The translations under genes were made by a program, and so were the position numbers. 64,000 nucleotides of DNA from a virus, in IMG/VR virus record IMGVR_UViG_3300033388_005412, positions 1 to 64,000 of that record; one strand, written 5' to 3'. Positions 1 through 64,000 of this stretch are shown here, one piece after another (positions within the stretch are counted from its first letter, which is position 1; every line of letters starts with the position of its first letter). The notes below the pieces were generated by a model. That model saw only the letters and a list, made by a program, of their open reading frames with translations, was not told the DNA's origin and made no database searches.

Positions 1-113
1 ACAAAGAACATACATATCAGACCAGCCAGGATTTGGGCGGCGCTGATAAAATCAAATGCGGACATTGCGATGCGTCATTAAGCAATGAATATGATGATAT
101 ACTAGGATGTTAA
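1..113 (+). CDS. C-terminal end of a small zinc-ribbon-like protein (5' partial)
   Basis: The reading frame is open from the window edge (codons from position 3) to a TAA at 111-113. The last residues contain a CGHC knuckle, so this is probably the end of a small Zn-binding protein like several others in the next 4 kb. Its start lies outside the window, so family and length cannot be judged. Confidence 0.55.
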   Translation, partial: KEHTYQTSQDLGGADKIKCGHCDASLSNEYDDILGC

Positions 114-140
114 TGATGTTAATTGGAAAAGGAGGGCGTG

Positions 141-443
141 ATGGGTGCTGAGAGATTTATGATAGAAAGTGAAGGTTTGGATCCAAGAGACGCTTTTAAC
201 GAAGCTGTCGAAGACGCCGCATATGATCATAGTCATGGTGGTTATACGGGAACCATAGCAGAAAAAGAAGATTTTGTGATAATTGATGTTCCAAATGGAG
301 TGGATCCGGAAAAATATGCTGAAAAATTATTAGACGATGATGACGAGAGAATTGAAAATAAATGGGGCCCGGCCGGCTGTATTCTTCTTGAAAAAGGAGA
401 GGAAATAAATCGATATCTTTTTTTCGGCTGCGCTAGTAGTTAA
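141..443 (+). CDS. Conserved phage-type hypothetical protein, about 100 aa
   Basis: The start is set at the ATG at 141, which follows a GGAGGG ribosome site at 131-136; an earlier in-frame TTG at 123 lacks one. The protein has a central HGGYTGTIAEK segment and an acidic DDDDE stretch. From memory, that segment occurs in small proteins of many phages and metagenomic contigs, with no known function. It begins the run of tightly spaced small plus-strand genes, which resembles the early region of a lytic phage. Confidence 0.75.
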   Translation: MGAERFMIESEGLDPRDAFNEAVEDAAYDHSHGGYTGTIAEKEDFVIIDVPNGVDPEKYAEKLLDDDDERIENKWGPAGCILLEKGEEINRYLFFGCASS

Positions 444-453
444 GGGGCGTGAG

Positions 454-759
454 ATGAACAAGAAAAAAATAAATGAATCGAATATCCGCATTCACTGGTG
501 GAATCTGGGTAAGAAGACTTTAGAATATGATGGGCCGATTAAAGGGTATTTAAAGAAGAAAAATATTAAAATAATAAAAAATAACGGCGGATATAAAGCA
601 ACATTAGCTGTAAGTTCATGTAGTTGTGTGTTGAAGATGAATGATCCTGTGTATGCTAATTGCGCGAGTGAAGCAATCAAAGTATTCTTAATGCTGCTGG
701 GTGACAAATCTTTATATGTAAGCCCGTGTGGAAGACATTATAAAATAAATTGGAGGTAG
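454..759 (+). CDS. Hypothetical protein, 101 aa
   Basis: A lysine-rich, basic protein with four cysteines, including a closely spaced SCSC pair. I recognise no family. It begins 10 bp after the preceding gene. Its TAG stop at 757-759 overlaps the GGAGGT ribosome site (752-757) of the next gene, which suggests translational coupling in one early transcript. Confidence 0.65.
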   Translation: MNKKKINESNIRIHWWNLGKKTLEYDGPIKGYLKKKNIKIIKNNGGYKATLAVSSCSCVLKMNDPVYANCASEAIKVFLMLLGDKSLYVSPCGRHYKINWR

Positions 760-764
760 ATGAA

Positions 765-1016
765 ATGATAAAACAATATGTATATAAAATCCAATGGTTA
801 CTGAGACCAAAGCAAGCATGTGCAATTATGAGAATATTAGGTGAGCGGGGTTTTGATAAAATTATGTTCAGAGATATTGACTTAAATATCATCAGAACAT
901 CTAATGATTTTATCACATTTTCATCTGGAACTGTTGATGATGAAGAAATTAAACATATAAAAAAACAGATAAAAGAAAATAAGGATATATGGTATGTTGA
1001 AATTATTAAGAAATAA
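765..1016 (+). CDS. Hypothetical protein, 83 aa
   Basis: The ATG at 765 is chosen because GGAGGT at 752-757 sits at normal spacing; the in-frame TTG at 750 would put that site inside the gene. A small soluble-looking protein with mixed charge. No family recognised. Confidence 0.65.
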   Translation: MIKQYVYKIQWLLRPKQACAIMRILGERGFDKIMFRDIDLNIIRTSNDFITFSSGTVDDEEIKHIKKQIKENKDIWYVEIIKK

Positions 1017-1030
1017 ACCGGAGGTATTAG

Positions 1031-1240
1031 ATGATGGACTCATTCAGTAAAACAGTTTATATGTCTAAAGAATGGACAGTAAGCCTAATCGTTGATAGTG
1101 ATGATCATCTTAATATTTATATTGAAAATGAAAATGAAGCAGATATTTTTGAGATTGAGTCAGGTCAAGGCGATGGCGACGGTGAACAGTTGGCGCTCCG
1201 ATTCACTACCGCAAAAATAGAGAAGAAATATAAGGAGTGA
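1031..1240 (+). CDS. Hypothetical acidic protein, 69 aa
   Basis: Preceded by CGGAGGT at 1019-1025. The middle is acidic, with a GDGDGE segment, and the end is lysine-rich. No family recognised. The next gene starts 2 bp after its stop. Confidence 0.6.
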   Translation: MMDSFSKTVYMSKEWTVSLIVDSDDHLNIYIENENEADIFEIESGQGDGDGEQLALRFTTAKIEKKYKE

Positions 1241-1242
1241 AA

Positions 1243-1380
1243 ATGGAAAAAGTATGGTGTCCAGTATGTAACAGGAAAATTAGTCAGAAAGAATATATTA
1301 AAGATTTAGAAAATCTAAAAAACACACCTAATAACGAATGCAAAAATTGCAGAGAGGAGAAGAAATGGAAAAAGTATTGA
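1243..1380 (+). CDS. Small zinc-finger protein, 45 aa
   Basis: A 46-codon frame from ATG 1243 to TGA 1378-1380, preceded by the AAGGAG of the upstream gene end. It contains CPVC and CKNC knuckles about 28 residues apart, the spacing expected for one Zn ribbon. It overlaps the start of the following gene by 16 bp. The CxxC pairs and tight packing support it as a real gene; function unknown. Confidence 0.6.
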   Translation: MEKVWCPVCNRKISQKEYIKDLENLKNTPNNECKNCREEKKWKKY

Positions 1381-1856
1381 AATTTAAATGGACAGTATCA
1401 AGAGCGCAGGATACATATGGATATAACATATGTTCATTGTATGTTGATGGCAAAAAAGTATCAGCATGTAATGGCGGAGGTTATGATATGAAAGGAACCT
1501 GCCTAGGTGACTATATTGCCGGCACATTTGTCAAAAGACTGCAAAGAAAAATTAAGAAAACTCACTATGGTCTCACATTTCATGATCCTACATATGATCC
1601 GGGAAAAGCCGAAGTAGATAATGAAACAATTGAGAAACGTGAAGGGGCCGGCAAATCATTTGGTTTAGAACGATATCAGGCCTTTTACAGCGCTAGTTCG
1701 AAGGTTCCCACTAAAAAGCACATAGTTCCCTCAATTGATGGCGCATGCGGCTTCAGCAGCGTTGAAAGTGTAATGAAAACAATAGGTCTTAAACTTAAAT
1801 TTATAGATAGTGCTACAAATACATCGACTTATTTATTGAAAGGACGGGGAAAATGA
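1365..1856 (+). CDS. Conserved phage hypothetical protein, 163 aa
   Basis: The ATG at 1365 follows a GAGAGGAG site; an upstream in-frame ATG at 1338 has none and would overlap the previous gene more. Recognisable features are a DTYGYNICSLYVDG start, a CNGGGYDMKGT segment, GLERYQAFYSASS and a C-terminal DGACGFSSVE motif. Together these mark a family common in phages and plasmids, with no assigned function that I know of. Confidence 0.8.
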   Translation: MEKVLKFKWTVSRAQDTYGYNICSLYVDGKKVSACNGGGYDMKGTCLGDYIAGTFVKRLQRKIKKTHYGLTFHDPTYDPGKAEVDNETIEKREGAGKSFGLERYQAFYSASSKVPTKKHIVPSIDGACGFSSVESVMKTIGLKLKFIDSATNTSTYLLKGRGK

Positions 1857-1903
1857 TCCCACCAATGATAACACCACATGGAAGAGTTATAGGAGAAAAT
1901 AAA

Positions 1904-2182
1904 ATGATTAGATATGCCTGGAAAATCGATAAAGATATCATTGATCGGAATCATCACAAAGATTTAATCGGTCCCAGAGGCACGTCTGGTAATCTTGAAA
2001 ACGATATAAACAGCGGAAAAGGTGAAAAATTCAGAATGTTTGATGATGATATGAATCTATATTACGAAGGAAGAATAACCGGCGGATACGACGGATTTGA
2101 ACCGTTGGACGATTTTGGTCAACCGAACGCCGGATGCACAAGCATAGAATATCTGAAAAATGGTAAGTGGGAGCAGTTATGA
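1904..2182 (+). CDS. Conserved phage hypothetical protein, 92 aa
   Basis: The start at 1904 follows an AGGAG site; the longer frame from 1853 would overlap the upstream gene without a good site. The protein contains a GPRGTSG segment and ends with a YEGRITGGYDGFEPLDDFG-type motif and NAGCT. This block is conserved in a family of small phage proteins of unknown role. Its stop overlaps the next start. Confidence 0.8.
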   Translation: MIRYAWKIDKDIIDRNHHKDLIGPRGTSGNLENDINSGKGEKFRMFDDDMNLYYEGRITGGYDGFEPLDDFGQPNAGCTSIEYLKNGKWEQL

Positions 2183-2424
2183 AAATCGAAAATAACAAAA
2201 TAAGGAAGGAAATTGGATGTATATTCGCGGATACATATAATTCATCAGGTATGTGTACGTTTAATATATGCGCCGATTATACTGAAAAAAATGAAAAGAG
2301 AATAACAGATTATATGATTAGAAAGTATGTGACACCATATAATGGAATGTATTATAATGTTCGGAAATTCATATATAAAAATTTGAAAACTGAATATTTA
2401 TCAAATAAAAAAGAGGAGGATTAA
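2179..2424 (+). CDS. Hypothetical protein, 81 aa
   Basis: Starts in an ATGA overlap with the previous stop. A Lys/Tyr-rich small protein with two cysteines early on and no recognised domain. Its stop overlaps the next ATG (2424), so it sits in a translationally coupled chain. Confidence 0.6.
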   Translation: MKIENNKIRKEIGCIFADTYNSSGMCTFNICADYTEKNEKRITDYMIRKYVTPYNGMYYNVRKFIYKNLKTEYLSNKKEED

Positions 2425-2723
2425 TGTATAAGTTGACATTTTTGAAAGAAAGATATCCCAGTGATTATGATGACGAAAATAAAATGATAGAGGATCTGCC
2501 GAATCCTGTTATATTGGGATATTATTATGATGGCAGCGCGGATATCGAGTGTTATAAAACATTTCCAACTATGGAAGTGGCTAAAAACTATATTGAAACA
2601 CAACTACATAACGAAGTTTATGATGTTTTTAACTTGTTTGACGAAAAAGGTGACATAATTATGACTGAAGACATGACTGAAGACATGACTGAAGACATGG
2701 AAGATACAATGGAGAATGAATAA
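2424..2723 (+). CDS. Hypothetical acidic protein with MTED repeats, 99 aa
   Basis: Follows a GAGGAGG site and overlaps the previous stop by one base. The first 75 residues look like a compact alpha/beta protein. The C-terminus is three copies of Met-Thr-Glu-Asp followed by more acidic residues, encoded by a perfect 12-bp tandem repeat. Such an acidic tail could be a DNA mimic or a protein-binding tail, but nothing shows which. Confidence 0.65.
   Translation: MYKLTFLKERYPSDYDDENKMIEDLPNPVILGYYYDGSADIECYKTFPTMEVAKNYIETQLHNEVYDVFNLFDEKGDIIMTEDMTEDMTEDMEDTMENE
2661..2696 (+). repeat. Three perfect 12-bp tandem repeats in a coding region
   Basis: ATGACTGAAGAC is repeated three times without mismatch at the end of the gene that spans 2424-2723. 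The repeat keeps the reading frame and encodes MTED each time, so copy-number change by slippage would lengthen or shorten the acidic tail without breaking the gene. Confidence 0.9.
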
Positions 2724-2923
2724 TGGCCTGGCAAAAATCATTTAAAAAATCCGGTAAAAACAAATTCAAGAAAACAGGAGAAGAGGTGTTATGCAATGAA
2801 TGTTTAGGACCGGCTAAACCAATAAAGAAAATAAAAATATGTAAAAATGGAGAACATGATTACAATATTATCGTCTGTGAAAAATGTTTTAAAAAACTAA
2901 AAAGAGGTAAAGGAAGCAAGTGA
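2723..2923 (+). CDS. Zinc-ribbon protein, 66 aa
   Basis: A very basic N-terminus (KSFKKSGKNKFKK) precedes CNEC, and a CEKC knuckle lies about 28 residues later. This fits a single Zn ribbon with a basic arm, as in small nucleic-acid-binding proteins. It overlaps both neighbours by one base, in a coupled operon. Exact role unknown. Confidence 0.7.
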   Translation: MAWQKSFKKSGKNKFKKTGEEVLCNECLGPAKPIKKIKICKNGEHDYNIIVCEKCFKKLKRGKGSK

Positions 2924-3117
2924 TGAAAAGACATGATATGGAAACAGCTTTGATAAATGATGACATTACTACAATAATAGAGGAACAATGTTATATGTAT
3001 TTGACTGATATTTTAACCATGACTTATATGCGAATGACTGATGAAGAAATAAAAAATGAATATTCTGAACGAGATTTTCAGAATGATGATATATCGAGGT
3101 CGAAAGATGAAAAATAA
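2923..3117 (+). CDS. Hypothetical protein, 64 aa
   Basis: Begins in a GTGATG overlap with the previous stop. An acidic, Met-rich protein with no recognised domain. Its end overlaps the next small gene by 11 bp. Confidence 0.5.
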   Translation: MKRHDMETALINDDITTIIEEQCYMYLTDILTMTYMRMTDEEIKNEYSERDFQNDDISRSKDEK

Positions 3118-3244
3118 TTGTCCAGTGTGTAATTCCATAACTGATGAAGTAAGAATGTTTGATATTAAAAGGATTTTTAACGAGTATTTGTCCGACGAAA
3201 ATCCGTCTGGTGATAGTGATTTTCCAAATGTTATAGATGGTTAG
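3107..3244 (+). CDS. Small CPVC-containing protein, 45 aa
   Basis: The ATG at 3107 gives a protein beginning KNNCPVC; a longer in-frame version from 3056 would lie wholly inside the upstream gene. Only one CxxC pair is present, so it may bind Zn as a dimer or not at all. It ends with TAG and the frame stays open into the next gene; see the rejected notes. Confidence 0.5.
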   Translation: MKNNCPVCNSITDEVRMFDIKRIFNEYLSDENPSGDSDFPNVIDG

Positions 3245-3262
3245 AAAATAATAGGAGAAACA

Positions 3263-3502
3263 ATGAACAAGTTTGCCAGAAAATGCGACAAATGCAATAA
3301 AGTATTTAATGAAGGATATTGCATTGAAGGTGGAGAAGAATATTACTGCTCTAAAGAATGTCTTTTGAAGGTGATGACAGAAGAAGAATTTGATGATTTA
3401 TATGATAATGGTAATGGTGACAGTTATTGGACGTCGTGGGAGTGTGAAGAAGATAAACGATATTATGAAGATGGAACAAGAATAAACCAGGAGGGTGTTT
3501 AA
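3263..3502 (+). CDS. Conserved phage zinc-binding hypothetical protein, 79 aa
   Basis: An AGGAG site precedes ATG 3263. The pattern CDKC, then a Cys, then CSKEC in a GGEEYYCSKEC context is a FYVE-like or treble-clef-type Zn site. It is followed by an acidic DDLYDNGNGDSYWT segment. I recall the same Cys pattern and SYWT tail in many phage proteins of unknown function. Confidence 0.75.
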   Translation: MNKFARKCDKCNKVFNEGYCIEGGEEYYCSKECLLKVMTEEEFDDLYDNGNGDSYWTSWECEEDKRYYEDGTRINQEGV

Positions 3503-3503
3503 T

Positions 3504-3695
3504 ATGAAAATATACAGAATAGCAGTCGATTACAGAATTTCAGGATTAATAAATATTAAAGCTAATAGTTTGAGAGAAGCTATTGAAAAAGCGCAGGATG
3601 GTAGAACAGTTGATGTTTATGATAAAGAATATATCGATTATACATGGAATGTTAATGAAGATATGTCAGAAGCATTATATGAGGACGAAAAATGA
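3504..3695 (+). CDS. Small protein with a KANSLREAIEKA motif, 63 aa
   Basis: GGAGGGT at 3490-3496 places the start at ATG 3504 rather than at an upstream codon. The segment INIKANSLREAIEKAQ resembles the NAKSVQEAIEKIE segment of the next gene. The two may be diverged duplicates of a small beta-alpha-beta domain seen in phage proteins. Function unknown. Confidence 0.65.
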   Translation: MKIYRIAVDYRISGLINIKANSLREAIEKAQDGRTVDVYDKEYIDYTWNVNEDMSEALYEDEK

Positions 3696-4009
3696 AAAAA
3701 TACAGGATGAAATGGGCGATCGAACTTGAAAAAACAGTAAATGCTAAATCAGTACAGGAAGCGATAGAAAAAATAGAAAATGTGGATTGCCAACATGCTG
3801 GCGAATATGTGACTGATAGTTTTGTAATAACGGATATGGATGAAATTGAAGAATATGGGCCATATACAATATGCGGAATAGAGATATCAAAACGTCATGC
3901 GAAAAAACTTGCCAAGTCAATTTATGATATTCTATCAAAAGGACCAATACGAAAACAGGATGTTGAAATAATTAATCAGATGAAAGAAATTATTAAGGAG
4001 GAAAAATGA
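3692..4009 (+). CDS. Small protein related in its N-terminus to the previous gene, 105 aa
   Basis: ATGA overlap with the upstream stop. The first 35 residues share a pattern with the upstream protein (basic start, beta strand, A-x-S-x-x-E-A-I-E-K). A second half beginning near GPYTICGIEISK is predicted largely helical. No known function. Confidence 0.65.
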   Translation: MKKYRMKWAIELEKTVNAKSVQEAIEKIENVDCQHAGEYVTDSFVITDMDEIEEYGPYTICGIEISKRHAKKLAKSIYDILSKGPIRKQDVEIINQMKEIIKEEK

Positions 4010-4176
4010 GGTACGAACTAAGGATAAGAATATTGGATAAGAATTACATCGATAGTCTTATAACATCTTTAGTCAGACAGGGTTATAATGTTTATTATAA
4101 CTCAGATGAAGGGGACGGAGGAATGGTGTGCTTTACTGGAACTGAAGAAGAAGTTTTCGAAATTAAGGAAACATGA
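4006..4176 (+). CDS. Hypothetical protein, 56 aa
   Basis: A 57-codon frame with an AAGGAGG site, in ATGA overlap with both neighbours (4006-4009 and 4173-4176). The pattern beta-LDKNYIDSLITSLVRQGYNVYY-beta, with a short final EEVFEI segment, suggests a small ferredoxin-like fold. Function unknown. Confidence 0.65.
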   Translation: MRYELRIRILDKNYIDSLITSLVRQGYNVYYNSDEGDGGMVCFTGTEEEVFEIKET

Positions 4177-4481
4177 TGGAATTGTTAACAGAGGAATTAA
4201 AGAGAAAACTTCCGAAGTTGTATTCGCAGGATGGGAAAAAGCCGGAAGATGTTAAAATAATTGTGAAGTTCTTTACACCGGATTTTAGTTGGTCATGGTA
4301 CGCGATCGAATATGATCAGAAAGACACATTTTTCGGCTATGTCCGGGGAATGGAAAATGAATTAGGTTATTTCACGTTATCAGAACTTGAATCCGTCAAA
4401 GGTCCAATGGGGATGCATATTGAAAGAGATTTACATTTTTATGATCATACACTGAAAGAGGTTATGGATAGACAGATATAA
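4173..4481 (+). CDS. DUF2958-like protein, 102 aa
   Basis: The protein starts MELLTEELKRKLPKLYSQ and has a VKFFTPDFSWSWYAIEYD segment followed by FFGYVRG, ELGYFTLSELE and an ERDLHF ending. This order matches, from memory, the DUF2958 family carried by plasmids and phages. The function of the family is not established. Confidence 0.7.
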   Translation: MMELLTEELKRKLPKLYSQDGKKPEDVKIIVKFFTPDFSWSWYAIEYDQKDTFFGYVRGMENELGYFTLSELESVKGPMGMHIERDLHFYDHTLKEVMDRQI

Positions 4482-4497
4482 CAAATAGGAGGAATAT

Positions 4498-5004
4498 GTG
4501 AGCACACGAAACGAGAAGATATATAAATTGAGAAAACAAGGCCGATCTCTTCAGGAAATAGGGACAATGTACGGCATATCAAGAGAACGTGTTAGACAGA
4601 TTTTAGAAAAATATGAAAAAATACCGCTTTTGTCGACAGTAGATATCATGAGGGCTGTTGATATAAGTAATTGTAAATTTAATACTATATTAAATAAATT
4701 ACATATTGAGAAAAGAACAAGATGGGACCAAGATGTATTGGATAAAGTGATAACATTTATGAATAATAGAAGATGTATTCAATGCGGTAAACCGATATCA
4801 CCAACATCACAGCATACTAAGTATTGCGATAATAAAAACTGTATGGTAGAAAGATGGAAATATAAAAATTGGCCGAAAGACAGAAAAGAAAAACATGCTA
4901 TACTAGTTAAAAGATGGCAAATGAATAATTCCGAGGCCGCAAAAGCAATAAGAAGAAAAGCCAGTAAAAAATATTATTGGAAAATGAAGGAAAAATCCCT
5001 ATAA
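4498..5004 (+). CDS. Putative DNA-binding protein with sigma-region-4-like HTH and zinc site
   Basis: Starts at GTG 4498 behind a strong AGGAGG. Residues 5-40 contain QEIGTMYGISRERVRQIL, close to the helix-turn-helix of sigma-70 region 4.2. A CIQC pair and later Cys residues (YC..KNC) form a probable Zn site near residues 98-120, and the C-terminus is very basic. It lacks sigma region 2, so a DNA-binding regulator or a nuclease-associated binding module is more likely than a sigma factor. Confidence 0.65.
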   Translation: MSTRNEKIYKLRKQGRSLQEIGTMYGISRERVRQILEKYEKIPLLSTVDIMRAVDISNCKFNTILNKLHIEKRTRWDQDVLDKVITFMNNRRCIQCGKPISPTSQHTKYCDNKNCMVERWKYKNWPKDRKEKHAILVKRWQMNNSEAAKAIRRKASKKYYWKMKEKSL

Positions 5005-5039
5005 AGGGTGAAAATTTGTAAATTTTTCAGGAGAGAAAA

Positions 5040-5219
5040 ATGGAAGACAAGAAATCGCTGAGGTTGAAATTATCAAAAATGTCCGCACAGATCCGAAAGG
5101 ATATAATAGCATATTTTGATAACTATGACACACCGTTCACTTTTAGAGATGTGGATAAAAAGGAGATGCTCGATGATATTTGTGTTATTATTATTAACGG
5201 GCTTGAAATAAGGAGGTAG
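5040..5219 (+). CDS. Hypothetical protein, 59 aa
   Basis: Preceded by CAGGAGAG. A 60-codon frame encoding a small, probably helical protein. Its TAG stop lies within the AAGGAGGTAGT ribosome site of the next gene, the coupled arrangement common in this region. No family recognised. Confidence 0.55.
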   Translation: MEDKKSLRLKLSKMSAQIRKDIIAYFDNYDTPFTFRDVDKKEMLDDICVIIINGLEIRR

Positions 5220-5220
5220 T

Positions 5221-5466
5221 ATGAATAGAGTAGATGTTAAAAGTTCAACAATCAAAACAATTGGTTATGATAGTTCTATTTTAACTATGGAAGTTGAATT
5301 TAAAAATGGATGTGTTTATCAGTATACTGATGTGCCAACTGGTCTTGCTGATAGTTTGATGGGTTCGGAATCAAAAGGGAGGTTTTTTCACAAAGAAATT
5401 AGGAATAATTATAAATCTACTAAAATTTATGACCCAAAAAATGAAAAGAAAGAAGAAGACGTGTGA
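5221..5466 (+). CDS. KTSC-domain protein, 81 aa
   Basis: The whole protein follows the KTSC domain pattern: VKSSTIKTIGYDSS, then an EVEFKNGCVYQYTDVP block, then LMGSESKGRFFHKEI. KTSC domains are about 60 residues, occur alone in many phages and bacteria, and have been suggested to bind RNA or nucleic acid by fold. No catalytic role is known. The start is fixed by GGAGG just upstream. Confidence 0.85.
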   Translation: MNRVDVKSSTIKTIGYDSSILTMEVEFKNGCVYQYTDVPTGLADSLMGSESKGRFFHKEIRNNYKSTKIYDPKNEKKEEDV

Positions 5467-5539
5467 ATATATACGAGATGTGATAAAACACGATGAATGG
5501 TTATTTTGAAAAGTGCCAATAATAAGGAGGAATTAGATT

Positions 5540-5836
5540 ATGGCTATTAAGAACATTGGGGCAGCTTGGAACAAAACATCGAAAAATGGTAATCCCATGC
5601 TTTCGGTATCACTCAACATGAAAGGAAAAAAGGTGAATTTTATGTTGTTCAAGAATACCCAGAAACAAAACCCGGGTCAACCGGACTGGAATGCTGGTGT
5701 GATTGTTGACGATGCTAATGCGCCCGCACAGGTCGCACCTGCACAGGCTGCGCCCGTACAGGTTGCGCCTGCTACGCCGGCTCCGGCAACACCTGCTGCT
5801 CAGGAAGATCAGTCAGACGAAGAGTCTCCCTGGTAA
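5540..5836 (+). CDS. Small OB-like protein with Ala/Pro linker and acidic tip (SSB-like candidate)
   Basis: The first 60 residues (starting MAIKNIGAAWNKTSKNG) look like a small beta-rich domain. A 35-residue Ala/Pro/Gln linker follows, encoded by GC-richer, internally repetitive DNA, and then an acidic tip EDQSDEESPW. Globular domain, flexible linker and acidic hydrophobic tip is the layout of ssDNA-binding proteins. The tip resembles that of the clearer SSB candidate at 16908-17300. The N-domain itself is not one I can assign with confidence. Confidence 0.5.
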   Translation: MAIKNIGAAWNKTSKNGNPMLSVSLNMKGKKVNFMLFKNTQKQNPGQPDWNAGVIVDDANAPAQVAPAQAAPVQVAPATPAPATPAAQEDQSDEESPW

Positions 5837-5853
5837 ATTCTGATGAATTTATT

Positions 5854-5972
5854 TTAGCTGTGGCGGAATGCAAAGACGCAATATCAAGCGCCGTAAGAAA
5901 GTACCGACTTGATATGGACGGAGTAGGCTTAATCAGGGCAGTCCAGTGCAGGTTAGAATCCTGTCAGCTAAA
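5854..5972 (+). tRNA. tRNA-like RNA with enlarged anticodon loop and long variable region
   Basis: A complete cloverleaf framework can be drawn. The acceptor stem is 5854-5860 TTAGCTG with 5965-5971 CAGCTAA (7 bp), plus discriminator A5972. TG joins it to a 3-bp D stem (5863-5865 with 5877-5879) in a Leu-like GCGGAA...GACGC arm. The T stem (GCAGG/CCTGT, 5948-5952/5960-5964, one G-U) with loop TTAGAAT abuts the acceptor. Two parts are abnormal. The anticodon arm is an 8-bp stem (5881-5888/5908-5915) with a 19-nt loop and no clear U33-anticodon, and the variable region is 32 nt with a GGAC/GTCC stem. CCA is not encoded. It could be an intron-bearing tRNA, a decayed tRNA or a tRNA mimic. Confidence 0.5.
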
Positions 5973-5984
5973 TTAAATAAAAAA

Positions 5985-6836
5985 ATGTTAGTTGGATTAA
6001 TTTGTCCCAACGGTGATAAAGTCCGCTGGGATATATGTTTAAAAAAAGAATGCCCAGGGTGTTTTCCCTTGTCTATAAGACAGGCAATTTATAGATTCAA
6101 TAAAGAGCTACATGACTGGCCGTCTGTTACAGGCCTTTTATATTGTCTCAGGAAAACAAAATTAGAACACGATAATGATTATTATGTAAAACCGCAAGAT
6201 GCTTATTATGCAATGCGTGGGAGTCTTATACATGAATTGTTATCTTCGCATAAACCGGAAGAAGGTGAAATAATAGAGCAGGGATTTTCACGGGAAATTC
6301 CGGGAACGGGCCTTATTTTAAAGGGAAGAATAGACAGATATAAAGACGGTGTGCTGGAAGATTACAAAACAATGGCTGATAACGGCATCCATTTTCTGAA
6401 AAAGGGTGAACATAAAGAAGCATATATATGGCAGACCAACATATATAAGTGGCTGATGGAATCAAAACATGTGGTAAATAAAATAAGATTAATATATTTA
6501 ACAATGTCAAATGTTGTCACAAGCGGTGAAAGTTTTCTTGTAAAAAATCAACGAACACGGGAATTTGAAGAATATAAATCAGGCGAAATTCCTATTTATA
6601 CAGAGGAAAAGGTTGAGGCGTTTTTAATTCCGAAAGCTAAAACATTAATGAGAAAAAGTCTTCCGCCGGCTGATCCTAAAAATCCATGGCTGTGTAACTT
6701 CTGTTCATTTACTGATATGTGCAAGGAAAAAACCGGTGATGTTGGAGCAGTTGTTACAAAAGTTAACAGCAATACCATAAAACCAAAAGAAGAAATAAAA
6801 GAAAAGAAAATAATCAACGTGGATGAATTGTTTTAA
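5985..6836 (+). CDS. Cas4/RecB-family Fe-S PD-(D/E)XK exonuclease
   Basis: A probable DNA end-processing nuclease. In order, the sequence shows an early CLRK cysteine motif, RGSLIHELL (the GxxxH-like motif), GRIDRY with the metal-binding Asp, LEDYKT (the E-x-K motif), a WQTNIYKWL QxxxY-type motif and a C-terminal CNFCSFTDMC. The four cysteines are those that bind a 4Fe-4S cluster in Cas4 and AddB. An upstream in-frame ATG at 5946 lies inside the tRNA-like RNA, so the ATG at 5985 is preferred. No cas1/cas2 genes or CRISPR are nearby, so a recombination or genome-processing role is more likely than adaptation. Length is usual for phage Cas4-like proteins. Confidence 0.85.
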   Translation: MLVGLICPNGDKVRWDICLKKECPGCFPLSIRQAIYRFNKELHDWPSVTGLLYCLRKTKLEHDNDYYVKPQDAYYAMRGSLIHELLSSHKPEEGEIIEQGFSREIPGTGLILKGRIDRYKDGVLEDYKTMADNGIHFLKKGEHKEAYIWQTNIYKWLMESKHVVNKIRLIYLTMSNVVTSGESFLVKNQRTREFEEYKSGEIPIYTEEKVEAFLIPKAKTLMRKSLPPADPKNPWLCNFCSFTDMCKEKTGDVGAVVTKVNSNTIKPKEEIKEKKIINVDELF

Positions 6837-6845
6837 GGAGCGTGT

Positions 6846-7046
6846 ATGAAATTTGGTGGGCTAATTGTCGCAGTTTGGGATAAAAGAGGTGATGTTTATC
6901 CGGTTGCGCTAACTGATGAAGATAAAAATTATATTATTGCCTTAATTAATCAACTTCAAAATAAAAAAGCGATCCAGGTTGTGGAAGATAAATTACCGTT
7001 TAAAATTGATGTTAAAAAAATGAAAAACGAGAGTAAAAAACAATGA
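6846..7046 (+). CDS. Hypothetical protein, 66 aa
   Basis: Preceded by AAGGAGCG. A beta-strand-rich start (FGGLIVAVWDKRGDVYPV) is followed by a helix and a Lys-rich end. No family recognised. Its stop overlaps the start of the methylase pseudogene in ATGA fashion, so both came from one transcript. Confidence 0.55.
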   Translation: MKFGGLIVAVWDKRGDVYPVALTDEDKNYIIALINQLQNKKAIQVVEDKLPFKIDVKKMKNESKKQ

Positions 7047-7598
7047 ATAATAAATATAAAATCATTTATGCTGATGTACCATGGTGTTATCGTAATAAGA
7101 ATACCGGTGGTTCTATGAAAAGTGGTGCTAAAAGTAAATATCCCGTAATGACAACGGGAGATATTTGTAATTTACCAATTAATAAAATAGCTGATAAAAA
7201 TTCAGTGCTTTTTTTTATGGGTAACATGCCCAATGATGGAAGAAGGTATGAAAGTAATGAACGCATGGGGTTATAAATATAAAACTAAAATATACTGGAG
7301 AAAAATAATGTCTTTGGGTATGGGCTTTTGGTATCGCGGTCAGGTTGAGGAACTATGGCTTGGTATCAAAGGAAAAATAAAAGCATTTAGAATACAAAAA
7401 CCAAATTTCATAGAAACAAAAGCAAGAAAACACTCATAGAAACCGGATGAAGCATATAATTTAATTGAAATGTCTGGATTAAATCCGAAGATCGAACTAT
7501 TCGCGAGAAATACAAGACCCGGATGGGATTCAATTGGATTTGACATTGACGGTCGGGATATCAGAGAGGTATTAAACAATGAAAAAGAAAACTGTTAA
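7043..7598 (+). pseudogene. MT-A70-family adenine methyltransferase broken by a frameshift and an amber codon
   Basis: Three pieces together make one MT-A70 (N6-adenine) methyltransferase: IIYADVPWCYRN (the DPPW-like catalytic motif, here DVPW) in the first frame, then LWVTCPMMEEGMKVMNAWGY in a second frame, then KPDEAYNLIE and ELFARNTRPGWD after a TAG at 7437-7439. The frame change maps to a run of eight T at 7209-7216; with seven T the protein would read VLFLWVT without a break. The TAG stands where relatives have HSRKPDE. All remaining motifs are intact, so inactivation looks recent, unless the lesions are assembly errors or are bypassed. Confidence 0.8.
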
Positions 7599-7905
7599 GA
7601 AGAAAAAAATTAAGAATGCTAAAGACGAAAAAACAATAGCACGTTTGCAACCGAAAGAAAGATCAAATGGTGTTTTACCGTATCCGTATTTTATTAAAAG
7701 CGATGCATTAGTCGGTCGTCAGGATTTCTGGAAAGGTAAACCATTTAAGCTACTAGGGTTTAGCAAAATACCGGAGCCCGGTGATATTGACTTAATGTTC
7801 AGTGATTTTAAAAAGAATACCTCAAAGGCAATAGGCATGTATCCTGTTTTTGCAAATGAAGATAGTAACTGGGTAACATATTCAGAACGAATTGAATCAG
7901 TTTAA
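7579..7905 (+). CDS. Hypothetical basic protein, 108 aa
   Basis: Begins within the last codons of the methylase remnant. The first 18 residues are mostly lysine (KKKTVKKKKIKNAKDEK) and look like a nucleic-acid-binding arm. The rest contains GRQDFWKGKPFKLLGF and EPGDIDLMFSDF, with no family I recognise. Confidence 0.65.
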   Translation: MKKKTVKKKKIKNAKDEKTIARLQPKERSNGVLPYPYFIKSDALVGRQDFWKGKPFKLLGFSKIPEPGDIDLMFSDFKKNTSKAIGMYPVFANEDSNWVTYSERIESV

Positions 7906-7917
7906 GAAGTAGAGACA

Positions 7918-8310
7918 ATGAAACCAGAAATTAAACTCGAACCGATAAAAGAAATTACAGAAAAATCAAACGGAACTATAATTGATGCACTGCAACATTT
8001 TCTGTATAGGCCAAATTCTTTACAGCTTCGCCAACAAATATCAGAAATGGTATTACAAAAACTTGGATGTTATAACATACCTGTAAATTTTGACGGTGTT
8101 GATTTTTCAGTAGAAGAGATTGATAGTTCAATTACAGTAGTTCCTCATAATTTGTATACAGCAATACTATTATATGGATTTGAAGTAAATTACTATAAAG
8201 CAAAAAACCAAACAAAATATGATACTGGTTTTGGAACTATTAGGTTTGAAAATGGAAAAGCTTATTTTAAACCAGTTTATGATATAAAGGAGGTTAACCA
8301 TGTCATATAG
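7918..8310 (+). CDS. Hypothetical protein, 130 aa
   Basis: Possibly alpha/beta, with no clear catalytic motif. It overlaps the start of the RNA ligase gene by 11 bp, so the two are co-translated. This is the only hint that it might act with RNA repair. No family recognised. Confidence 0.65.
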   Translation: MKPEIKLEPIKEITEKSNGTIIDALQHFLYRPNSLQLRQQISEMVLQKLGCYNIPVNFDGVDFSVEEIDSSITVVPHNLYTAILLYGFEVNYYKAKNQTKYDTGFGTIRFENGKAYFKPVYDIKEVNHVI

Positions 8311-9193
8311 ACACATTCCTAATTTATATAAAGACAGACACATATTACTATTTAAAGAGGTCTTCGCGAGCGAGAAAATACATGGGACGTCCGCAAATGT
8401 ATCATTCAAGTCAGAAAATGTTGGTGGTGAATTAAAATTCTTTTCAGGCGGCGCGAGTCATATGTTATTTATGGAATTTTTCGATAGAGAAAAATTATTG
8501 GAAAATTTCAAAAAATTAGGACAAGATAATGTAACAGTTTATGGTGAAGCATATGGTGGAAAAATGCAGGGAATGAGGAAAACATATGGTGATAAATTAT
8601 GCTTTACCGCTTTTGAAGTGAAAATAGACAGAACATGGCTTTCGGTTGAAAAAGCTCAAAATGTGTGTTCTCAATTAGATATAGAATTCGTGCCATATAA
8701 AAAAATACTATGTAACATGGAGGCCATAGACGCAGAAAGAGCTGAGCCGTCTGTTATATCTGCACGGCGAACAGGTGCAGAGGATAACGAAAGAGAAGGA
8801 ATTGTTCTAAGGCCGCTTGAAGAAATGCGATTGAACAATGGTGATCGGATAATAGTTAAACATAAGAATGAAAGTTTTTCCGAGAGAAAATCCAAAAGAG
8901 ATACAAAAGTAACGAAAGAAGAATTGGAAGTCATTAAAAAAGCGAATGATATAGCCGAAGAATGGGTTACACCTATGAGGCTAAGACATGTAATTGATTC
9001 AATGGAAACTAAAGTTGAATCCATGGAGAATACAAAAGCAGTTATGACTGCGATGATCGCCGATGTGTTACGCGAATCAAAAGATGAGATAGTAGATAGT
9101 AAGCAGACAAGAACGGCGATGTGCCGAATGACCGCAAAATTATTAAAAAAATATTTTCAGGATAATTTGAGAGAAGAAAATGTCATTGTTTAG
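8300..9193 (+). CDS. Rnl2-type RNA ligase
   Basis: An ATP-dependent RNA end-joining enzyme. Nucleotidyltransferase motifs appear in order: motif I SEKIHGTSA with nucleophile Lys26, a GEAYGG segment, motif III/IIIa FTAFEV, motif IV EREGIVLRP and motif V RIIVKHKN. The region after about residue 200 is helical, as in the T4 Rnl2 C-terminal domain, and the length (297 aa) is close to that family. Start ATG 8300 follows GGAGG. Such ligases seal nicks with 3'-OH/5'-P ends in duplex RNA or tRNA. It lies 1.3 kb upstream of rtcB, and no Pnkp-like end-healing enzyme is visible. Confidence 0.9.
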   Translation: MSYRHIPNLYKDRHILLFKEVFASEKIHGTSANVSFKSENVGGELKFFSGGASHMLFMEFFDREKLLENFKKLGQDNVTVYGEAYGGKMQGMRKTYGDKLCFTAFEVKIDRTWLSVEKAQNVCSQLDIEFVPYKKILCNMEAIDAERAEPSVISARRTGAEDNEREGIVLRPLEEMRLNNGDRIIVKHKNESFSERKSKRDTKVTKEELEVIKKANDIAEEWVTPMRLRHVIDSMETKVESMENTKAVMTAMIADVLRESKDEIVDSKQTRTAMCRMTAKLLKKYFQDNLREENVIV

Positions 9194-9770
9194 TGTGGGA
9201 TGTAATTCAAAACTGGATGATTCCGTTTACATATTTAATTTGCCGGCATTATATACGTGTCTCGGCTCAACAAAATGGTGTAGAAAACGGTGTTATGCAC
9301 AGCATCATCAAAGAATGTTTAATGCTGTGATGAAAAGCCGGGTAAGCCATTGGACAGCATCATTGGAAAAGGATTTTGTTGATAAAATTTCAGAAGAACT
9401 GGAAGCTGGCCGGCCGAAACTTGTTAGAATACATGAAAGCGGAGATTTTTATAGCAAATGTTATTATAATAAGTGGATTAGAATAGCTAAGAAATTTCCT
9501 AAGATAAAATTTCTAGCTTTTACAAAAAATCATCATCTTGATTTTAGTAAAGCGCCGAAAAATTTCGCGATAAGATTTTCAATTGACTACACATCGGATT
9601 TAAAAATTGTAAAAACTATTAAAAAAACTGTGAGAAAGGCATATGTATTAGACAAGCTGGGTAATATAACTTCCGATGGATTTACATGTAAGAAAACTGA
9701 AAAATATTGTGGAGATAAATGTACATTTTGTTGGGACAGTGAGGAAGATGTCGGATTACCGGAGCATTAG
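9180..9770 (+). CDS. Gene product 88 (gp88)-family phage protein
   Basis: The protein has NLPALYTCLGSTKWCRKRCYA, then RIHESGDFYS, then FLAFTKN and a C-terminal Cys group ending CGDKCTFCWD. This order matches, from memory, the gp88 family widespread in actinophages and other phages. The Cys clusters suggest a metal or Fe-S site, and the SGDF motif is the family hallmark. Biochemical function is unknown. It overlaps the RNA ligase by 14 bp, and the TAG stop overlaps the next ribosome site. Confidence 0.8.
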   Translation: MSLFSVGCNSKLDDSVYIFNLPALYTCLGSTKWCRKRCYAQHHQRMFNAVMKSRVSHWTASLEKDFVDKISEELEAGRPKLVRIHESGDFYSKCYYNKWIRIAKKFPKIKFLAFTKNHHLDFSKAPKNFAIRFSIDYTSDLKIVKTIKKTVRKAYVLDKLGNITSDGFTCKKTEKYCGDKCTFCWDSEEDVGLPEH

Positions 9771-9778
9771 GAGAATAA

Positions 9779-9955
9779 ATGAAAATAAAAGAAATTGAAA
9801 GCGGTGAAGTATTTGAATGGACAGTAAAGGAAGTTTTGGAAGAGATAAATCGTGATAGAAGTGAAGAATGGCAGAGTTATAATAAAACAGATTGGAGAGA
9901 AGGATGGTATGAATGGTGTGAAGGTGACATATATACTTTGATGGAGGACATATGA
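9779..9955 (+). CDS. Hypothetical Trp/Glu-rich protein, 58 aa
   Basis: A 59-codon frame preceded by TAGGAG, ending in ATGA overlap with the next start. Seven Trp residues lie in an acidic context, including a WREGWYEWCEG run, a striking composition for so small a protein. Not assignable to a family. Confidence 0.6.
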   Translation: MKIKEIESGEVFEWTVKEVLEEINRDRSEEWQSYNKTDWREGWYEWCEGDIYTLMEDI

Positions 9956-10251
9956 TAGCGCCGACAAGCGATATTGAACATTTTAGAACTGAAGTTATGG
10001 TGAAACAATGTGAACTCCTGGATAACATAAGAAGACAACTCGTTGTATTGAATAAATCAGTGAACGATGGTAAACTCATTAATCCAGGACACATGGCGGC
10101 ACCTGATTTAAAAGTGAGATCGTGGGTTAAAAAATCAATGAAGACAAGTGAAACTGTTGTTGATTTATCAAAAGACGAACCAGGTATGAAGTTTAATAAT
10201 CCAAATCCATTTCCCGGCGATAAAGGCCCGAGATTCGGCAAAAAGAGGTGA
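9952..10251 (+). CDS. Hypothetical protein, 99 aa
   Basis: The N-terminal 50 residues are predicted helical (EVMVKQCELLDNIRRQL). The C-terminus is a loop-rich, Pro/Gly-rich basic tail (NPNPFPGDKGPRFGKKR). It is coupled to the genes on both sides. No family recognised. Confidence 0.6.
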   Translation: MIAPTSDIEHFRTEVMVKQCELLDNIRRQLVVLNKSVNDGKLINPGHMAAPDLKVRSWVKKSMKTSETVVDLSKDEPGMKFNNPNPFPGDKGPRFGKKR

Positions 10252-10256
10252 AAATT

Positions 10257-10499
10257 ATGAATAAAATTCAGAATTCGAAATTGTTAAATAGAAAATTAAC
10301 ACATGCTTTATTCAAAGAGCATGGCAAACAAATTGGCGAGGAGGCTATTAAGGCTGTTGAAGAACTCGTTAGAGATAAAATTGCATCTATTTGCAGTTCA
10401 ATGGGCGGCAGTGTTAAACGTATAAATGTCGCTGATGTTATCGCATTAAATAATGTAAAGAAAAGAAAAGTGAGATTGGTAAAGAGAGGATTGTTATAA
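10257..10499 (+). CDS. Possible histone-fold protein, 80 aa
   Basis: The ATG at 10257 follows an AGAGGTG site; an in-frame GTG at 10248 is less likely. The layout is short helix (KLTHALFKEHG), long helix (EEAIKAVEELVRDKIASIC), short loop, then VKRINVADVIAL. That order and the final basic-x-I/V-x-x-A-D-V pattern are what histone-fold subunits of archaeal histones or NF-Y type show. A basic KKRKVRLVKR tail could bind DNA. This is an inference from pattern only; generic helical hairpins can look alike. Its stop overlaps the start of rtcB. Confidence 0.4.
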   Translation: MNKIQNSKLLNRKLTHALFKEHGKQIGEEAIKAVEELVRDKIASICSSMGGSVKRINVADVIALNNVKKRKVRLVKRGLL

Positions 10500-10999
10500 T
10501 GTATACTTACAAGCCAGATAAATGTAAAGTCCCAATTAAAGTATGGTCAGAAAGAGATTCAATCGAACAAAGTGCTTTGGAACAGATTGAAAATGCGGCA
10601 ATGTTGCCATTTGTTTATCATCATGCAGCATTAATGCCAGATGCCCATCTTGGTTATGGGATGCCAATAGGCGGAGTAGTTGCATTGGACGGGATTATAT
10701 CTCCGCACATGGTGGGTTCTGATATTGGGTGTGGGATGTGTGCTGTTAAAACATCACTGACTGAAATTGATGCGGAAACAATTAAAAAAATCTTTGGCGG
10801 ATCTAAAGAAAACAAGGGTGGAATACGAGCATGTGTGCCAGTTGGATTTAATCATCAAAATAAAAAACAAGATGTTTCAAATATGCCTATAGATAGATAT
10901 AGACCGGATCGTGGAAATTATCCAACACAAGATATTACACCAATTGTTGCTCGTGAATTTGAGAGTGCTTTAAAACAACTCGGTACTCTTGGGGGTGGT
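10499..10999 (+). CDS. rtcB: RtcB RNA ligase, exon 1 (codons 1-167)
   Basis: RtcB joins 2',3'-cyclic phosphate (or 3'-P) and 5'-OH RNA ends using GTP and Mn2+. Exon 1 carries PDAHLGYGMPIG and the metal-binding SDIGCGM (Asp75, Cys78), and ends at LGTLGGG, exactly one residue before the NHFIE metal site. The frame runs on into the intron and stops at 11077, but that tail bears no RtcB resemblance. Joining 10999 to 12067 restores LGGGNHFIEI and gives 407 codons in total, the normal RtcB length. Start ATG overlaps the preceding stop by one base. Confidence 0.9.
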
Positions 11000-12066
11000 A
11001 AATGGTTGCTTCCAGCCCAAGAGGATAATCTAAATATACTGAAATTTTCTCTGATTGACTTGGAAATCCTGCTGTAGGATGACAGGGCGCAAACTGTAAA
11101 AAGTAGCGTGAGAGACTAAGTGAGAAAACTCTATAAAACGAGAAGCGATAGTCCGAACTTGAGTATAAATAGCTATAAAAGCTCAAGATATAGACGGAAA
11201 CGTTCTATACTATTTTATTTTCTTAATTTGTTGATTTTTTTCAACAAAATGATATAGTATACTTATGGAGGTATATTATATGCTAAATAAATTAAGTTCG
11301 TTTCAGTCTTATTTGATTGGTTTGATGCAAGGTGATGGACATATGTATACTACTACTCGAAATAGAGGAAGTCTTCGATATGAGATTTCAATTCGCGATA
11401 AAGATATAGTGTATAAACTTGAAAAATTATTAGTTAAGTTTCATACACATGTTTCATATCGTACTCGTGATACAAATTTTAAAAAAGATTATCATTCTAT
11501 TTCGTTTGTTATTCATAATTTAGCTTTTAGAAAATGGCTAAATACATATGTTCCTTATGGAAGAAAATCAGATGTTGTAAAACCACCTAAAAATGTTATT
11601 ACGAAAGATTATATCAGAGGATTAACAGATGCTGATGGGTCAATTGGATTAACGAAAGGAGGTCGTTGTTTTTGGTCATTGTGTACGCAGTCGGAGACTG
11701 TAAAGAGATATGTGATTAATCATATTAATAGTCTATTGAATCTTGATAAAAGAAACAATAAAAACAAAAGAGATAATATATATAACATTGTCTTATATGA
11801 TGAAAACGCTCAGGACTACACAAACTTCTTATATCATAATTCTGAATTGTATTTAGATAGAAAATATCAGAAATACTTAATTGTTCAGAAATGGAAAAGA
11901 AGTGTACCAAAAATAAACTTTAAACGAAAACGGTGGCTGAAATCTGAAGACAATATAATATTGTCAAGTAAATATTCCATAATAGATCTTTGTCAAATGT
12001 TTGGAAGAACACAAAAATCAGTTTATATGAGACTGTGGCGATTAAATAAAATAAGTAACAAAAAAG
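11000..12066 (+). mobile_element. Group I self-splicing intron in rtcB, with LAGLIDADG ORF
   Basis: Boundaries come from the protein: exon 1 ends in GGT (U at 10999) and the intron ends in G12066, the classical group I ends. P1 is visible: exon CTTGGG plus GGTGGT pairs with intron CCCAAG and GCTTCC (11007-11012, split by AG), placing U10999 opposite G in the expected U-G pair. Core elements include P7 strands GACTA (11114-11118) and TAGTC (11149-11153, in an AAGCGATAGTCC context like element S). A GAG/CTC P8-like hairpin, a CTTGAG/CTCAAG stem (11158-11187) and a hairpin with GAAA tetraloop (11189-11209) follow. The endonuclease gene occupies the 3' part. Confidence 0.88.
11231..11258 (+). promoter_or_regulatory. 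Possible intron-internal promoter and hairpin before the endonuclease gene
   Basis: TTGATT (11231-11236), 16 nt, TATAGT (11253-11258) gives a plausible promoter for the intron ORF. It overlaps a perfect 7-bp stem, TTGTTGA with TCAACAA around a short T loop, just upstream of the GGAGG site at 11267. Phage intron ORFs are often expressed separately from the host gene; here that is an inference. Confidence 0.4.
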
Positions 12067-12080
12067 AATCATTTCATTGA
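11280..12080 (+). CDS. LAGLIDADG homing endonuclease encoded in the rtcB intron
   Basis: A double-motif LAGLIDADG enzyme: LIGLMQGDGHM near residues 12-22 and IRGLTDADGSI near residue 115, each with the acidic catalytic residue. The C-terminal 60 residues are basic, with a Myb/SANT-like RWLKSEDNIILSSKYS and an HTH-like segment. The start at 11280 is placed by GGAGG at 11267-11271; an in-frame ATG at 11265 lies in the ribosome site itself. It should cut intronless rtcB alleles to spread the intron, and it may act as a maturase. The last five codons, stop included, run past the 3' splice site into exon 2 in another frame. Confidence 0.88.
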   Translation: MLNKLSSFQSYLIGLMQGDGHMYTTTRNRGSLRYEISIRDKDIVYKLEKLLVKFHTHVSYRTRDTNFKKDYHSISFVIHNLAFRKWLNTYVPYGRKSDVVKPPKNVITKDYIRGLTDADGSIGLTKGGRCFWSLCTQSETVKRYVINHINSLLNLDKRNNKNKRDNIYNIVLYDENAQDYTNFLYHNSELYLDRKYQKYLIVQKWKRSVPKINFKRKRWLKSEDNIILSSKYSIIDLCQMFGRTQKSVYMRLWRLNKISNKKESFH

Positions 12081-12789
12081 GATACAAAAAGGATCTGATG
12101 GACATATCTGGATTATGATTCATAGTGGAAGTAGAAATTTAGGATATAAAGTCGCTGATTATTATAATAAATTAGCTATTGAATTAAATGAGAAATGGCA
12201 TAGCAAAGTTCCTAAAGAATGGCAACTCGCATTTTTACCTGTGGATTCTAATGAAGGCCAAGCATATTTAAAAGAAATGCAGTATTGTGTTGATTTCGCT
12301 TTTGCAAATAGAAAGCTAATGATGAATAGAACTAAATATTGTTTCGATGAAATAATATCCGGTATTGAATTTGATCATATAATAAACATAGCACATAATT
12401 ATGCGTCATTAGAGAACCATTTCGGCAAAAATGTGTGGGTACATAGGAAAGGGGCTACATTAGCAAGAAAAGGCACTATAGGCATCATTCCGGGCTCCCA
12501 GGGGACGCATAGCTATATAGTAGAAGGTTTAGGTAATCCAGAATCATTTATGTCATGTTCACACGGTGCTGGGAGATGTATGAGTAGAACACAGGCCAAG
12601 AAAGAACTTAACTTAGAAATCGAAAAAAAGAAAATGGATGATCAAGGTATTATTCATGGTATGAGAAACAAAAATGATTTGGATGAATCATTATCAGCAT
12701 ATAAGGATATTAAAACTGTTATGAAAAATCAGGAAGATTTGGTAAAAGTTCTTGTTGAACTAAAGCCACTGGGTGTAATTAAGGGTTGA
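12067..12789 (+). CDS. rtcB: RtcB RNA ligase, exon 2 (codons 168-407 and stop)
   Basis: Exon 2 begins with the metal-binding NHFIE (His169), continues through HSGSRN (His186) and PGSQGTHSYIVEG, and contains SCSHGAGR. The His in that last motif (about 333) is the residue guanylated during ligation in the family. All active-site residues I know are therefore present in the spliced product. Without splicing, an internal ATG at 12115 would give a protein lacking half the active site. The TGA stop is embedded in the -35 box of the next promoter. Confidence 0.92.
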   Translation, partial: NHFIEIQKGSDGHIWIMIHSGSRNLGYKVADYYNKLAIELNEKWHSKVPKEWQLAFLPVDSNEGQAYLKEMQYCVDFAFANRKLMMNRTKYCFDEIISGIEFDHIINIAHNYASLENHFGKNVWVHRKGATLARKGTIGIIPGSQGTHSYIVEGLGNPESFMSCSHGAGRCMSRTQAKKELNLEIEKKKMDDQGIIHGMRNKNDLDESLSAYKDIKTVMKNQEDLVKVLVELKPLGVIKG

Positions 12790-12814
12790 CAGATGTTAGA
12801 GGTTAATATATAAT
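12786..12814 (+). promoter_or_regulatory. Consensus sigma-70 promoter downstream of rtcB
   Basis: TTGACA (12786-12791), 17 nt, TATAAT (12809-12814): both hexamers match the bacterial consensus completely. It would drive the small gene at 12844 and the genes after it. The rtcB stop codon TGA lies inside the -35 hexamer, so gene end and promoter are packed together. Confidence 0.85.
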
Positions 12815-12843
12815 TTATATGTTATGGAAAGGAGATTTTAAAG

Positions 12844-13131
12844 ATGAAGAAATCAAAAATTAAATTATCAGAAGAACAAAAAAAAGCAATGCAAAAGTAT
12901 TGGATGAAAGCATGTGAGGCCGAAGAAGAATATGACAAAGCAGTGTGTTATCTGGAACAGGAGATGAATAAAGAATTTAAAAACTCAAATTTACCGGAAT
13001 TGGAATTTTTTCGCAGTGACGGCGAAACTGCCGGAATCGGTGCCATGAATATTCATGATAGAGATAATTTTCCTCTGATACTATATAATTGGAATAACTA
13101 TCGCCGCTTATATTTTGAAGAAGATAAATAA
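12844..13131 (+). CDS. Hypothetical protein, 95 aa
   Basis: First gene after the consensus promoter, with an AAGGAG site. The N-terminal half is a charged helix (KLSEEQKKAMQKYWMKACEAEEEYDKA); the rest may form beta strands (ELEFFRSDGETAGIGAMN). No family recognised. Its position predicts strong early expression. Confidence 0.65.
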   Translation: MKKSKIKLSEEQKKAMQKYWMKACEAEEEYDKAVCYLEQEMNKEFKNSNLPELEFFRSDGETAGIGAMNIHDRDNFPLILYNWNNYRRLYFEEDK

Positions 13132-13147
13132 AACGGAGGAACAATAA

Positions 13148-13465
13148 ATGAAAAATAAAGAATTTCTACATGAAACTTTAAATCTGAGTCAACGAAAGTA
13201 TATAGATGCTTTTAAGTGGCTCGTTGGCGACGAAAGATTAACTGGTCGAAGTTATTTACTGGCGATTTGTTTTATTGAAAAAGCATTAAATAATCTTGGT
13301 AAATCAGTTGAAGTATGGGATCATTACCAACCAAACGGCCTAAAAGGGAATATGATGTCACTTATCAAGGAAATATTATCAAAATATCCTGAAATTGAAA
13401 ATTATTGTACACTTGCCCGTGACTGGTTTAGAATTAGTAAAGGTGTTAAGAAGGTTAATAAATGA
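13148..13465 (+). CDS. Hypothetical protein, 105 aa
   Basis: Mostly helical by eye, with no motif I recognise. It follows the previous gene at a 16-bp gap containing ACGGAGG. Probably the same transcript as 12844-13131. Confidence 0.6.
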   Translation: MKNKEFLHETLNLSQRKYIDAFKWLVGDERLTGRSYLLAICFIEKALNNLGKSVEVWDHYQPNGLKGNMMSLIKEILSKYPEIENYCTLARDWFRISKGVKKVNK

Positions 13466-13487
13466 AATGTTCGCATAAGGAGGGTTG

Positions 13488-14096
13488 ATGAATAGAACAC
13501 ATTTGGTGCAGCGTTTAATGAGACCGTATAAAACTGATGGTGATTCGAATATGGATAAATTATTGAAAGCAAATCCATTTGCTTTTGGCGGTGGTTTAAA
13601 AAATGGGGGTATATCTGAGGATGGTATGGAAATGATAAGAAATGTTTTTCAGTTCGATTACATGGGCGCCTCAGAATTTGAATGGGGCGCTGTTCCAAAA
13701 GCTTTAGCAAAAGTATATAAAAATGCGAAAGATTACATAGCATATGAAACATTAATACCATGGAAATATAGAAATTGGACACCACGTTTGAAAAAATCAG
13801 AAACAACAAAAGGTAAGTCACTTGTTTATATCATATGTCATAAAGAATGGATGCGGGATGTTATTGATTTTATAAAAAGACAAGCTGCAAATCCGTATAA
13901 CAAAAAAGACTTCTTAAAGGAAGTAACATTGTTACAAGGCGCCCTAGCAAAACCAGATGATCGTCATCCTTGCGGGTGGCTTGAATTAGATAATTCTTAT
14001 TTTTTCTTTACTGATAAAAAAATGTATGAGGGAACTTGCAAGCTGTTTGATGTAAAAAAAGTAGAGAAAGTAATAGTTAAAAAGGAGTTATCATGA
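13488..14096 (+). CDS. Conserved phage protein with NPFAFGGGLKNGG motif, 202 aa
   Basis: ATG 13488 follows AAGGAGG. The block NPFAFGGGLKNGGIS, then FQFDYMGASEFEWGAVPKAL, is a signature I recall from conserved proteins of large tailed phages; no function is assigned. The FDYMGASEFEWGA segment is probably the functional core. The C-terminal half ends in alternating strands. It is coupled to the next gene by an ATGA overlap. Confidence 0.75.
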   Translation: MNRTHLVQRLMRPYKTDGDSNMDKLLKANPFAFGGGLKNGGISEDGMEMIRNVFQFDYMGASEFEWGAVPKALAKVYKNAKDYIAYETLIPWKYRNWTPRLKKSETTKGKSLVYIICHKEWMRDVIDFIKRQAANPYNKKDFLKEVTLLQGALAKPDDRHPCGWLELDNSYFFFTDKKMYEGTCKLFDVKKVEKVIVKKELS

Positions 14097-14314
14097 AATT
14101 AGGTAAACGATCTGGTTGTTATTTTAATGATATAATTGATATTAATTTATCCCCGAGTCAACTTGAGGATTTAGTTAATATGACAGAGGAAAAAGCAATG
14201 AATGAAACAAATTATGATATTGTCGGTTTGTACAGAACTTTGAAAGATTTATTGCAGGCGCGATATTATGACTGGATAGAAGCACGAGAGAAAATAAAAA
14301 AGAAGGAGAATTGA
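14093..14314 (+). CDS. Hypothetical helical protein, 73 aa
   Basis: Overlaps its upstream neighbour by four bases and ends just before the SMC-like gene, so the three are probably one translational unit. The sequence is mostly charged helix (LSPSQLEDLVNMTEEKA). No family recognised; it could be a small partner of the ATPase, which is speculation. Confidence 0.6.
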   Translation: MKLGKRSGCYFNDIIDINLSPSQLEDLVNMTEEKAMNETNYDIVGLYRTLKDLLQARYYDWIEAREKIKKKEN

Positions 14315-14315
14315 A

Positions 14316-16124
14316 ATGAAACTAGAAAATTTGGCTTTAATAAACTTCCGTAACCATACAAATACGGTATTAGAGTTGTCCAAAAAGATTAACGTATTTA
14401 TCGGTCCGAACGCATCCGGCAAAAGTAGTATTTGCGATGCATTGGTATATCTATTTACGGGAAAGAACGGAAGGGATGAGAAATCATCAACAGGACTCAC
14501 TGAGTTGATAACATTCGGCGAAAGCAGAGCTATGGTTTCATCAGATATTAATGGTATTGGAAAAATAACACGGTGTATACCTCATTCACTTCAAGTTAGT
14601 GGTTGGAGCGGCGGTTTACGGGATCAGCAGAATAAATTATATGACGCAATCAAATCGAATGAAGATGCTGTCATATGCTGTCTGAATAGTAATGAGTTTA
14701 TAAATATGGATGCGTCGGATAAAAAGAACTTTATATTTAATTTGATGGGAATGCACTTGGATTCTGATAAAGTTAAAATGGAATTTTTAAGATGGGCTAA
14801 AGAAAATAATATCCAGAACCCCATGAATATATTGAATTTGATGCCGAGTGATATTATATTTGACGGTTCTCATGAGAAACTGGACGAAGCGTATAAACAT
14901 TTTTTCACATCAAGAAAATTTCTTAAGAAAGAAATAAAAGAACTGGAAGTTAAGGCACAGGACAACAAGTCTCAGTTACCGGAAAATGTAACAGTTGATA
15001 ATAAAGATGCCATACTTAAGAAAATGAAAGAGCTGAAGGATGGCCGGGATGAACTTATGTTACAACTCGGCAAAATCCAGAGTATGGTTAAGCAGCATTT
15101 GGAACTCACTAAAGTTATTGATGCGAAAGTTGATACAGTTCCCGGAACATTAAAAGATTTTGAAAAAAGTGTAAGCAAGGCTGAGAAAACAATTACCGAG
15201 TTGAAAGAGCGACACGCTAAAGAATCGGCTGAAATTAAAGTTATCAGCGATTTAACAGCAAAACTGGAAAACTTTAATGGAAAATGTCCTTTACTCGATG
15301 ATTTTGATTGTGCGGCCGGAAATGAATTGATTAAAGTTCGTGATGAAAATAAATTGAAAATCAAAGAGAAGACAAAAATGATTAATGATATTACAAGTGC
15401 TCTCCAAAAATTGGGCAATGAAAAAGAGGTACTTGAAAAAAATATCGTTATAAAACAGAATGAACTTAAGCATGATGATGATGTCAAAAAGGCCAAGGAA
15501 GAACTTAAATCGATAACTAAACTTGGCGATCCTAAAAAGATACAGGATGACATAAATGCTGTCAGTGAAAGATTAACAAAAGGACAGTCTATTTTGACAA
15601 TGATCGACGCTGAGATTTTAAATGGAAAACAACAGAAAGCAGCAAGCATTGCTATGGATAAGAAGAAAAATGACTTGAAAAAAACTGAGATTCTGGTGGA
15701 CGCATTCGGTCCTAAGGGTATTAAGACAATACTCCTCAACCGGGCTCTAAAACCCTTGCAGGAAAAAGTATCTGAAAAAATGCAATTGCTGACCGATGGA
15801 AAATATTCGATTGATTTTAGAATCAAAGAGAAAAATTTCGATATATATGTGACATCGGATGGAATTGAGAGAAGTATTAAACATCTTAGCACGAGTGAAA
15901 GATTGAGAACGGGTATTATAATGCAGGATGCCATTAATTCCATGGCTGGTTTTAAAATGATAGTTATTGATCAAGTCGATATGCTTGATGACGACAATAA
16001 GAAACTATTGTGGAAACTTATTGATAGAATTAAAGATAATTATGAGACAATTATCATATTATCAACCGGATTATCAGTAAAAGATACAAACAAACCTGAT
16101 GTAAACATGTTCTATATTGGTTAA
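14316..16124 (+). CDS. SMC/Rad50 (SbcC, T4 gp46-like) recombination ATPase
   Basis: An ABC-type DNA-repair ATPase. Walker A is GPNASGKSS at residues 30-38. Long coiled coils with an interrupted middle fill roughly 190-460, including a CPLLDDFDC pair (about 325-333) at the apex where Rad50 carries its zinc hook, though the spacing is not CxxC. The signature LSTSERLR lies near 525 and Walker B MIVIDQVDML near 548-557. In T4, gp46 works with the nuclease gp47 to resect ends for recombination-dependent replication. No SbcD/gp47 gene is adjacent; the metallophosphoesterase at 41541-42539 has a different layout. Confidence 0.85.
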   Translation: MKLENLALINFRNHTNTVLELSKKINVFIGPNASGKSSICDALVYLFTGKNGRDEKSSTGLTELITFGESRAMVSSDINGIGKITRCIPHSLQVSGWSGGLRDQQNKLYDAIKSNEDAVICCLNSNEFINMDASDKKNFIFNLMGMHLDSDKVKMEFLRWAKENNIQNPMNILNLMPSDIIFDGSHEKLDEAYKHFFTSRKFLKKEIKELEVKAQDNKSQLPENVTVDNKDAILKKMKELKDGRDELMLQLGKIQSMVKQHLELTKVIDAKVDTVPGTLKDFEKSVSKAEKTITELKERHAKESAEIKVISDLTAKLENFNGKCPLLDDFDCAAGNELIKVRDENKLKIKEKTKMINDITSALQKLGNEKEVLEKNIVIKQNELKHDDDVKKAKEELKSITKLGDPKKIQDDINAVSERLTKGQSILTMIDAEILNGKQQKAASIAMDKKKNDLKKTEILVDAFGPKGIKTILLNRALKPLQEKVSEKMQLLTDGKYSIDFRIKEKNFDIYVTSDGIERSIKHLSTSERLRTGIIMQDAINSMAGFKMIVIDQVDMLDDDNKKLLWKLIDRIKDNYETIIILSTGLSVKDTNKPDVNMFYIG

Positions 16125-16148
16125 TGAATAAAATTTGAGGTAAATATA

Positions 16149-16460
16149 ATGGATAAAAAAATTGTAAGTAAAAATGTAGCTAGAGGTTTGTTGTTTATAC
16201 TCGGCCTTATAGGCGTTGGCGTTGGTGATCCGATATTGGCCGTGAAGCGAATGATAAATGGTGATTCTAAAAAACTACAGGATAAATATGTTATAGTTTA
16301 TCTAATTGACGGCTCAAAGTCACCGATTGAAGGATGTGTTAAAGTAGTTAAAAAAGGATATATGATGATAAGAGATAATAATAATAAAATAATCTATATC
16401 AATACTGATAGAATAGATTATATAAAAACGAAAGTAGAGGGCGCACAGGAGGATGCATGA
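16149..16460 (+). CDS. Small protein with one hydrophobic segment, 103 aa
   Basis: Residues about 12-32 (ARGLLFILGLIGVGVGDPIL) are hydrophobic enough to span or touch a membrane; the rest looks like a small beta domain (KYVIVYLIDGSKSPIEG). No known family. It overlaps the next start by four bases. Confidence 0.6.
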   Translation: MDKKIVSKNVARGLLFILGLIGVGVGDPILAVKRMINGDSKKLQDKYVIVYLIDGSKSPIEGCVKVVKKGYMMIRDNNNKIIYINTDRIDYIKTKVEGAQEDA

Positions 16461-16666
16461 CTAAAGATACAGTACATGTTAAATGGTTGATGGAATTATT
16501 GTCAAAGTTGGTGCATCGTGGTGATAATGAAGAACGGTTTGAATTGTATCACGACGGTAGTGGATGTGTATATAATATAGAATCAGGTAAGGAAAAAACA
16601 TTCAAAAATATCCGTGAGCTAATTAGGATTTTAAAAAATAAAAAAGTATATGGTAATAAAACATGA
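16457..16666 (+). CDS. Hypothetical protein, 69 aa
   Basis: ATGA-coupled to genes on both sides. Mixed-charge small protein, no recognised motif. Confidence 0.6.
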   Translation: MTKDTVHVKWLMELLSKLVHRGDNEERFELYHDGSGCVYNIESGKEKTFKNIRELIRILKNKKVYGNKT

Positions 16667-16863
16667 GAAAAGATGAGATAGATAATGTTATAAAATGGCT
16701 TGATGATTTATGGCGTAAATATCCCACAATGAGACTAGGACAGCTTCTTGAGAATTTCGTTTTTACTGCTGGTACTCGCGGTGATGATACAAGTATCAGA
16801 CTATTTTATCAAAATGATCATGTGACGGCTGAAAATATAAAATTGGTACTTGACAGGAAGTAG
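16663..16863 (+). CDS. Hypothetical protein, 66 aa
   Basis: ATGA-coupled to the upstream gene. Begins with a helical acidic segment (DEIDNVIKWLDDLWRKYP). The end of the gene and its TAG stop lie inside a promoter for the SSB gene. Confidence 0.6.
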   Translation: MRKDEIDNVIKWLDDLWRKYPTMRLGQLLENFVFTAGTRGDDTSIRLFYQNDHVTAENIKLVLDRK

Positions 16864-16877
16864 CGCTATATTATAGT
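16850..16877 (+). promoter_or_regulatory. Sigma-70-type promoter upstream of the SSB gene
   Basis: TTGACA (16850-16855), 16 nt, TATAGT (16872-16877). Full -35 match and 5/6 in the -10. The start codon of the SSB gene is about 30 nt downstream of the -10. Confidence 0.75.
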
Positions 16878-16907
16878 ATACACAATGAGGCAAATGAGGA
16901 AAATATA

Positions 16908-17300
16908 ATGTTAGGAATGCATGTAATGGGTGTCGGTAAAATATGGCGGAATGCTACATTTAAACCTATAAATAATGAAGGTGGATGGTGTAATTATGCC
17001 GTTTTAATAAAAAAGGAAAGGGGATCTGGTAATATGGTTTACTATTGTCAGCAATGGTTTATGTTGAACAGCAGATTCCCATCTCTTATAACATCGGAAA
17101 AAACGGTTGCGGTTTCTGGGATTTGGAAAGTAAACACGAAAAAGCAACCGGACGGCATTACAAATACATATCACTCAATCACTGTTGATCATATAACATT
17201 TATAGACCATGTTGAAAAAAATAAAGCGATTGAAAAACCAGTTAGAAAGAAAAAAGATGAAAAGGATTTATCGGATTTATCGAATGAAGCTCCTTGGTAA
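16908..17300 (+). CDS. ssb: Single-stranded DNA-binding protein (OB fold, acidic tip)
   Basis: The first 100 residues follow an OB-fold SSB pattern: VGKIWRNATFKPI, a CNYAVLIKKE strand, a YYCQQWFML strand, then VAVSGIWKVN and a late ITVDHITFID strand. A basic linker and an acidic C-terminal tip DLSDLSNEAPW follow, analogous to the DDDIPF tip by which SSB recruits repair proteins. It has its own promoter, as expected for a protein needed in large amounts. Length (130 aa) suits a phage SSB. Confidence 0.75.
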   Translation: MLGMHVMGVGKIWRNATFKPINNEGGWCNYAVLIKKERGSGNMVYYCQQWFMLNSRFPSLITSEKTVAVSGIWKVNTKKQPDGITNTYHSITVDHITFIDHVEKNKAIEKPVRKKKDEKDLSDLSNEAPW

Positions 17301-17649
17301 AATAAGTAAATTATTGAAAAAGCTGTTCTATATAATAACACACTTATTTCACCGAGCACCCGTTTATATCGCAATATACAAAGACTATAAAGAAAAATGC
17401 ATTGAGAAGAAACAAGTGCCTATTCCAGAAAATGAATTTAAGGAAGTACACGAAGCTGTAAGAAAGAATATATCAATTATTAAGAATAAATATAATAATC
17501 CAATGTGCGCGATAGAATTAGATGAAACATTTATTTACTATGCGATGTTTAACAAAGAGAAACAACAGGTTGTTATAAATATATGGACAAAGAATCAGTA
17601 TCACATGTTAACTGGAAGCAAACGTAAGGAGCCGCATGAGCGACAATAA
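17284..17649 (+). CDS. Hypothetical protein, 121 aa
   Basis: The ATG at 17284 is inside the SSB tail; a longer frame from 17209 would overlap it further. The N-terminus is basic with a hydrophobic YIITHLF stretch, followed by a VHEAVRKNISIIKNKYN helix. No family recognised. Start choice is uncertain. Confidence 0.55.
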   Translation: MKLLGKISKLLKKLFYIITHLFHRAPVYIAIYKDYKEKCIEKKQVPIPENEFKEVHEAVRKNISIIKNKYNNPMCAIELDETFIYYAMFNKEKQQVVINIWTKNQYHMLTGSKRKEPHERQ

Positions 17650-18196
17650 AAAAATTAGTAATGTAAAACCAATGATTAGTATGGAGATGATTAATAATAT
17701 TGACAGCATATTATCAAGCCAGAAGGAAATTGATGATTTACTGAACTATATTCAGAGAAATGAGCCACATTTCTATAACTGGTCACAGCGGCGGACGAGT
17801 CAGATAATATCCGGTTTGTCACGATATACTGATTTACGGATAAGTGTGGCGAATCGTATCGCACATGGATTACTTTTATCTTTCTTAGGAGGATATCTCC
17901 TCAGTTCTGAGTTAGACAATGATACTGTTAACAGTATAATACAAACACCTGAACAAGAATTTGAGACATGGCTTTCCGGGCAATTACCTGATAATTTTTA
18001 TAATTATTCAATAAATGGGCTTGATAAAAATTCTACTAAATACATAGCAAAAAAAGCCCATATAAATATAATTAAAACATTGGAAAATAACGTAAAAGCA
18101 AAAAACAAATACTTCAGAAATAAGTCACGTGATGATCTTGATGTTTTAGACGGGATCCCCGCAATTAAAAAGAAAAGGAAAAAGAAAAGTAAATGA
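17636..18196 (+). CDS. Hypothetical protein with basic tail, 186 aa
   Basis: Predicted mainly helical, with a segment LLLSFLGGYLLSSEL, and ending in a strongly basic tail (KKKRKKKSK). AGGAG site in the end of the upstream gene. No recognised family. Confidence 0.65.
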   Translation: MSDNKKISNVKPMISMEMINNIDSILSSQKEIDDLLNYIQRNEPHFYNWSQRRTSQIISGLSRYTDLRISVANRIAHGLLLSFLGGYLLSSELDNDTVNSIIQTPEQEFETWLSGQLPDNFYNYSINGLDKNSTKYIAKKAHINIIKTLENNVKAKNKYFRNKSRDDLDVLDGIPAIKKKRKKKSK

Positions 18197-18378
18197 AAAT
18201 AGATAATAAATTTTTTAAAAGTACTATAATGAAAAATATTAACAAACTAATTACGGTAAACAGAGTTGAGAATAAATGTTCTATCGAAGACAGCTATGAG
18301 TATGTCATAAATTTCTTAGAACATATGATTGAAGTATTAAAAGACGATATGAAATTGGGAACATATGATAAAATATAA
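18193..18378 (+). CDS. Hypothetical protein, 61 aa
   Basis: ATGA overlap with the previous stop. Helical small protein, no motif. Confidence 0.55.
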   Translation: MKIDNKFFKSTIMKNINKLITVNRVENKCSIEDSYEYVINFLEHMIEVLKDDMKLGTYDKI

Positions 18379-18388
18379 GGAGTGAATA

Positions 18389-18745
18389 ATGAGTATTAAA
18401 GAAATCAGTATGGGACAATTGCCTCCGGCAGTTAAGAAACTGGCTATGGTATTTGCCGATATTGTTAAAATATATGCATGTGACACAATTGCTGAATTAA
18501 TAAATTCGTCTAAATCAAAAACTTTGGAAATGATGATCATTGCGCAAACTAAAAATGATAAGCCGGAAAAACATTTTTTAGTCGGGCTTGCCATGCCATG
18601 TAAAACTGATGATTTTAAAACACCGTTATTGTATTTTTCACCCCTAACATATGAACAATATGTTAAATATGAAGAAGTAATTAAAGACAAATTGAGAGTT
18701 AATGAAATCAATCGCAAAAGTAATATTTGGATGCCGAAAACCTGA
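18389..18745 (+). CDS. Hypothetical protein, 118 aa
   Basis: AAGGAG site precedes ATG 18389. Begins MSIKEISMGQLPPAVKKL, mixed alpha/beta, without catalytic motifs I can name. It overlaps the PD-(D/E)XK nuclease gene by about 44 bp if that gene starts at 18702. Confidence 0.6.
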   Translation: MSIKEISMGQLPPAVKKLAMVFADIVKIYACDTIAELINSSKSKTLEMMIIAQTKNDKPEKHFLVGLAMPCKTDDFKTPLLYFSPLTYEQYVKYEEVIKDKLRVNEINRKSNIWMPKT

Positions 18746-19067
18746 CATGTCTAGAGATATACTTGAAAAAGAAATTGCTAAGAAATTTGGCGGACAGGTG
18801 ACCGTTGCTTCAGGTGCAATTCATAGCGACGGTGACGTCAGGATAGATGGATTTCTTGTTGAGGCAAAAAGGCATTTGACAAAGAAAAGTATATCCGTCA
18901 CTAATACAGTGTGGAAGCAGATAAGAAATCAGGCATTGAAACGTGGCCGGCGCCCATTGGTTATTTTTAAGAATAGTGAATTATCGGTTGCTATCTTAGA
19001 TTTAGAGGATTTTAAAGAAATGTACGAGGAGAATAAGGAAAATAAAAATGAAACAAATTCTATATAA
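18702..19067 (+). CDS. Small PD-(D/E)XK nuclease, Hjc/resolvase-like
   Basis: The core reads SGAIHSDGDVRIDGFLVEAKRH: an SG with nearby Asp (GDV), then E-A-K, the metal-binding D...ExK motif. An upstream helix (EKEIAKKFGG) supplies the N-terminal Glu of Hjc-type resolvases. Its size (121 aa) and position just before recA suit Holliday-junction or branch cleavage. An alternative start at 18747 would avoid most of the overlap with the previous gene. A VRR-type or other small structure-specific nuclease cannot be excluded. Confidence 0.65.
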   Translation: MKSIAKVIFGCRKPDMSRDILEKEIAKKFGGQVTVASGAIHSDGDVRIDGFLVEAKRHLTKKSISVTNTVWKQIRNQALKRGRRPLVIFKNSELSVAILDLEDFKEMYEENKENKNETNSI

Positions 19068-20097
19068 AGATAAAAAATGGTTATATAAAAAATATTGTTG
19101 TGATATGTTATCATCAACTAATATTAGCAAAACATGCCATGTTACGCGACGTACTATTTTAAATTGGTTAGTGAAATATGAGATACCTAGACGCTCAAAT
19201 CTTGATTCTCAATTAAATAGATTTAAAAATAAAACATATTTAAATAAAAAATGGTTATTAAATAAATATTGTAATGATTTAAAATCAATAAATACCATTG
19301 CTAAGGAATGTGATATAGGTATTCATGGTGTTTTTAATTCATTGAAAAGACATAAAATAAGCACTAGAAGTTCAGGTTATGGGGCACATTTGTATTATAA
19401 TAATCATTGCAATTTAGATAAATATGCTATTGAATTTATTACAGGCGAAATGCTGGGTGATATGCATATAGAGAAAACTAGCAATTCAGCGGCTAGAATA
19501 ACATACGGCTCGAAGTATAAAAAATATCTAAACTTTTTAAGTAAGCAATTAAATTCTTTTGGAATAAAGCAATCTGGAAGATATACAATAACAAAAACAA
19601 TAAATCTTCCCGGAAATAGAAAAATAAAAGATAAAAATAGAGGCACAGTTTATCATTATTCTTCTTTAAGTTATCCAGAGCTCTTAGAGTTGTGCAAAAA
19701 GTGGTATATTCCTTACAAAGGATACTCTAAAAACAATCGTCGAAAATGGTTTAAAATAATTCCAAGAGATTTAGAATTAACACCGTTAGTTTGCCGACAG
19801 TGGTTTATTGGTGATGGTTGCACATCAAAATTAAGAAATGATTTGTATTTGGCAACTCGCGGATTTAAAGAAAAGGATGTAATGTTTCTAGCTATAAAAT
19901 TAAGTGATAAAGGATTCAGAATAACAAAACAAAAATACAATGATATACGTATTTCATGCTATTCAGTTGAAGATTTTTTGACATACATAGGACAGTGTCC
20001 AACAAAATGTTACGAATATAAATGGAGGATGTTAAATGAAAAAAGAAAAAGACTTGAAACTTCAAGAAGCGATAAATCAGTTGGCCAAACAGTATAA
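19048..20097 (+). CDS. Free-standing LAGLIDADG homing endonuclease next to recA
   Basis: Two helix-turn-helix-like repeats fill residues 1-110 (ISKTCHVTRRTILNWL and IAKECDIGIHGVFNSL, each followed by H/Y-x-I-x-R/T-RS). The endonuclease domain contains FITGEMLGDMHI and CRQWFIGDGCT, both LAGLIDADG motifs with acidic residues. It overlaps the preceding nuclease gene by 20 bp and recA by 62 bp, which suggests insertion at a gene boundary without breaking either. Such free-standing genes usually cut relatives lacking them at or near the neighbouring gene. Confidence 0.85.
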   Translation: MKQILYKDKKWLYKKYCCDMLSSTNISKTCHVTRRTILNWLVKYEIPRRSNLDSQLNRFKNKTYLNKKWLLNKYCNDLKSINTIAKECDIGIHGVFNSLKRHKISTRSSGYGAHLYYNNHCNLDKYAIEFITGEMLGDMHIEKTSNSAARITYGSKYKKYLNFLSKQLNSFGIKQSGRYTITKTINLPGNRKIKDKNRGTVYHYSSLSYPELLELCKKWYIPYKGYSKNNRRKWFKIIPRDLELTPLVCRQWFIGDGCTSKLRNDLYLATRGFKEKDVMFLAIKLSDKGFRITKQKYNDIRISCYSVEDFLTYIGQCPTKCYEYKWRMLNEKRKRLETSRSDKSVGQTV

Positions 20098-21016
20098 AAA
20101 ACCTGTTGTTCAAAAAGGGTTACCTTCTTTGGAAAAAATTTCTCTTGGAATGATTTCCTTGGATAAATTAACAGGTGGTGGTTTTCCTAAAAGCAGATTT
20201 TCAATGTTGTTTGGTGATAAGTCTACTTGTAAAACAAGTTTATGTAAACGATTAGCTGGACAAATTATTAAAGAAGGTGGTAAAGTCGTTGTTGTAGATG
20301 CGGAACATAGTTGGGATTCAAAACATGCAAAAACACTTGGTCTTGATACTGATAAATTGATGGTTAATCAACCGGACACATTAGAAGAGGGAATAACAAT
20401 AATTCAAAAATTCGCACCGCTTGTAGATCTTATCATTTACGATTCTATCGTCAGCGTAGCACCTGAAGCCGAGATAGCAAGAGATATGGAACAGGAAACA
20501 AGAGCATTGATTCCACGGAAATTGTCTCAGTTTTTCAGAATAACAACGCCTGTCGTTGGAAAAGGTAAAGCTGCTGTTATTTTGGTTAATCAGGTTAGGG
20601 TGGATTTAAATAAATATGGCATGGCCGGATATCCTGGGGGCCGAGCACTTTCACACCATACTTCTTTCATTATGCAACTATGGAGAGGCAGTAAAAAAGA
20701 CTGCCCTACAAAGAAAATTAATGGGAAAGATATACCTATAGGCTTCAGAGTATTCGCCAAAGCCACTAAAACAAAAATATCCGATACGGAAGGACAGACT
20801 GTGAGTTTTAACTATTTCTACAAGGGAGAGCATTTTAAACCATTAGATGATCTTTTCCAGATGGCCGAATTGTTTAAAGTTATTGAAAAATCCGGAGCGT
20901 GGTATAATTATGGAGAAGATAAGTTTCAAGGACAGCAGGGTTTTATTAATTTTATGAAAGAAAATCCATCTGCTGTAAAGGAAATAAAGAAAGCTGTGAT
21001 AGAGGCAAAACTTTAA
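20036..21016 (+). CDS. recA: RecA/UvsX-type recombinase with unusual Walker A
   Basis: A DNA strand-exchange ATPase. Its features are a SLDKLTGGGFPKSRF start, Walker A GDKSTCKTS at residues 60-68, a VVVVDAEH strand with the Glu, Walker B VDLIIYDSI, an L1-like region (AEIARDMEQETRALIPRKL), AVILVNQVRV and an L2 region with PGGRALSHH. The second conserved Gly of the P-loop is Cys65. Length (326 aa) is typical. Start ATG 20036 follows GGAGG inside the endonuclease gene. It acts with the SSB, UvsY-like and SMC-like proteins encoded nearby. Confidence 0.9.
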   Translation: MKKEKDLKLQEAINQLAKQYKKPVVQKGLPSLEKISLGMISLDKLTGGGFPKSRFSMLFGDKSTCKTSLCKRLAGQIIKEGGKVVVVDAEHSWDSKHAKTLGLDTDKLMVNQPDTLEEGITIIQKFAPLVDLIIYDSIVSVAPEAEIARDMEQETRALIPRKLSQFFRITTPVVGKGKAAVILVNQVRVDLNKYGMAGYPGGRALSHHTSFIMQLWRGSKKDCPTKKINGKDIPIGFRVFAKATKTKISDTEGQTVSFNYFYKGEHFKPLDDLFQMAELFKVIEKSGAWYNYGEDKFQGQQGFINFMKENPSAVKEIKKAVIEAKL

Positions 21017-21017
21017 T

Positions 21018-21395
21018 ATGAAAAAAAGAAAATTTGACGGAGCAAAAGACTGGAATTTTATTATTGTTGAAGGATTTTGTGGATATTCATTTATGAAAGA
21101 CAAATATGTAACAGTTTCGGAATTTCCTAAAGATAAAAATGGAAAGTACGACTTTACTAACTGGTCAAGTAAAAAAGTAAAGACTGAGAGAATTAAAAAT
21201 CCTCAGTATGTCAATGCTAAAATTCCAACATATTGTAAAGGAAAAATTGGAATTGAATGCTTAGGTCCCCGTGATAAAAAATGTTCTTTTTTCTTATGCA
21301 GTCAAGCTGATTATGACGAATATCTAATAAGACATATTAGAGAAATGAGAAAATACACAAGAAACAAGAGGAGAAAAAAATGCCAGGAAAAATAA
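21018..21395 (+). CDS. Hypothetical basic Cys-containing protein, 125 aa
   Basis: Begins immediately after recA. The N-terminal part (KDWNFIIVEGFCGYSF) is followed by several cysteines (TYCKG, IECLGP, KKCSFFLC) and a strongly basic end (RNKRRKKCQEK). This suggests nucleic-acid binding or a metal site. No family recognised. Confidence 0.65.
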   Translation: MKKRKFDGAKDWNFIIVEGFCGYSFMKDKYVTVSEFPKDKNGKYDFTNWSSKKVKTERIKNPQYVNAKIPTYCKGKIGIECLGPRDKKCSFFLCSQADYDEYLIRHIREMRKYTRNKRRKKCQEK

Positions 21396-21583
21396 TAGCA
21401 GTTGAATTATCATACAGTGAAATTGAAATTATCATAGATTTACTTCGTAATGACTTAGAAAGCGATTCAGCCGCATACATATATAAAACTAAACTCTTAA
21501 AGGATTTTCAAAATGCATTGGCTGATAATAATATAAACTATTATTTTAAAGGTGGGGCGCATGTTGCGCATGAGTTATATTGA
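21380..21583 (+). CDS. Hypothetical protein, 67 aa
   Basis: Starts within the previous gene end behind GAGGAG. Contains a helical segment LSYSEIEIIIDLLRNDLES. No family recognised. Confidence 0.6.
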   Translation: MPGKIIAVELSYSEIEIIIDLLRNDLESDSAAYIYKTKLLKDFQNALADNNINYYFKGGAHVAHELY

Positions 21584-21598
21584 AAAGGATGGAATAAA

Positions 21599-21835
21599 AT
21601 GAATTATGTTGAAAATGAAAAGTCAAGAGAAAAATTATGCGAGATGAACATATCATTAGGTGTTCTGAAAGAAATGCTACACCTTAAAGATAATGTGCAT
21701 ATTACAGATATATACATGATTCGTAATCGTAATTTGATTAAGATAGTTTTACATAGCGACGAACATGGTAAAATAGTGGAAACTGGCGATATCAGGCCAG
21801 TTGTTTCAATAAAAACTGTTCAGAAAATAATGTAG
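21599..21835 (+). CDS. Hypothetical protein, 78 aa
   Basis: Small alpha/beta protein with no motif I know. TAG stop adjoins the GGGAG ribosome site of the next gene. Confidence 0.6.
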   Translation: MNYVENEKSREKLCEMNISLGVLKEMLHLKDNVHITDIYMIRNRNLIKIVLHSDEHGKIVETGDIRPVVSIKTVQKIM

Positions 21836-21847
21836 GGAGATGATAAA

Positions 21848-22183
21848 ATGAGTAATTGTCCGAATTGTAAATCAGATATGAAAGATATTAAAGGTAGTTT
21901 CTCCATATGCAGAAAATGTGGCAATGTTTATGTGCCGATTGATGAAATACCAAGTGAATATCCGCTAAAGAATAATATGGAAAACGGAATGAAGAATGGT
22001 ATATCTTCAATTTTGAATGATACAGGAAAAGTTGAGAATAAAAGACATCTGACTGAGATAATTTATGCCATTTTAATATCACGAGGCGCAGCCGTAATAA
22101 CGGCGACAGAACTATCTACTGAAATTACCAATGCTATAGATGAAAATTATACATATAGTACTAAAAATATAAAAGGAGAATAA
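21848..22183 (+). CDS. Zinc-ribbon hypothetical protein, 111 aa
   Basis: The N-terminal 30 residues form a standard Zn ribbon: CPNC, then CRKCG in the context SICRKCGNVYVP. The remaining 75 residues are mostly helical with a C-terminal KGE. The ribbon suggests nucleic-acid or protein contact; no specific family recognised. Confidence 0.7.
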   Translation: MSNCPNCKSDMKDIKGSFSICRKCGNVYVPIDEIPSEYPLKNNMENGMKNGISSILNDTGKVENKRHLTEIIYAILISRGAAVITATELSTEITNAIDENYTYSTKNIKGE

Positions 22184-22185
22184 TT

Positions 22186-22779
22186 ATGCGACATTATCAT
22201 GGAATGACCCACCAAGAGGTTAAGGATAAATTTTATATCAATTATGATGGAGAGGAAGATATACCTGTCATGAAAAGAATTAATGGCCGGTTATCAAAAT
22301 TATGGCAAGAGGCGTCGTATTATTACACTGATTCGAAGAATGAAATGTCTAAGGTAAAAAATCGAATTAGACGAATTGATAGCCAACTGAAATACAATAG
22401 AGAAGAAATCAAACAGAAATATATAATGGAAAATAGATCAGTAACCAGAGATAAGAAATGGACAGATGCTGCCAGAGAAACTTTTGCATATGTCGAATCA
22501 TTGAATCCGGATTTACGAGGTGATATTGAGAAATTGCATAAAGAATTAAGTGACTGGAGTGAAGAAGTTGCCTTGTGGTTCGAAATAATGAACAACTTAA
22601 AATTTATTGGTGAGCGGGTTGATAGTTCATCTATGAATACAGCCGTTGAAGCTAAAATGTCAAATAAAGAACCATCAAACATACCGGATATAGTTGAAAA
22701 AGAGACAAAAGATCCGGAACTGGATACAAACGAGTACAAAGTTATTGATAATAAACCAAGTTCTGATGAGTTTTTTTAA
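22186..22779 (+). CDS. Coiled-coil protein, possible UvsY-like recombination mediator
   Basis: Residues 30-150 are long charged helices, with a NPDLRGDIEKLHKELSDWS-type segment and a following ALWFEIMNNLKFIGERV helix. That arrangement recalls UvsY-type mediators, which load RecA/UvsX on SSB-covered DNA. The C-terminus is a flexible acidic tail ending PSSDEFF, reminiscent of SSB tips. It lies 1.2 kb after recA, the expected neighbourhood. Sequence likeness to T4 UvsY is weak, so this is a hypothesis. Confidence 0.4.
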   Translation: MRHYHGMTHQEVKDKFYINYDGEEDIPVMKRINGRLSKLWQEASYYYTDSKNEMSKVKNRIRRIDSQLKYNREEIKQKYIMENRSVTRDKKWTDAARETFAYVESLNPDLRGDIEKLHKELSDWSEEVALWFEIMNNLKFIGERVDSSSMNTAVEAKMSNKEPSNIPDIVEKETKDPELDTNEYKVIDNKPSSDEFF

Positions 22780-22782
22780 TAC

Positions 22783-22811
22783 TTGACAAATAATATTGTG
22801 AAATGTAATAT
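22783..22811 (+). promoter_or_regulatory. Sigma-70-type promoter before the lysis-enzyme genes
   Basis: TTGACA (22783-22788), 17 nt, TAATAT (22806-22811). The -35 is perfect and the spacing ideal. It lies between the stop at 22779 and the AGGAGG of the zinc-ribbon gene, directly ahead of the peptidoglycan hydrolase. Confidence 0.75.
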
Positions 22812-22831
22812 GTGTAAAAGGAGGCTGCATT

Positions 22832-23050
22832 ATGATGTGCCCTGTGTGTGGAGATGAGGTTAGTTTCGGATTGTTAAAAGATGAGAATGGTAATTTCATG
22901 TGTGAAGAATGTTATATTAGAATACAAGTTCGTATTGCCAATGGCGATGCGATATATTATACACCTGAAGATATAACAACGACTTTTCCAAAAAATAAAT
23001 CCGGAAAGATTAAAAATACGATGAAATACAACATAAAGGATATAACATGA
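22832..23050 (+). CDS. Zinc-ribbon protein, 72 aa
   Basis: CPVCGDEV and later CEEC form one Zn ribbon with a FMCEECY context typical of small phage Zn proteins. AAGGAGG precedes the start. The C-terminal half is basic. It is the first gene after the promoter and overlaps the next gene by four bases. Confidence 0.7.
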   Translation: MMCPVCGDEVSFGLLKDENGNFMCEECYIRIQVRIANGDAIYYTPEDITTTFPKNKSGKIKNTMKYNIKDIT

Positions 23051-23760
23051 TTAAATATTTGAAGGGTTTGTTTAACTATTATAAACCGCCTGATGATTAT
23101 ATACCGGATAACATGTCACAGCCACCGAATATTTTTAAACATAATTTCAATAAGAATTTTATTATTTCAAATACACAATTCGAATATGAAGAGTTATCTG
23201 TTCAGGACTTTTTGGCTAATAAAAATAGCTTTTTAGCAGACTTTGAAACAACGGTTGGATCAGCCGCGCAAATAATACACGCTGCTGCTCTTAATTATAA
23301 AATAAATCCTAAGTTGCTTTTAATTGCATTAGAACGTGAGAATGGATATATATCATTGCAATATGCGCCGCCTTTATGTGAAATTGATTGGGCTATGAAC
23401 ATTGGCTGGTCGGAAAAATTTGGCGGAATCGCGACATATGAAGGATTTGAAAAACAAGTTCACATAGTAGCTAAAGAATATAGAAGATGGTATAATCATT
23501 GTTCGCAATACAATAAAAGTAATAAAGAATTAATGTGCAGTGATGATTCAGTAGTTCCTGTGAACAACGCAACATATTCTTTATACAAGGTTTGCCCGTA
23601 TGTTGGTGATTATCACGTGTATCAGAAAAAACCAGTCAAGGATGGCGACGGAAAAATCATAACTACAACCATATCATTGCAACATAAAGTCCCGTTTGGT
23701 AATTATTTGTCATATCTGCTATGGAAAAAATGGTGGCCGAAAGATTTTAAAGGAGAATAA
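23047..23760 (+). CDS. Glucosaminidase/lysozyme-like peptidoglycan hydrolase (probable endolysin)
   Basis: The segment AAQIIHAAALNYKINPKLLLIALERENG matches the substrate-cleft region of N-acetylglucosaminidase and lysozyme-like enzymes, with the catalytic Glu in ALERE. It is followed by aromatic-rich segments (GWSEKFGG, EYRRWYNH, NNATYSLYKVCPY). There is no signal peptide, so a holin or other route would be needed for release. Overall likeness to any one lysin family is moderate. Four bases overlap with the upstream gene. Confidence 0.6.
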   Translation: MIKYLKGLFNYYKPPDDYIPDNMSQPPNIFKHNFNKNFIISNTQFEYEELSVQDFLANKNSFLADFETTVGSAAQIIHAAALNYKINPKLLLIALERENGYISLQYAPPLCEIDWAMNIGWSEKFGGIATYEGFEKQVHIVAKEYRRWYNHCSQYNKSNKELMCSDDSVVPVNNATYSLYKVCPYVGDYHVYQKKPVKDGDGKIITTTISLQHKVPFGNYLSYLLWKKWWPKDFKGE

Positions 23761-23762
23761 CA

Positions 23763-24005
23763 ATGGAATACGAGAAAAATGAATGGAAACTTTCTATATC
23801 ACGTGTGACGAACGGATACATAATAGAGGCGGTTTCTGATATAGATGAGTTAAGTGTTAAAGACGTAATTGAAGATGATAAAAAAGATGAATTGGCGTCA
23901 CATGAGAATCTATTATGGGCAATAATGGATTACTTTAATTTCGGCGGCAGCAAACATGATTCCGAACGACTTAGAATAATAAGAAATCGAAAGGGCGAAA
24001 AATGA
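23763..24005 (+). CDS. Hypothetical acidic protein, 80 aa
   Basis: AAAGGAG precedes ATG 23763. A beta start (WKLSISRVTNGYIIEAV) is followed by acidic residues. No family recognised; coupled to the next gene by ATGA overlap. Confidence 0.6.
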   Translation: MEYEKNEWKLSISRVTNGYIIEAVSDIDELSVKDVIEDDKKDELASHENLLWAIMDYFNFGGSKHDSERLRIIRNRKGEK

Positions 24006-24322
24006 TATACAAACGGCGTGAGGGCGGGATAATTAGACCAGGTTTTAATTATTCTTTTGGCAAGAGAGTGATACGATTTGCATTAATCACAAGAATACCC
24101 CTACCTATTTTTGTTTATAGAATTTATGATGATATGATGCGGGATATGGTTTATAAATGCTGGCAATATTATACTGTCTTCATTCAATTTAGAATATTGA
24201 ATCGCAAGTATGGGCGTAATCGATTTGTCACCGAATTTCGTATCGGCAAGTTTGTTTTTATTATAAAAGTGATTAGATTACCCGTAAGACAACCAGAAGT
24301 AGTTAACATGCGAACACCTTGA
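24002..24322 (+). CDS. Hypothetical basic protein, 106 aa
   Basis: Strongly basic, rich in Arg, Ile, Phe and Tyr (RIPLPIFVYRIYDDM). I see no clear transmembrane segment, although the FVFIIKVI stretch is hydrophobic. The TGA stop lies inside the -35 of the polymerase promoter. Confidence 0.5.
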   Translation: MIYKRREGGIIRPGFNYSFGKRVIRFALITRIPLPIFVYRIYDDMMRDMVYKCWQYYTVFIQFRILNRKYGRNRFVTEFRIGKFVFIIKVIRLPVRQPEVVNMRTP

Positions 24323-24347
24323 CACACATTGTCATATTTACTAATAT
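24319..24347 (+). promoter_or_regulatory. Sigma-70-type promoter of the DNA polymerase gene
   Basis: TTGACA (24319-24324), 17 nt, TAATAT (24342-24347), the same pair as at 22783-22811. The stop codon of the upstream gene is inside the -35. AAGGAG and the polymerase ATG (24382) follow 35 nt downstream of the -10. Confidence 0.8.
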
Positions 24348-24381
24348 AAATCAGTATAACCAATAAGGAGTTAAAAAAAAT

Positions 24382-26679
24382 ATGAAAATACCGTTGATGG
24401 CTTATCCCGGAGATCAGTTCCTTACCATAATAACCAATGGTAAAAGATCCAGAGTTCCCTTTCCATTTAAACCATTTGTGTATGTACAGCGCAAACTTGG
24501 CGAACATACACATGGAAATCTGCAGTATAAAACTTACACTGATTTATGGAAGAAAACAGAAATAGAACTTGCTAAACTGGAATTTAATACACCGCGGGAT
24601 TCATATAGTTTTTATAGTGATTATAATACATCCAAGTTGTGTTACTATCTTCCATATATGGAACAGATAATGATTGAAGAACCCGAATTTTTTACAAAAT
24701 TCCCTCAGACCAAAGAGCCTGTCATCATGACTCTTGATATTGAAACATGGAACGACGGAACCGGTATATTTCCTCATTATTCAACACATCCAATAACAGC
24801 AATCGGCGTTAAAATTAATGATATGCCGACGAAAGTATATGATAATTACGATGAAACATATAAGGATAAATATATCTTAGAAGAATTCATGAGGGATTTT
24901 ATAGATATTAATCCGGATATACTTGTCGGTTATTATTCCAAGTTTTTTGATTTTCCTTATATGATTAAAAGAATGGGAAAAATGAAACTCACAACAATGC
25001 GTGGCATTCCTTTAGCTAATATGCTTTGCCGGCCGCCCAGTTTGCCGCTTTTAATAGAAGACAAAAAGGATAAGAAAAAACACTCATCGTATAATATATA
25101 CGGCAGAATAATGATGGATATTCATGAGAATGTTCGACGTGATCAAACGGTCTTCGGTATGAAGGACCGGAAATTAAAAACAGTTGCCGAATGGTATAAC
25201 ATTCCTATATCTAAACATGACGAATTATATACAGAAAATAGCAGGAAGTATATTAAAACAGATATATTAAGAGAACATGTAACATCAGATGTCGAGGCGA
25301 CATATAGATTGATGAAGATATATTTACCATTGCAGATAATGCTGGCTGATTTTATGAGAGTACCTTTGAATAATATTATAAGTGGAAAGGCAAGTTTTAT
25401 TCCGAAATTATTTATCGGCCGTGGTGCACATGAATGTAAAATGGTTCCAATGGAAACAAATGCTGATCGATACGGTGATACTAAGTTTCAGGCGGCCATG
25501 GTTGGATTGAATAAGCCGGGATATTATAAAGAGATATACAAGGTTGATATAACATCTTTTTATCCATCCATAATGAGAACATTTAATCTAGGTCCGGATA
25601 CAACTAGGATATATGATAGACAACCATTTGACGCGGACGGCGATGATCCTCATTTTTCAATAAGTGGGTCAGGAGATTTTATATATGTCGGAATACCCGA
25701 TCATAATTTTAATGAAAAAATTATGATTAAAATAGACAAGAGAAACGAATCATTTTTAAAAAAAAGAATTGATAATTTATTTGCTATAAGAAAAAAATCC
25801 AAAGAAAAAATAAAAACAAGTAAAACGGATGAAGAAAAACAGTATAATGAAATTCACTCAACTGCCTTAAAAGTTGTACTTAATACAATTTTCGGCCTTA
25901 ATGGTTTGAAATACAGTCGGCTTGGTGACATGTCAGTAGCAATTGCGATTGTTGGGATTGCCAGATGGATTTTCGGTGAGATAATAAAGTATTACGGTGA
26001 TGATGTGGTATCGTGGGATACGGACGGTATAATACTTTCCAAGAAACCCAATTTAGATAAACTAAATAAATATGTTACAGATCTTGTTGAATCAAGAGCT
26101 CATGTTAAGAATTGTATAAACTTCGAATTAGAATTAACAGGGAAGGGTTATTTTTACAAGCCGAAAAATTATGCTATTATGAAGGATAATGGCAAATTGG
26201 AAATGCATGGTGTATCAATGAAAAGCAGCCGGGCCGCGGGAATATATGATGAGGCTATAAAACGGATGTGCGATGTTATTTTTACACATGATAATGATCC
26301 TGAGAAAGTTAAAATGGTAATAGATGGTGTTCGTAATTTAAATAATTATGATATGAATTATTTTGTTATGCGAACTAGTATTAATAAATCAGAATATAAA
26401 AATCCGAACGCATTACAACCATCCCTGGTTCGAAAATCGGAAGAAGTCTTAAAGAAAAAACTCAAAGTCGGAGACAGTATTGAATATTTCCGGACATGGG
26501 ATAAGTATGCTGTTAAAGAAGAAGTCAAATCAATCGATAATTTAGATAAGCATTATTATTCTGAAGTTATAGAGAAGGCGCTGAGGATATTCGATCATGG
26601 TGTGTTCGTGGAGAGGGAGAGAGCCAAGAAAGAAGCGATACGAAGAGATAAAGAAGATCAATTGAGGCTGGAATTATGA
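24382..26679 (+). CDS. Family B DNA polymerase with 3'-5' exonuclease
   Basis: The replicative polymerase. Exonuclease motifs: ExoI DIETW (Asp119, Glu121), ExoII in NPDILVGYYSKFFDFPYM, ExoIII in VTSDVEATYR. Polymerase motifs: A DITSFYPSI near residue 390, B KVVLNTIFGLNGLKYS near 496, C WDTDG near 545 (usual form YGDTDS, so Gly replaces the final Ser). No TPR/protein-primed insertions are obvious, so it looks RNA- or DNA-primed. 765 aa is short to average for phage B polymerases. It has its own promoter and is coupled to the following transglycosylase. Confidence 0.93.
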   Translation: MKIPLMAYPGDQFLTIITNGKRSRVPFPFKPFVYVQRKLGEHTHGNLQYKTYTDLWKKTEIELAKLEFNTPRDSYSFYSDYNTSKLCYYLPYMEQIMIEEPEFFTKFPQTKEPVIMTLDIETWNDGTGIFPHYSTHPITAIGVKINDMPTKVYDNYDETYKDKYILEEFMRDFIDINPDILVGYYSKFFDFPYMIKRMGKMKLTTMRGIPLANMLCRPPSLPLLIEDKKDKKKHSSYNIYGRIMMDIHENVRRDQTVFGMKDRKLKTVAEWYNIPISKHDELYTENSRKYIKTDILREHVTSDVEATYRLMKIYLPLQIMLADFMRVPLNNIISGKASFIPKLFIGRGAHECKMVPMETNADRYGDTKFQAAMVGLNKPGYYKEIYKVDITSFYPSIMRTFNLGPDTTRIYDRQPFDADGDDPHFSISGSGDFIYVGIPDHNFNEKIMIKIDKRNESFLKKRIDNLFAIRKKSKEKIKTSKTDEEKQYNEIHSTALKVVLNTIFGLNGLKYSRLGDMSVAIAIVGIARWIFGEIIKYYGDDVVSWDTDGIILSKKPNLDKLNKYVTDLVESRAHVKNCINFELELTGKGYFYKPKNYAIMKDNGKLEMHGVSMKSSRAAGIYDEAIKRMCDVIFTHDNDPEKVKMVIDGVRNLNNYDMNYFVMRTSINKSEYKNPNALQPSLVRKSEEVLKKKLKVGDSIEYFRTWDKYAVKEEVKSIDNLDKHYYSEVIEKALRIFDHGVFVERERAKKEAIRRDKEDQLRLEL

Positions 26680-27311
26680 ATGATATTTTAAGGATAATGA
26701 AATTAAACAAGAATATTTTGAAATTAAAGTTCATTCTCGGCGGTGTTATATTGTTATTTGTTTTAAATGAAGTCGGTATGATATATGCATTACGTCATAG
26801 CAGAAAATTGGAAAACATGATAATTCTTATCGAAGAACTTGAGAAATCCAATTATTATAACAGACTTGCGGGAAGTATCACAGACCATTATAATACTCGT
26901 GGAAACCGAATTAAATTTGCCGACGTTAAAAAAATATTAATGACCATTGACAGGATGGTTCCGGAGTATTTTCCGGAGGAAAGTCCTTTTTCGTGTGATG
27001 ATCTTATATCAATAGTCGCGGTTGAGTCTATTTTCAATCCCAAAGCGGTTGGAGCACTGGGTGAACGTGGTATATTTCAAATCTGGAAATGGAAAGAAGG
27101 ACTTGTTAACATAGGACATAAGGGAAAGGATCCATTTGATATTGAGTTGAATACAGAAATGGCGTTATGGCTGCTCAGATACAAATATAAGATATTCAAA
27201 GACTGGAAAACAACAATTATAGGATACAACGGAAGTGAAAAATACTGGGGTGAGTTCTTAATAGCTAAGAACAGAGTCAGAAAGTGGAAAGAAACAGCTA
27301 AAAAATTATAG
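26676..27311 (+). CDS. Membrane-anchored SLT-type lytic transglycosylase
   Basis: A single N-terminal transmembrane segment at about residues 17-38 (LKFILGGVILLFVLNEVGMIY) would anchor the enzyme at the inner membrane. The catalytic domain has IVAVESIFNPKAVGALGERG with catalytic Glu117, then GIFQIW and an AT-like ALWLLRYKY region, with GYNGSEKYW at the end. This is the lysozyme-like lytic transglycosylase (SLT) layout. It could act in lysis or in local wall opening during infection. ATGA overlap with the polymerase stop. Confidence 0.85.
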   Translation: MNDILRIMKLNKNILKLKFILGGVILLFVLNEVGMIYALRHSRKLENMIILIEELEKSNYYNRLAGSITDHYNTRGNRIKFADVKKILMTIDRMVPEYFPEESPFSCDDLISIVAVESIFNPKAVGALGERGIFQIWKWKEGLVNIGHKGKDPFDIELNTEMALWLLRYKYKIFKDWKTTIIGYNGSEKYWGEFLIAKNRVRKWKETAKKL

Positions 27312-27341
27312 TATTATGTAGAAGCAAATGGAGGTATGAAT

Positions 27342-27665
27342 ATGATATGCAAATGTTCAAATATATTAAGTAATGTCGTAAAAACAATTAACGCAAAAAA
27401 AGACAGTGTGAAACGGGCATGGGAGTTGGGTGGATTCTATGCTGTTGAAGAAATGGACAACACAGTAATGGAAATCAGAGATATTATCAGTGAGTCATAT
27501 AAAATATGCGGATGCTTTGATGGTGTTAAATTATCTAAAATCAGAAATATTGTTATTTTATATAAAGAAAATAAAGATGAGGCTGGTGCGGCAGGCGGCG
27601 AGCATTTTACAAGAATGACAAAGCAGGGCGCATATACTGAAGTTCTTCAAATAATAAACGAATAA
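27342..27665 (+). CDS. Hypothetical protein, 107 aa
   Basis: GGAGGT at 27330-27335 supports ATG 27342 over the ATG at 27336 that touches it. Begins MICKCSN and continues as a helical protein with GGFYAVEEMDNTV. No family recognised. Confidence 0.6.
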   Translation: MICKCSNILSNVVKTINAKKDSVKRAWELGGFYAVEEMDNTVMEIRDIISESYKICGCFDGVKLSKIRNIVILYKENKDEAGAAGGEHFTRMTKQGAYTEVLQIINE

Positions 27666-27669
27666 GAAG

Positions 27670-28050
27670 ATGAGTGAAAAAAACGAAGATAATCGCGGAA
27701 ATAAAGATAATAAAGTAATTATAATACAATATAAAACACCGCTTCGTAATTTAAAGAAAACAGAACTATTAGATGGCGAATGTACGTCCAATTTAAGAGA
27801 TAGACAAAATCCGGAACCGGTATTTATAATAAGAATTGATAAAAGAATAAGGGGATTTCGCAGATTTGAAACATTAGTTCATGAATTTGTTCATCGTGCG
27901 TGCGAGGAAGTATTCGGCTACCAGGGTGATGAATCAATAGTCGAGGATATAGCTGTTTATGCTAGAGATGAATATGAAAAATATCTGAAAAGATATAAAA
28001 CTATTGAAAATACCAAAAGTTTAAAGACAATAGGTAAGAAGGCATCTTAA
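27670..28050 (+). CDS. HExxH metallopeptidase-like protein, 126 aa
   Basis: The motif ETLVHEFVHRACEEVFG contains HEFVH (HExxH), with VEDIAVYAR about 20 residues later supplying a possible third Zn ligand Glu. Small proteins of this type occur in many phages, annotated as putative metallopeptidases; substrate unknown. The N-terminus is charged and not a signal peptide, so it acts in the cytoplasm. Confidence 0.65.
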   Translation: MSEKNEDNRGNKDNKVIIIQYKTPLRNLKKTELLDGECTSNLRDRQNPEPVFIIRIDKRIRGFRRFETLVHEFVHRACEEVFGYQGDESIVEDIAVYARDEYEKYLKRYKTIENTKSLKTIGKKAS

Positions 28051-28054
28051 AAAA

Positions 28055-28288
28055 ATGGATGATATTAGCAACACAATCGAGCATACAGGCTATAAACCCA
28101 CCGGGTCCGACAAATGGTCTGATTGGGTATATCACGCGGCTCAGGCCCTTAAAGAGCTTTCTATGGCAGAAGATCACCTAATTGCGGAACTTTCAAGCAA
28201 TCCATCCGATATCACGGGTACTTTAAGAGAAATACTTGGAAAAATTAGAAATATTAGAAAGCAGATAGAAAAGGGGGTAACAGGTTGA
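28055..28288 (+). CDS. Hypothetical helical protein, 77 aa
   Basis: The segment KWSDWVYHAAQALKELSMAED and the C-terminal LGKIRNIRKQIEKG are amphipathic helices. No family recognised; coupled to the next small gene. Confidence 0.6.
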   Translation: MDDISNTIEHTGYKPTGSDKWSDWVYHAAQALKELSMAEDHLIAELSSNPSDITGTLREILGKIRNIRKQIEKGVTG

Positions 28289-28446
28289 GCAAAGGCTGTT
28301 TACGTTGTGCTCTTAAACATTTATTAAAAGCAAAGGGTTATACTGAAGAATCATTATCTTTTGGAATGAATGTTCCAGTAGACTTGAATCAAATGGATCA
28401 TATTATGTTGGATCTTATTAACTACATAAAGGAAATGAAAAAATGA
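28285..28446 (+). CDS. Hypothetical protein, 53 aa, TTG start
   Basis: A 54-codon frame that starts at TTG 28285 in overlap with the previous stop, behind AAGGGGG, and ends in ATGA overlap with the next gene. Begins SKGCLRCALKH, a single CxxC pair. The double overlap supports it as real; function unknown. Confidence 0.5.
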   Translation: MSKGCLRCALKHLLKAKGYTEESLSFGMNVPVDLNQMDHIMLDLINYIKEMKK

Positions 28447-28637
28447 CATATTGTATAAGGCCTGAAAAATGGAACCCCGTGTATATTATAGACGCGGAAT
28501 GGGAAGCCCCGGCTGGCCAATGGTTCATTTTTAAAAAAGAATACCTTGTTTTAGACAATACTTTCGAAATGAATAAATCCACAGCTGCGGACTTAGTTAA
28601 AAGAAATATTTTGAAACGGGATAAACCTCCGTTTTGA
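28443..28637 (+). CDS. Hypothetical protein, 64 aa
   Basis: Last gene of the left plus-strand block. Contains YIIDAEWEAPAGQWFIFKKEYL, a beta-rich segment. No family recognised. Confidence 0.6.
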   Translation: MTYCIRPEKWNPVYIIDAEWEAPAGQWFIFKKEYLVLDNTFEMNKSTAADLVKRNILKRDKPPF

Positions 28638-28656
28638 ACCGGCTACAGTAATTACT

Positions 28657-29085
28657 TCAGTTTTTATATTTGAATGATCCAGTTAAATGCTCAATCAATT
28701 CATCAACCCGGCAGTTAATCATATCCAACATAACATTATACATTTTAGTATTATGAACATATTCTTCCATAATAGACAATATAGACTGTCTTAATGGCTC
28801 GGTCATACAGTGCAATAGTTCATGCATTACAGTTTTTTCTAAATCATTATTTATATGTTCGGGATTGAATATTATATGAATCTGTCTTAGTGGATAACCC
28901 ATGTGCGCAAAAGCATAACTATCTACTTTTCCGAATTGTTTTTCGTATTCTTTTATATCTTCTTTTTTTCCAATTTTATATGAAATTCTATAACCATCTA
29001 AAAGAAATATTTTTTTCCATTTTTCGATATATTTTTTTATCCGTTTATTTTTGTTTTTTGAAATTATATTACTGGTATGTTTCAT
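28657..29085 (-). CDS. HExxH metalloprotease-like protein, 142 aa
   Basis: The motif EKTVMHELLHCMTEP carries HELLH (HExxH). It is preceded by an RQIHIIFNPEH strand and followed by a helical region with a Glu-rich MEEYVHN segment that may hold the third ligand. This resembles phage metallopeptidase-like proteins. It lies opposite the HExxH gene at 27670-28050 across the convergent junction, but the two differ in sequence. Substrate unknown. It overlaps the sigma-like gene by four bases. Confidence 0.65.
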   Translation of the reverse strand: MKHTSNIISKNKNKRIKKYIEKWKKIFLLDGYRISYKIGKKEDIKEYEKQFGKVDSYAFAHMGYPLRQIHIIFNPEHINNDLEKTVMHELLHCMTEPLRQSILSIMEEYVHNTKMYNVMLDMINCRVDELIEHLTGSFKYKN

Positions 29086-29825
29086 ATTATAAAATCATTT
29101 AAATCCATTTCCGAATCAACTAGCTTTTGCCTGGCACCTAATTTTATTCTATTTATTTGCATAGGCTGCACATCAATTATATCTGCTATTTCATAATCGC
29201 GCATTTTTTTTCCATATGATAAGTATAAAATATATTTTTCGAAGTTTGTTAGATCTGTTTTATCGGACATACATAAATTTTCAAACTTGTCACTTTTTTC
29301 ATCGGCATTATTATAACTATCATAATCATCATATAGCAACTCATCATCGGTCATCCAGTCCAGCTTCATATCATTAATAATATCCGGTATGAAATCAATT
29401 TTCAAAGTATTGAAAACATCAGACGATATTTTTCGTATCCAATCTCTGACAGAAAATTTAAAATAATTATACAAGTATCCTGTAAAACATGGTCCGTTTT
29501 CTCGTTTAACAAATTGTTTGACATTTTTTAAAAATAAAAGACCAAGATCACTTTTTATATCATCATATGAATAATTTTGAAATATGATCCTAATGGCATC
29601 AGTTCCTGATTCGCTACTATTTTTATTATTAAGCATTCCTATTAAGCATATGATATCTTTATCTTTTGGTTTGAACTTTCCAAATTTTAAAAAATTAGCA
29701 TATTTCGCAATGTATCCGGAAAACGCGTTGAATAATTCTAATAGATAATCTTTCTTACCGTATTTACGATATTTGAATAATAAATCATCTATTTCTTCGA
29801 TAGTATATTTTTTTCTATTTTTCAT
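29082..29825 (-). CDS. Phage-encoded sigma-70-family-like factor
   Basis: The C-terminus (about 190-240) reads LTNFEKYILYLSYGKKMRD, YEIADIIDVQPMQINRI, then LGARQKL, which fits sigma region 4 with its HTH. The middle (TGYLYNYFKFSVRDWIRKI) resembles the helices of region 2. The gap between them is short and acidic, so there is no region 3. Together this suggests an alternative sigma factor, probably for middle or late genes such as the tail block. The promoter for its own transcript is sigma-70-like (30468-30496). Divergent; an unrelated HTH protein is possible. Confidence 0.6.
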   Translation of the reverse strand: MKNRKKYTIEEIDDLLFKYRKYGKKDYLLELFNAFSGYIAKYANFLKFGKFKPKDKDIICLIGMLNNKNSSESGTDAIRIIFQNYSYDDIKSDLGLLFLKNVKQFVKRENGPCFTGYLYNYFKFSVRDWIRKISSDVFNTLKIDFIPDIINDMKLDWMTDDELLYDDYDSYNNADEKSDKFENLCMSDKTDLTNFEKYILYLSYGKKMRDYEIADIIDVQPMQINRIKLGARQKLVDSEMDLNDFII

Positions 29826-30147
29826 TTTTTGTACTGTCCTTTTTTATTTTTTCAGCTTTCATCTTTTCGGCGGCCTGTTCCATTTGTATTTTATTCTGCT
29901 GTATTTGAGACATGATAAATTTTTGTAAAGTTGCGATGTCTATGAATCCGAATTTACCGGCAAAATAATTTCTAATCATATTCATCCATTTCCATTTATA
30001 TTCAAATGATTGTCTATGTGATAAATATAATATCAAGGAATTTAATACTGTATTTGTCTTTGTGATTTCAGTTCTGAATTCGGAACTTAGTCTCGCAATT
30101 TCTTTTTCAAATTTCCTAAATGTTCCAAATAATTCTCCGTCTCGCAT
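29815..30147 (-). CDS. Hypothetical helical protein, 110 aa
   Basis: Nearly all helix, with heptad-like FRKFEKEIARLSSEFRTEI at the start and a Lys/Glu-rich end. It overlaps the sigma-like gene by 11 bp. No recognised family; it might modulate the sigma-like factor, which is only a guess from position. Confidence 0.6.
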   Translation of the reverse strand: MRDGELFGTFRKFEKEIARLSSEFRTEITKTNTVLNSLILYLSHRQSFEYKWKWMNMIRNYFAGKFGFIDIATLQKFIMSQIQQNKIQMEQAAEKMKAEKIKKDSTKNEK

Positions 30148-30155
30148 TTTTCCCC

Positions 30156-30443
30156 CTATTCTTCTAATAATCCCATCGCTTCTTCCAGTTGTTCTTTAAT
30201 ATTAGCAATTACTTCACATCCTTCGCCGTCAGTTTTCTCAATAATTTTATCCAGTTTATGAAGCGCTTCTTTTATATCATTCTCAACCCAGTCTTTTCTG
30301 AATTTTTTCGCGTATTTTTGGGCCCACTTGTAAATAAATTCTTTGCCGGGATCATGTTTTAATTTCTCACCTTCTTCATATTTAGCTTTGTTTATCAATT
30401 CGAGCTCTCTTTTTATATATTCATGCTGACGTTCTTTTTTCAT
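30156..30443 (-). CDS. Hypothetical charged coiled-coil protein, 95 aa
   Basis: First gene after the minus-strand promoter, with a GGGGGAG site. Mostly long charged helices (DIKEALHKLDKIIEKTDG). No known domain. Confidence 0.6.
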   Translation of the reverse strand: MKKERQHEYIKRELELINKAKYEEGEKLKHDPGKEFIYKWAQKYAKKFRKDWVENDIKEALHKLDKIIEKTDGEGCEVIANIKEQLEEAMGLLEE

Positions 30444-30467
30444 ATTTTTTTATGCTCCCCCTATATT

Positions 30468-30496
30468 ATTATACTTTACTATGTAACCTAAGTCAA
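30468..30496 (-). promoter_or_regulatory. Sigma-70-type promoter for the sigma-factor operon
   Basis: Read on the minus strand: TTGACT (30496-30491), 17 nt, TATAAT (30473-30468). Five of six -35 bases and all six -10 bases match. It sits in the gap between the gene ending at 30503 and the one starting at 30443, so the four genes to its left form their own transcript. Confidence 0.8.
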
Positions 30497-30502
30497 TAGA
30501 CA

Positions 30503-30844
30503 TCATTTCTTACTTTCCTGGGGGGCATTATGTTTTAAATATTCACTACGGTAAAAATATAAGCCTCTGCCTAAAATTGTTTTAATTTTCTTAGGTGAGA
30601 ATATTGTTGTGTTCAATGTGATCCATTGATACATCCTGCCCCATTCTATATCATCTTCTATCTGATGCAGTGTCGCCGTATCCATTGATTTATTTTTTCC
30701 CCAGTGTATTTCTTCAATATAAAGGTTTCCGGTCTTTAATTGCAACAGACAGGCATAATCTTTCATACTGTCTGAAACAATTCCTAATAAAATAAAATTT
30801 GGGTTGCCTAATAAACCGTCTGGTGTGTCTGTAATCAGTTTCAT
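30503..30844 (-). CDS. Hypothetical protein, 113 aa
   Basis: Alpha/beta pattern with NFILLGIVSDSMKDYACLLQL and GNLYIEEIHWG. ATGA overlap with the upstream methyltransferase gene places it as the last gene of the glycan cassette. No family recognised. Confidence 0.6.
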   Translation of the reverse strand: MKLITDTPDGLLGNPNFILLGIVSDSMKDYACLLQLKTGNLYIEEIHWGKNKSMDTATLHQIEDDIEWGRMYQWITLNTTIFSPKKIKTILGRGLYFYRSEYLKHNAPQESKK

Positions 30845-31905
30845 TTTTTTAGTATTATTAGTTTTCTATTATTACTCATCAAATGCTCTTCTATTTTATC
30901 AAACTTTGTTATTTTTTCAATTATTAAATTTATGTTTATATCAGATGGAATCCATTTATATTGTTCTTCTTTTGAATGTGGTAATTCGTAAATTAAATAT
31001 TTAGTTTTTTGGGAAATTAATTTAAGAAACTCTTTAAATTCATTTAAAGAATGATTGCTAAAAAAATGATGAAAAACTGCCAATGCTAATATGCAGTCTA
31101 CTTCGTCATTGTTGTGTTTTATAAAAGAAAAAATATCTTCATTAAAACAAGAAAACCCTATGTTGGAGAGTAACATATTTGCAATTTTATATCTAATTGG
31201 ATTTGACTCAACCCCAATTCCTTTTTTCACCACATCTTTTAATTCGTAAAGGGTGTATCCATGACATATCCCTAAATCTATCATAGAGTGTAAATTATAT
31301 TTCATTGAAACTGTTTTCAATATATTTTCTTTTTTATTATCTCTTGATGAATTCCAATTATTAAAATCCGGGTGAGGTATAGGTTGATATAAATTTTTTC
31401 CTTTGTACATATTTTTTAATTCATTGATCAATTTTTCCCAATTAGGTGATCGTTCGCAAATTGTTAATTCAACTGGTTTTTTCATAAAAAGTAATATAGC
31501 AATACGATGATGACCATCATATAATGAAAAATAACCCTTATCGTTTATGCGAACCGGATAATGACCATAGTAGTGATAATGATTTTTTATTTTTTGATAA
31601 AGTATTTTTTCGCCATTATCATCTTTAAGTGTTTTCCAATTTGGAGCCATTTCATACATATTTATAAAGTTTTTATATTGTTTAATGATGTCTTCTTTGT
31701 TATTTAATATGCCATCCCAAACTGTTCCGTTTTTAGTTAGTTCATCAGAAAGCCATTTATAATAATCAGTATGTTCCATAGGCATGGCTGGATTATTTTG
31801 TAATTGAATTAAAGTTCTATAATGTGGTAATGATTTTATAAGTTTAATAAATTGTTGGCTCCATGGGTCATTGCCCAGCAAAACTTTTTTACGCAGGTTA
31901 GTCAT
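30841..31905 (-). CDS. ParB-like domain fused to a SAM-dependent methyltransferase
   Basis: The N-terminal half contains GYFSLYDGHHRIAILLF, the ParB/sulfiredoxin-type motif with HHR. The C-terminal half begins MIDLGICHGYTLYEL (a glycine-rich SAM loop variant) and GIGVESNP (acidic end of strand 2), then LALAVFHHF. Similar two-part proteins occur in surface-polysaccharide clusters, where they are thought to methylate a sugar. It overlaps both neighbours by four bases, so it belongs to the glycan cassette. Confidence 0.65.
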   Translation of the reverse strand: MTNLRKKVLLGNDPWSQQFIKLIKSLPHYRTLIQLQNNPAMPMEHTDYYKWLSDELTKNGTVWDGILNNKEDIIKQYKNFINMYEMAPNWKTLKDDNGEKILYQKIKNHYHYYGHYPVRINDKGYFSLYDGHHRIAILLFMKKPVELTICERSPNWEKLINELKNMYKGKNLYQPIPHPDFNNWNSSRDNKKENILKTVSMKYNLHSMIDLGICHGYTLYELKDVVKKGIGVESNPIRYKIANMLLSNIGFSCFNEDIFSFIKHNNDEVDCILALAVFHHFFSNHSLNEFKEFLKLISQKTKYLIYELPHSKEEQYKWIPSDININLIIEKITKFDKIEEHLMSNNRKLIILKK

Positions 31906-32432
31906 TTATTTGCCTCCATATTTAAACTTATCAACGTACCGTTGATTTTATCCATGTGTGGTATGTACGCTTGACTATAGTCATCGATATCCGCATGCTC
32001 TGTTTTTCTCCAATCAAATCGTCTAATTCTTTTTGCGCCCGCCAGTTCAAGAAATTTTTTTAAAGTTTGAAAATCAAATCCCGTATAATGAATATTGTAA
32101 AGATAATCTCCGCCTCCAAAAATAGGGCCAATAATAACAGACAGGTCTTTTGTTTTATTATATACATTAAACAAGCTTTCTATGTCTGGAACAGACAATC
32201 TCAATATTCCGCCGGGCTTTAAAACCCTTAACCATTCCTTAAGAATATCAACAATAATTTTACGGTGAAAATGTTCCAAAATATGACAGGCATAAACCAA
32301 ATCACAACTATTATCTTTTATCATAGGTAATCTATCAACGCTATTAACTATATCGATATGTGGAAAATTCATAATATCAATGTGCGTAAACCCTTTGATA
32401 AACTTGTTGCCACATCCCAAGTGTAATTTCAT
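31902..32432 (-). CDS. SAM-dependent methyltransferase (class I)
   Basis: Motif I is LHLGCGNKFIKG, followed by HIDI (strand 2 acid), DLVYACHILEHF (motif with HxLEH) and LRVLKPGGILRLSVPD. This is the standard Methyltransf_11-like order, common in polysaccharide and lipid modification. The substrate is not evident. The gene is complete at 176 aa and coupled to both neighbours. Confidence 0.85.
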   Translation of the reverse strand: MKLHLGCGNKFIKGFTHIDIMNFPHIDIVNSVDRLPMIKDNSCDLVYACHILEHFHRKIIVDILKEWLRVLKPGGILRLSVPDIESLFNVYNKTKDLSVIIGPIFGGGDYLYNIHYTGFDFQTLKKFLELAGAKRIRRFDWRKTEHADIDDYSQAYIPHMDKINGTLISLNMEANK

Positions 32433-33379
32433 CTTTTATTCCTTTCGGCGAGGATACCCGATAATTTTATTAACTCTTCGTAATAGGGGGCGTCGCAATC
32501 GAGCCCTATATCTTTGCACAAAAACCTCATACATGATTCGTATGTTCTCATTCCAACCAATCTCTTTTGATTTTGCATAATTGCCCTCTGATAATTTAAT
32601 ATTTCCTGCGAACTCATGTTCTTTATATAATTAAGCAGTTTCTTCTCAGACCAAAAGTCTCTATAATCAATATAACAGCTTTTTGGAATAAATTCAGAAA
32701 TATCCATCGCTCCTAAATATACAGGAATACAGCCTGCTGCAATAATATCAAAAAGTTTTTCTGTTATATGTCCTATATCTAGCTGGCTTTCAATAGCTAA
32801 AGAAAATATATATTTCGAAAGCATTTTTACTTTTGCCGAATACCTCGGTAGATATTTGGCTATAGTTTCTTCATTCACAGCATGGTTTGTTATGTCATCT
32901 TTAATACGAATATTATATTGCCCATAAATATCAACCCCAAGGTTTTTAAAACAATTTATTATCTTTCCCTTTGGCTCTCCACGCAAATGATAATTAGTAG
33001 CCACTGTACAGAACAGCTTTTGGCGATTGCCGATGGGATAGCATTCTTTTTCTGTTATCCACAATGGAATTGGCATATATTTAACCGTATCATTGTCAAC
33101 ATCGGTAGATATATGCGTATATATTCTTCCAAATTGTTGCTGATATCTAACACCGAAACCGTGGGGTTGTCTATATCTTCCCTCGTAATGTATGAGAATT
33201 CTTTTTGAATAGTCAAATTTATTAATAATATCTGATAGAAGTTTTCTTTTTTCTATATCGTATGGCTGAAAAACAATTAACCAATCATCTTTTGTTGGAG
33301 AAACATCTGTCGTCGCATTTTTGACAACACCGCTGTTTAAGTACACCCCCCAACTCCAATAAGAAATAGAATAAATCAT
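32429..33379 (-). CDS. GT10 (alpha-1,3-fucosyltransferase-like) glycosyltransferase
   Basis: The donor-site block YIFSLAIESQLDIGHITEKL, then FDIIAAGCIPVYLGAMD, is the GT10 signature (FxxAFENS...EKLF...G..PVVLG). A RYSAKVKMLSKY helix precedes it, and the acceptor domain lies in the first 150 residues. No transmembrane anchor is visible, as usual for bacterial GT10 enzymes. It would add fucose or a related deoxysugar to a glycan. ATGA overlaps tie it to the neighbouring methyltransferase and small gene. Confidence 0.8.
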   Translation of the reverse strand: MIYSISYWSWGVYLNSGVVKNATTDVSPTKDDWLIVFQPYDIEKRKLLSDIINKFDYSKRILIHYEGRYRQPHGFGVRYQQQFGRIYTHISTDVDNDTVKYMPIPLWITEKECYPIGNRQKLFCTVATNYHLRGEPKGKIINCFKNLGVDIYGQYNIRIKDDITNHAVNEETIAKYLPRYSAKVKMLSKYIFSLAIESQLDIGHITEKLFDIIAAGCIPVYLGAMDISEFIPKSCYIDYRDFWSEKKLLNYIKNMSSQEILNYQRAIMQNQKRLVGMRTYESCMRFLCKDIGLDCDAPYYEELIKLSGILAERNKR

Positions 33380-33633
33380 TTATTGTTCTCTGCTCTCTTC
33401 CACTCTTCGATTGTTACCAAATTCAATATTTCTTTTCTACGCTTGCAAAGGAAATTAAAGTTAACATCTTTATCAGCACATTTTAATAACTTTTGTCTTC
33501 CGTTTGGCTTAATAACACCGATTCCTTCATCTATATCTATCGTACATAGCGATATGTTTTCCATCGTTCTTCTACATGATAAAATTGCCTTCCACACAGA
33601 CCCGTTCCAATGATTAACAACTACATGTTCCAT
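33376..33633 (-). CDS. Small protein in the glycan cassette, possible partial domain, 85 aa
   Basis: Contains NHWNGSVWKAILSCRR and LCTIDIDEGIGVIKPN. That block resembles part of a larger protein found near glycosyltransferases, from vague memory only. The start overlaps the end of the gene upstream by 13 bp. It may be a natural small gene or a remnant; not assignable. Confidence 0.45.
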   Translation of the reverse strand: MEHVVVNHWNGSVWKAILSCRRTMENISLCTIDIDEGIGVIKPNGRQKLLKCADKDVNFNFLCKRRKEILNLVTIEEWKRAENNK

Positions 33634-33827
33634 TTGGTGTTCTTCTCTACGCCATCGGCTTTATTCCAAATAGATTTGCCTGGCCAGAAAACATTTACTT
33701 TTTCAGAAATTTTTTTGTGAATTAATAACAAACTATTAAAAATTACTGTGGCATTAGACAACAATCCGCAATCATGTTTATCAAGAATTAATGTGTTTGT
33801 TTTTTGATTATAAGTAGTGCCGTACAT
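33621..33827 (-). CDS. Small protein, possible truncated glycosyltransferase N-terminus, 68 aa
   Basis: The segment DKHDCGLLSNATVIFNSLLL resembles the first loop-helix of some polysaccharide-cluster glycosyltransferases (GFFSN...). The rest of such an enzyme is missing. It ends in WNM* and overlaps the next gene by 13 bp. Real expression is uncertain. Confidence 0.4.
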   Translation of the reverse strand: MYGTTYNQKTNTLILDKHDCGLLSNATVIFNSLLLIHKKISEKVNVFWPGKSIWNKADGVEKNTKWNM

Positions 33828-33833
33828 ATGATA

Positions 33834-35462
33834 TCACATCCATAACCAATTTCTAAAACACTTTGCACACATATTGTGTTTTTGATTTACAAAATCTTCT
33901 CTAAATTTTTGGCAATATTCATTATTCCACACAACAGGGTCTTTTATATTTCCATAAGCCGAATTACAAGGCAAAACAGAATTACAAATTGATATACTCC
34001 CGTTTCCATCAATTGCTATCATATCCCATGGTGATTGGCATGTTTGATTACCACCATTTTTATCTATTAAAGTTGGATATTTTTTTACAATATCAGCATT
34101 ATCTAGTTGTTTAATCTGATCAATATGCTGTTTATAATCTTTGGTTAAAACTAATTTCCAAAAATCTTTATTTTCAATATCATTAAAATGTGGTAATAAA
34201 TTATGCAAATGAACATTTTTAACACCTATAGATTTTATTAATTTTAATAATTGTGGAACAAATACTATATTTTCAGTAGTTACCACAGAACTAACATAAC
34301 ACGGTATTTCAGATTTTGCCACTAATTCAATACCTTTGATTACTCTATCCCATATATCAATTTTTGTTATTTTTTGATGTTCTTCTTTACAATGTGCATT
34401 TAGGCTTATAGAAATATAATCAGGCCTATGTTTACCTAATAAAGTATGAAATTTTTCAAGTAAAAATGAACCATTAGTAATTAATCCAACACTTTTATTT
34501 TGGTATTTTAATGTATTTATCACTGGAATTAAATTTGGACTTGACATTGGTTCACCATAACCACAGATACAAACACCTTTAATTGATGGAAGTTTTTTTA
34601 GCAAATAATCAGTAAGTTTTGGTGTTATGTCAGGAGCGTGCTCTATAAAATTATGTTGCCGATAACACCATTCGCATTTAAAATTACATTTATCTGTCAT
34701 ATAAATAGTTGCTTGCGTTGGACCTTTCATAAATTCTTCCAATCTTTTATATTCAAATCTTTTTTTTCTTATGTTTTTTTCTTCTTTTATGATTTTATTA
34801 GAATTTATACTAGCAAGCATACCAGCTATAGCATATAAATTTAAAATATTTGGGTTTTTTTTAAATATGTTAAATAGCATTTGGGGAACATCTTTTAACC
34901 ATCTATATCTGTAAATTTTAAATTTTTCCATTAAATTGTAATATCTTTCGAAAATACTTTCATTTGTCCATTTAGGACTATGTTTTCCAATACATTGTTC
35001 TATTATACAGCACCCATTGGAATCGTTATTAATATTATAACCATCTTTCTGTATTCTTTCCAATTGTTCCATTTCAGAACTTGGGTGTTTTAAATTATAT
35101 GGGTAATTTTTAAATATATTATATTTGTAAATCTTTATACCATATATTTTAAAATTCAAATGAATATCTAATAACTGAAAACATTTAAAAACACTTGAAT
35201 CAGTTTCGTCTTGTATTGAATTATACATAGTTTCAATAGCTGTTGGATATAAAATCATATCAGAATCGCATTCAATGTAAAATTTTGTTTCGCACTGATT
35301 AAGCATTTTCTGAAAAGCAGCAGACATTGGACTAATATTTTTAATTATTTTCAATGTAAACTTGACAGTTTGTTGGTTTAATGCATCTAAACAATCTTCA
35401 TAATTTAGATCAACACCAGATGTTATTAAAAAAACGGTTAAATTTTCACTTAAATCTATCAT
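33834..35462 (-). CDS. Radical SAM enzyme with N-terminal glycosyltransferase-like domain
   Basis: The start at 35462 lies 2 bp after the upstream stop; a longer frame would overlap the previous gene. The first 190 residues look like a GT-A fold (LTVFLITSGVDLNYEDCLDAL, then a YIECDSDMILY DxD-type site). The radical SAM core begins at TDKCNFKCEWCYR (CxxxCxxC, 4Fe-4S) and includes GYGEP and ISLNAH. A SPASM/Twitch-like Cys set follows: CQSP, SICNSVLPC, CAKC. Radical SAM with SPASM often modifies peptides or sugars. Here the substrate is unknown, and the fusion to a GT-like domain is unusual. Confidence 0.75.
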   Translation of the reverse strand: MIDLSENLTVFLITSGVDLNYEDCLDALNQQTVKFTLKIIKNISPMSAAFQKMLNQCETKFYIECDSDMILYPTAIETMYNSIQDETDSSVFKCFQLLDIHLNFKIYGIKIYKYNIFKNYPYNLKHPSSEMEQLERIQKDGYNINNDSNGCCIIEQCIGKHSPKWTNESIFERYYNLMEKFKIYRYRWLKDVPQMLFNIFKKNPNILNLYAIAGMLASINSNKIIKEEKNIRKKRFEYKRLEEFMKGPTQATIYMTDKCNFKCEWCYRQHNFIEHAPDITPKLTDYLLKKLPSIKGVCICGYGEPMSSPNLIPVINTLKYQNKSVGLITNGSFLLEKFHTLLGKHRPDYISISLNAHCKEEHQKITKIDIWDRVIKGIELVAKSEIPCYVSSVVTTENIVFVPQLLKLIKSIGVKNVHLHNLLPHFNDIENKDFWKLVLTKDYKQHIDQIKQLDNADIVKKYPTLIDKNGGNQTCQSPWDMIAIDGNGSISICNSVLPCNSAYGNIKDPVVWNNEYCQKFREDFVNQKHNMCAKCFRNWLWM

Positions 35463-35463
35463 T

Positions 35464-38400
35464 TTATATATTATTAATTTTATCCCTTCGTTTGGAATGT
35501 ATTTGATGAAATTTTTCCATATCACCTAAAATAAAACATTCCCATATATCAGCAACAATATCCCAACTCCACCCAGCCACAATTATTTTTCTATTCGATA
35601 ATCCCGCTTGTTTCATTCTTTCCGGATCTTTTATCATTTTTATTATACCATCAGCTAATGAGTCAACATCTCTATTAACAATGCAATTTAAATAACTTAT
35701 GTTTATTTCTGAAGTTACACCTACTTCTGTTGAAACAAATGGAATACCACATGCACATGTTTCCACCAACGGTGTCGGTAGCCCCTCATTCGATGACGCA
35801 CAAATGTATAAATCAATATCAGAATAAAATTCCGGCATTTTTTCGTGGGGAATTAAGTTTTCATATCCATGTGTTTTAAAAATAACATTCGGATATTGTT
35901 TCTTTACAATATCTATTGCCGGAATGATAATATCATAATATCCTTTTAGTTTTTTATTTTTATTACCCACCCAACCTATAGTAATTGCATTATTTTCCAA
36001 TATATTATGAAATTTAAACATATTCGTATCAATTCCAGATGGTAAATAATACGCATCTATACTATGTTTATCTTTCCATGCTTGTATTATATTTTCAGAT
36101 ATTGTGCTATGTCTTAAACCATTTTGTATAAATTGAATTTCATTTTTTATCCATATGTTTCCGCTAATTTCGCTATTCTCAAGACCTATGCTATAAGGAT
36201 TATGATGAACCATTGTCACATTTGGTCTATTTAATAATGCGGGTGCAAAATTTGCACGGGACATACCAAATGAGGCCATAGCAAATATCATATCATATTT
36301 TTCTAGATTTAAAGTTAAAAATTCTCTCATGGAATATGCTGTGTAATTAACATCTGATTTTATATTATTTATGAATCCCTTTGCCTGGGAATGAATTGCC
36401 CAATCGGGGGAGTCATAAATCAAAGCAATATTTAAATTTCCCTTTCCTTTTTTTTGAATATAGTTTTTTTTACTTTCTAATATATTATTTAGAAATTCTT
36501 TTGACCTTATTTGCGGTGCAGCTGATTCATGATCCTGATGAATAAATTCAGATACTTTATCCCTTATTGTTTTTATGTTTTCAGCGCCGCATTTCCAAAA
36601 CATAAAATTATCTTCACCGCCCCATTGCTGAAAACTTTCCGGCCATTTTCCTATTTTTTCAAAGTCTGTTTTGTGTATTCCGCAATTACCATATCCGCCT
36701 TTGCGCCATCCTAGTTTATCAGCACACTGTAAAGTTTTCTCATTTTTACAAATAGGAAAACAAGCTTGATTTTCTTTAATATTTGATGACATAATATCTG
36801 TAAAATTTTCAGGAAAAAGCATGTCAGCATCAGTAAAAAATAGCCGACTGTATTTAGCAACTGCCGCACCGGCATTTAACCCACAGGATCGGTTAAATTC
36901 TTTTTCATTTTGTACAATTCTTATAGGAAATTTAAATTTTTGGCGTAAATCATTGAAATCAATATCTGTTGAGTGGAAATCCGATATAATTATTTCGAAG
37001 TTTTTATAATTTTGATTTGATATTGTTTCAAACATACGATGTAACATAGAAGCTCTATTTTTTAGTGTTAATATAATAGACACATTTTCTTTATTATCCA
37101 TGTGATGTTTCCTCTTTACAATGTTAACAGCGTCCGGCCAACTTATGACTGAACCACCTGTTATGCTGTTATCGCGAACATGCGCCATGAATAATGGTTC
37201 CGGAATATGTTTTCCAATCTTATTATTTTCTAACATAGTCAGCCAGAGATCCCAGTCCTGGGCACGTTGTATATAAGGGTCAAGCCCTGGAAAATCTTTT
37301 TTTCTGATAAGTGACATCATGCTTATGTAATTACTTTTTTTTAAATAACTGGCGTTAAAATTTATTGTTTTAAACGTATCATTTATTATTCCCTTTCTTT
37401 TATAATCAGAATACGCATAACTTATTTTTGGGTTATCTTTAAGAACACCTGCCATCTTTTCGAGCATCTGCGGATCCCATTCAGAATCAGCATCTGAGAA
37501 TAATAAATAATCACCTTTTGATTTTTCATATCCTTTTTCTCTCGCTATATTAGCATTTGTGTGTTTATTGCAATTTATTACTTTAAATTTATACCCATCT
37601 GCATATAATTCTTTCAATATATTTTCCGTATCATCTGTTGATCCGTCATTAACTATAATTATTTCAAAATGTTTGTATGTCTGATTATATATACTGCTTA
37701 TTAAATCCGGAAAATATTTACCACAGTTATATGTTGGTATGATAATACTAATTAACGGAGTGTCTGACGAAGTGTCTGACGAACCATTGTTAATTAGTAA
37801 ATTATTAGTATTTATTAGAACACTCTTATCCGGTTTATTAGATAATTTATCACACCACTTTGATTTAAACATATTCCGATCATCAATTAATCTCTCATCT
37901 CCAGATCTGCTTCTTGTTGCACATGTTATGTGTTTTGCCACAGCCTTATGCGCATATATTGTCTTATATCCAACATCTTCAGCCTTGAGGGAATAATCTA
38001 CATCACTTGATTCCATTTTATATTGTATTGAAAAACACCCAAGCTTATCAAATAAATCATGCCGCGTCATAAAACACGCGCCTGTGACAGCCTGAACTTC
38101 TTTTGTCTCATTGGCCTGAGGGTGGCCCCCTGGTTTACCAATATAAGAATGTTTACAATTGCATTGCTTATCTATTTCAATGCCGGCATGCTGAATTGTG
38201 CCATCTTGAAATAACAACTTGGCCCCGACAACACCAACTTTCGGTTTTGCCAGTTCTTCTACCATATTATTTAACCAGTCTATTTCCACAAAAGCATCAT
38301 TATTCAAAAAACAAAGTATATTATTTTTAGAATACTTTGCTCCGAGATTACAGAATCTAGAAAAATTAAATTCTTCCGGATGATTATAAACTCTGATGGC

Positions 38401-40452
38401 CGGATTTTGTTTTATTTGTTTTAAATAATTAACTGTATTCACATCCGTACTGCCATTATCAATTATGACTATCTCATAAGGATATTTCGTGTTTTTTCTT
38501 ATATGATTGATACACGTTGATAATAAATCATATCTATCTTTATTTAAAATAATAATACTAACTGGTTCCTTTTTTGCCACGTTTGTTGTTTTAAATAATT
38601 TTTCATCAGGAATCATTTTGTTTATAACATCAACCCATTTCGGGCCGATATTCTCCCATGAATACTTCTTAACATCTTTTCTACCGCTCTCTCCCAAACT
38701 TTTAATCAGTTTTCTATCATTATATAGTATATCAAATGAATCAGTAATTTCAGATATTGATGGTATGGCTCGGCGAATATTTGTCCCGGGTTCAACATAA
38801 AAACCAACCGGTCTAATAAACATTGTTCCCTTTTGAAAATTTTTTAATTCAGAATAATCTGTTATCACCGCTGGAGTCCCTGTAGAAAGGGAATCGCAGT
38901 TATGGGCGTATGCCACACCATTCACTATGTATGTATTATCATCTTCAACTTCTAAATTATAAACATATCCCTTGTACATTTTTCCCACTATTTTAGTGAT
39001 CGGCGTTTTAACATATGATCTGAATTCATTATCAACAACTCCTGTTTTGCTTCTTGAATTTGTTCTTCTTTTTGTCGTGTCCAATGCTATATTCTGATAG
39101 ATATTTAATTTAGTTTTACTTAATTTATTATGAATTCCCATTGATAAAAGACAATCGCGCATCCTGGCTAAGATTGGAAAATCCGTACAACGATGTGATA
39201 ATTTCGGGAAATGTGTGTCCAGTCGTAATTGTTTTCTTACTATTTTCTTTTCAACATCGGATGTTTCGATTATCGGATACCATAATAAATCACCGCGTTT
39301 CAAATGTTTTGCTGTTTTCCATGCCTTTGCTGTCCAAAACCTATGATTAGGTGTAACTTGTATAGGTGTCGACGTCTCGGTATATATATTGTAAATTTTA
39401 CCAGTATAATGTCTTTTAAAAACTTTAAGAACTTTTTTTAATTTACCTCTATGTGTATAAACATAATTTCCCGGCCGGATCCACTGAATTGGCTTATGTT
39501 CATATTTGGTTTTCACATAAGTATTTCTTAAAAAGCACACCGTACCGCCGAAGCCTTCCCCGCTTGACGGCAGCGTTGTTATGTCACACGCGTTATACAG
39601 TCGATTTAGTTTTTCAATTGGAACACCGTGCCCCAGTTGTAACGATGGATTTAATATAACTTTAGATTTGACATTATGATCACCTACCAATGAATGTAGG
39701 TCCCACCCGGCCGGATCATTTATTGCAGTATGCAAATATAAATATGTATTTGGTTTATTCCATTTTGCAAACGCCTCTATAGCATATGGTAGACCCTTCC
39801 TGGGATTTTGTCGGCCAAAATAACCAATAATAAATGAGTCTATATTAACATTCCATATTTGGGTTTTAATGCTTTTTTTATTTTTGAGTGGAACAAATTT
39901 ATTGATCTCACAACCGTCTGATATAATTGTCGTGAATTTCTTCATTATTTTATCCTTCTCTTTTGTTGATAGTTTTGATAATGTTGTTTGAAATCGTTCT
40001 TTTATAACCCGAAAAGCATACGGTCCCGCCGCAATTAATTTATCGGCCGATGCCAGTATTTGCGGACATGATATTATTTGATGTTGATTTTTAACAATAT
40101 TCGGTAATGGCTCGCCTTCTATATGAACATATAAAATTGTTGGAACTTCAGTATTCAGATATGGTTTGGCCGCCCAAATATCAGTTATTATAATTATCAA
40201 ATCAGGTGAAAATTCATTAACTATTTTATCATATTGTTTTTTCTGAAAATGTCGCGGATTGCCGCCTAAATTAACAGGCCATGATATTGTTTTATTATTA
40301 TAATTGTCGTTTTCATTATTTCTTGGATCAAATAATCCAATATGTTCAACAGCAAATCCATTATTATGTAAATAATTACCCAACCCACGACCCAACTGGC
40401 CAAAACCCGTATCGAGAAACGGGCTATCTGAAATTAATAATATCTTCTTCAA
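35464..40452 (-). CDS. Giant multi-domain glycosyltransferase (GT4-GT2-GT2-GT2-GT4) carrying a mini-intein
   Basis: 1662 residues, or about 1449 after intein removal. Domains in order: GT4 (1-305 plus 519-620, with GYFGRQNPRKGL and the donor motif EGFGG...CDSLSTGTP); GT2 from about 629 (VSIIILNKDRYDLL, DNGSTD, FLNNDA); GT2 from about 905 (ISIIIPTYNCGKY, NDGSTDDT, SDADSEWD); GT2 from about 1125 (VSIILTLKNRAS, FTDADMLF); GT4 from about 1345 (IGWVGNKNKKLKGY, ASSNEGLPTPLVE). No membrane segments are seen. It probably assembles several linkages of one glycan, like other multi-domain polymerases. An internal promoter precedes it (40730-40758). Confidence 0.88.
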   Translation of the reverse strand: MKKILLISDSPFLDTGFGQLGRGLGNYLHNNGFAVEHIGLFDPRNNENDNYNNKTISWPVNLGGNPRHFQKKQYDKIVNEFSPDLIIIITDIWAAKPYLNTEVPTILYVHIEGEPLPNIVKNQHQIISCPQILASADKLIAAGPYAFRVIKERFQTTLSKLSTKEKDKIMKKFTTIISDGCEINKFVPLKNKKSIKTQIWNVNIDSFIIGYFGRQNPRKGLPYAIEAFAKWNKPNTYLYLHTAINDPAGWDLHSLVGDHNVKSKVILNPSLQLGHGVPIEKLNRLYNACDITTLPSSGEGFGGTVCFLRNTYVKTKYEHKPIQWIRPGNYVYTHRGKLKKVLKVFKRHYTGKIYNIYTETSTPIQVTPNHRFWTAKAWKTAKHLKRGDLLWYPIIETSDVEKKIVRKQLRLDTHFPKLSHRCTDFPILARMRDCLLSMGIHNKLSKTKLNIYQNIALDTTKRRTNSRSKTGVVDNEFRSYVKTPITKIVGKMYKGYVYNLEVEDDNTYIVNGVAYAHNCDSLSTGTPAVITDYSELKNFQKGTMFIRPVGFYVEPGTNIRRAIPSISEITDSFDILYNDRKLIKSLGESGRKDVKKYSWENIGPKWVDVINKMIPDEKLFKTTNVAKKEPVSIIILNKDRYDLLSTCINHIRKNTKYPYEIVIIDNGSTDVNTVNYLKQIKQNPAIRVYNHPEEFNFSRFCNLGAKYSKNNILCFLNNDAFVEIDWLNNMVEELAKPKVGVVGAKLLFQDGTIQHAGIEIDKQCNCKHSYIGKPGGHPQANETKEVQAVTGACFMTRHDLFDKLGCFSIQYKMESSDVDYSLKAEDVGYKTIYAHKAVAKHITCATRSRSGDERLIDDRNMFKSKWCDKLSNKPDKSVLINTNNLLINNGSSDTSSDTPLISIIIPTYNCGKYFPDLISSIYNQTYKHFEIIIVNDGSTDDTENILKELYADGYKFKVINCNKHTNANIAREKGYEKSKGDYLLFSDADSEWDPQMLEKMAGVLKDNPKISYAYSDYKRKGIINDTFKTINFNASYLKKSNYISMMSLIRKKDFPGLDPYIQRAQDWDLWLTMLENNKIGKHIPEPLFMAHVRDNSITGGSVISWPDAVNIVKRKHHMDNKENVSIILTLKNRASMLHRMFETISNQNYKNFEIIISDFHSTDIDFNDLRQKFKFPIRIVQNEKEFNRSCGLNAGAAVAKYSRLFFTDADMLFPENFTDIMSSNIKENQACFPICKNEKTLQCADKLGWRKGGYGNCGIHKTDFEKIGKWPESFQQWGGEDNFMFWKCGAENIKTIRDKVSEFIHQDHESAAPQIRSKEFLNNILESKKNYIQKKGKGNLNIALIYDSPDWAIHSQAKGFINNIKSDVNYTAYSMREFLTLNLEKYDMIFAMASFGMSRANFAPALLNRPNVTMVHHNPYSIGLENSEISGNIWIKNEIQFIQNGLRHSTISENIIQAWKDKHSIDAYYLPSGIDTNMFKFHNILENNAITIGWVGNKNKKLKGYYDIIIPAIDIVKKQYPNVIFKTHGYENLIPHEKMPEFYSDIDLYICASSNEGLPTPLVETCACGIPFVSTEVGVTSEINISYLNCIVNRDVDSLADGIIKMIKDPERMKQAGLSNRKIIVAGWSWDIVADIWECFILGDMEKFHQIHSKRRDKINNI
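38899..39537 (-). mobile_element. Mini-intein (213 aa) in the glycosyltransferase
   Basis: Residues 306-518 of the host protein. It starts with Cys1 (CFLRNTYVK), has block B TPNHRFWTA (TxxH) and block F YVYNLEVEDDNTYIVNG, and ends AHN followed by Cys+1: the classical splice-junction residues. Removing it joins EGFGGTV to CDSLSTGTP, the intact donor-binding loop of a GT4 enzyme. No active LAGLIDADG motif remains. A segment ARMRDCLLSMGIHNKLSKTK between blocks B and F resembles the tail of such endonucleases, so it is probably a degenerate homing intein that still splices. Confidence 0.9.
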
Positions 40453-40664
40453 AATATCTTTTTCTTTTTTCTTAAAAACAACATTCCATTTCCACCGTGA
40501 CCGGATAATTTCGCGTGCCCAACTTCATATCCGTCTGGCAAATCAACAGCGTCCACAATTTCTTTTGAAAAATAATAAAACATTCTATTTTTGGAATATC
40601 TCGCAAGTTTAGAATGTAAATAATATGTTATTCCTGTTTTAGGATGAACAACGCTGCATGCCAT
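40449..40664 (-). CDS. Small conserved phage-type protein, 71 aa
   Basis: Pattern YYLHSK...RYSKNRMFYYFSKE...DLPDGYEV resembles small phage proteins of unknown function that I recall as following this order. It overlaps the giant glycosyltransferase by four bases. Basic C-terminus (RKKKKIF). Confidence 0.6.
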   Translation of the reverse strand: MACSVVHPKTGITYYLHSKLARYSKNRMFYYFSKEIVDAVDLPDGYEVGHAKLSGHGGNGMLFLRKKKKIF

Positions 40665-40665
40665 T

Positions 40666-40881
40666 TTATTTTCCCCCCGATTTCTTTTTTGAACTCTTTT
40701 TAAGTTCTTTTGCTTTTTTCATTCTGTTTATTATATCATTGACTTGCCTGCCTGTCAACACCCTATTTTCTTTTTCAACTGTTTTTGTTTCTTCTTTTTT
40801 TATGTTGACCTGTTTAATTTGATCTTGTTGCTTTATTTTCGCCAATTTAGGATTGTAATTTATTGTGTTCGGAAATATCAT
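40666..40881 (-). CDS. Hypothetical Lys-rich protein, 71 aa
   Basis: Charged, Lys/Gln-rich with a helical LTGRQVNDIINRMKKAKELKK segment. The coding region also contains a consensus promoter on the same strand. Coupled to the RuvC-like gene by ATGA overlap. Confidence 0.55.
   Translation of the reverse strand: MIFPNTINYNPKLAKIKQQDQIKQVNIKKEETKTVEKENRVLTGRQVNDIINRMKKAKELKKSSKKKSGGK
40730..40758 (-). promoter_or_regulatory. Consensus sigma-70 promoter inside a gene, ahead of the giant glycosyltransferase
   Basis: Minus strand: TTGACA (40758-40753), 17 nt, TATAAT (40735-40730), a complete consensus. It lies within the 71-codon gene at 40666-40881. It would start transcripts covering the gene at 40449 and the glycan cassette independently of the upstream nuclease genes. 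Confidence 0.7.
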
Positions 40882-41348
40882 TTCATTTCAACCCCATGTG
40901 TGTCTAAATAAAATGTTAAGATCGCGAGAGATGACCATATATCTTTAGCAATACCGTACAACGGGCCTGGAGTTTTCTTAAGACCTATTGCTTTTTTTCT
41001 GCCGCCCCACCTATCCAGAAGCGCTTGACGTATATTTGAATCTTTAGCTCTCATTGAAAAACAATGATGCATTTTAACATCTTTTCTAAGTATTAATTCC
41101 GTTTTAAATCCTTTATCTATTGCAACTTGTTGGAATCTACCAATCCATTCAATTGTATCTATTGTTGTTGCGCCGATCGGCATTCCATATGACGCGATTT
41201 TTTCTATTAAAACCACTAAATTTGATGTGTGCGATTTTAATATATCAATGATTTTCTGGTTCTCGACGATTTCTTTACTTATTATCTTATCACACCATAA
41301 AATATATGCGCTCTGGGTTGTGCCGGGATCAATACTAATATATGTCAT
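40878..41348 (-). CDS. RuvC-like RNase H-fold nuclease
   Basis: Motifs in order: SIDPGTTQSAY (first Asp), VLIEKIASYGMPIG (Glu after strand 4), KDSNIRQALLDRWGG, and YGIAKDIWSSLAI (C-terminal Asp). This is the acidic set of the RuvC/retroviral-integrase-like fold, at 156 aa, the usual size of phage Holliday-junction resolvases. It may resolve recombination branches before packaging. Coupled to neighbours by four-base overlaps. Confidence 0.75.
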   Translation of the reverse strand: MTYISIDPGTTQSAYILWCDKIISKEIVENQKIIDILKSHTSNLVVLIEKIASYGMPIGATTIDTIEWIGRFQQVAIDKGFKTELILRKDVKMHHCFSMRAKDSNIRQALLDRWGGRKKAIGLKKTPGPLYGIAKDIWSSLAILTFYLDTHGVEMK

Positions 41349-41575
41349 TTTTTAATATTTTCCCTGACAATCGAAAATATAGTCTGAAGATGTTTTCTTA
41401 CACATTCATGTGATATCGCAAGTTTGTTTGATATTTCTTTAAGTGTTAAATTTCTATTTATTCTCAAATAAAATATCAAAACATCTAAAGAATTTAATTC
41501 AGATATAGTATCTTCTAACGCAAGACTTAACATATAATTGTCAATTCTTTTTTCTTTTGTTTTTCTTTTTTCCAT
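41345..41575 (-). CDS. Small HTH protein, 76 aa
   Basis: The segment LTLKEISNKLAISHECVRKHL is a clear helix-turn-helix of the sigma region 4/LuxR type; the N-terminal half is helical. Probably a DNA-binding regulator. It overlaps the metallophosphoesterase end by 35 bp. Confidence 0.65.
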   Translation of the reverse strand: MEKRKTKEKRIDNYMLSLALEDTISELNSLDVLIFYLRINRNLTLKEISNKLAISHECVRKHLQTIFSIVRENIKK

Positions 41576-42539
41576 TCGAATTCCCTAATTCTTTATCCCA
41601 ATCTGTTAGTTGTCCGTTTTTATCGAATACTGTTATTTTACCATTTTGAATTTTAGCAAACTGTTTACGCCAAACACTGTGAGCAGAATCACGTATCATG
41701 ACATATTCATGATGTTCGCGGTCTGTCATACAACCCATCGACACTGCAAGATATTTAGCATTCACAGTAAATTCCATTCCAAAATTATGTCCATGTAACT
41801 GAAGAATATTCTGATCAAATTTATGTGCAAGTTTTAATGCTTTTGTTGTTGATCTGGCCGTAGCACGATCCGGATGTGTAATCCTCCACACCTGATTTCC
41901 CGACTTTAAAATACCATAATAATAATCACTTGAGCGAACATTGCCGACTTTTATTATCCTATTGCAAAGGGCGCCTAATGATTTCCAATTCATAACATAG
42001 TCTAATCGCCTTAAAATGCGGGCATCATGATCGCCGCAAATGAGCACAATCTGTTTAAATGTTTTAGTTAGTACCTTAATGACATCAAACAAAACTGAAA
42101 ATTCATCATCGAGTTTTCTTGATACACGTTCTGTGTTCAAATTAGGATATATTGACGTTGTTTTTTGGTCTGTCAAATCACCGCCGACAATTAATGTTGT
42201 TATTTTGTCACGTTTTGCTATTTTAATCATTTTATTCATCATATCAATATCATGAAAAGGAATGTGCGTGTCACCTATAACCATAGCATCACCGGATATT
42301 ACTTCAAATTTATTATACTTTTCAAGAACACAGCCCCCATCATATGTTAACAATGCGGCATCTTTTGATGAATCTAATCTAGTGCTATATCTACCCATCA
42401 TATTTGGATATTTTTGGTTTATTTTCTGAACGGCATCCGTGGTTGTACCAAAATAATCGGCAATTCGTTGCAATGTTAATCTTTGTTGTCTTAGTTCTTT
42501 TAATTTTTTAAGTTTACTTTCTGTCCATTTTATACGCAT
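41541..42539 (-). CDS. Calcineurin-like metallophosphoesterase with N-terminal HTH
   Basis: GGAG spacing favours ATG 42539 over 42545. Residues 1-45 form an HTH (TLQRIADYFGTTTDAVQKI). The catalytic part shows GDTHIP, GGDLTD, GDHDAR, a THPDR His and HGHNFG: the five blocks of calcineurin-like enzymes. The order resembles phage phosphoesterases annotated as nucleases or phosphatases. With the HTH it may act on DNA, possibly in place of SbcD/gp47, but there is no direct support. Confidence 0.75.
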   Translation of the reverse strand: MRIKWTESKLKKLKELRQQRLTLQRIADYFGTTTDAVQKINQKYPNMMGRYSTRLDSSKDAALLTYDGGCVLEKYNKFEVISGDAMVIGDTHIPFHDIDMMNKMIKIAKRDKITTLIVGGDLTDQKTTSIYPNLNTERVSRKLDDEFSVLFDVIKVLTKTFKQIVLICGDHDARILRRLDYVMNWKSLGALCNRIIKVGNVRSSDYYYGILKSGNQVWRITHPDRATARSTTKALKLAHKFDQNILQLHGHNFGMEFTVNAKYLAVSMGCMTDREHHEYVMIRDSAHSVWRKQFAKIQNGKITVFDKNGQLTDWDKELGNSNGKKKNKRKKN

Positions 42540-43227
42540 TTTCATTCTCCTTTTGCTTTTGTTTCCAGCCCTGTTTCCATAATTTTATTTTTCTTGTGTT
42601 AATCATATCTCTGACTTCATTATCACAAGAATCAACATCTATTTTATAAATTTGTGATGACCCGCGATTATTAAAATAATCTTTTATCCATAATATACCT
42701 CCAACTTCAACCGGCATTCTCGTACGCAATCCTAATAAATGTTTATAAAAACCTAATTGTATTGAATATTTGTGATGTTTCTCATCACCTATTTTACGAC
42801 TTGTTTTTATATCCCATATTCTTAAACAATCAGATGTTTGCTCAACAATATCCATTGTCCCGGCTATAAGATTAATCTCATCCCACGCCATTACTTCTGA
42901 TGTTAATTCCCCATTAAATTCAAATTTAGAAAATTTTTTAACAATTGATTTTAAATCGGAATTATCCGGCAATATATCATGTCTAATATATTCTTCAATT
43001 GCGGTATGTGCTTCCGTGCCGGTTTTTGTTATGTTGCCCCATAATGTCAAAACCTCTTTTTTTGTTTTTTTGTAATATACACTCCAAGGCATATTTATAA
43101 TTTTGTCTATAACACCGTCCACATCAAAAGCACCAAGACATTCTTCTATTAATTTATTAACTGATATATATTCCTGATTTAATTTATCAAAATATTGATG
43201 TGTCTCAGGGTAAAATTTAATACTCAT
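42514..43227 (-). CDS. RecB-like PD-(D/E)XK exonuclease
   Basis: The core reads GTEAHTAIEEY, then GTMDIV (catalytic Asp), RIWDIKTS (D-x-K) and IQLGFYKHLL (Q...Y). This is the RecB-family nuclease order, without the Cys cluster of Cas4-like relatives. It resembles phage exonucleases that process dsDNA ends for recombination. It overlaps the genes on both sides. Confidence 0.8.
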   Translation of the reverse strand: MSIKFYPETHQYFDKLNQEYISVNKLIEECLGAFDVDGVIDKIINMPWSVYYKKTKKEVLTLWGNITKTGTEAHTAIEEYIRHDILPDNSDLKSIVKKFSKFEFNGELTSEVMAWDEINLIAGTMDIVEQTSDCLRIWDIKTSRKIGDEKHHKYSIQLGFYKHLLGLRTRMPVEVGGILWIKDYFNNRGSSQIYKIDVDSCDNEVRDMINTRKIKLWKQGWKQKQKENENAYKMDRK

Positions 43228-43739
43228 TTTTCAACCACCTTAATAAATCTTTTTAAATTTCGATAATGTGTTTTATCCGATATCTTAAAATTAAAAAATT
43301 TACCAAATGGGACATTATAAATCGAAATTATATTCAACCATTCAAACTCCCGTTCAAAACCTTCCTTATAAAAGGAATAAATATAATTGGATTTGTAATA
43401 TTTTAAATCAGCCTGTTTATTGAAATCAAATAAACCAATATGAGCGATATTATTTTCTTTTATAATAAAATCAAATACACCCGCAAACAACACATCATTA
43501 ATTGAAACATCAAAAGGCATGCCAACACATTTAATGTTCATGTTGTTAGTGAAATTTTCTAAAAATGAACAAACCTGATTAGACAAATTTTCGGATAAAT
43601 CATGTTTATCGTTGATTTTATCATTGCTCACTTTTTTTTGATGCATGATTTTATATAAAATATTATTGAAAATTAAAATGGCGTTTTTCTGATATTTGGC
43701 TCTGATGTCAAAGTTATTAATTATTATTTTTTTTCTCAT
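43224..43739 (-). CDS. Possible degenerate PD-(D/E)XK-like protein, 171 aa
   Basis: The start is set at 43739 because a longer frame (to 43826) would contain the divergent promoters. The segment LFAGVFDFIIKENN, then HIGLFDFNKQADL, follows the spacing of a RecB-type core, but the catalytic Lys is replaced by Asn. It may be an inactive partner of the nuclease it overlaps, or unrelated. First gene of the minus-strand operon. Confidence 0.45.
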   Translation of the reverse strand: MRKKIIINNFDIRAKYQKNAILIFNNILYKIMHQKKVSNDKINDKHDLSENLSNQVCSFLENFTNNMNIKCVGMPFDVSINDVLFAGVFDFIIKENNIAHIGLFDFNKQADLKYYKSNYIYSFYKEGFEREFEWLNIISIYNVPFGKFFNFKISDKTHYRNLKRFIKVVEK

Positions 43740-43760
43740 TTTTTTCTCATCCAATAATAT

Positions 43761-43787
43761 ACTATAATTAAAATCAAAACCCGTCAA
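43761..43787 (-). promoter_or_regulatory. Probable minus-strand promoter in the divergent control region
   Basis: Minus strand: TTGACG (43787-43782), then either TATAGT after 15 nt (43766-43761) or TAGTAT after 17 nt. Less ideal than the others, but it is the only candidate ahead of the first gene of the 43.7-30.5 kb operon, 20 nt upstream of its start. Confidence 0.5.
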
Positions 43788-43819
43788 CCGACTTTTTATA
43801 ATTTTAGTTATTTTAGTCA

Positions 43820-43848
43820 TTGACAATAGGCTCGTAATGTTTTATATT
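43820..43848 (+). promoter_or_regulatory. Sigma-70-type promoter of the replication operon
   Basis: TTGACA (43820-43825), 17 nt, TATATT (43843-43848), followed by AGGAGGT and the gene at 43880. It stands about 30 bp from the opposite-strand promoter, so one short control region serves both arms. Confidence 0.8.
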
Positions 43849-43879
43849 AAAGTGAAAATAAAAATCAGGAGGTATGGAA

Positions 43880-44515
43880 ATGGATGAAAAAAAACTAATT
43901 GATGAGATGGGTTTAACGACGGAATTTAACAAAGCCGAACAAGCTGACTTAAAAGTAACATACGTCGGCATTGAACACGTTGTTGACGACGAAATGCATT
44001 ACACTGGAGAAAATGCAAAACTTAGAAAAACAAAAATTCCAAAAGCAAAAAGGTACATTGCGCAATGCACATGCTCACATGGTGATGGGCGATGGGTTGG
44101 AACAGGAACCGCCGCGGCTGATACCATTTCAACATTCAAACATCTAAAACTGGCACCCGAAGTGGCAATAATTCGTGCTAAAATAAATGCTTTTTCTTTA
44201 GCATTTAAATCATTATCTAAGTCATCTAAGTCATTGGAATTGCCGGAACCAGAAGAAATTACTCCCATACCATTAGTTTATGGGCCAACCGCAAAAACGG
44301 CTCTGGAAGGTGTGCCAAACAAAAATACACCGCCGAATAAATATACGCCGGAACAAATAAGTAAAATGAAAGCAATTAAAAAACGTCTGCAAACGGATAA
44401 TAATGGATTAGGACAATTCATATGGGAGTGGTCAGCCGGGCAATTGAAAACAAATAAAGATCTGACACCTGACAACATAGATAGTTTTATTGTTTTTATG
44501 AATACAAATTTCTAA
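43880..44515 (+). CDS. Possible Rad52/ssDNA-annealing-like protein, 211 aa
   Basis: AGGAGGT ends at 43873, so the ATG at 43880 is better spaced than the ATG at 43874. Residues 50-100 contain YIAQCTCSHGDGRWVGTGTA and PEVAIIRAKINAFSLAF. The latter resembles the R-A-x-x-R-A helix of Rad52-type annealing proteins. The C-terminal part (YTPEQISKMKAIKKRL) is separate, after a Pro-rich linker. Position beside the primase-helicase supports a DNA-transaction role. The family call is tentative. Confidence 0.4.
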   Translation: MDEKKLIDEMGLTTEFNKAEQADLKVTYVGIEHVVDDEMHYTGENAKLRKTKIPKAKRYIAQCTCSHGDGRWVGTGTAAADTISTFKHLKLAPEVAIIRAKINAFSLAFKSLSKSSKSLELPEPEEITPIPLVYGPTAKTALEGVPNKNTPPNKYTPEQISKMKAIKKRLQTDNNGLGQFIWEWSAGQLKTNKDLTPDNIDSFIVFMNTNF

Positions 44516-44548
44516 GACAAGTATTTTGAATATTAAGGAGAATCGCGA

Positions 44549-47041
44549 ATGAGTCAATTAGACACAAATGATAAGTGTGATGTCATAGATCAACTTTATG
44601 GAAAACTAACAGAATATTTAACGATACATCATCATATTAAACAAGGCTCAAATGGTTTATTTAAATGTTTCACTAAACTACATGAAGATAAAACACCATC
44701 TCTTGGAATATTACCAACTAATTCTCATGTTTGGCATTGTCTATCTTGCAACCAAAGTGGGAACATTTTTCATGCCGCTCATTTTATAGAAGATTTACCA
44801 ATTGAAGGACCTGATTTTTGGAAAATAACAGTTCCATCATTAGCAAAAAGATTTAACATTCCTTATACACAGGAAGAAATGGAACAAGCTGACAAAGATA
44901 GATATCAAATGTTGAGGGCATATAAAGATGCCGCTGATATTATCTGCAGCCACCCTGACAAAGAAAAAGAAAAAGATGATCAAAACAAAATTTATGAGTA
45001 TTTGAATGAAAGAAAATTATCAATTCAAACAGCAATAGAATTAGGCATCGGCTCCGTTAGTTCACACGCTGAATATATGAAAAAACTTAAAAACATGGGA
45101 TGGTCAAAAGAATATTTATATTCGATTGAATTAGAAAATAAAACTATTTTCAATCAAAGAAATTTAATATTCACTGTTAAAGATATTAATGGCCGGCCGA
45201 TAGGTTTTGCGGCCAGGGATATGAAATGGACACATGGGTCAGTTGATCGAAAATATAATAACAATAGAACAAGCATTATTTATAAAAAGGGTTCAACTTT
45301 ATGGAATTTTCACAACATAAGCAATTCCGGACCTCTATGGCTTGTTGAAGGTTATATGGACGCCGCCACAATGTGGCAAGCCGGTATCAAAAACGTTGTC
45401 GCGCTGGGAGGAACGGCTTTTAGTGCTGATCATGTGGCTTTACTTAAACAACATGATATTTATAATTTAAATTTAATGCTTGATAATGATGACTCAGGTC
45501 AATTAAATACAGAAAATATTTTAAAAAACCACTTTGGAACAAGTATTTTATTTGATGTTAAAATATGCAACTATAACAAAGATATGTCGGACCCCGATTC
45601 TATAATTAATACATATGGTGTGGAAGAATTTAAAAAATTACAACTTATGGATTCATTTGATTGGGACTTAAAGCGACTCCCGTATGATATTGACAAGCAC
45701 ATTGTAGCCTCAGGTAAAATCGCCGAAATCGCAAGCGAAAAAAGCGGTATAAAACGTGATAAAATGATTCAAACACTATCCGAATTTACGGAAATAGAAA
45801 AACATATAATCGAAGATGATGTTAAACGCAAAATGGGAGACAAAGATTATAAACTGGATGAAGCCAAAAGAAAATTAAAAGAGCATGTGTTGTCAAATAT
45901 TGATCGGGATTTATTTAGAAAAAAAGTAGAACCATCATTATGGATTAATGAGTTATCATCATATTGGATTGGTATAACACAAACAATAGTTCCGGTTGTT
46001 AATGATCTCGAAAAATATAAAGATCGTCTTGATGATGCCAAACGAAAATGCGTTGATGATCCTGATATACCATTCAAAATGAATAGATTTAAAATATTCA
46101 CACAAAAAGCTGATGGTATTCCGAAACGTGCATGTTTTATTACATTTGGTGGGTTGCCTAACATTGGAAAATCATCAATATTACGAGCAATTGCGTGGGA
46201 TTTAATCCAAAGTAATGATGATGCGATGGTTTTATTCATAAGTATTGATGATGCATTCCTTAAAGTTATATCTTCTTTCCTTGCATTGGGATCGGGATTG
46301 ACGATTAACGAAATTAAAAGAGCAAAAGTTGTAATAGGTAACAATAAAGAAAAGAAAAGCAAGTGGGTTAATGTTTGGAAAAAATTTTTAGATGAAAAAA
46401 TATTTGAAAGACTGGTAATAAAAGACGCAACAGATGGAAACACTATTTCATCGATAGAAAAATACATTCAATATTATCAAAAACTTTTTCCTAATAAAAA
46501 AATGATAGTTATATTAGATAGTCTTCATAAATTAAAAGACTATTCCGGCATGGATCAGAGAATAAAATTCAGCAACATCAGTTTAAGACTAAAAGAATTA
46601 ACAAACACATATAACATACCTATGATAGCTATTGTTGAATTAAAACGAATTATGTTTGGAACCAAACCAACATTAAATGATATAAGAGAAACCAGTTCCA
46701 TAGAATATGATTCAGACATGGTATGGTTGCTTCACCAGGAATATCATGTCGACAGAAATACTCATTTGATTAAACAGATTCAAACTGATTCAGGCTCACT
46801 TGTGTGCCCTGTTAATGAACTAGTGTTTGGAAAAAATAAAGATGGCGAATTTAAAGGATCATTATATTTTTATTTTAAAACCAACACATCACAATTTGAA
46901 GAAGTCCCGGATAGTGATATAGCATTGATGATGGAGGCCGAAGAAAATAGAAAAAAAAGAAAATCAACTAGTGTTTTTGATGACCCAGTCTCAACACAAC
47001 CACAACAACTTGGTTTCAAAGGAAAAACACAGCAATGGTAA
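44549..47041 (+). CDS. Bifunctional DNA primase-helicase (T7 gp4/Twinkle-like)
   Basis: The N-terminal Zn-binding primase domain (FKCFTKLHEDKTPSLG...HVWHCLSCNQSGN) is followed by a TOPRIM domain with VEGYMDA (about 267) and LDNDDSG (about 310). After a linker comes the RecA-like hexameric helicase with Walker A GGLPNIGKSS (about 534) and Walker B MIVILDSLH (about 651), then a DMVWLLHQE segment. At 830 residues it is longer than T7 gp4 because of a helical insert at 380-500. It unwinds DNA and primes the lagging strand for the family B polymerase. AAGGAG precedes ATG 44549. Confidence 0.92.
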   Translation: MSQLDTNDKCDVIDQLYGKLTEYLTIHHHIKQGSNGLFKCFTKLHEDKTPSLGILPTNSHVWHCLSCNQSGNIFHAAHFIEDLPIEGPDFWKITVPSLAKRFNIPYTQEEMEQADKDRYQMLRAYKDAADIICSHPDKEKEKDDQNKIYEYLNERKLSIQTAIELGIGSVSSHAEYMKKLKNMGWSKEYLYSIELENKTIFNQRNLIFTVKDINGRPIGFAARDMKWTHGSVDRKYNNNRTSIIYKKGSTLWNFHNISNSGPLWLVEGYMDAATMWQAGIKNVVALGGTAFSADHVALLKQHDIYNLNLMLDNDDSGQLNTENILKNHFGTSILFDVKICNYNKDMSDPDSIINTYGVEEFKKLQLMDSFDWDLKRLPYDIDKHIVASGKIAEIASEKSGIKRDKMIQTLSEFTEIEKHIIEDDVKRKMGDKDYKLDEAKRKLKEHVLSNIDRDLFRKKVEPSLWINELSSYWIGITQTIVPVVNDLEKYKDRLDDAKRKCVDDPDIPFKMNRFKIFTQKADGIPKRACFITFGGLPNIGKSSILRAIAWDLIQSNDDAMVLFISIDDAFLKVISSFLALGSGLTINEIKRAKVVIGNNKEKKSKWVNVWKKFLDEKIFERLVIKDATDGNTISSIEKYIQYYQKLFPNKKMIVILDSLHKLKDYSGMDQRIKFSNISLRLKELTNTYNIPMIAIVELKRIMFGTKPTLNDIRETSSIEYDSDMVWLLHQEYHVDRNTHLIKQIQTDSGSLVCPVNELVFGKNKDGEFKGSLYFYFKTNTSQFEEVPDSDIALMMEAEENRKKRKSTSVFDDPVSTQPQQLGFKGKTQQW

Positions 47042-47907
47042 ATACAATGGTAAATATATCAGAAATAATAAATAAAAATATATCATTTACACAAGAGAAA
47101 TTATTGAAAAGAAATCCTATTGTATTCTGGCCGACCGATGCCGGCTGTTATGTTAATGAAACATATCACGGTGAGTGTATGAAAAAAATATATTGGAAAA
47201 TAATGGGAATACCTTACACGAATCCTGTAAATCCTAGAGTTAAAAGAGTTATGGATGTTGGGTCTTTAATAGAACACAACGAAATTAAATATTCTAAAGG
47301 ATCCAGACGCATATATGTTGATAACAACATTTGTTTTTCATATGAAATATCACCAAATATAATAATATCAGGTGAAATGGATGCTATATATGTAATTGAT
47401 GATATCTATTATGGAATTGAATATAAAACAGGTTCCGGATGGTATTTCAGAAATGATATTTTTGGATCAAAAACAACATTAGGATTTCCCAGGGCCAAAG
47501 ATTTACTTCAAGTGATGATTTATCTTGATTATTGTAAACAAAAATCTGATATGCCGATTAGTAATTTTAAATTGATTTATATCGACAGAGGACGATGCGA
47601 CACATGTGAGTTTGATATAAAATTATCAGATGAGAAAAAAGCTATTATTAATAATGAACTGTTATCCGAATTCAGTGTTTATGATATATGTAATACATAT
47701 GAGAATTTGCAAAAATATATTAACACAAATACATTGCCGCCTTGCTGTTATCATAATTTTTATGATAAGCCGACTATAAAACAAATGTATATAAAAAAAA
47801 TAATAACAAAAAATCAATATATAAAATGGATGAAAACAGGCGGAGGTATGGATTATCAATGTTCATATTGCATGTATTTAAATAGATGTTTGCAGGGGGT
47901 AAAATAA
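47035..47907 (+). CDS. Cas4-like Fe-S PD-(D/E)XK nuclease
   Basis: Order of motifs: ECMKKIYWK (first Cys), DVGSLIEHNEI (GxxxxH-like), SGEMDAIY (Asp), GIEYKTGSG (E-x-K), LQVMIYLDYC (Q...Y) and a final CSYCMYLNRC. The four cysteines fit a 4Fe-4S cluster. It differs from the nuclease at 5985-6836 but has the same layout. It overlaps the primase-helicase by seven bases, so a replication role is likely; no CRISPR context. Confidence 0.8.
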   Translation: MVNTMVNISEIINKNISFTQEKLLKRNPIVFWPTDAGCYVNETYHGECMKKIYWKIMGIPYTNPVNPRVKRVMDVGSLIEHNEIKYSKGSRRIYVDNNICFSYEISPNIIISGEMDAIYVIDDIYYGIEYKTGSGWYFRNDIFGSKTTLGFPRAKDLLQVMIYLDYCKQKSDMPISNFKLIYIDRGRCDTCEFDIKLSDEKKAIINNELLSEFSVYDICNTYENLQKYINTNTLPPCCYHNFYDKPTIKQMYIKKIITKNQYIKWMKTGGGMDYQCSYCMYLNRCLQGVK

Positions 47908-48560
47908 TGAAAAATATTGAAACTGATAAAACGATCAAAACTATTATAGGTGTTGATTCTTGCGGAGATGGCGCATTAAGCGGTCCGGTTGTCGCCGGCG
48001 CGGCCGCCTTTAAATTCGATATCGACTCAACTAAAAAATATTTAATGGATATTGGTTTAAATGACAGCAAAAAACTCTCCCCGAAAAAACGATATTTCAT
48101 AGAAAAAGAAATTAAAAAATTTATAATCTATGGTAAAGTAAGCATTGGGTTATATGATAACACGGCTTCTTTAATCGATCAAATAGGTATTAAAAATGCG
48201 TCTTTAAATGCTATGTACATGGCCGCAATTAGAGTCGCGCATAATATCGAAAAACCAATGCAGCTGAATACCCGCCTGCAGTGTGTTTTAATGGTTGACG
48301 GCATTCGGGAGATACCCAATATGGATATGGAACAGGTTACTATTATAAAAGGTGACTCAAAAATCCCCGAAATTATGATTGCGAGCATAATTGCAAAATG
48401 CAGCCGTGATCGATTTATGATATTGATGAGTGAAAAATATCCAAAGTATGGATGGGCCAAAAATAAAGGATATGGTACAACAAAGCATATCGCGGCAATT
48501 AGGGAATACGACTTATCAGAATTACATAGGAGCACATTTTGTCAAAACTTCAGAAAATAA
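47907..48560 (+). CDS. rnhB: RNase HII, with a substituted catalytic motif
   Basis: The overall order is that of RNase HII: GVDSCGDGALSGPVVAGAA, LNDSKKLSPKKR, VLMVDGI, KGDSKIPEIMIASIIAKCSRDRFM, KGYGTTKH. The first motif is normally GIDEAGRG; here the Glu after Asp17 is Ser18 and the Arg is Asp. The remaining Asp residues (in LMVDGI and the SRDR helix) are kept. RNase HII removes ribonucleotides and primers from DNA. Activity of this form is uncertain. The ATG at 47907 follows GGGGGT; a longer frame from 47886 lies in the previous gene. Confidence 0.85.
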   Translation: MKNIETDKTIKTIIGVDSCGDGALSGPVVAGAAAFKFDIDSTKKYLMDIGLNDSKKLSPKKRYFIEKEIKKFIIYGKVSIGLYDNTASLIDQIGIKNASLNAMYMAAIRVAHNIEKPMQLNTRLQCVLMVDGIREIPNMDMEQVTIIKGDSKIPEIMIASIIAKCSRDRFMILMSEKYPKYGWAKNKGYGTTKHIAAIREYDLSELHRSTFCQNFRK

Positions 48561-49009
48561 ATAAAACATCGACAGATGTCGTTGTATCAAGATATAAAAT
48601 AACGCTCGAATCGAAAATGACATCAATGACATTAGATGGATATTTAATACCGCCTGTTAATTTTAATCTCGAAAATCGATTAGTATCGGGCATGATTGAA
48701 ATAGACCCGCGCTATCAAAATAAAATCGGATTATTGAGCATGGAAAATTCATATTACGGTGGAAGATCTGATAAAACTTTTGTTCCGATAGATGATTATG
48801 ATCATGTTTATACAACGGTATCAAAATCATTAAATAATTCAATAACAATTTACACGTGGCACGAAAATTTCACATTTTATAATGTATATTTAAATAGATA
48901 TAAATCGGATGAAAAAATATTTAAATTTATGGCACAGGCGGCCCTTGATAATTTATTAAAGTTTGAACAGCAGTTCACAATTGTCCCGCCGAAACAACTT
49001 GACAAATGA
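48539..49009 (+). CDS. Hypothetical protein, 156 aa, TTG start
   Basis: AGGAG lies inside the RNase HII end and a TTG follows at 48539. Beta-rich by eye, with STDVVVSRYKITLESKMTS and TIYTWHENFTFYNVY. No family recognised. It overlaps RNase HII by 22 bp; its stop sits in a repeated promoter element. Confidence 0.6.
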   Translation: MSKLQKINKTSTDVVVSRYKITLESKMTSMTLDGYLIPPVNFNLENRLVSGMIEIDPRYQNKIGLLSMENSYYGGRSDKTFVPIDDYDHVYTTVSKSLNNSITIYTWHENFTFYNVYLNRYKSDEKIFKFMAQAALDNLLKFEQQFTIVPPKQLDK

Positions 49010-49055
49010 TTCTTGACAGATGACTCTTGACAGATGATTTTTGGTTTTGTACTAT
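48999..49055 (+). promoter_or_regulatory. Promoter with three tandem -35 boxes
   Basis: Three 14-nt units begin with TTGACA at 48999, 49013 and 49027 (TTGACA followed by A/G, then ATGA). The last one pairs with TACTAT (49050-49055) after 17 nt. It stands before an AGGAGG-led operon with the CCA-adding enzyme. The repeats could be alternative polymerase contacts or a regulator site. Confidence 0.7.
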
Positions 49056-49073
49056 GTATGAAGGAGGAATAAA

Positions 49074-49376
49074 ATGATTGACATTAAGAAAGCGTTGGAT
49101 ACAACTAATTTTGAAGAAAAAATATTCAAACAAGCTAAAAAACAAAATGAATTTGATGAATTATTAATGAAGAGTGAAATTTTCACGGAAATGCGCCGAG
49201 TAGTTAAAAAATTATTTGAACTTGCTTTTATGGATGATCGCTCAGCAATTAAAAAGAAACTAAAAGCCAACTATAAAAAAAATGGAATTACTTTGGGTTT
49301 GCTTGATGACATCGAACATTGGAAAGATGAAAAATGGGAGACCAGGGAAAAACAAATAAAACAGGCAACAAAATGA
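49074..49376 (+). CDS. Hypothetical Lys-rich helical protein, 100 aa
   Basis: AAGGAGG precedes the start. Helical and highly charged (EKIFKQAKKQNEFDELLMKS). No recognised family. It is coupled to the CCA-adding enzyme gene by ATGA overlap and shares its promoter. Confidence 0.65.
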   Translation: MIDIKKALDTTNFEEKIFKQAKKQNEFDELLMKSEIFTEMRRVVKKLFELAFMDDRSAIKKKLKANYKKNGITLGLLDDIEHWKDEKWETREKQIKQATK

Positions 49377-50779
49377 ATGAAATAGTAATACCGAATGAAG
49401 CAAAAAAAATCTTTGATATTTTCAAAGATGCCGGTTATAAAATCTGGCTTGTTGGTGGGTGTTGCCGTGATCTTTTAATCGACGCAAACACTGAATTAAA
49501 AGATTTGGATTTCGCTAGTCCGACAAGGGCTGATATAACAACCAAAATATTAAAAGATAATGGATACAAACCATATACCATAGGATCGTATTTCGGTACA
49601 ATAGGGACAACTGTTAATAATATTGATATACAGGTAACAACATTTCGTAAAAAAGAACATTATAACAGAGGTTCCAGACATCCCGAGGTTGAATTCGGCG
49701 AATCCATAGACCAGGACATAGCCCGGCGGGATTTTCGCATGAATTCAATAGCGGCCGATGAAAATGGTAATATATATGATCCATATGATGGATATAAAGA
49801 TATCATAAATAAAGAAATATCAGTTGCCGGTGATATAAAAGAAATAATGTCAGAAGATCCGCTTAGATTATTAAGATGTGGGCGCTTTATAAGCAAATTC
49901 GGATTCAGCCCATCATTGGACTTACTTGATACTGTCGCTGAATTATCATATCTCATAACAACAATCAGCGTTGAAAGATGGAGACAGGAAATGGACAAGC
50001 TTCTACTTGGAAAAAATCCCGGAGACGCCCTTGATTTTATGATATATACAAAACTCTGCAATTATATGCTTCCTGAATTAATAAATATTGTCGATTTCGA
50101 TCAGTCAAGTCAATACCATCATAAAAATGTATTTGAACATACAAAACAAGTCATTGAACAAACTCCTCTCATACTGGAAATCAGATGGGCCGCCCTTATG
50201 CATGATTTGGGTAAAGCATATACACGAACATACGAAGATGGAAATGTTCATTTCTACAAGCATGAGATAATATCCGGAATACTGGCCAATGGAATCATGA
50301 ATAGATTCAAATTCCCAAATAAACTAAGAAAACGAATTAAAAATATCATAGAAAACCATATGTGCATTGTACAATATTCACCGGCATGGTGTGATTCGGC
50401 AGTACGGCGTTTCGCGAATAAGCATTCCAGTGCCGAATCAAGCATACTGGACAGTCTTTTTGAGCTTTCTATGGCTGATATAACATCTTCACACCCTGAC
50501 AGGGTTGAGGCCGGCATAGCTAACGTTAGACACCTCAAACAAAGAATTATTGACATGGCTAAGGCTAAAGAACTCGGCATTCATCTTCCAACCGGTTTAG
50601 GCAGGGCTATGATGGACACTCTTATGATTAAACAGGGGCCAATTATTGGAATAATTATGAAAAATATAATAGAACACATAGAAAGCGGTGAATTATTAGC
50701 AAATCAATCAATTGATTATTATATAGAGTGGATTAGAAAGAAGGAGGAATTATGGAAGCAGGAATGGAAACAGAAATGA
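49373..50779 (+). CDS. cca: CCA-adding tRNA nucleotidyltransferase with HD domain
   Basis: An enzyme that builds or repairs the 3' CCA of tRNA. The N-terminal head has WLVGGCCRDLL (GGxxRD with Gly28-29, Arg32, Asp33) and LKDLDFASP (DxD, Asp44/46), then RRDFRMNSIA and EDPLRLLRCGRF, the class II (poly(A) polymerase-like) order. A C-terminal HD domain shows VFEHTKQV and AALMHDLGK, as in E. coli-type CCA enzymes with phosphohydrolase activity. Start ATG 49373 overlaps the previous stop. Its presence fits with the tRNA-like RNA that lacks an encoded CCA. Confidence 0.9.
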   Translation: MNEIVIPNEAKKIFDIFKDAGYKIWLVGGCCRDLLIDANTELKDLDFASPTRADITTKILKDNGYKPYTIGSYFGTIGTTVNNIDIQVTTFRKKEHYNRGSRHPEVEFGESIDQDIARRDFRMNSIAADENGNIYDPYDGYKDIINKEISVAGDIKEIMSEDPLRLLRCGRFISKFGFSPSLDLLDTVAELSYLITTISVERWRQEMDKLLLGKNPGDALDFMIYTKLCNYMLPELINIVDFDQSSQYHHKNVFEHTKQVIEQTPLILEIRWAALMHDLGKAYTRTYEDGNVHFYKHEIISGILANGIMNRFKFPNKLRKRIKNIIENHMCIVQYSPAWCDSAVRRFANKHSSAESSILDSLFELSMADITSSHPDRVEAGIANVRHLKQRIIDMAKAKELGIHLPTGLGRAMMDTLMIKQGPIIGIIMKNIIEHIESGELLANQSIDYYIEWIRKKEELWKQEWKQK

Positions 50780-50964
50780 AAATGGATGATGAGATAAACA
50801 GAGAAATTGATGAGCTTAAGAAAGAATTCTCAAAACTGCAGAATGAACTTGACATACTTGTTCAACAGGCAACTGATAAAAAAACAAGAATGGTTGAGAT
50901 CCAGGGCGCGTTTAAAATGTTAAGCAAAATGGGACAGATTAAAAAGGAGAAAAACAATGAGTAA
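50752..50964 (+). CDS. Coiled-coil protein, 70 aa
   Basis: AAGGAGG in the end of the CCA gene precedes ATG 50752. Heptad pattern INREIDELKKEFSKLQNEL and onward over about 50 residues. No function evident; coupled to the following gene. Confidence 0.6.
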   Translation: MEAGMETEMKMDDEINREIDELKKEFSKLQNELDILVQQATDKKTRMVEIQGAFKMLSKMGQIKKEKNNE

Positions 50965-51199
50965 AGAAAAAACAGAATTAAGGCATGGTGTAAAAGACGC
51001 GATTGTTAAAGCAGTTGATGCGGCCGAAGCTCAAATAATAATGAGCGAGGTTCTGCTTGAGACAATCATGGATATGGACATCAAGGGCGCGGAAGCTGAT
51101 CAAACAGCAACACGTAAACAGCAAATTCGACAGGAAATTGAATTTAATAAACTTTATCTTGCAAAGCTAAAAAATAATTTTAAGGATATTCTTAGCTAA
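50957..51199 (+). CDS. Hypothetical helical protein, 80 aa
   Basis: AAAAGGAG precedes ATG 50957. Helical, with KDAIVKAVDAAEAQIIMSEV. Last gene of the plus-strand replication operon; its stop overlaps the opposite-strand tail gene by eight bases. Confidence 0.6.
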   Translation: MSKEKTELRHGVKDAIVKAVDAAEAQIIMSEVLLETIMDMDIKGAEADQTATRKQQIRQEIEFNKLYLAKLKNNFKDILS

Positions 51200-51416
51200 T
51201 AGAATTAATTTTAGCGCTTAATATACTTATTTGCTTAGCGAGATTATCCACTTTTTGATTCAGTATAATAGACACGGTATTTAAATCAGCTGTTGTCGGT
51301 CCTGATGCATTTGCTATCTGCTGTCTCAGTATTTCAAGCTGCTTACTAATTCGCGTAATCTTTTTATCATAAAGCGTTTTAAATGCCGTAAAATCCCTGT
51401 CAGTTATATATGCCAT
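51192..51416 (-). CDS. Coiled-coil protein, 74 aa, end of the tail operon
   Basis: Heptad-rich (ITRISKQLEILRQQIAN and VDNLAKQISILSAKINS) with a Gly/Pro break between the two helices, suggesting a trimeric or hairpin fibre-like piece. Lies at the 3' end of the tail-gene block. Function unknown. Confidence 0.6.
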   Translation of the reverse strand: MAYITDRDFTAFKTLYDKKITRISKQLEILRQQIANASGPTTADLNTVSIILNQKVDNLAKQISILSAKINSIS

Positions 51417-51430
51417 GTTTGGTTATTCGG

Positions 51431-51859
51431 TTATTCGGCATCAGCCTCGTCGTTTTTCTTATCAAGTTCTATAACTTCAACAGCATCTTCCAGTTTTTTA
51501 ACATCACCTGTTACTTTATAAGTATTTTCGTCGGAAACATTATCAAACTGTAAATCAGCCGAATCGCCGATTCCCTTGCCGAGTCCCTTAACAACCGTTC
51601 TGCCTGGAGCTAATCTGTACGTTGTTGTTTTCAAAACACCTTTATCATCTTTTTCTTCAATGTCCCATGAAAGAAAAATATCCTGTGACGGCCCAACACT
51701 CTCAATACCACCGGCTGTCATTGGCGCATATGCTGAAAAATACACATGTTTAACAATTGATTGCTTAGTTACATCTGCTCCATTTACAACCAAACTCGTT
51801 CCCTCCGAAGTACCATCTGATTTGATAGTTACCTTAATCGTCTTTTCCTTTTTTGCCAT
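51431..51859 (-). CDS. Hypothetical acidic beta-rich protein, 142 aa
   Basis: Preceded by GGAGGAAG on the minus strand. A strand-rich protein with KTIKVTIKSDGTSEGTSLVVNG and LSWDIEEKDDKGV, ending in an acidic tail. Probably virion-associated because of its place among tail genes. No family recognised. Confidence 0.6.
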   Translation of the reverse strand: MAKKEKTIKVTIKSDGTSEGTSLVVNGADVTKQSIVKHVYFSAYAPMTAGGIESVGPSQDIFLSWDIEEKDDKGVLKTTTYRLAPGRTVVKGLGKGIGDSADLQFDNVSDENTYKVTGDVKKLEDAVEVIELDKKNDEADAE

Positions 51860-51879
51860 TTCATCTTCCTCCTTTTTTT

Positions 51880-52032
51880 TTATCTATGCGGCCCAGTACC
51901 ATTATATTTACGTGTTCCGCTGCAACTTCCCCGGCCTCCACGTCCACCACCGGTTTTCCTATTACTCGCCCGGCCTAAACCTCTTCCTCCTCCTCTTCCT
52001 AAACCTCGTCTTGGTCTTGCTGTCATTTTCAT
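51880..52032 (-). CDS. Arg/Gly-rich 50-aa protein
   Basis: A 51-codon frame behind a perfect AAGGAGG. The sequence has runs such as PRRGLGRGGGRGLGR and GGGRGGRGSCSG, with almost no hydrophobic residues. It is therefore disordered and highly basic, like RGG boxes that bind nucleic acid. Place in the tail block suggests a virion or DNA-packaging helper. The strong ribosome site and fit between neighbours support it as real. Confidence 0.6.
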   Translation of the reverse strand: MKMTARPRRGLGRGGGRGLGRASNRKTGGGRGGRGSCSGTRKYNGTGPHR

Positions 52033-52033
52033 G

Positions 52034-52282
52034 TTATTTTCCTCCTTTTTTCAAATTAATAATCTCATGTTCAATAAATGCTAATTTCTGGAAGGCTTTC
52101 TCTACCTGTTTATCCAGTAAATCTCTTGTTTGCGGCGCTAATTGCTGCTTAGGACTTAACGCATCAATCCGTCTTTTAATATCCTCAAGCTGTAATAAAA
52201 GAGTTTTGGCCTGTTCCGTCCTAAATCTTTTATACCGATCCCACTCTTCTCTTGTGATAAATTCACTTTCAATAACGTCCAT
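52034..52282 (-). CDS. Coiled-coil protein, 82 aa
   Basis: Helical with heptads (TLLLQLEDIKRRIDALS and LLDKQVEKAFQKLAFIEHEI). It ends next to the Arg/Gly-rich gene. Resembles small phage structural or chaperone proteins in layout only. It overlaps the HNH gene end by 14 bp. Confidence 0.6.
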   Translation of the reverse strand: MDVIESEFITREEWDRYKRFRTEQAKTLLLQLEDIKRRIDALSPKQQLAPQTRDLLDKQVEKAFQKLAFIEHEIINLKKGGK

Positions 52283-52982
52283 AAAACCTCCTAATTAATT
52301 TTTTTGCTTTATTTAAATTTCCCATATATTCAACACCATCTATGACTCTAGTTGTCGCCCATAATGGTTGCAAATTCTTTAATGCCCAACATTCTTTGAA
52401 TCCAATATCGTTATATGATTCAAATTTAAAAACAACTTTAGGAACAATATGATCAATATGCCATTCGCCATAATTATCCCAAGTCATTTCTTGTGTGAAT
52501 AACATCTCCAAATGCTTTTTTAAATCATTTAATGTGTAATTAATAAGGTCTTCCCAATGCTTTCCTGCTTTATTTTTTTTAAGTGCGCACCAAAACATTT
52601 TTCCCATACTATTATTTAATCTACCATCAATACTAGACAATCTTTTCTGATAGTACTTTCTTGAAATTTCGCGGTACTTTCCAGGATTGGATTTACGCCA
52701 TTTTTTATTACATTTATTAACTTTTTCTGAATTTTCTATACGATATTTTTTCATACGCAATTTATTTTTATTTACATGTTTTTCGTTATATTTTTTGTTT
52801 AATAATTTAATCTTCTCCGGATTATTTTTTCTATATAAAACAGCTTTTCTTTTTTCAAGTTCTTTATTTTTTATATAATATTTTCTTCTATATTTTCTGC
52901 AACATTCCACACATCTAATAAGATGACCATTTTTATATTCTCGTTCTTTATGACAAACATGGCAAATTTTTGTTTTTTTCAT
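52269..52982 (-). CDS. HNH homing-type endonuclease inserted in the tail module
   Basis: The ATG at 52982 gives MKKTKICHVCHK; an upstream TTG at 52997 is less likely. An N-terminal Zn pair (CHVC, CVECC) is followed by basic repeats (RKNNPEK, IENSEK, KSNPGK), which probably bind DNA. The HNH core is near the end: GEWHIDHIVPKVVF then a WALKNLQPLW segment. This matches free-standing phage HNH genes. It overlaps the coiled-coil gene and lies between structural genes, as an invader would. Confidence 0.8.
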   Translation of the reverse strand: MKKTKICHVCHKEREYKNGHLIRCVECCRKYRRKYYIKNKELEKRKAVLYRKNNPEKIKLLNKKYNEKHVNKNKLRMKKYRIENSEKVNKCNKKWRKSNPGKYREISRKYYQKRLSSIDGRLNNSMGKMFWCALKKNKAGKHWEDLINYTLNDLKKHLEMLFTQEMTWDNYGEWHIDHIVPKVVFKFESYNDIGFKECWALKNLQPLWATTRVIDGVEYMGNLNKAKKLIRRFYGRY

Positions 52983-52989
52983 AAAATAT

Positions 52990-54084
52990 TTACTCAATTT
53001 TGTCTAACGTAATTCCGGTAATAACCGGTGTCACATTTTCAATCTTTTCCAATTTAACTTCAATTTTCCAATCTTTAGTGACATCTAATAATAAACTCTG
53101 TTCCAATGGATATGTGCTCGGTACATCCGCTGTTTCGCCGCTTGTATCATATATTATTATACTGTCATCCTGCGTTTTAATTTTAATAACAAACGGCCGA
53201 TTTTCAGCCAGGTCAATCGGCACGATATAAGGATCATCTAATAATATTGAACTTAAACCAACAGCAGTTCCCATATCCAAATCATAACTAAAAGTTCCCT
53301 CCATAGCATAATCGCATTTGAAAATGCCGATATCTCTAATTGAAAAAATATATTTACCATCTTCAAGTTTTCCCTGTAATTTTACAATGATCTCATTAGT
53401 ATAATTTTCTATTTTTCTATGTATTTTAACCGGCCATGCTGTATCAAATAACTCAATTGGACCTGTCACACCATTATAATATATTTCTCTTATCTTTGTT
53501 CCCATTAAAGGAAACACTGTTATATATGAAGCATTGTCTGATTCAGACACAGATGTTGTTTTAACTTTCAAATAAATAAAGCCAGCGTCTGTTTCGGCGG
53601 GATCCAGTTCTGTACACCATATATCATTATTTCCATTTATAACATGCCGCAAATCAGTGAGATCGGCCCAGGGTCCGGTTGCTGCCGTACTTTCTTGTAT
53701 CTCACATGATGCTATCGCCTGGCTTTCGCCATATTCATTTTCAACTAATGGTATTTTACTAACGATATCCTCTTCAGCTAAACTTAATTGGCCATAAACT
53801 GAATCAACTTGAATATCATCTGAATAATCAGGTGCAAGATATCCGGATTTTATAATTTTACCTGCTACAGAACTCACTATATTATTAATCTCAGCTGTCA
53901 GCCAGTTAATAGTTTTCTCAGCCGCATATTTATAATCACTATGGGTTTTAGAAAGTCTTTGAAATCTTTTATATAAACTTAAAATATTTTTAAGAAAGCT
54001 ATCGGTAGTATCATTAAAAAATCGTGACGTGAATTTACTCAAATCACTTAACACATAATCTTTGATCGAAATATCTAAACTCAT
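52990..54084 (-). CDS. Tail/baseplate-like structural protein, 364 aa
   Basis: An N-terminal helical region (LSKFTSRFFNDTTDSFLKN, to about residue 90) is followed by long stretches of beta strands with SGETADVPSTYPLEQS near the end. Similar helical starts occur in the two large proteins at 60671 and 62512. I infer a virion role from composition and neighbours; no specific family is recognised. Confidence 0.55.
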   Translation of the reverse strand: MSLDISIKDYVLSDLSKFTSRFFNDTTDSFLKNILSLYKRFQRLSKTHSDYKYAAEKTINWLTAEINNIVSSVAGKIIKSGYLAPDYSDDIQVDSVYGQLSLAEEDIVSKIPLVENEYGESQAIASCEIQESTAATGPWADLTDLRHVINGNNDIWCTELDPAETDAGFIYLKVKTTSVSESDNASYITVFPLMGTKIREIYYNGVTGPIELFDTAWPVKIHRKIENYTNEIIVKLQGKLEDGKYIFSIRDIGIFKCDYAMEGTFSYDLDMGTAVGLSSILLDDPYIVPIDLAENRPFVIKIKTQDDSIIIYDTSGETADVPSTYPLEQSLLLDVTKDWKIEVKLEKIENVTPVITGITLDKIE

Positions 54085-54305
54085 TATATCCTCCTATGCA
54101 CATTAAGTGCCGGTATTATAGATAATATTTCAGTTTTATATAAAAATTCAACATCTGTTTTTAAATCTTCATCAAAATCAATGAAATCCTCTCTCAAATT
54201 TTCCATATCATTCTTAAGATTGCCCCAAAACTTATTCCATATTTCATGATCCAAATTATATCTATATCTGAAATTTAATTTATAACTTTTCCATTTTTTA
54301 TTCAT
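54084..54305 (-). CDS. Hypothetical protein, 73 aa
   Basis: One-base overlap with the structural gene. Basic first third (KKWKSYKLNFRYRYN), then acidic (LREDFIDFDEDLKTD). No recognised family. Confidence 0.6.
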   Translation of the reverse strand: MNKKWKSYKLNFRYRYNLDHEIWNKFWGNLKNDMENLREDFIDFDEDLKTDVEFLYKTEILSIIPALNVHRRI

Positions 54306-54322
54306 ATATAATTCTCCTTATT

Positions 54323-54697
54323 TCAGTCACTACTGACCTCCACTTTATACCAATCTGTTGAATGTAAATAATCAATAACTTCCTGTGACATTGTATTTGC
54401 CTCAATATTATATCCAATAAATTCTACATAAGGAATATTAAAAAACCAAGTTATTTCAGTTTCGTTAAAATTTCCCTGCACTAATCGCTTGCTATCGTCA
54501 ACATTGCTTATATAATGAGTAATATCTCTCGGTTGTCCTGACGGATTTCGTCCCTGCAAACCCCTCGCAAGAATATTATCAAAAACAATTTCTCTGGAAG
54601 GGTCGGGGAGAAACGATGTATCAACGGAAAAATAGCATCTTTCATCAGCCTGAATAAAGCAAGCCACGAACAAAAATATAATTATTCTTTTTTTCAT
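54323..54697 (-). CDS. Small exported protein with Sec signal peptide, 124 aa
   Basis: The first 17 residues (KKRIIIFLFVACFIQA) form a basic n-region, hydrophobic core and A-x-A-like end, the pattern of a cleavable Sec signal. The mature part is about 107 residues of loops and strands. Location within the tail genes and its export signal are unusual for virion parts; see findings. Confidence 0.6.
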   Translation of the reverse strand: MKKRIIIFLFVACFIQADERCYFSVDTSFLPDPSREIVFDNILARGLQGRNPSGQPRDITHYISNVDDSKRLVQGNFNETEITWFFNIPYVEFIGYNIEANTMSQEVIDYLHSTDWYKVEVSSD

Positions 54698-55413
54698 TAT
54701 CTTACCCCCACCTGTTCTTCATATCTGTATAGTATTTCTGCGACAGACCAACTTCTTTCTGAAATTATTACCTCATCTATGGCCGTGTTTACAATTCCAG
54801 TTCCCGCACTTCTCGCACCGATTATAACATTGTCCGCTAAAAATGGTTCAATATCCCCAACAATATAGCAATTATCTTTTCGGATTCCGTCTAAATATAT
54901 TTCATAATTTGTCCCATTGTGCCTTAAAACTAAATTATGCCAATCCGCAGAAATGGATTCTGTTGAGCTACACCAACCGATTGTAGCTGCGCCATAGGCT
55001 TGTATATAAATAATTTCGTTCAGGAAGGAGCTAGTTCCCGCCCCTAACCAAAGTAACTGCTGATTTACTCCGCCTATTTGCATAATGATTTTATATGCCG
55101 ACGCAGACGTTATTGGGGTATCGGGATTTAACCATAGTGAAATTGTGCGAGCATATTTTCCCATATCTCCAACATTAACATCATCACTCCCGTCAAAAAA
55201 TAAACACTTTCCTAACCAGCTATCAATCCACAACGCACCAGTTATAGTTCCGTTATTCCCCTGCCCCGAAACATCGTAAGCGGTAGACCCAGTCCCTTTG
55301 TTAAAATGCCAAAGTCCTGCAGTGTAAGAAGTAGACCCTAACTGATAATCACCTTTCCATTCTGCAAAAGAAACCCCACAAAACAATAAAATAATCAGTA
55401 ATTTTTTCATCAA
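54697..55413 (-). CDS. Exported LamG/concanavalin-like protein, 238 aa
   Basis: Signal peptide KKLLIILLFCGVSFA at the start. The mature protein shows AGLWHFNKGTGSTAYDVSG, CLFFDGSDDVNVGD, ISLWLNP and NLVLRHNGTNYEIYLDG with IDEVIISERSW: a full LamG-type jelly roll, the fold of many sugar-binding domains. In a tail module it may bind host glycans. Overlaps both neighbours by one or four bases. Confidence 0.75.
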   Translation of the reverse strand: MMKKLLIILLFCGVSFAEWKGDYQLGSTSYTAGLWHFNKGTGSTAYDVSGQGNNGTITGALWIDSWLGKCLFFDGSDDVNVGDMGKYARTISLWLNPDTPITSASAYKIIMQIGGVNQQLLWLGAGTSSFLNEIIYIQAYGAATIGWCSSTESISADWHNLVLRHNGTNYEIYLDGIRKDNCYIVGDIEPFLADNVIIGARSAGTGIVNTAIDEVIISERSWSVAEILYRYEEQVGVR

Positions 55414-58376
55414 TCTTCCTTAAAAATTGCCACGACCGAAACTCCACCTGGCGAGTCATTTTCGTCAACATCTTCAAAATCTATACCAATAGCTGTATTT
55501 TCATCGCACCTTATTCCTGTAAAAAATTTCAGATAAGTCACTCCCGCCGTAATAGACAATGTTGTTGTGCTTACTCCGTCACGCCATACCCTGATAGTAA
55601 AAGCGTCAGGTGTTGCCGATGTAATTTTAATATGAAATGCCTCAACATTTCCAGTCGCTCCGCAAACTTCAAACCAATGGCCGTTAGTGTAAAGAGTATC
55701 GCTTGAATTATAAATATTAGAAGCCCCTGTTCCACCATATAAAGCTATACGGTGATTGGATGAACCGCCTGCGCCACCACCAGTGCTATTTATTGTCACT
55801 ATTCCTCGCCCGTCTGTCGGTGTAATTGTAATATTATCTCCTGCAAGTATCTGCGAAACACCTGTTGACATTCCGGTTTCATAATCGTTTTTGTTTACAT
55901 AAGTTTCCGTTGCCGAACTCTCGTCAAGTTTATATGTTATATCTGTTATGTTAGTCAGCACCTGCACACCTGTCGTTGAAATAGCCGCCGCATTTGCGTC
56001 TATCAAATCTTTGTTCGTGCCCGTGCTTACGCCAATAGCCGTTATTTCAGTATCTGTTGTTACTATTTCGTCGGACAATGCCGCCCCTGTTGACCGCAAA
56101 GCCGTGTAAATCGTCGTCGTATCTGTTGCCACATTTTCAAAATCTACATTAGTTGCTATTATCTCCACTGATAGCGCCGCCCCGGTACTTTTTAATTCAT
56201 CGTAAATCTGCCCCGTTGTCGCTGCCGTTAAACTCAAATCCGCCGCAATTGCATAATCAGATATTGTGTATTCTTCCGCCGCCCCTGCGCCGTCAAATCC
56301 AGCAAATGTACTTGCCGTGCCTGTATGACCTGAATTTGTCCACGCCAATGTTCCTAAATCAGGGTGATTCGGCGGTGTGGATATTTTGTATGGTATAATA
56401 TATCTATTATCAATTTCTATAAAATTCGGTTCGCCTTCTTTAACTATTATTCTTGCCGCTAATATCCCAAAATTATTCACAACCGAGGGTATCGTAGCCG
56501 GGTCATCGGAGAGTTGGGCATCAATAAGTTTCAAAAATTGCTCCTGCCCATAGACTACATTTATATCGCTGTCATAATGAACATATGCGTATTGGCACAT
56601 ATAATAATTATTTGTAAGCGCAACCGTGCTACCGCTGCCATCGTCATATGCTGTGTTATCCACTTGTGTCAATGAACTTACTGAAATCCAATCGCCCGCG
56701 TCGCCCCTATACCACGCTATAAACCTCGCCGCATCCGATGTATCTTGTGTTGTTGTTTCTATGGGATTGTTTCCGTGCCAGAATTTCCCCGTCGTTGATG
56801 TTAAATACCTTTCTCCTGTTTCAGCAATCACTCCGCCGAATTCTCTCTCAAATCCTCTTACACCAACTACCCTTTTTCTTGCTCTATGCCGCCAATCATA
56901 AACGTTAAGCCCTGTGTCTATGTGGTGCATTGTGTTATCGCCGTTTTTATAAACAAGTCCTATTCCAAACTGTGTCTGTCCGTTTATTTCAGTTGTCGCC
57001 GCCGTTGTGGATATTTCTACATTTCCACCGTTGTAATCAATATAAACTTTTATAACAATGCCCGAAGCTATATCAATATCATATTTGCCGTCAAAATCAA
57101 AAGACACAAGTGTTGCCGTTGAACTCGCCGTAGTCCGTATCATTCCCGTGCCGCTTGACACTGATATTGTGCCGTCGCCGTTATCTGTAATTTGCCCACC
57201 GGTTGCTCTGCCTGCCGAGCCTGCAATATATATATAGTCTTGTGAGGTGTCGTATGTTGCGGAATTAAGGTTATTAATATAAACGTGATTTGCAGTAACA
57301 GAACTTGCCACAACACCGGTAAAATTAGAACCGTCAAAAGTTGGTGACGAACCGGATGTTACATCTTGGTTAATATAGCTGTGGTCACTGCCGTCATTTG
57401 CAATATGATCAGACAGAGCGGCAGCCGTGCTTTGCAAGGCAGTATAAATTCCACCTGTTGATATTCCAATTGCCTCTATAGCATCATCGTTCGTAGTTAT
57501 CTGTCCCTGTAATGAATCAACCTGTCCACTCAAAACAGCTGTTGAATACTCAAGCGCGGCAATTCTATCTTTATTCTCACCTGTTGATACCTGTAAATCA
57601 TATATATCAGCAGCATTTGTTCCCGTAGATACGGCTATATCATTTTCTCTCGCCACTGCTCTTGTTATTTCTGCGGATAACGCCGCAGCTGTTGAATTTA
57701 ACGCCGCATATATGGTCCCTGTGGAAACGCCCAGGGCGGCATCACCACCTATTCTATCTGATATCTCAGTATTAAGGTCAGTTCTTAATGTTGAAGTATC
57801 TATAGCAACATTTTCAAAATTAATATCTGTCGTCGCTATTTCCTCTGACAGCGTCGCCCCTGTTGACTGCAACGCCGCATAAATTGTACCAGTTGAGACT
57901 CCTAATACGCTATCGCCATTTTTTCTATTTGCGATTTCTGTTGTAAGATTATTTGCATTTGTTGTTGTATCCGTTGCAACATTATTAAAATTGGTATCGG
58001 TGTCTGCTATTTCTTCATCAAGAGCCGTCTTGATAGTACCGGTACTTGCCGCCGTTAAAGACCAACTGCTTCTAACCGCAAAATATGATTCATCATGATT
58101 ATCAAGTAAGTCAGAATCGGCCGCCTTTTCTGTTTTATATAAATATGTATCAGGTGCTGAACTTATAAACACAGGATCTGATTCTGCACCGCCGGCACCA
58201 AACTGTAAATCCACATAATCTTTATTTGCCGCCTGGCCACTTATTGTTGGTGTAGCTGTATATATTGTACCGCCCCTAAAATCCCATGAGCCAACTGGTT
58301 CGGCGTCATTTGTTTTTATATCCCATGCATATAATTGAGCCCCCAACAACAAAATTCCAAATAATATTTTTTTCAT
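55410..58376 (-). CDS. Large tail-fibre-like protein with signal peptide and repeats, 988 aa
   Basis: The start at 58376 follows AGGAGGAATGGT and gives MKKILFGILLLGAQLYA, a Sec signal. The body contains at least seven diverged copies of a repeat including STGTIYAALQSTGAALS (with S/T-rich IATTDINFENVATDT linkers), trimeric-fibre-like. A central domain at about 350-650 has SATYDTSQDYIYIAG and SGTGMIRTT, and the C-terminus is a beta domain with YGGTGASN. It would be the main adhesin of this module. Confidence 0.75.
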   Translation of the reverse strand: MKKILFGILLLGAQLYAWDIKTNDAEPVGSWDFRGGTIYTATPTISGQAANKDYVDLQFGAGGAESDPVFISSAPDTYLYKTEKAADSDLLDNHDESYFAVRSSWSLTAASTGTIKTALDEEIADTDTNFNNVATDTTTNANNLTTEIANRKNGDSVLGVSTGTIYAALQSTGATLSEEIATTDINFENVAIDTSTLRTDLNTEISDRIGGDAALGVSTGTIYAALNSTAAALSAEITRAVARENDIAVSTGTNAADIYDLQVSTGENKDRIAALEYSTAVLSGQVDSLQGQITTNDDAIEAIGISTGGIYTALQSTAAALSDHIANDGSDHSYINQDVTSGSSPTFDGSNFTGVVASSVTANHVYINNLNSATYDTSQDYIYIAGSAGRATGGQITDNGDGTISVSSGTGMIRTTASSTATLVSFDFDGKYDIDIASGIVIKVYIDYNGGNVEISTTAATTEINGQTQFGIGLVYKNGDNTMHHIDTGLNVYDWRHRARKRVVGVRGFEREFGGVIAETGERYLTSTTGKFWHGNNPIETTTQDTSDAARFIAWYRGDAGDWISVSSLTQVDNTAYDDGSGSTVALTNNYYMCQYAYVHYDSDINVVYGQEQFLKLIDAQLSDDPATIPSVVNNFGILAARIIVKEGEPNFIEIDNRYIIPYKISTPPNHPDLGTLAWTNSGHTGTASTFAGFDGAGAAEEYTISDYAIAADLSLTAATTGQIYDELKSTGAALSVEIIATNVDFENVATDTTTIYTALRSTGAALSDEIVTTDTEITAIGVSTGTNKDLIDANAAAISTTGVQVLTNITDITYKLDESSATETYVNKNDYETGMSTGVSQILAGDNITITPTDGRGIVTINSTGGGAGGSSNHRIALYGGTGASNIYNSSDTLYTNGHWFEVCGATGNVEAFHIKITSATPDAFTIRVWRDGVSTTTLSITAGVTYLKFFTGIRCDENTAIGIDFEDVDENDSPGGVSVVAIFKED

Positions 58377-58386
58377 ACCATTCCTC

Positions 58387-60480
58387 CTAATTTTCATAAA
58401 TTACAACATCACCCTCATATGTTGCCACACTAATAACTGAGTTTGTATTGCCATACCGTGCTATTGTATCATCAGGATATGTTGCAATCATATTTATTAT
58501 CTGATTTATTGTAAATGTTTCTAATTTTCCACTGTTTTCTGAATATGCCGCCGATGATACAGATGATGCAAATGGTAAATTCGTTAAATTACTGCCATCA
58601 CCATAGAAATACGTCGCCGAAGCTTTTCCTACCACATAAACATTTGTATCTATATGTACACCAAAATCATCAGTCGTTATGTTTCCTGTATCCAACGCTA
58701 TTCCTGTCACCGTAATTGTATCTTTTATAATAGCGTTATCTCCGTATAAATCATCACCGTAAATATCGCCCGCCACCCTCGTCGTCGCGCCCATTGTTAT
58801 TTCAGAACCGTCATATTCTATGCTCGTCACTCCACCACCTATATGAAAATCAATACCCGCTGTATTTTCTGAATATGCCACAAAATATCCCCCGCGAGCC
58901 CCTTGGTTAATTGCATCAGGATAATTTTCACTCCCCCCGTCAAAAATTGCCGCTCCCCCTTCTGATGAAACGAAAAATTCACCATCTCCGACATCTATTG
59001 CAAGCCCCCTATTTTTTTGGTAATCGCTTGACTTTGGTTTTATCGTCGCCAAATCAGTATTTAATACTTCGTAAGAAGATAAATATGTGCTTTCTGTATA
59101 ATAATCAAAAGAACAATGACTCTTATAATTTATCCACGAAGTTCCTATTGCCATATAAGGTTGTAAGAATGTCTGCAATGTAGTTTCATATGAGCCTGTA
59201 TATATTGTTGTACGATTTTTAACAAATCTATATGTTACTGTTGTATCGTAATGTTTTAATGTTATTAGCGCGTCGTCTCCATCGTTCATAGTGAATGACA
59301 AATCAACGCTCCTCTGTGCACCTTCTGTATCTATGTAATAAAAATAAACACCAGCGCCACCAAAACGGTTAGCTTGTTGTATATAAAATCCTATCTTTGG
59401 AAAAATGTCAGGGCTATCCCTTTTCAGTCCTATAAAATACCCCCACATTATATCCCAAATCTCTCCTTCCTCGCCTATATCATTCCGTGCCGTCATATCC
59501 CATGTAGCAGTCAACACAGTTGCTGATGAGTTAAATGTTTTATTTCTTGTAAATAGCACGGCGCCATCGTTTGGAGAAGGTGGAGTTACATCTTGTTTTA
59601 TATGTAATTCTCCTGCCTCCACATAACATCCACCAGAGTCGGTAGGGTTATCTGCATATATCCAATCATTGACAATATCCGGGTAAACATCAAAATTATC
59701 CGTAAACCGTGAGTCTGCTTTATTATTATAATCTTCTTTTTCCACAAACCCGTCAATCTTAATCGTATTCGTCGTCCCCGTCGTCCAATAAGTATCCGAG
59801 GAATAATGCACCATTGAACCGTTAAACTGCGATCTACCTGTTTTACCATCAAGAACTATATTACAAGTTGCGCCGTTTGTTAATTTTATATTTGTTGAGT
59901 TCATTATTAATGAACCATTCATTTCATCGCCTTGGGTTGAAACAAAAGCATCATAATTTCTACCGTCCAATAAATCACTGTCATGTGCTTTCCACGTTGG
60001 TGTGTCTAAAAATAATTGATAATCATAACCATGTAATCCATCAAGTTTATCACTGTTATCACTATTATCACTGTTGTCACTGTTATAACTATCATATGCT
60101 TTCCATGACGATGTATCCAAATATAATTGAAAATCTGAACTATCATACCCATCCAATAGATCACTATCATACGCCTTCCATGTTGAAGTATCTAATTTTT
60201 TCTGATATATTGATTCGGCATCGTTTTTCTGCAAATATACTGCCGGGCCTGAACTTGTAAACACAGGATCACTTTCTTCCGGTGATCCAATACCGGTTAA
60301 ATTCGATCCATCGCCGTAATATGTTGTCGCCGATGAATAACCCGTAATATATGTATGGCTTGCTATTTTAATTTCCGCGCCGTCAGTTGTTTTTATACTA
60401 TTTCCTGACATTCTTAAGGTGGCGCACACAGGTGAAGTCAATGCGGCTAAAATTATAAAAATATCTCTATATTTTCTCAC
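58387..60480 (-). CDS. Tail-fibre-like protein with signal peptide, 697 aa
   Basis: Begins MRKYRDIFIILAALTSPVCA, a probable Sec signal. It has two YYGDGSNLT-type motifs (residues about 54 and 655), several DSDLLDGYDSSDFQ-like repeats with TSSWKAYDS between them, and an (S-D-N) run encoded by 9-bp tandem repeats. The middle contains a beta domain with DNPTDSGGCYVEAGEL. These motifs are common in fibre or adhesin proteins of phages and some bacteria. The ACG start context overlaps the next gene by four bases. Confidence 0.75.
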   Translation of the reverse strand: MRKYRDIFIILAALTSPVCATLRMSGNSIKTTDGAEIKIASHTYITGYSSATTYYGDGSNLTGIGSPEESDPVFTSSGPAVYLQKNDAESIYQKKLDTSTWKAYDSDLLDGYDSSDFQLYLDTSSWKAYDSYNSDNSDNSDNSDKLDGLHGYDYQLFLDTPTWKAHDSDLLDGRNYDAFVSTQGDEMNGSLIMNSTNIKLTNGATCNIVLDGKTGRSQFNGSMVHYSSDTYWTTGTTNTIKIDGFVEKEDYNNKADSRFTDNFDVYPDIVNDWIYADNPTDSGGCYVEAGELHIKQDVTPPSPNDGAVLFTRNKTFNSSATVLTATWDMTARNDIGEEGEIWDIMWGYFIGLKRDSPDIFPKIGFYIQQANRFGGAGVYFYYIDTEGAQRSVDLSFTMNDGDDALITLKHYDTTVTYRFVKNRTTIYTGSYETTLQTFLQPYMAIGTSWINYKSHCSFDYYTESTYLSSYEVLNTDLATIKPKSSDYQKNRGLAIDVGDGEFFVSSEGGAAIFDGGSENYPDAINQGARGGYFVAYSENTAGIDFHIGGGVTSIEYDGSEITMGATTRVAGDIYGDDLYGDNAIIKDTITVTGIALDTGNITTDDFGVHIDTNVYVVGKASATYFYGDGSNLTNLPFASSVSSAAYSENSGKLETFTINQIINMIATYPDDTIARYGNTNSVISVATYEGDVVIYEN
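60051..60095 (-). repeat. Five 9-bp tandem repeats in a fibre gene
   Basis: Units of CACTGTTAT with one or two changes (CACTATTAT, CACTGTTGT, AACTATCAT) repeat five times. They encode the Asn-Ser-Asp run in the fibre-like protein. The unit keeps frame, so length can vary by slippage without disrupting the gene. Confidence 0.8.
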
Positions 60481-60674
60481 GGCTCAACTCCCCATTTTTC
60501 AACCCAAATACCCAATTCACGTCTTTCTACTAAAAAATTATTATCGCTCACAATTATTCTGTATGTCCCATCCTTATTTTTATTACCTATATATATAACA
60601 CCTGTTTCAATATCGCCGCCATCGCCTGAAATATGCTGCATCTTCCTGGTAAAAGGATTTAAAATCACCCTCAT
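60477..60674 (-). CDS. Hypothetical protein, 65 aa
   Basis: Beta-rich, with VILNPFTRKMQHISGDGGD, GVIYIGNK and VERRELGIWVEKW. Similar short proteins precede fibre genes in phage genomes, so it could be a small tail protein. No family recognised. Confidence 0.6.
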   Translation of the reverse strand: MRVILNPFTRKMQHISGDGGDIETGVIYIGNKNKDGTYRIIVSDNNFLVERRELGIWVEKWGVEP

Positions 60675-62500
60675 ACTAAATCTCCTGGCACAATGCTATT
60701 TTTCAACTCATAAGATCTTAAAGTCGGTGTTATGAACCCGCGATTGCCGATAAATTCGCACTCAAAGACAACCTTAATATCGGCTGTACTTGATGCTGCA
60801 TATTTAATGAATAAATCATCATCATCTTCATGTTTTGTTATGGCATATCCATCAATCCAATAAGTCCCCCTTTCTAATTCCGTGCTATGAACAACCCGCT
60901 TCAGCGGATATCTATATGCGAAAGCCATTAAATGCGTAACATCAGTTATTTCCGGCTCAGAAGGCGGTTCGCACGGCACCCATATTTCACTTTCATAGTG
61001 AAAGTATTCAATCTCAATTAAATTTGAGCCTTCCAATCCTGAAAATGTATAATTATCATCACCATTCACAACAACATTTAAAACCTCATTGTTTATTTTA
61101 CCCGAAAAATTAAGATGTCTGATTGTACATTTATAATCCTCCTGTAAATTATGAACAACTGTGATATCCTGATCAGCCTGAAGCTCAATATACATTCGCC
61201 GCTGTATCACATTTATCTTTTTCTTTAAAACAATTTCACATTTTAACTCATCCGGACCCAGGTATGTTGTCACGTCAGCGTCATCCACCTGACTTAATAC
61301 TGTAATTGGAATCTTATCGCCAATTTTAATAATTCTGACAACTTTGTTCTCCTCATCATACTTAACAAAATAATCAACATCTTTTACAAAATTTCCCTGC
61401 ATTCCTTCTATATAAACACTTTCAACACCATCTTTAACTATTTCATAATTATCCATCGTGAGGGATAAAAAATCAATTATCCCGGTCTCACCCAAAACAG
61501 TTAATTTCTCATTTTTGTATTCCCAATCATCTTCATCAACATGTTCAAATTTCTGATATCCGCTTCTGACCATTAAACTGTCTAAAACATAATTAGCATC
61601 CAACACACACGGCAGTGAAGTTGATTCTTTCCACTCAATTCCGCTCATGCCGCCTTTCGCCGTAATTAAATCATCCACTAAGCCAACCGAACCGATAGGT
61701 ATTCGATCGCCCGGTACGCCATCTTTGATAATTCTGATATATGAATTCAATTTAGAACCATTTGGTACACAAATATCTCTTGTTAAACTTAATTTATATA
61801 AATTATCAATATCAAACTCTTCACTTATAAATGTTCCTCGTGTTTTATACCGTGCCAAACACGCGTCGATGTAATTAATTGAAACTAAAGACGCGATACC
61901 TGTTATTTTTATCTCAACAGCCTTTCTCGGCCAGAAATTCCAAACATGCTGCTGGCCGGTTCTCTCGCCGAGGTTCTCAAATTCATTATTTGACGCATTC
62001 TTAACACTTAATGTCAGAGCAATATCATTATTTGTTCTGATAAAAATTTTATTAACTAATTCACGTTTCTCAAAACTCAATAAAAACTCAAAAGGTGTTT
62101 CAGTATCTGTCTGGTATGCCCAGAAACCCTCGTTATCTTCAAAAATTTTCTTAAAATCAGTACCTGGGACAGGACGACCGGAAATCATCGACATCGGATA
62201 CATAGCTTTTTTATAATAATCCGGGTTAAATAAAACTCTTTTAGATCTGAATTTCAAAGCATAACCGTCTTTATCATAAACAAGATTATCCTCGCTTTTA
62301 ACTAAATTAAGATCATGAAATGAATCACCATATTCAACCGGCTGTTTTTTCAAATTTATAAATTCATAATACGATGCCAAAATTTTCCTGCGCTGACGTA
62401 ATATCTGATCAACAGTGCTTCTATATAACTTTTCAATATATGTTTTAATATAATTAAAATTTGTATTAAGTGATTCTATAAATTTATCCTGATTATTCAT
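60671..62500 (-). CDS. Large tail/baseplate-like protein, 609 aa
   Basis: Helical start (IESLNTNFNYIKTYIEKLYR) like its neighbours, then mainly beta segments with many acidic and aromatic residues, including GERTGQQHVWNFWPRKAVEI, which resembles a discoidin-like fold. ATGA overlap with the next gene. I judge it structural from order and composition only. Confidence 0.55.
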   Translation of the reverse strand: MNNQDKFIESLNTNFNYIKTYIEKLYRSTVDQILRQRRKILASYYEFINLKKQPVEYGDSFHDLNLVKSEDNLVYDKDGYALKFRSKRVLFNPDYYKKAMYPMSMISGRPVPGTDFKKIFEDNEGFWAYQTDTETPFEFLLSFEKRELVNKIFIRTNNDIALTLSVKNASNNEFENLGERTGQQHVWNFWPRKAVEIKITGIASLVSINYIDACLARYKTRGTFISEEFDIDNLYKLSLTRDICVPNGSKLNSYIRIIKDGVPGDRIPIGSVGLVDDLITAKGGMSGIEWKESTSLPCVLDANYVLDSLMVRSGYQKFEHVDEDDWEYKNEKLTVLGETGIIDFLSLTMDNYEIVKDGVESVYIEGMQGNFVKDVDYFVKYDEENKVVRIIKIGDKIPITVLSQVDDADVTTYLGPDELKCEIVLKKKINVIQRRMYIELQADQDITVVHNLQEDYKCTIRHLNFSGKINNEVLNVVVNGDDNYTFSGLEGSNLIEIEYFHYESEIWVPCEPPSEPEITDVTHLMAFAYRYPLKRVVHSTELERGTYWIDGYAITKHEDDDDLFIKYAASSTADIKVVFECEFIGNRGFITPTLRSYELKNSIVPGDLV

Positions 62501-62511
62501 TTATTCATCCT

Positions 62512-64000
62512 TTATTCATCCTTTGTATATGGATTTCCCGTCACAAATATCGGATAAAAATTTTTAATAACCGGCGTCTCCATATCATCTCCTTTAACCA
62601 ATATAACTTTAATTCTTATTTTTTTTGATTCAGTATCTATATATGGTGAATTTGTATTCAAATCAACTCCCGTAATAGAATTTTCTTTTCTTGTCTGAGA
62701 TATATCTGAATTTATATAAATCTTCTTAGGCAGCGGTTTAAAATTTTTAATTATATCTTCTCTATTAACAGGTATAATTCTGTGCCACACCAAACCATCA
62801 TCAACTGAAACAAAATATGATATCCCATCAACAGAATCATCGCTGTGTATTTTAACCGCGGTGCAATTATCCGGTATATCTATTTCTTTCGTAACGCCTT
62901 CCGATATATCTTCATATGTGTTATGGCCTATTTTTATGTCTGTTATGCCCATAGCATAGCGTTTTCTCTTTGACTCCCGTGATTGAACCGTTAGATACCC
63001 CCCAGTGCCCATTAAAACGTCTAAAACAGGTGTTTCGGTGTATTCAACCCCTGGAAGCCAATGGTCCATAATCCACGATGGAGCATCATTAATAACAGTC
63101 GTTATGTTTCTATTATCATCCCCGCTCATTTTCATAACTTTATCCAGGACATATGGTCCCGTTACATCAACCCAGCTTTCATTATTGGCTATCCTGAAAT
63201 AACCCAAATCATATTTCATATAATAACCGTGCTCCTGCTTAAAAGTTAAATTAATCGATTTTATTTTATCTTCTGTATTAAAAAAAGGTGACTCAAATGT
63301 AAATACTGTTTCTTTTGTTATCAATGTTTCCGGTATATCAATCGGCTTCTGCTCATATCCGTTTGACGCAACGGCTAAAACAATTTTATAATAAGTACTT
63401 GATGAGAATGAATGCGGTATTACAGTTATGGTGTTGATATCCATACCCTCAGAAAACACAAATTTCACAGTTGTCGTTAAATTTATTTCAGTATCTTTTA
63501 TCTGCTGAGAAAATACGGCGTCTTCGCGTTCCTCCTGGAGAACCACACCCTCGGCCTCCCAGAATGTGTCTTTATCATCAACAATAACGGCACCATCGTT
63601 GGCAGCCGGCCTGATTCCGTCCTCACCTGTTTCATTTCCTTCTATCCAGCGGCCATATGATTTTCCATAATAAACTGAAATATCCTTATCGCTTGAAATT
63701 GTGTTCAGAACAGGCGGCGCCTTCAATGTCGGGACAGCATCGGTATATGACTTAACACCGAGAACCGTTGTATTGAATTCGGAAATTGATGGGTTCTCTT
63801 TCAAGAACAAATCATCATACATTTTAACTTCTTCATCTGGTTTTTTGATCTGCTCAACACTGTTCCACGCGCTTAAAATTCTGGATTTTATATTTTGCTG
63901 TTCATTTTTAATTAAGTTTATATCACGCTCAATATAATCAATATATTTATTAATCACTTCGGACGACACAAAATCAGCTTTTTTAATCAGTTGAATATCC
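62512..64000 (-). CDS. Large tail/baseplate-like protein, 5' partial
   Basis: The frame is open to the window edge, so the GTG at 63969 need not be the start. It has the same layout as the protein at 60671: a helical start (NKYIDYIERDINLIKNEQQ) and beta domains, with a YYGKSYGRWIEGNETG segment and DNCTAVKIHSDDSVDG. Probably a paralogue in a baseplate or tail-tip assembly. Complete at the 3' end (62512). Confidence 0.55.
   Translation of the reverse strand, partial: DIQLIKKADFVSSEVINKYIDYIERDINLIKNEQQNIKSRILSAWNSVEQIKKPDEEVKMYDDLFLKENPSISEFNTTVLGVKSYTDAVPTLKAPPVLNTISSDKDISVYYGKSYGRWIEGNETGEDGIRPAANDGAVIVDDKDTFWEAEGVVLQEEREDAVFSQQIKDTEINLTTTVKFVFSEGMDINTITVIPHSFSSSTYYKIVLAVASNGYEQKPIDIPETLITKETVFTFESPFFNTEDKIKSINLTFKQEHGYYMKYDLGYFRIANNESWVDVTGPYVLDKVMKMSGDDNRNITTVINDAPSWIMDHWLPGVEYTETPVLDVLMGTGGYLTVQSRESKRKRYAMGITDIKIGHNTYEDISEGVTKEIDIPDNCTAVKIHSDDSVDGISYFVSVDDGLVWHRIIPVNREDIIKNFKPLPKKIYINSDISQTRKENSITGVDLNTNSPYIDTESKKIRIKVILVKGDDMETPVIKNFYPIFVTGNPYTKDE

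Follow-up and report, generated by a model that had tools for sequence, protein, structure and literature searches.

In a large tailed phage, the catalytic EX7E motif of a GT4 glycosyltransferase domain is very probably interrupted by a mini-intein of class 1 that splices in cis. The window analyzed here, a 64-kb stretch of DNA, comprises positions 1-64000 of a 203,294-bp IMG/VR virus record; genes for a terminase large subunit (TerL), a polymerase of family B, and a primase-helicase identify the carrier as a large tailed phage. The host ORF (35464-40452, minus strand) encodes a multi-domain glycosyltransferase of 1662 aa, with the frame open through the insert, in which Pfam places three GT2-type stretches between two GT4 domains, with Intein_splicing lying within the first GT4. 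Adjoining genes encode a radical SAM protein, a GT10-type fucosyltransferase, and two methyltransferases, and the neighborhood is a cluster of the surface-glycan type, resembling those of jumbo phages (PMC7824862). Elsewhere in the window are a free-standing LAGLIDADG_2 endonuclease-like gene (19048-20097, plus strand; 52 bits) and a gene for a poly(A) polymerase/tRNA nucleotidyltransferase-like protein with an HD domain (49334-50779, plus strand); despite the latter, no tRNA genes were found in the 64-kb window.

The insert and its host domain

The features of the insert and its host are as follows (all on the minus strand; here and below, a slash within a sequence marks a splice or insertion site).

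38899..39537, intein, 213 aa, Cys1 to Asn213 (PF14890, 58.2 bits; exact ends; Hint fold)
39499..39537, block A with Cys1, CFLRNTYVKTKYE (Cys1 aligned with the inteins of L023, L036, and L039, described below)
39343..39354, block B TPNH, the TxxH motif (intein residues 62-65)
38992..39273, linker in the place of the endonuclease, intein residues 89-182, 94 aa (pLDDT <50 at 88-175)
38899..38964, blocks F and G, VYNLEVEDDNTYIVNGVAYAHN (TIGR01443 above cut-off)
38896..38898, Cys+1 codon of the C-extein (TGC immediately after AAC)
39538..40452, N-extein, first part of GT4 domain 1, ending ...EGFGGTV (PF00534, PHROG 2170)
38614..38898, C-extein, remainder of GT4 domain 1, starting CDSLSTGTP (domain continuous after in-silico removal)
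39556..39558, Glu299, first acidic residue of the EX7E motif (alignment of homologues)
38893..38895, second acidic residue of EX7E, Asp in the window and Glu in homologues (alignment of homologues)
36520..38574, three GT2-type domains of the host protein (PF00535, three stretches)
35551..35862, second GT4 domain, homologous site empty, NEGLPTPL/VETCACGIP (PF00534/PF13692)

The intein occupies precursor residues 306-518, in frame, with the flanks ...SSGEGFGGTV/C...AYAHN/CDSLSTGTPAV. All class 1 residues are present (Cys1, TPNH, the terminal His-Asn, and Cys+1), and the sequence-only reading, which had placed a mini-intein with these splice residues at 38899-39537, was correct to the base. The residue before the terminal HN, in AYAHN, departs from the commonest forms, as does the second acidic residue of the host motif (below), and both count against the reading. 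The insert matched Pfam PF14890 (Intein_splicing) at 58.2 bits (E 1.1e-15; cut-off 35.8 bits) and NCBIfam intein_Cterm TIGR01443 at 19.2 bits (cut-off 15.6 bits); with both scores above their cut-offs, the match to inteins is not a matter of chance. A phmmer search of the PDB returned PI-PkoII, the MJ0781 intein, and Mtu RecA mini-inteins. The structure model, for which four sequences were aligned, predicts the Hint core fairly confidently and leaves the linker unpredicted; its mean pLDDT is 56.6, and it is weak outside that core. Foldseek searches with this model yielded 49 PDB matches at E<=0.001 (best E 1.1e-6, solved inteins being among the matches; TM-scores, taken over the target, as high as 0.80), and those listed were inteins, bacterial-intein-like (BIL) domains, or Hedgehog domains. 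The Hint domain was thus matched both by sequence (PF14890, TIGR01443, phmmer) and by fold.

The insert falls between the two acidic residues of EX7E, the catalytic motif of GT4 enzymes. Once the intein is removed in silico, the host motif reads E-x7-D, Glu being the second acidic residue in the aligned homologues. Removal increased the PF00534 match (GT4 C-terminal domain) from 26.5 to 43.0 bits and that of PF13692 from 24.8 to 42.1 bits. Further, the glycosyltransferase family PHROG 2170 aligned with the intein-free protein in a single stretch (residues 2-400, covering 3-372 of 374), whereas its best stretch against the precursor stops at residue 302. The PF00534 gain and the uninterrupted PHROG 2170 match fit the earlier claim that removal rebuilds an EGFGG/CDSLSTGTP donor loop. 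Homologues, which that reading had proposed as a check, lack the insert: those of S-CBS4 (GEGWGLVN/FEH), TJE1 (GEGWGLSL/TEA), and Mel-JY01 (NEGFGIVT/IES) are continuous at the site, as is the paralogous second GT4 domain of the same protein, and B736L, a solved viral glycosyltransferase, aligned across the junction (SSGEGFGLCSAEG). We found no inteinless allele of the window gene itself, and a peptide-pattern search of viral contigs gave no close relatives of either the insert or the whole GT4 domain. The proposal of a mini-intein in a glycosyltransferase is therefore supported: Hint-domain matches were obtained, and none of the homologous glycosyltransferases was found to carry the segment as ordinary sequence.

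In common with the solved class 1 mini-inteins (the Mtu RecA splicing domain, 3ifj/2in8; gp41-1, 6qaz; MchDnaB-1, 6rix; and Ssp DnaB, 1mi8), the window intein has the Hint fold, Cys1, TxxH, HN, and a +1 nucleophile, and lacks an endonuclease. Over the structural alignment, identity to most of them is 13-16%. While these solved examples reside in replication or recombination proteins, the window intein resides in a glycosyltransferase and has kept a linker of about 94 aa.

Splicing, the linker, and alternative readings

With these residues in place, the likeliest chemistry by a wide margin is ordinary class 1 splicing. The reaction would occur post-translationally, by (i) attack of Cys1 on the Val305-Cys306 peptide bond (N-S shift), (ii) transfer of the N-extein to Cys+1, (iii) cyclisation of the terminal Asn, aided by the penultimate His, and (iv) an S-N shift that would join ...EGFGGTV to CDSLSTGTP... 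and restore the GT4 donor loop. In the unspliced GT4 domain, the catalytic motif would be split.

This splitting of the motif until splicing, together with the fact that both nucleophiles are cysteines, would suit a switch, in which redox- or temperature-dependent splicing times activation of the glycosyltransferase during infection. We consider such a switch unlikely, as the sequence bears no sign of regulation and selfish homing alone yields the same anatomy.

Profile searches of the insert detected no homing endonuclease domain, whether LAGLIDADG or other, and a Pfam search of the linker, with E allowed up to 10, gave no match. Although 'LARMRDCLLSMGIHNKL' within the linker is similar to LAGLIDADG by eye, a small LAGLIDADG profile scored the linker like shuffled sequence (153 of about 2000 shuffles scored as high), and neither this test nor Pfam supported a LAGLIDADG remnant. 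Of an endonuclease said to be lost except for a short remnant, the loss agrees with the absence of a match, but the remnant gained no support from these tests.

Loss of the endonuclease is a step toward decay, and the motif has Asp as its second acidic residue; both would fit a decayed intein, non-splicing or merely cleaving, that has retained its Hint domain within an inactive first GT4 domain. However, the splice residues are all intact and the 1662-aa frame is open, which argues against decay, because a dead insert in a catalytic motif leaves no pressure to keep them; we regard a decayed element as decidedly unlikely. A BIL domain, or some other autoprocessing Hint domain that is native to the protein and cleaves rather than splices, is a highly improbable identity for the insert: Hint_2 and PT-HINT models match it weakly and the fold matches include BIL structures, but it sits in the conserved EX7E motif, whereas BILs occupy variable regions (PMC5874633), it has a Cys+1, and it is absent from homologues, with the GT4 domain restored on its removal.

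Inteins in other glycosyltransferases and in related phages

We searched public collections for DNA encoding the expected C-terminal junction, HN-C-[DE]-...-GTP. The viral contigs gave seven matches, most of which were dismissed as chance; two (L023 and L028) are real GT4-intein fusions. Of eight matches in a genome collection, only one (L036) was likewise real. In both L023 and L036 the interrupted sequence is SEGWNLPL/CEAMACGTP, at a position homologous to the window site, and their inteins (372 and 378 aa, respectively) are LAGLIDADG-type and 60% identical to each other; L028 carries a LAGLIDADG-type intein at the same GT4 site as the window. All three share with the window intein the EX7E position and the arrangement Cys1...HN/Cys+1, and differ from it in being LAGLIDADG-type, 372-378 aa long where complete, and 27-29% identical to it. 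L036 is 8 kb of contig JAFGOA010000025.1, binned as Candidatus Lokiarchaeota. It has neighboring genes in common with the viral contig of L023 and L037, and may for this reason be viral and mis-binned.

A second glycosyltransferase site was also found occupied. An alignment search identified a GT2 protein (L039) whose DXD motif is immediately preceded by an intein (ADLV/CFLDDDN), and a further pattern identified a 54% identical intein at the same GT2 site on another viral contig (L058/L062). Like the window intein, these two interrupt a catalytic motif of a glycosyltransferase, and theirs are the intein sequences closest to it; they differ in the glycosyltransferase fold and motif that they occupy and in the presence of a LAGLIDADG endonuclease. 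The viral contig with the GT2 intein of L039 also bears a TerL gene with two inteins (L053, 1141-4812).

The usual intein hosts, according to a review, are replication and repair proteins and nucleotide enzymes (PMC5874633), and the sequence-only reading had called a glycosyltransferase an atypical host. Unusual it is, but not singular, as five further glycosyltransferase inteins were found. In an incomplete search of the open-access literature, we found no report of inteins in glycosyltransferases. Phage inteins at active sites, on the other hand, are already known (PMC5050341): like the window intein, those of mycobacteriophage TerL and other proteins lie at or near catalytic motifs, and splicing is needed for the active site to form. 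The TerL inteins have a packaging ATPase as host, and in experiments five tested ones splice and two cut DNA.

The window phage record holds at least four further inteins: a pair within a single 2851-aa protein, a third in a gene resembling that of a major head protein, and a fourth at about 130 kb. The 2851-aa protein (L005:1983-10538, minus strand; about 97.0-105.5 kb of the record) has tandem inteins of 453 and 423 aa, with a PF14890 score of 72.7 bits in all and a LAGLIDADG_3 match in the second. The intein in the gene matching the PHROG major head protein (L005:13523-15001, minus strand; about 108.5-110 kb) has a LAGLIDADG_3 match of 43.8 bits and Ser at +1. The remaining intein (L006:3589-5292, minus strand; about 129.6-131.3 kb) is 313 aa long, C...ATHN/C, and its middle, FCVYLMKRGRFWRIGKTK...R...E, resembles on inspection a GIY-YIG nuclease rather than LAGLIDADG; Pfam gave no GIY-YIG match to this intein. 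A GIY-YIG-type intein, if true, would be unusual.

In a sister contig (L054; TerL 93% identical), a small gene carries an intein, ISWSKR/C...SHN/SGMP, while its counterpart in the window phage (L006:2177-2674) is uninterrupted, ISWAKRSGMP. Such presence and absence between sister phages indicates that inteins are moving in the window phage group. A related phage (L055) has a TerL intein, DKGYGN/C...LHN/TQIE, where TerL of the window phage (L006:1-1317) is uninterrupted, DKGFGTMQIE. For large phages, a high density of inteins has a precedent in the crAss-like group (PMC7886860).

Kinship, history, and meaning

In BLAST searches with the window insert, the GT2 inteins were closest; next came the capsid intein of a Gordonia phage, then the TerL intein of a faecal phage, and then the GT4 inteins. 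A small tree grouped the window intein with the glycosyltransferase inteins and the Gordonia intein at 86% ultrafast bootstrap (the usual mark being 95%), with the remaining inteins from the window phage and from its relatives placed outside this group. A derivation of the insert as a copy of another intein in the same phage was rejected, those with a complete splicing domain lying elsewhere in the tree, with moderate support. The window intein and those of L023 and L036 are compatible with either one invasion of the site or independent arrivals.

It is established that inteins prefer conserved sites and spread by a homing cycle (PMC1654191, PMC2814812). The window insert probably arrived as a homing intein with an endonuclease that was lost afterwards, the expected fate of a fixed parasitic element; the lack of an endonuclease, a base composition that equals the host gene's, and the full-length relatives at the same site all fit a homing intein that became fixed. 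The EX7E motif would be a favorable site, being conserved and such that imprecise loss would ruin the enzyme. Splicing itself, this homing history, and any need of the phage for the glycosyltransferase are what we infer.

What is new, and worth following, is the recurrence of inteins at two glycosyltransferase catalytic motifs. With GT4-site and GT2-site inteins on several contigs, the catalytic sites of phage glycosyltransferases look like recurrent, overlooked intein targets. We regard as evenly balanced the broader proposal that GT4 EX7E and GT2 DXD form a recurrent, unrecognised intein niche in glycan-remodelling phages, in which inteins home between glycosyltransferase genes of different phages and the window element is a fixed mini-intein on whose splicing the activation of a five-domain enzyme hinges.

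The host bias of inteins may stem from function or simply from the conservation of their target sites; as glycosyltransferases are accessory genes, inteins at their catalytic motifs in phages favor the conserved-target view. Glycosyltransferases are also an added class of intein host with a simple assay, sugar transfer being on or off, and inteins can disrupt the way in which phage glycosyltransferases are annotated.
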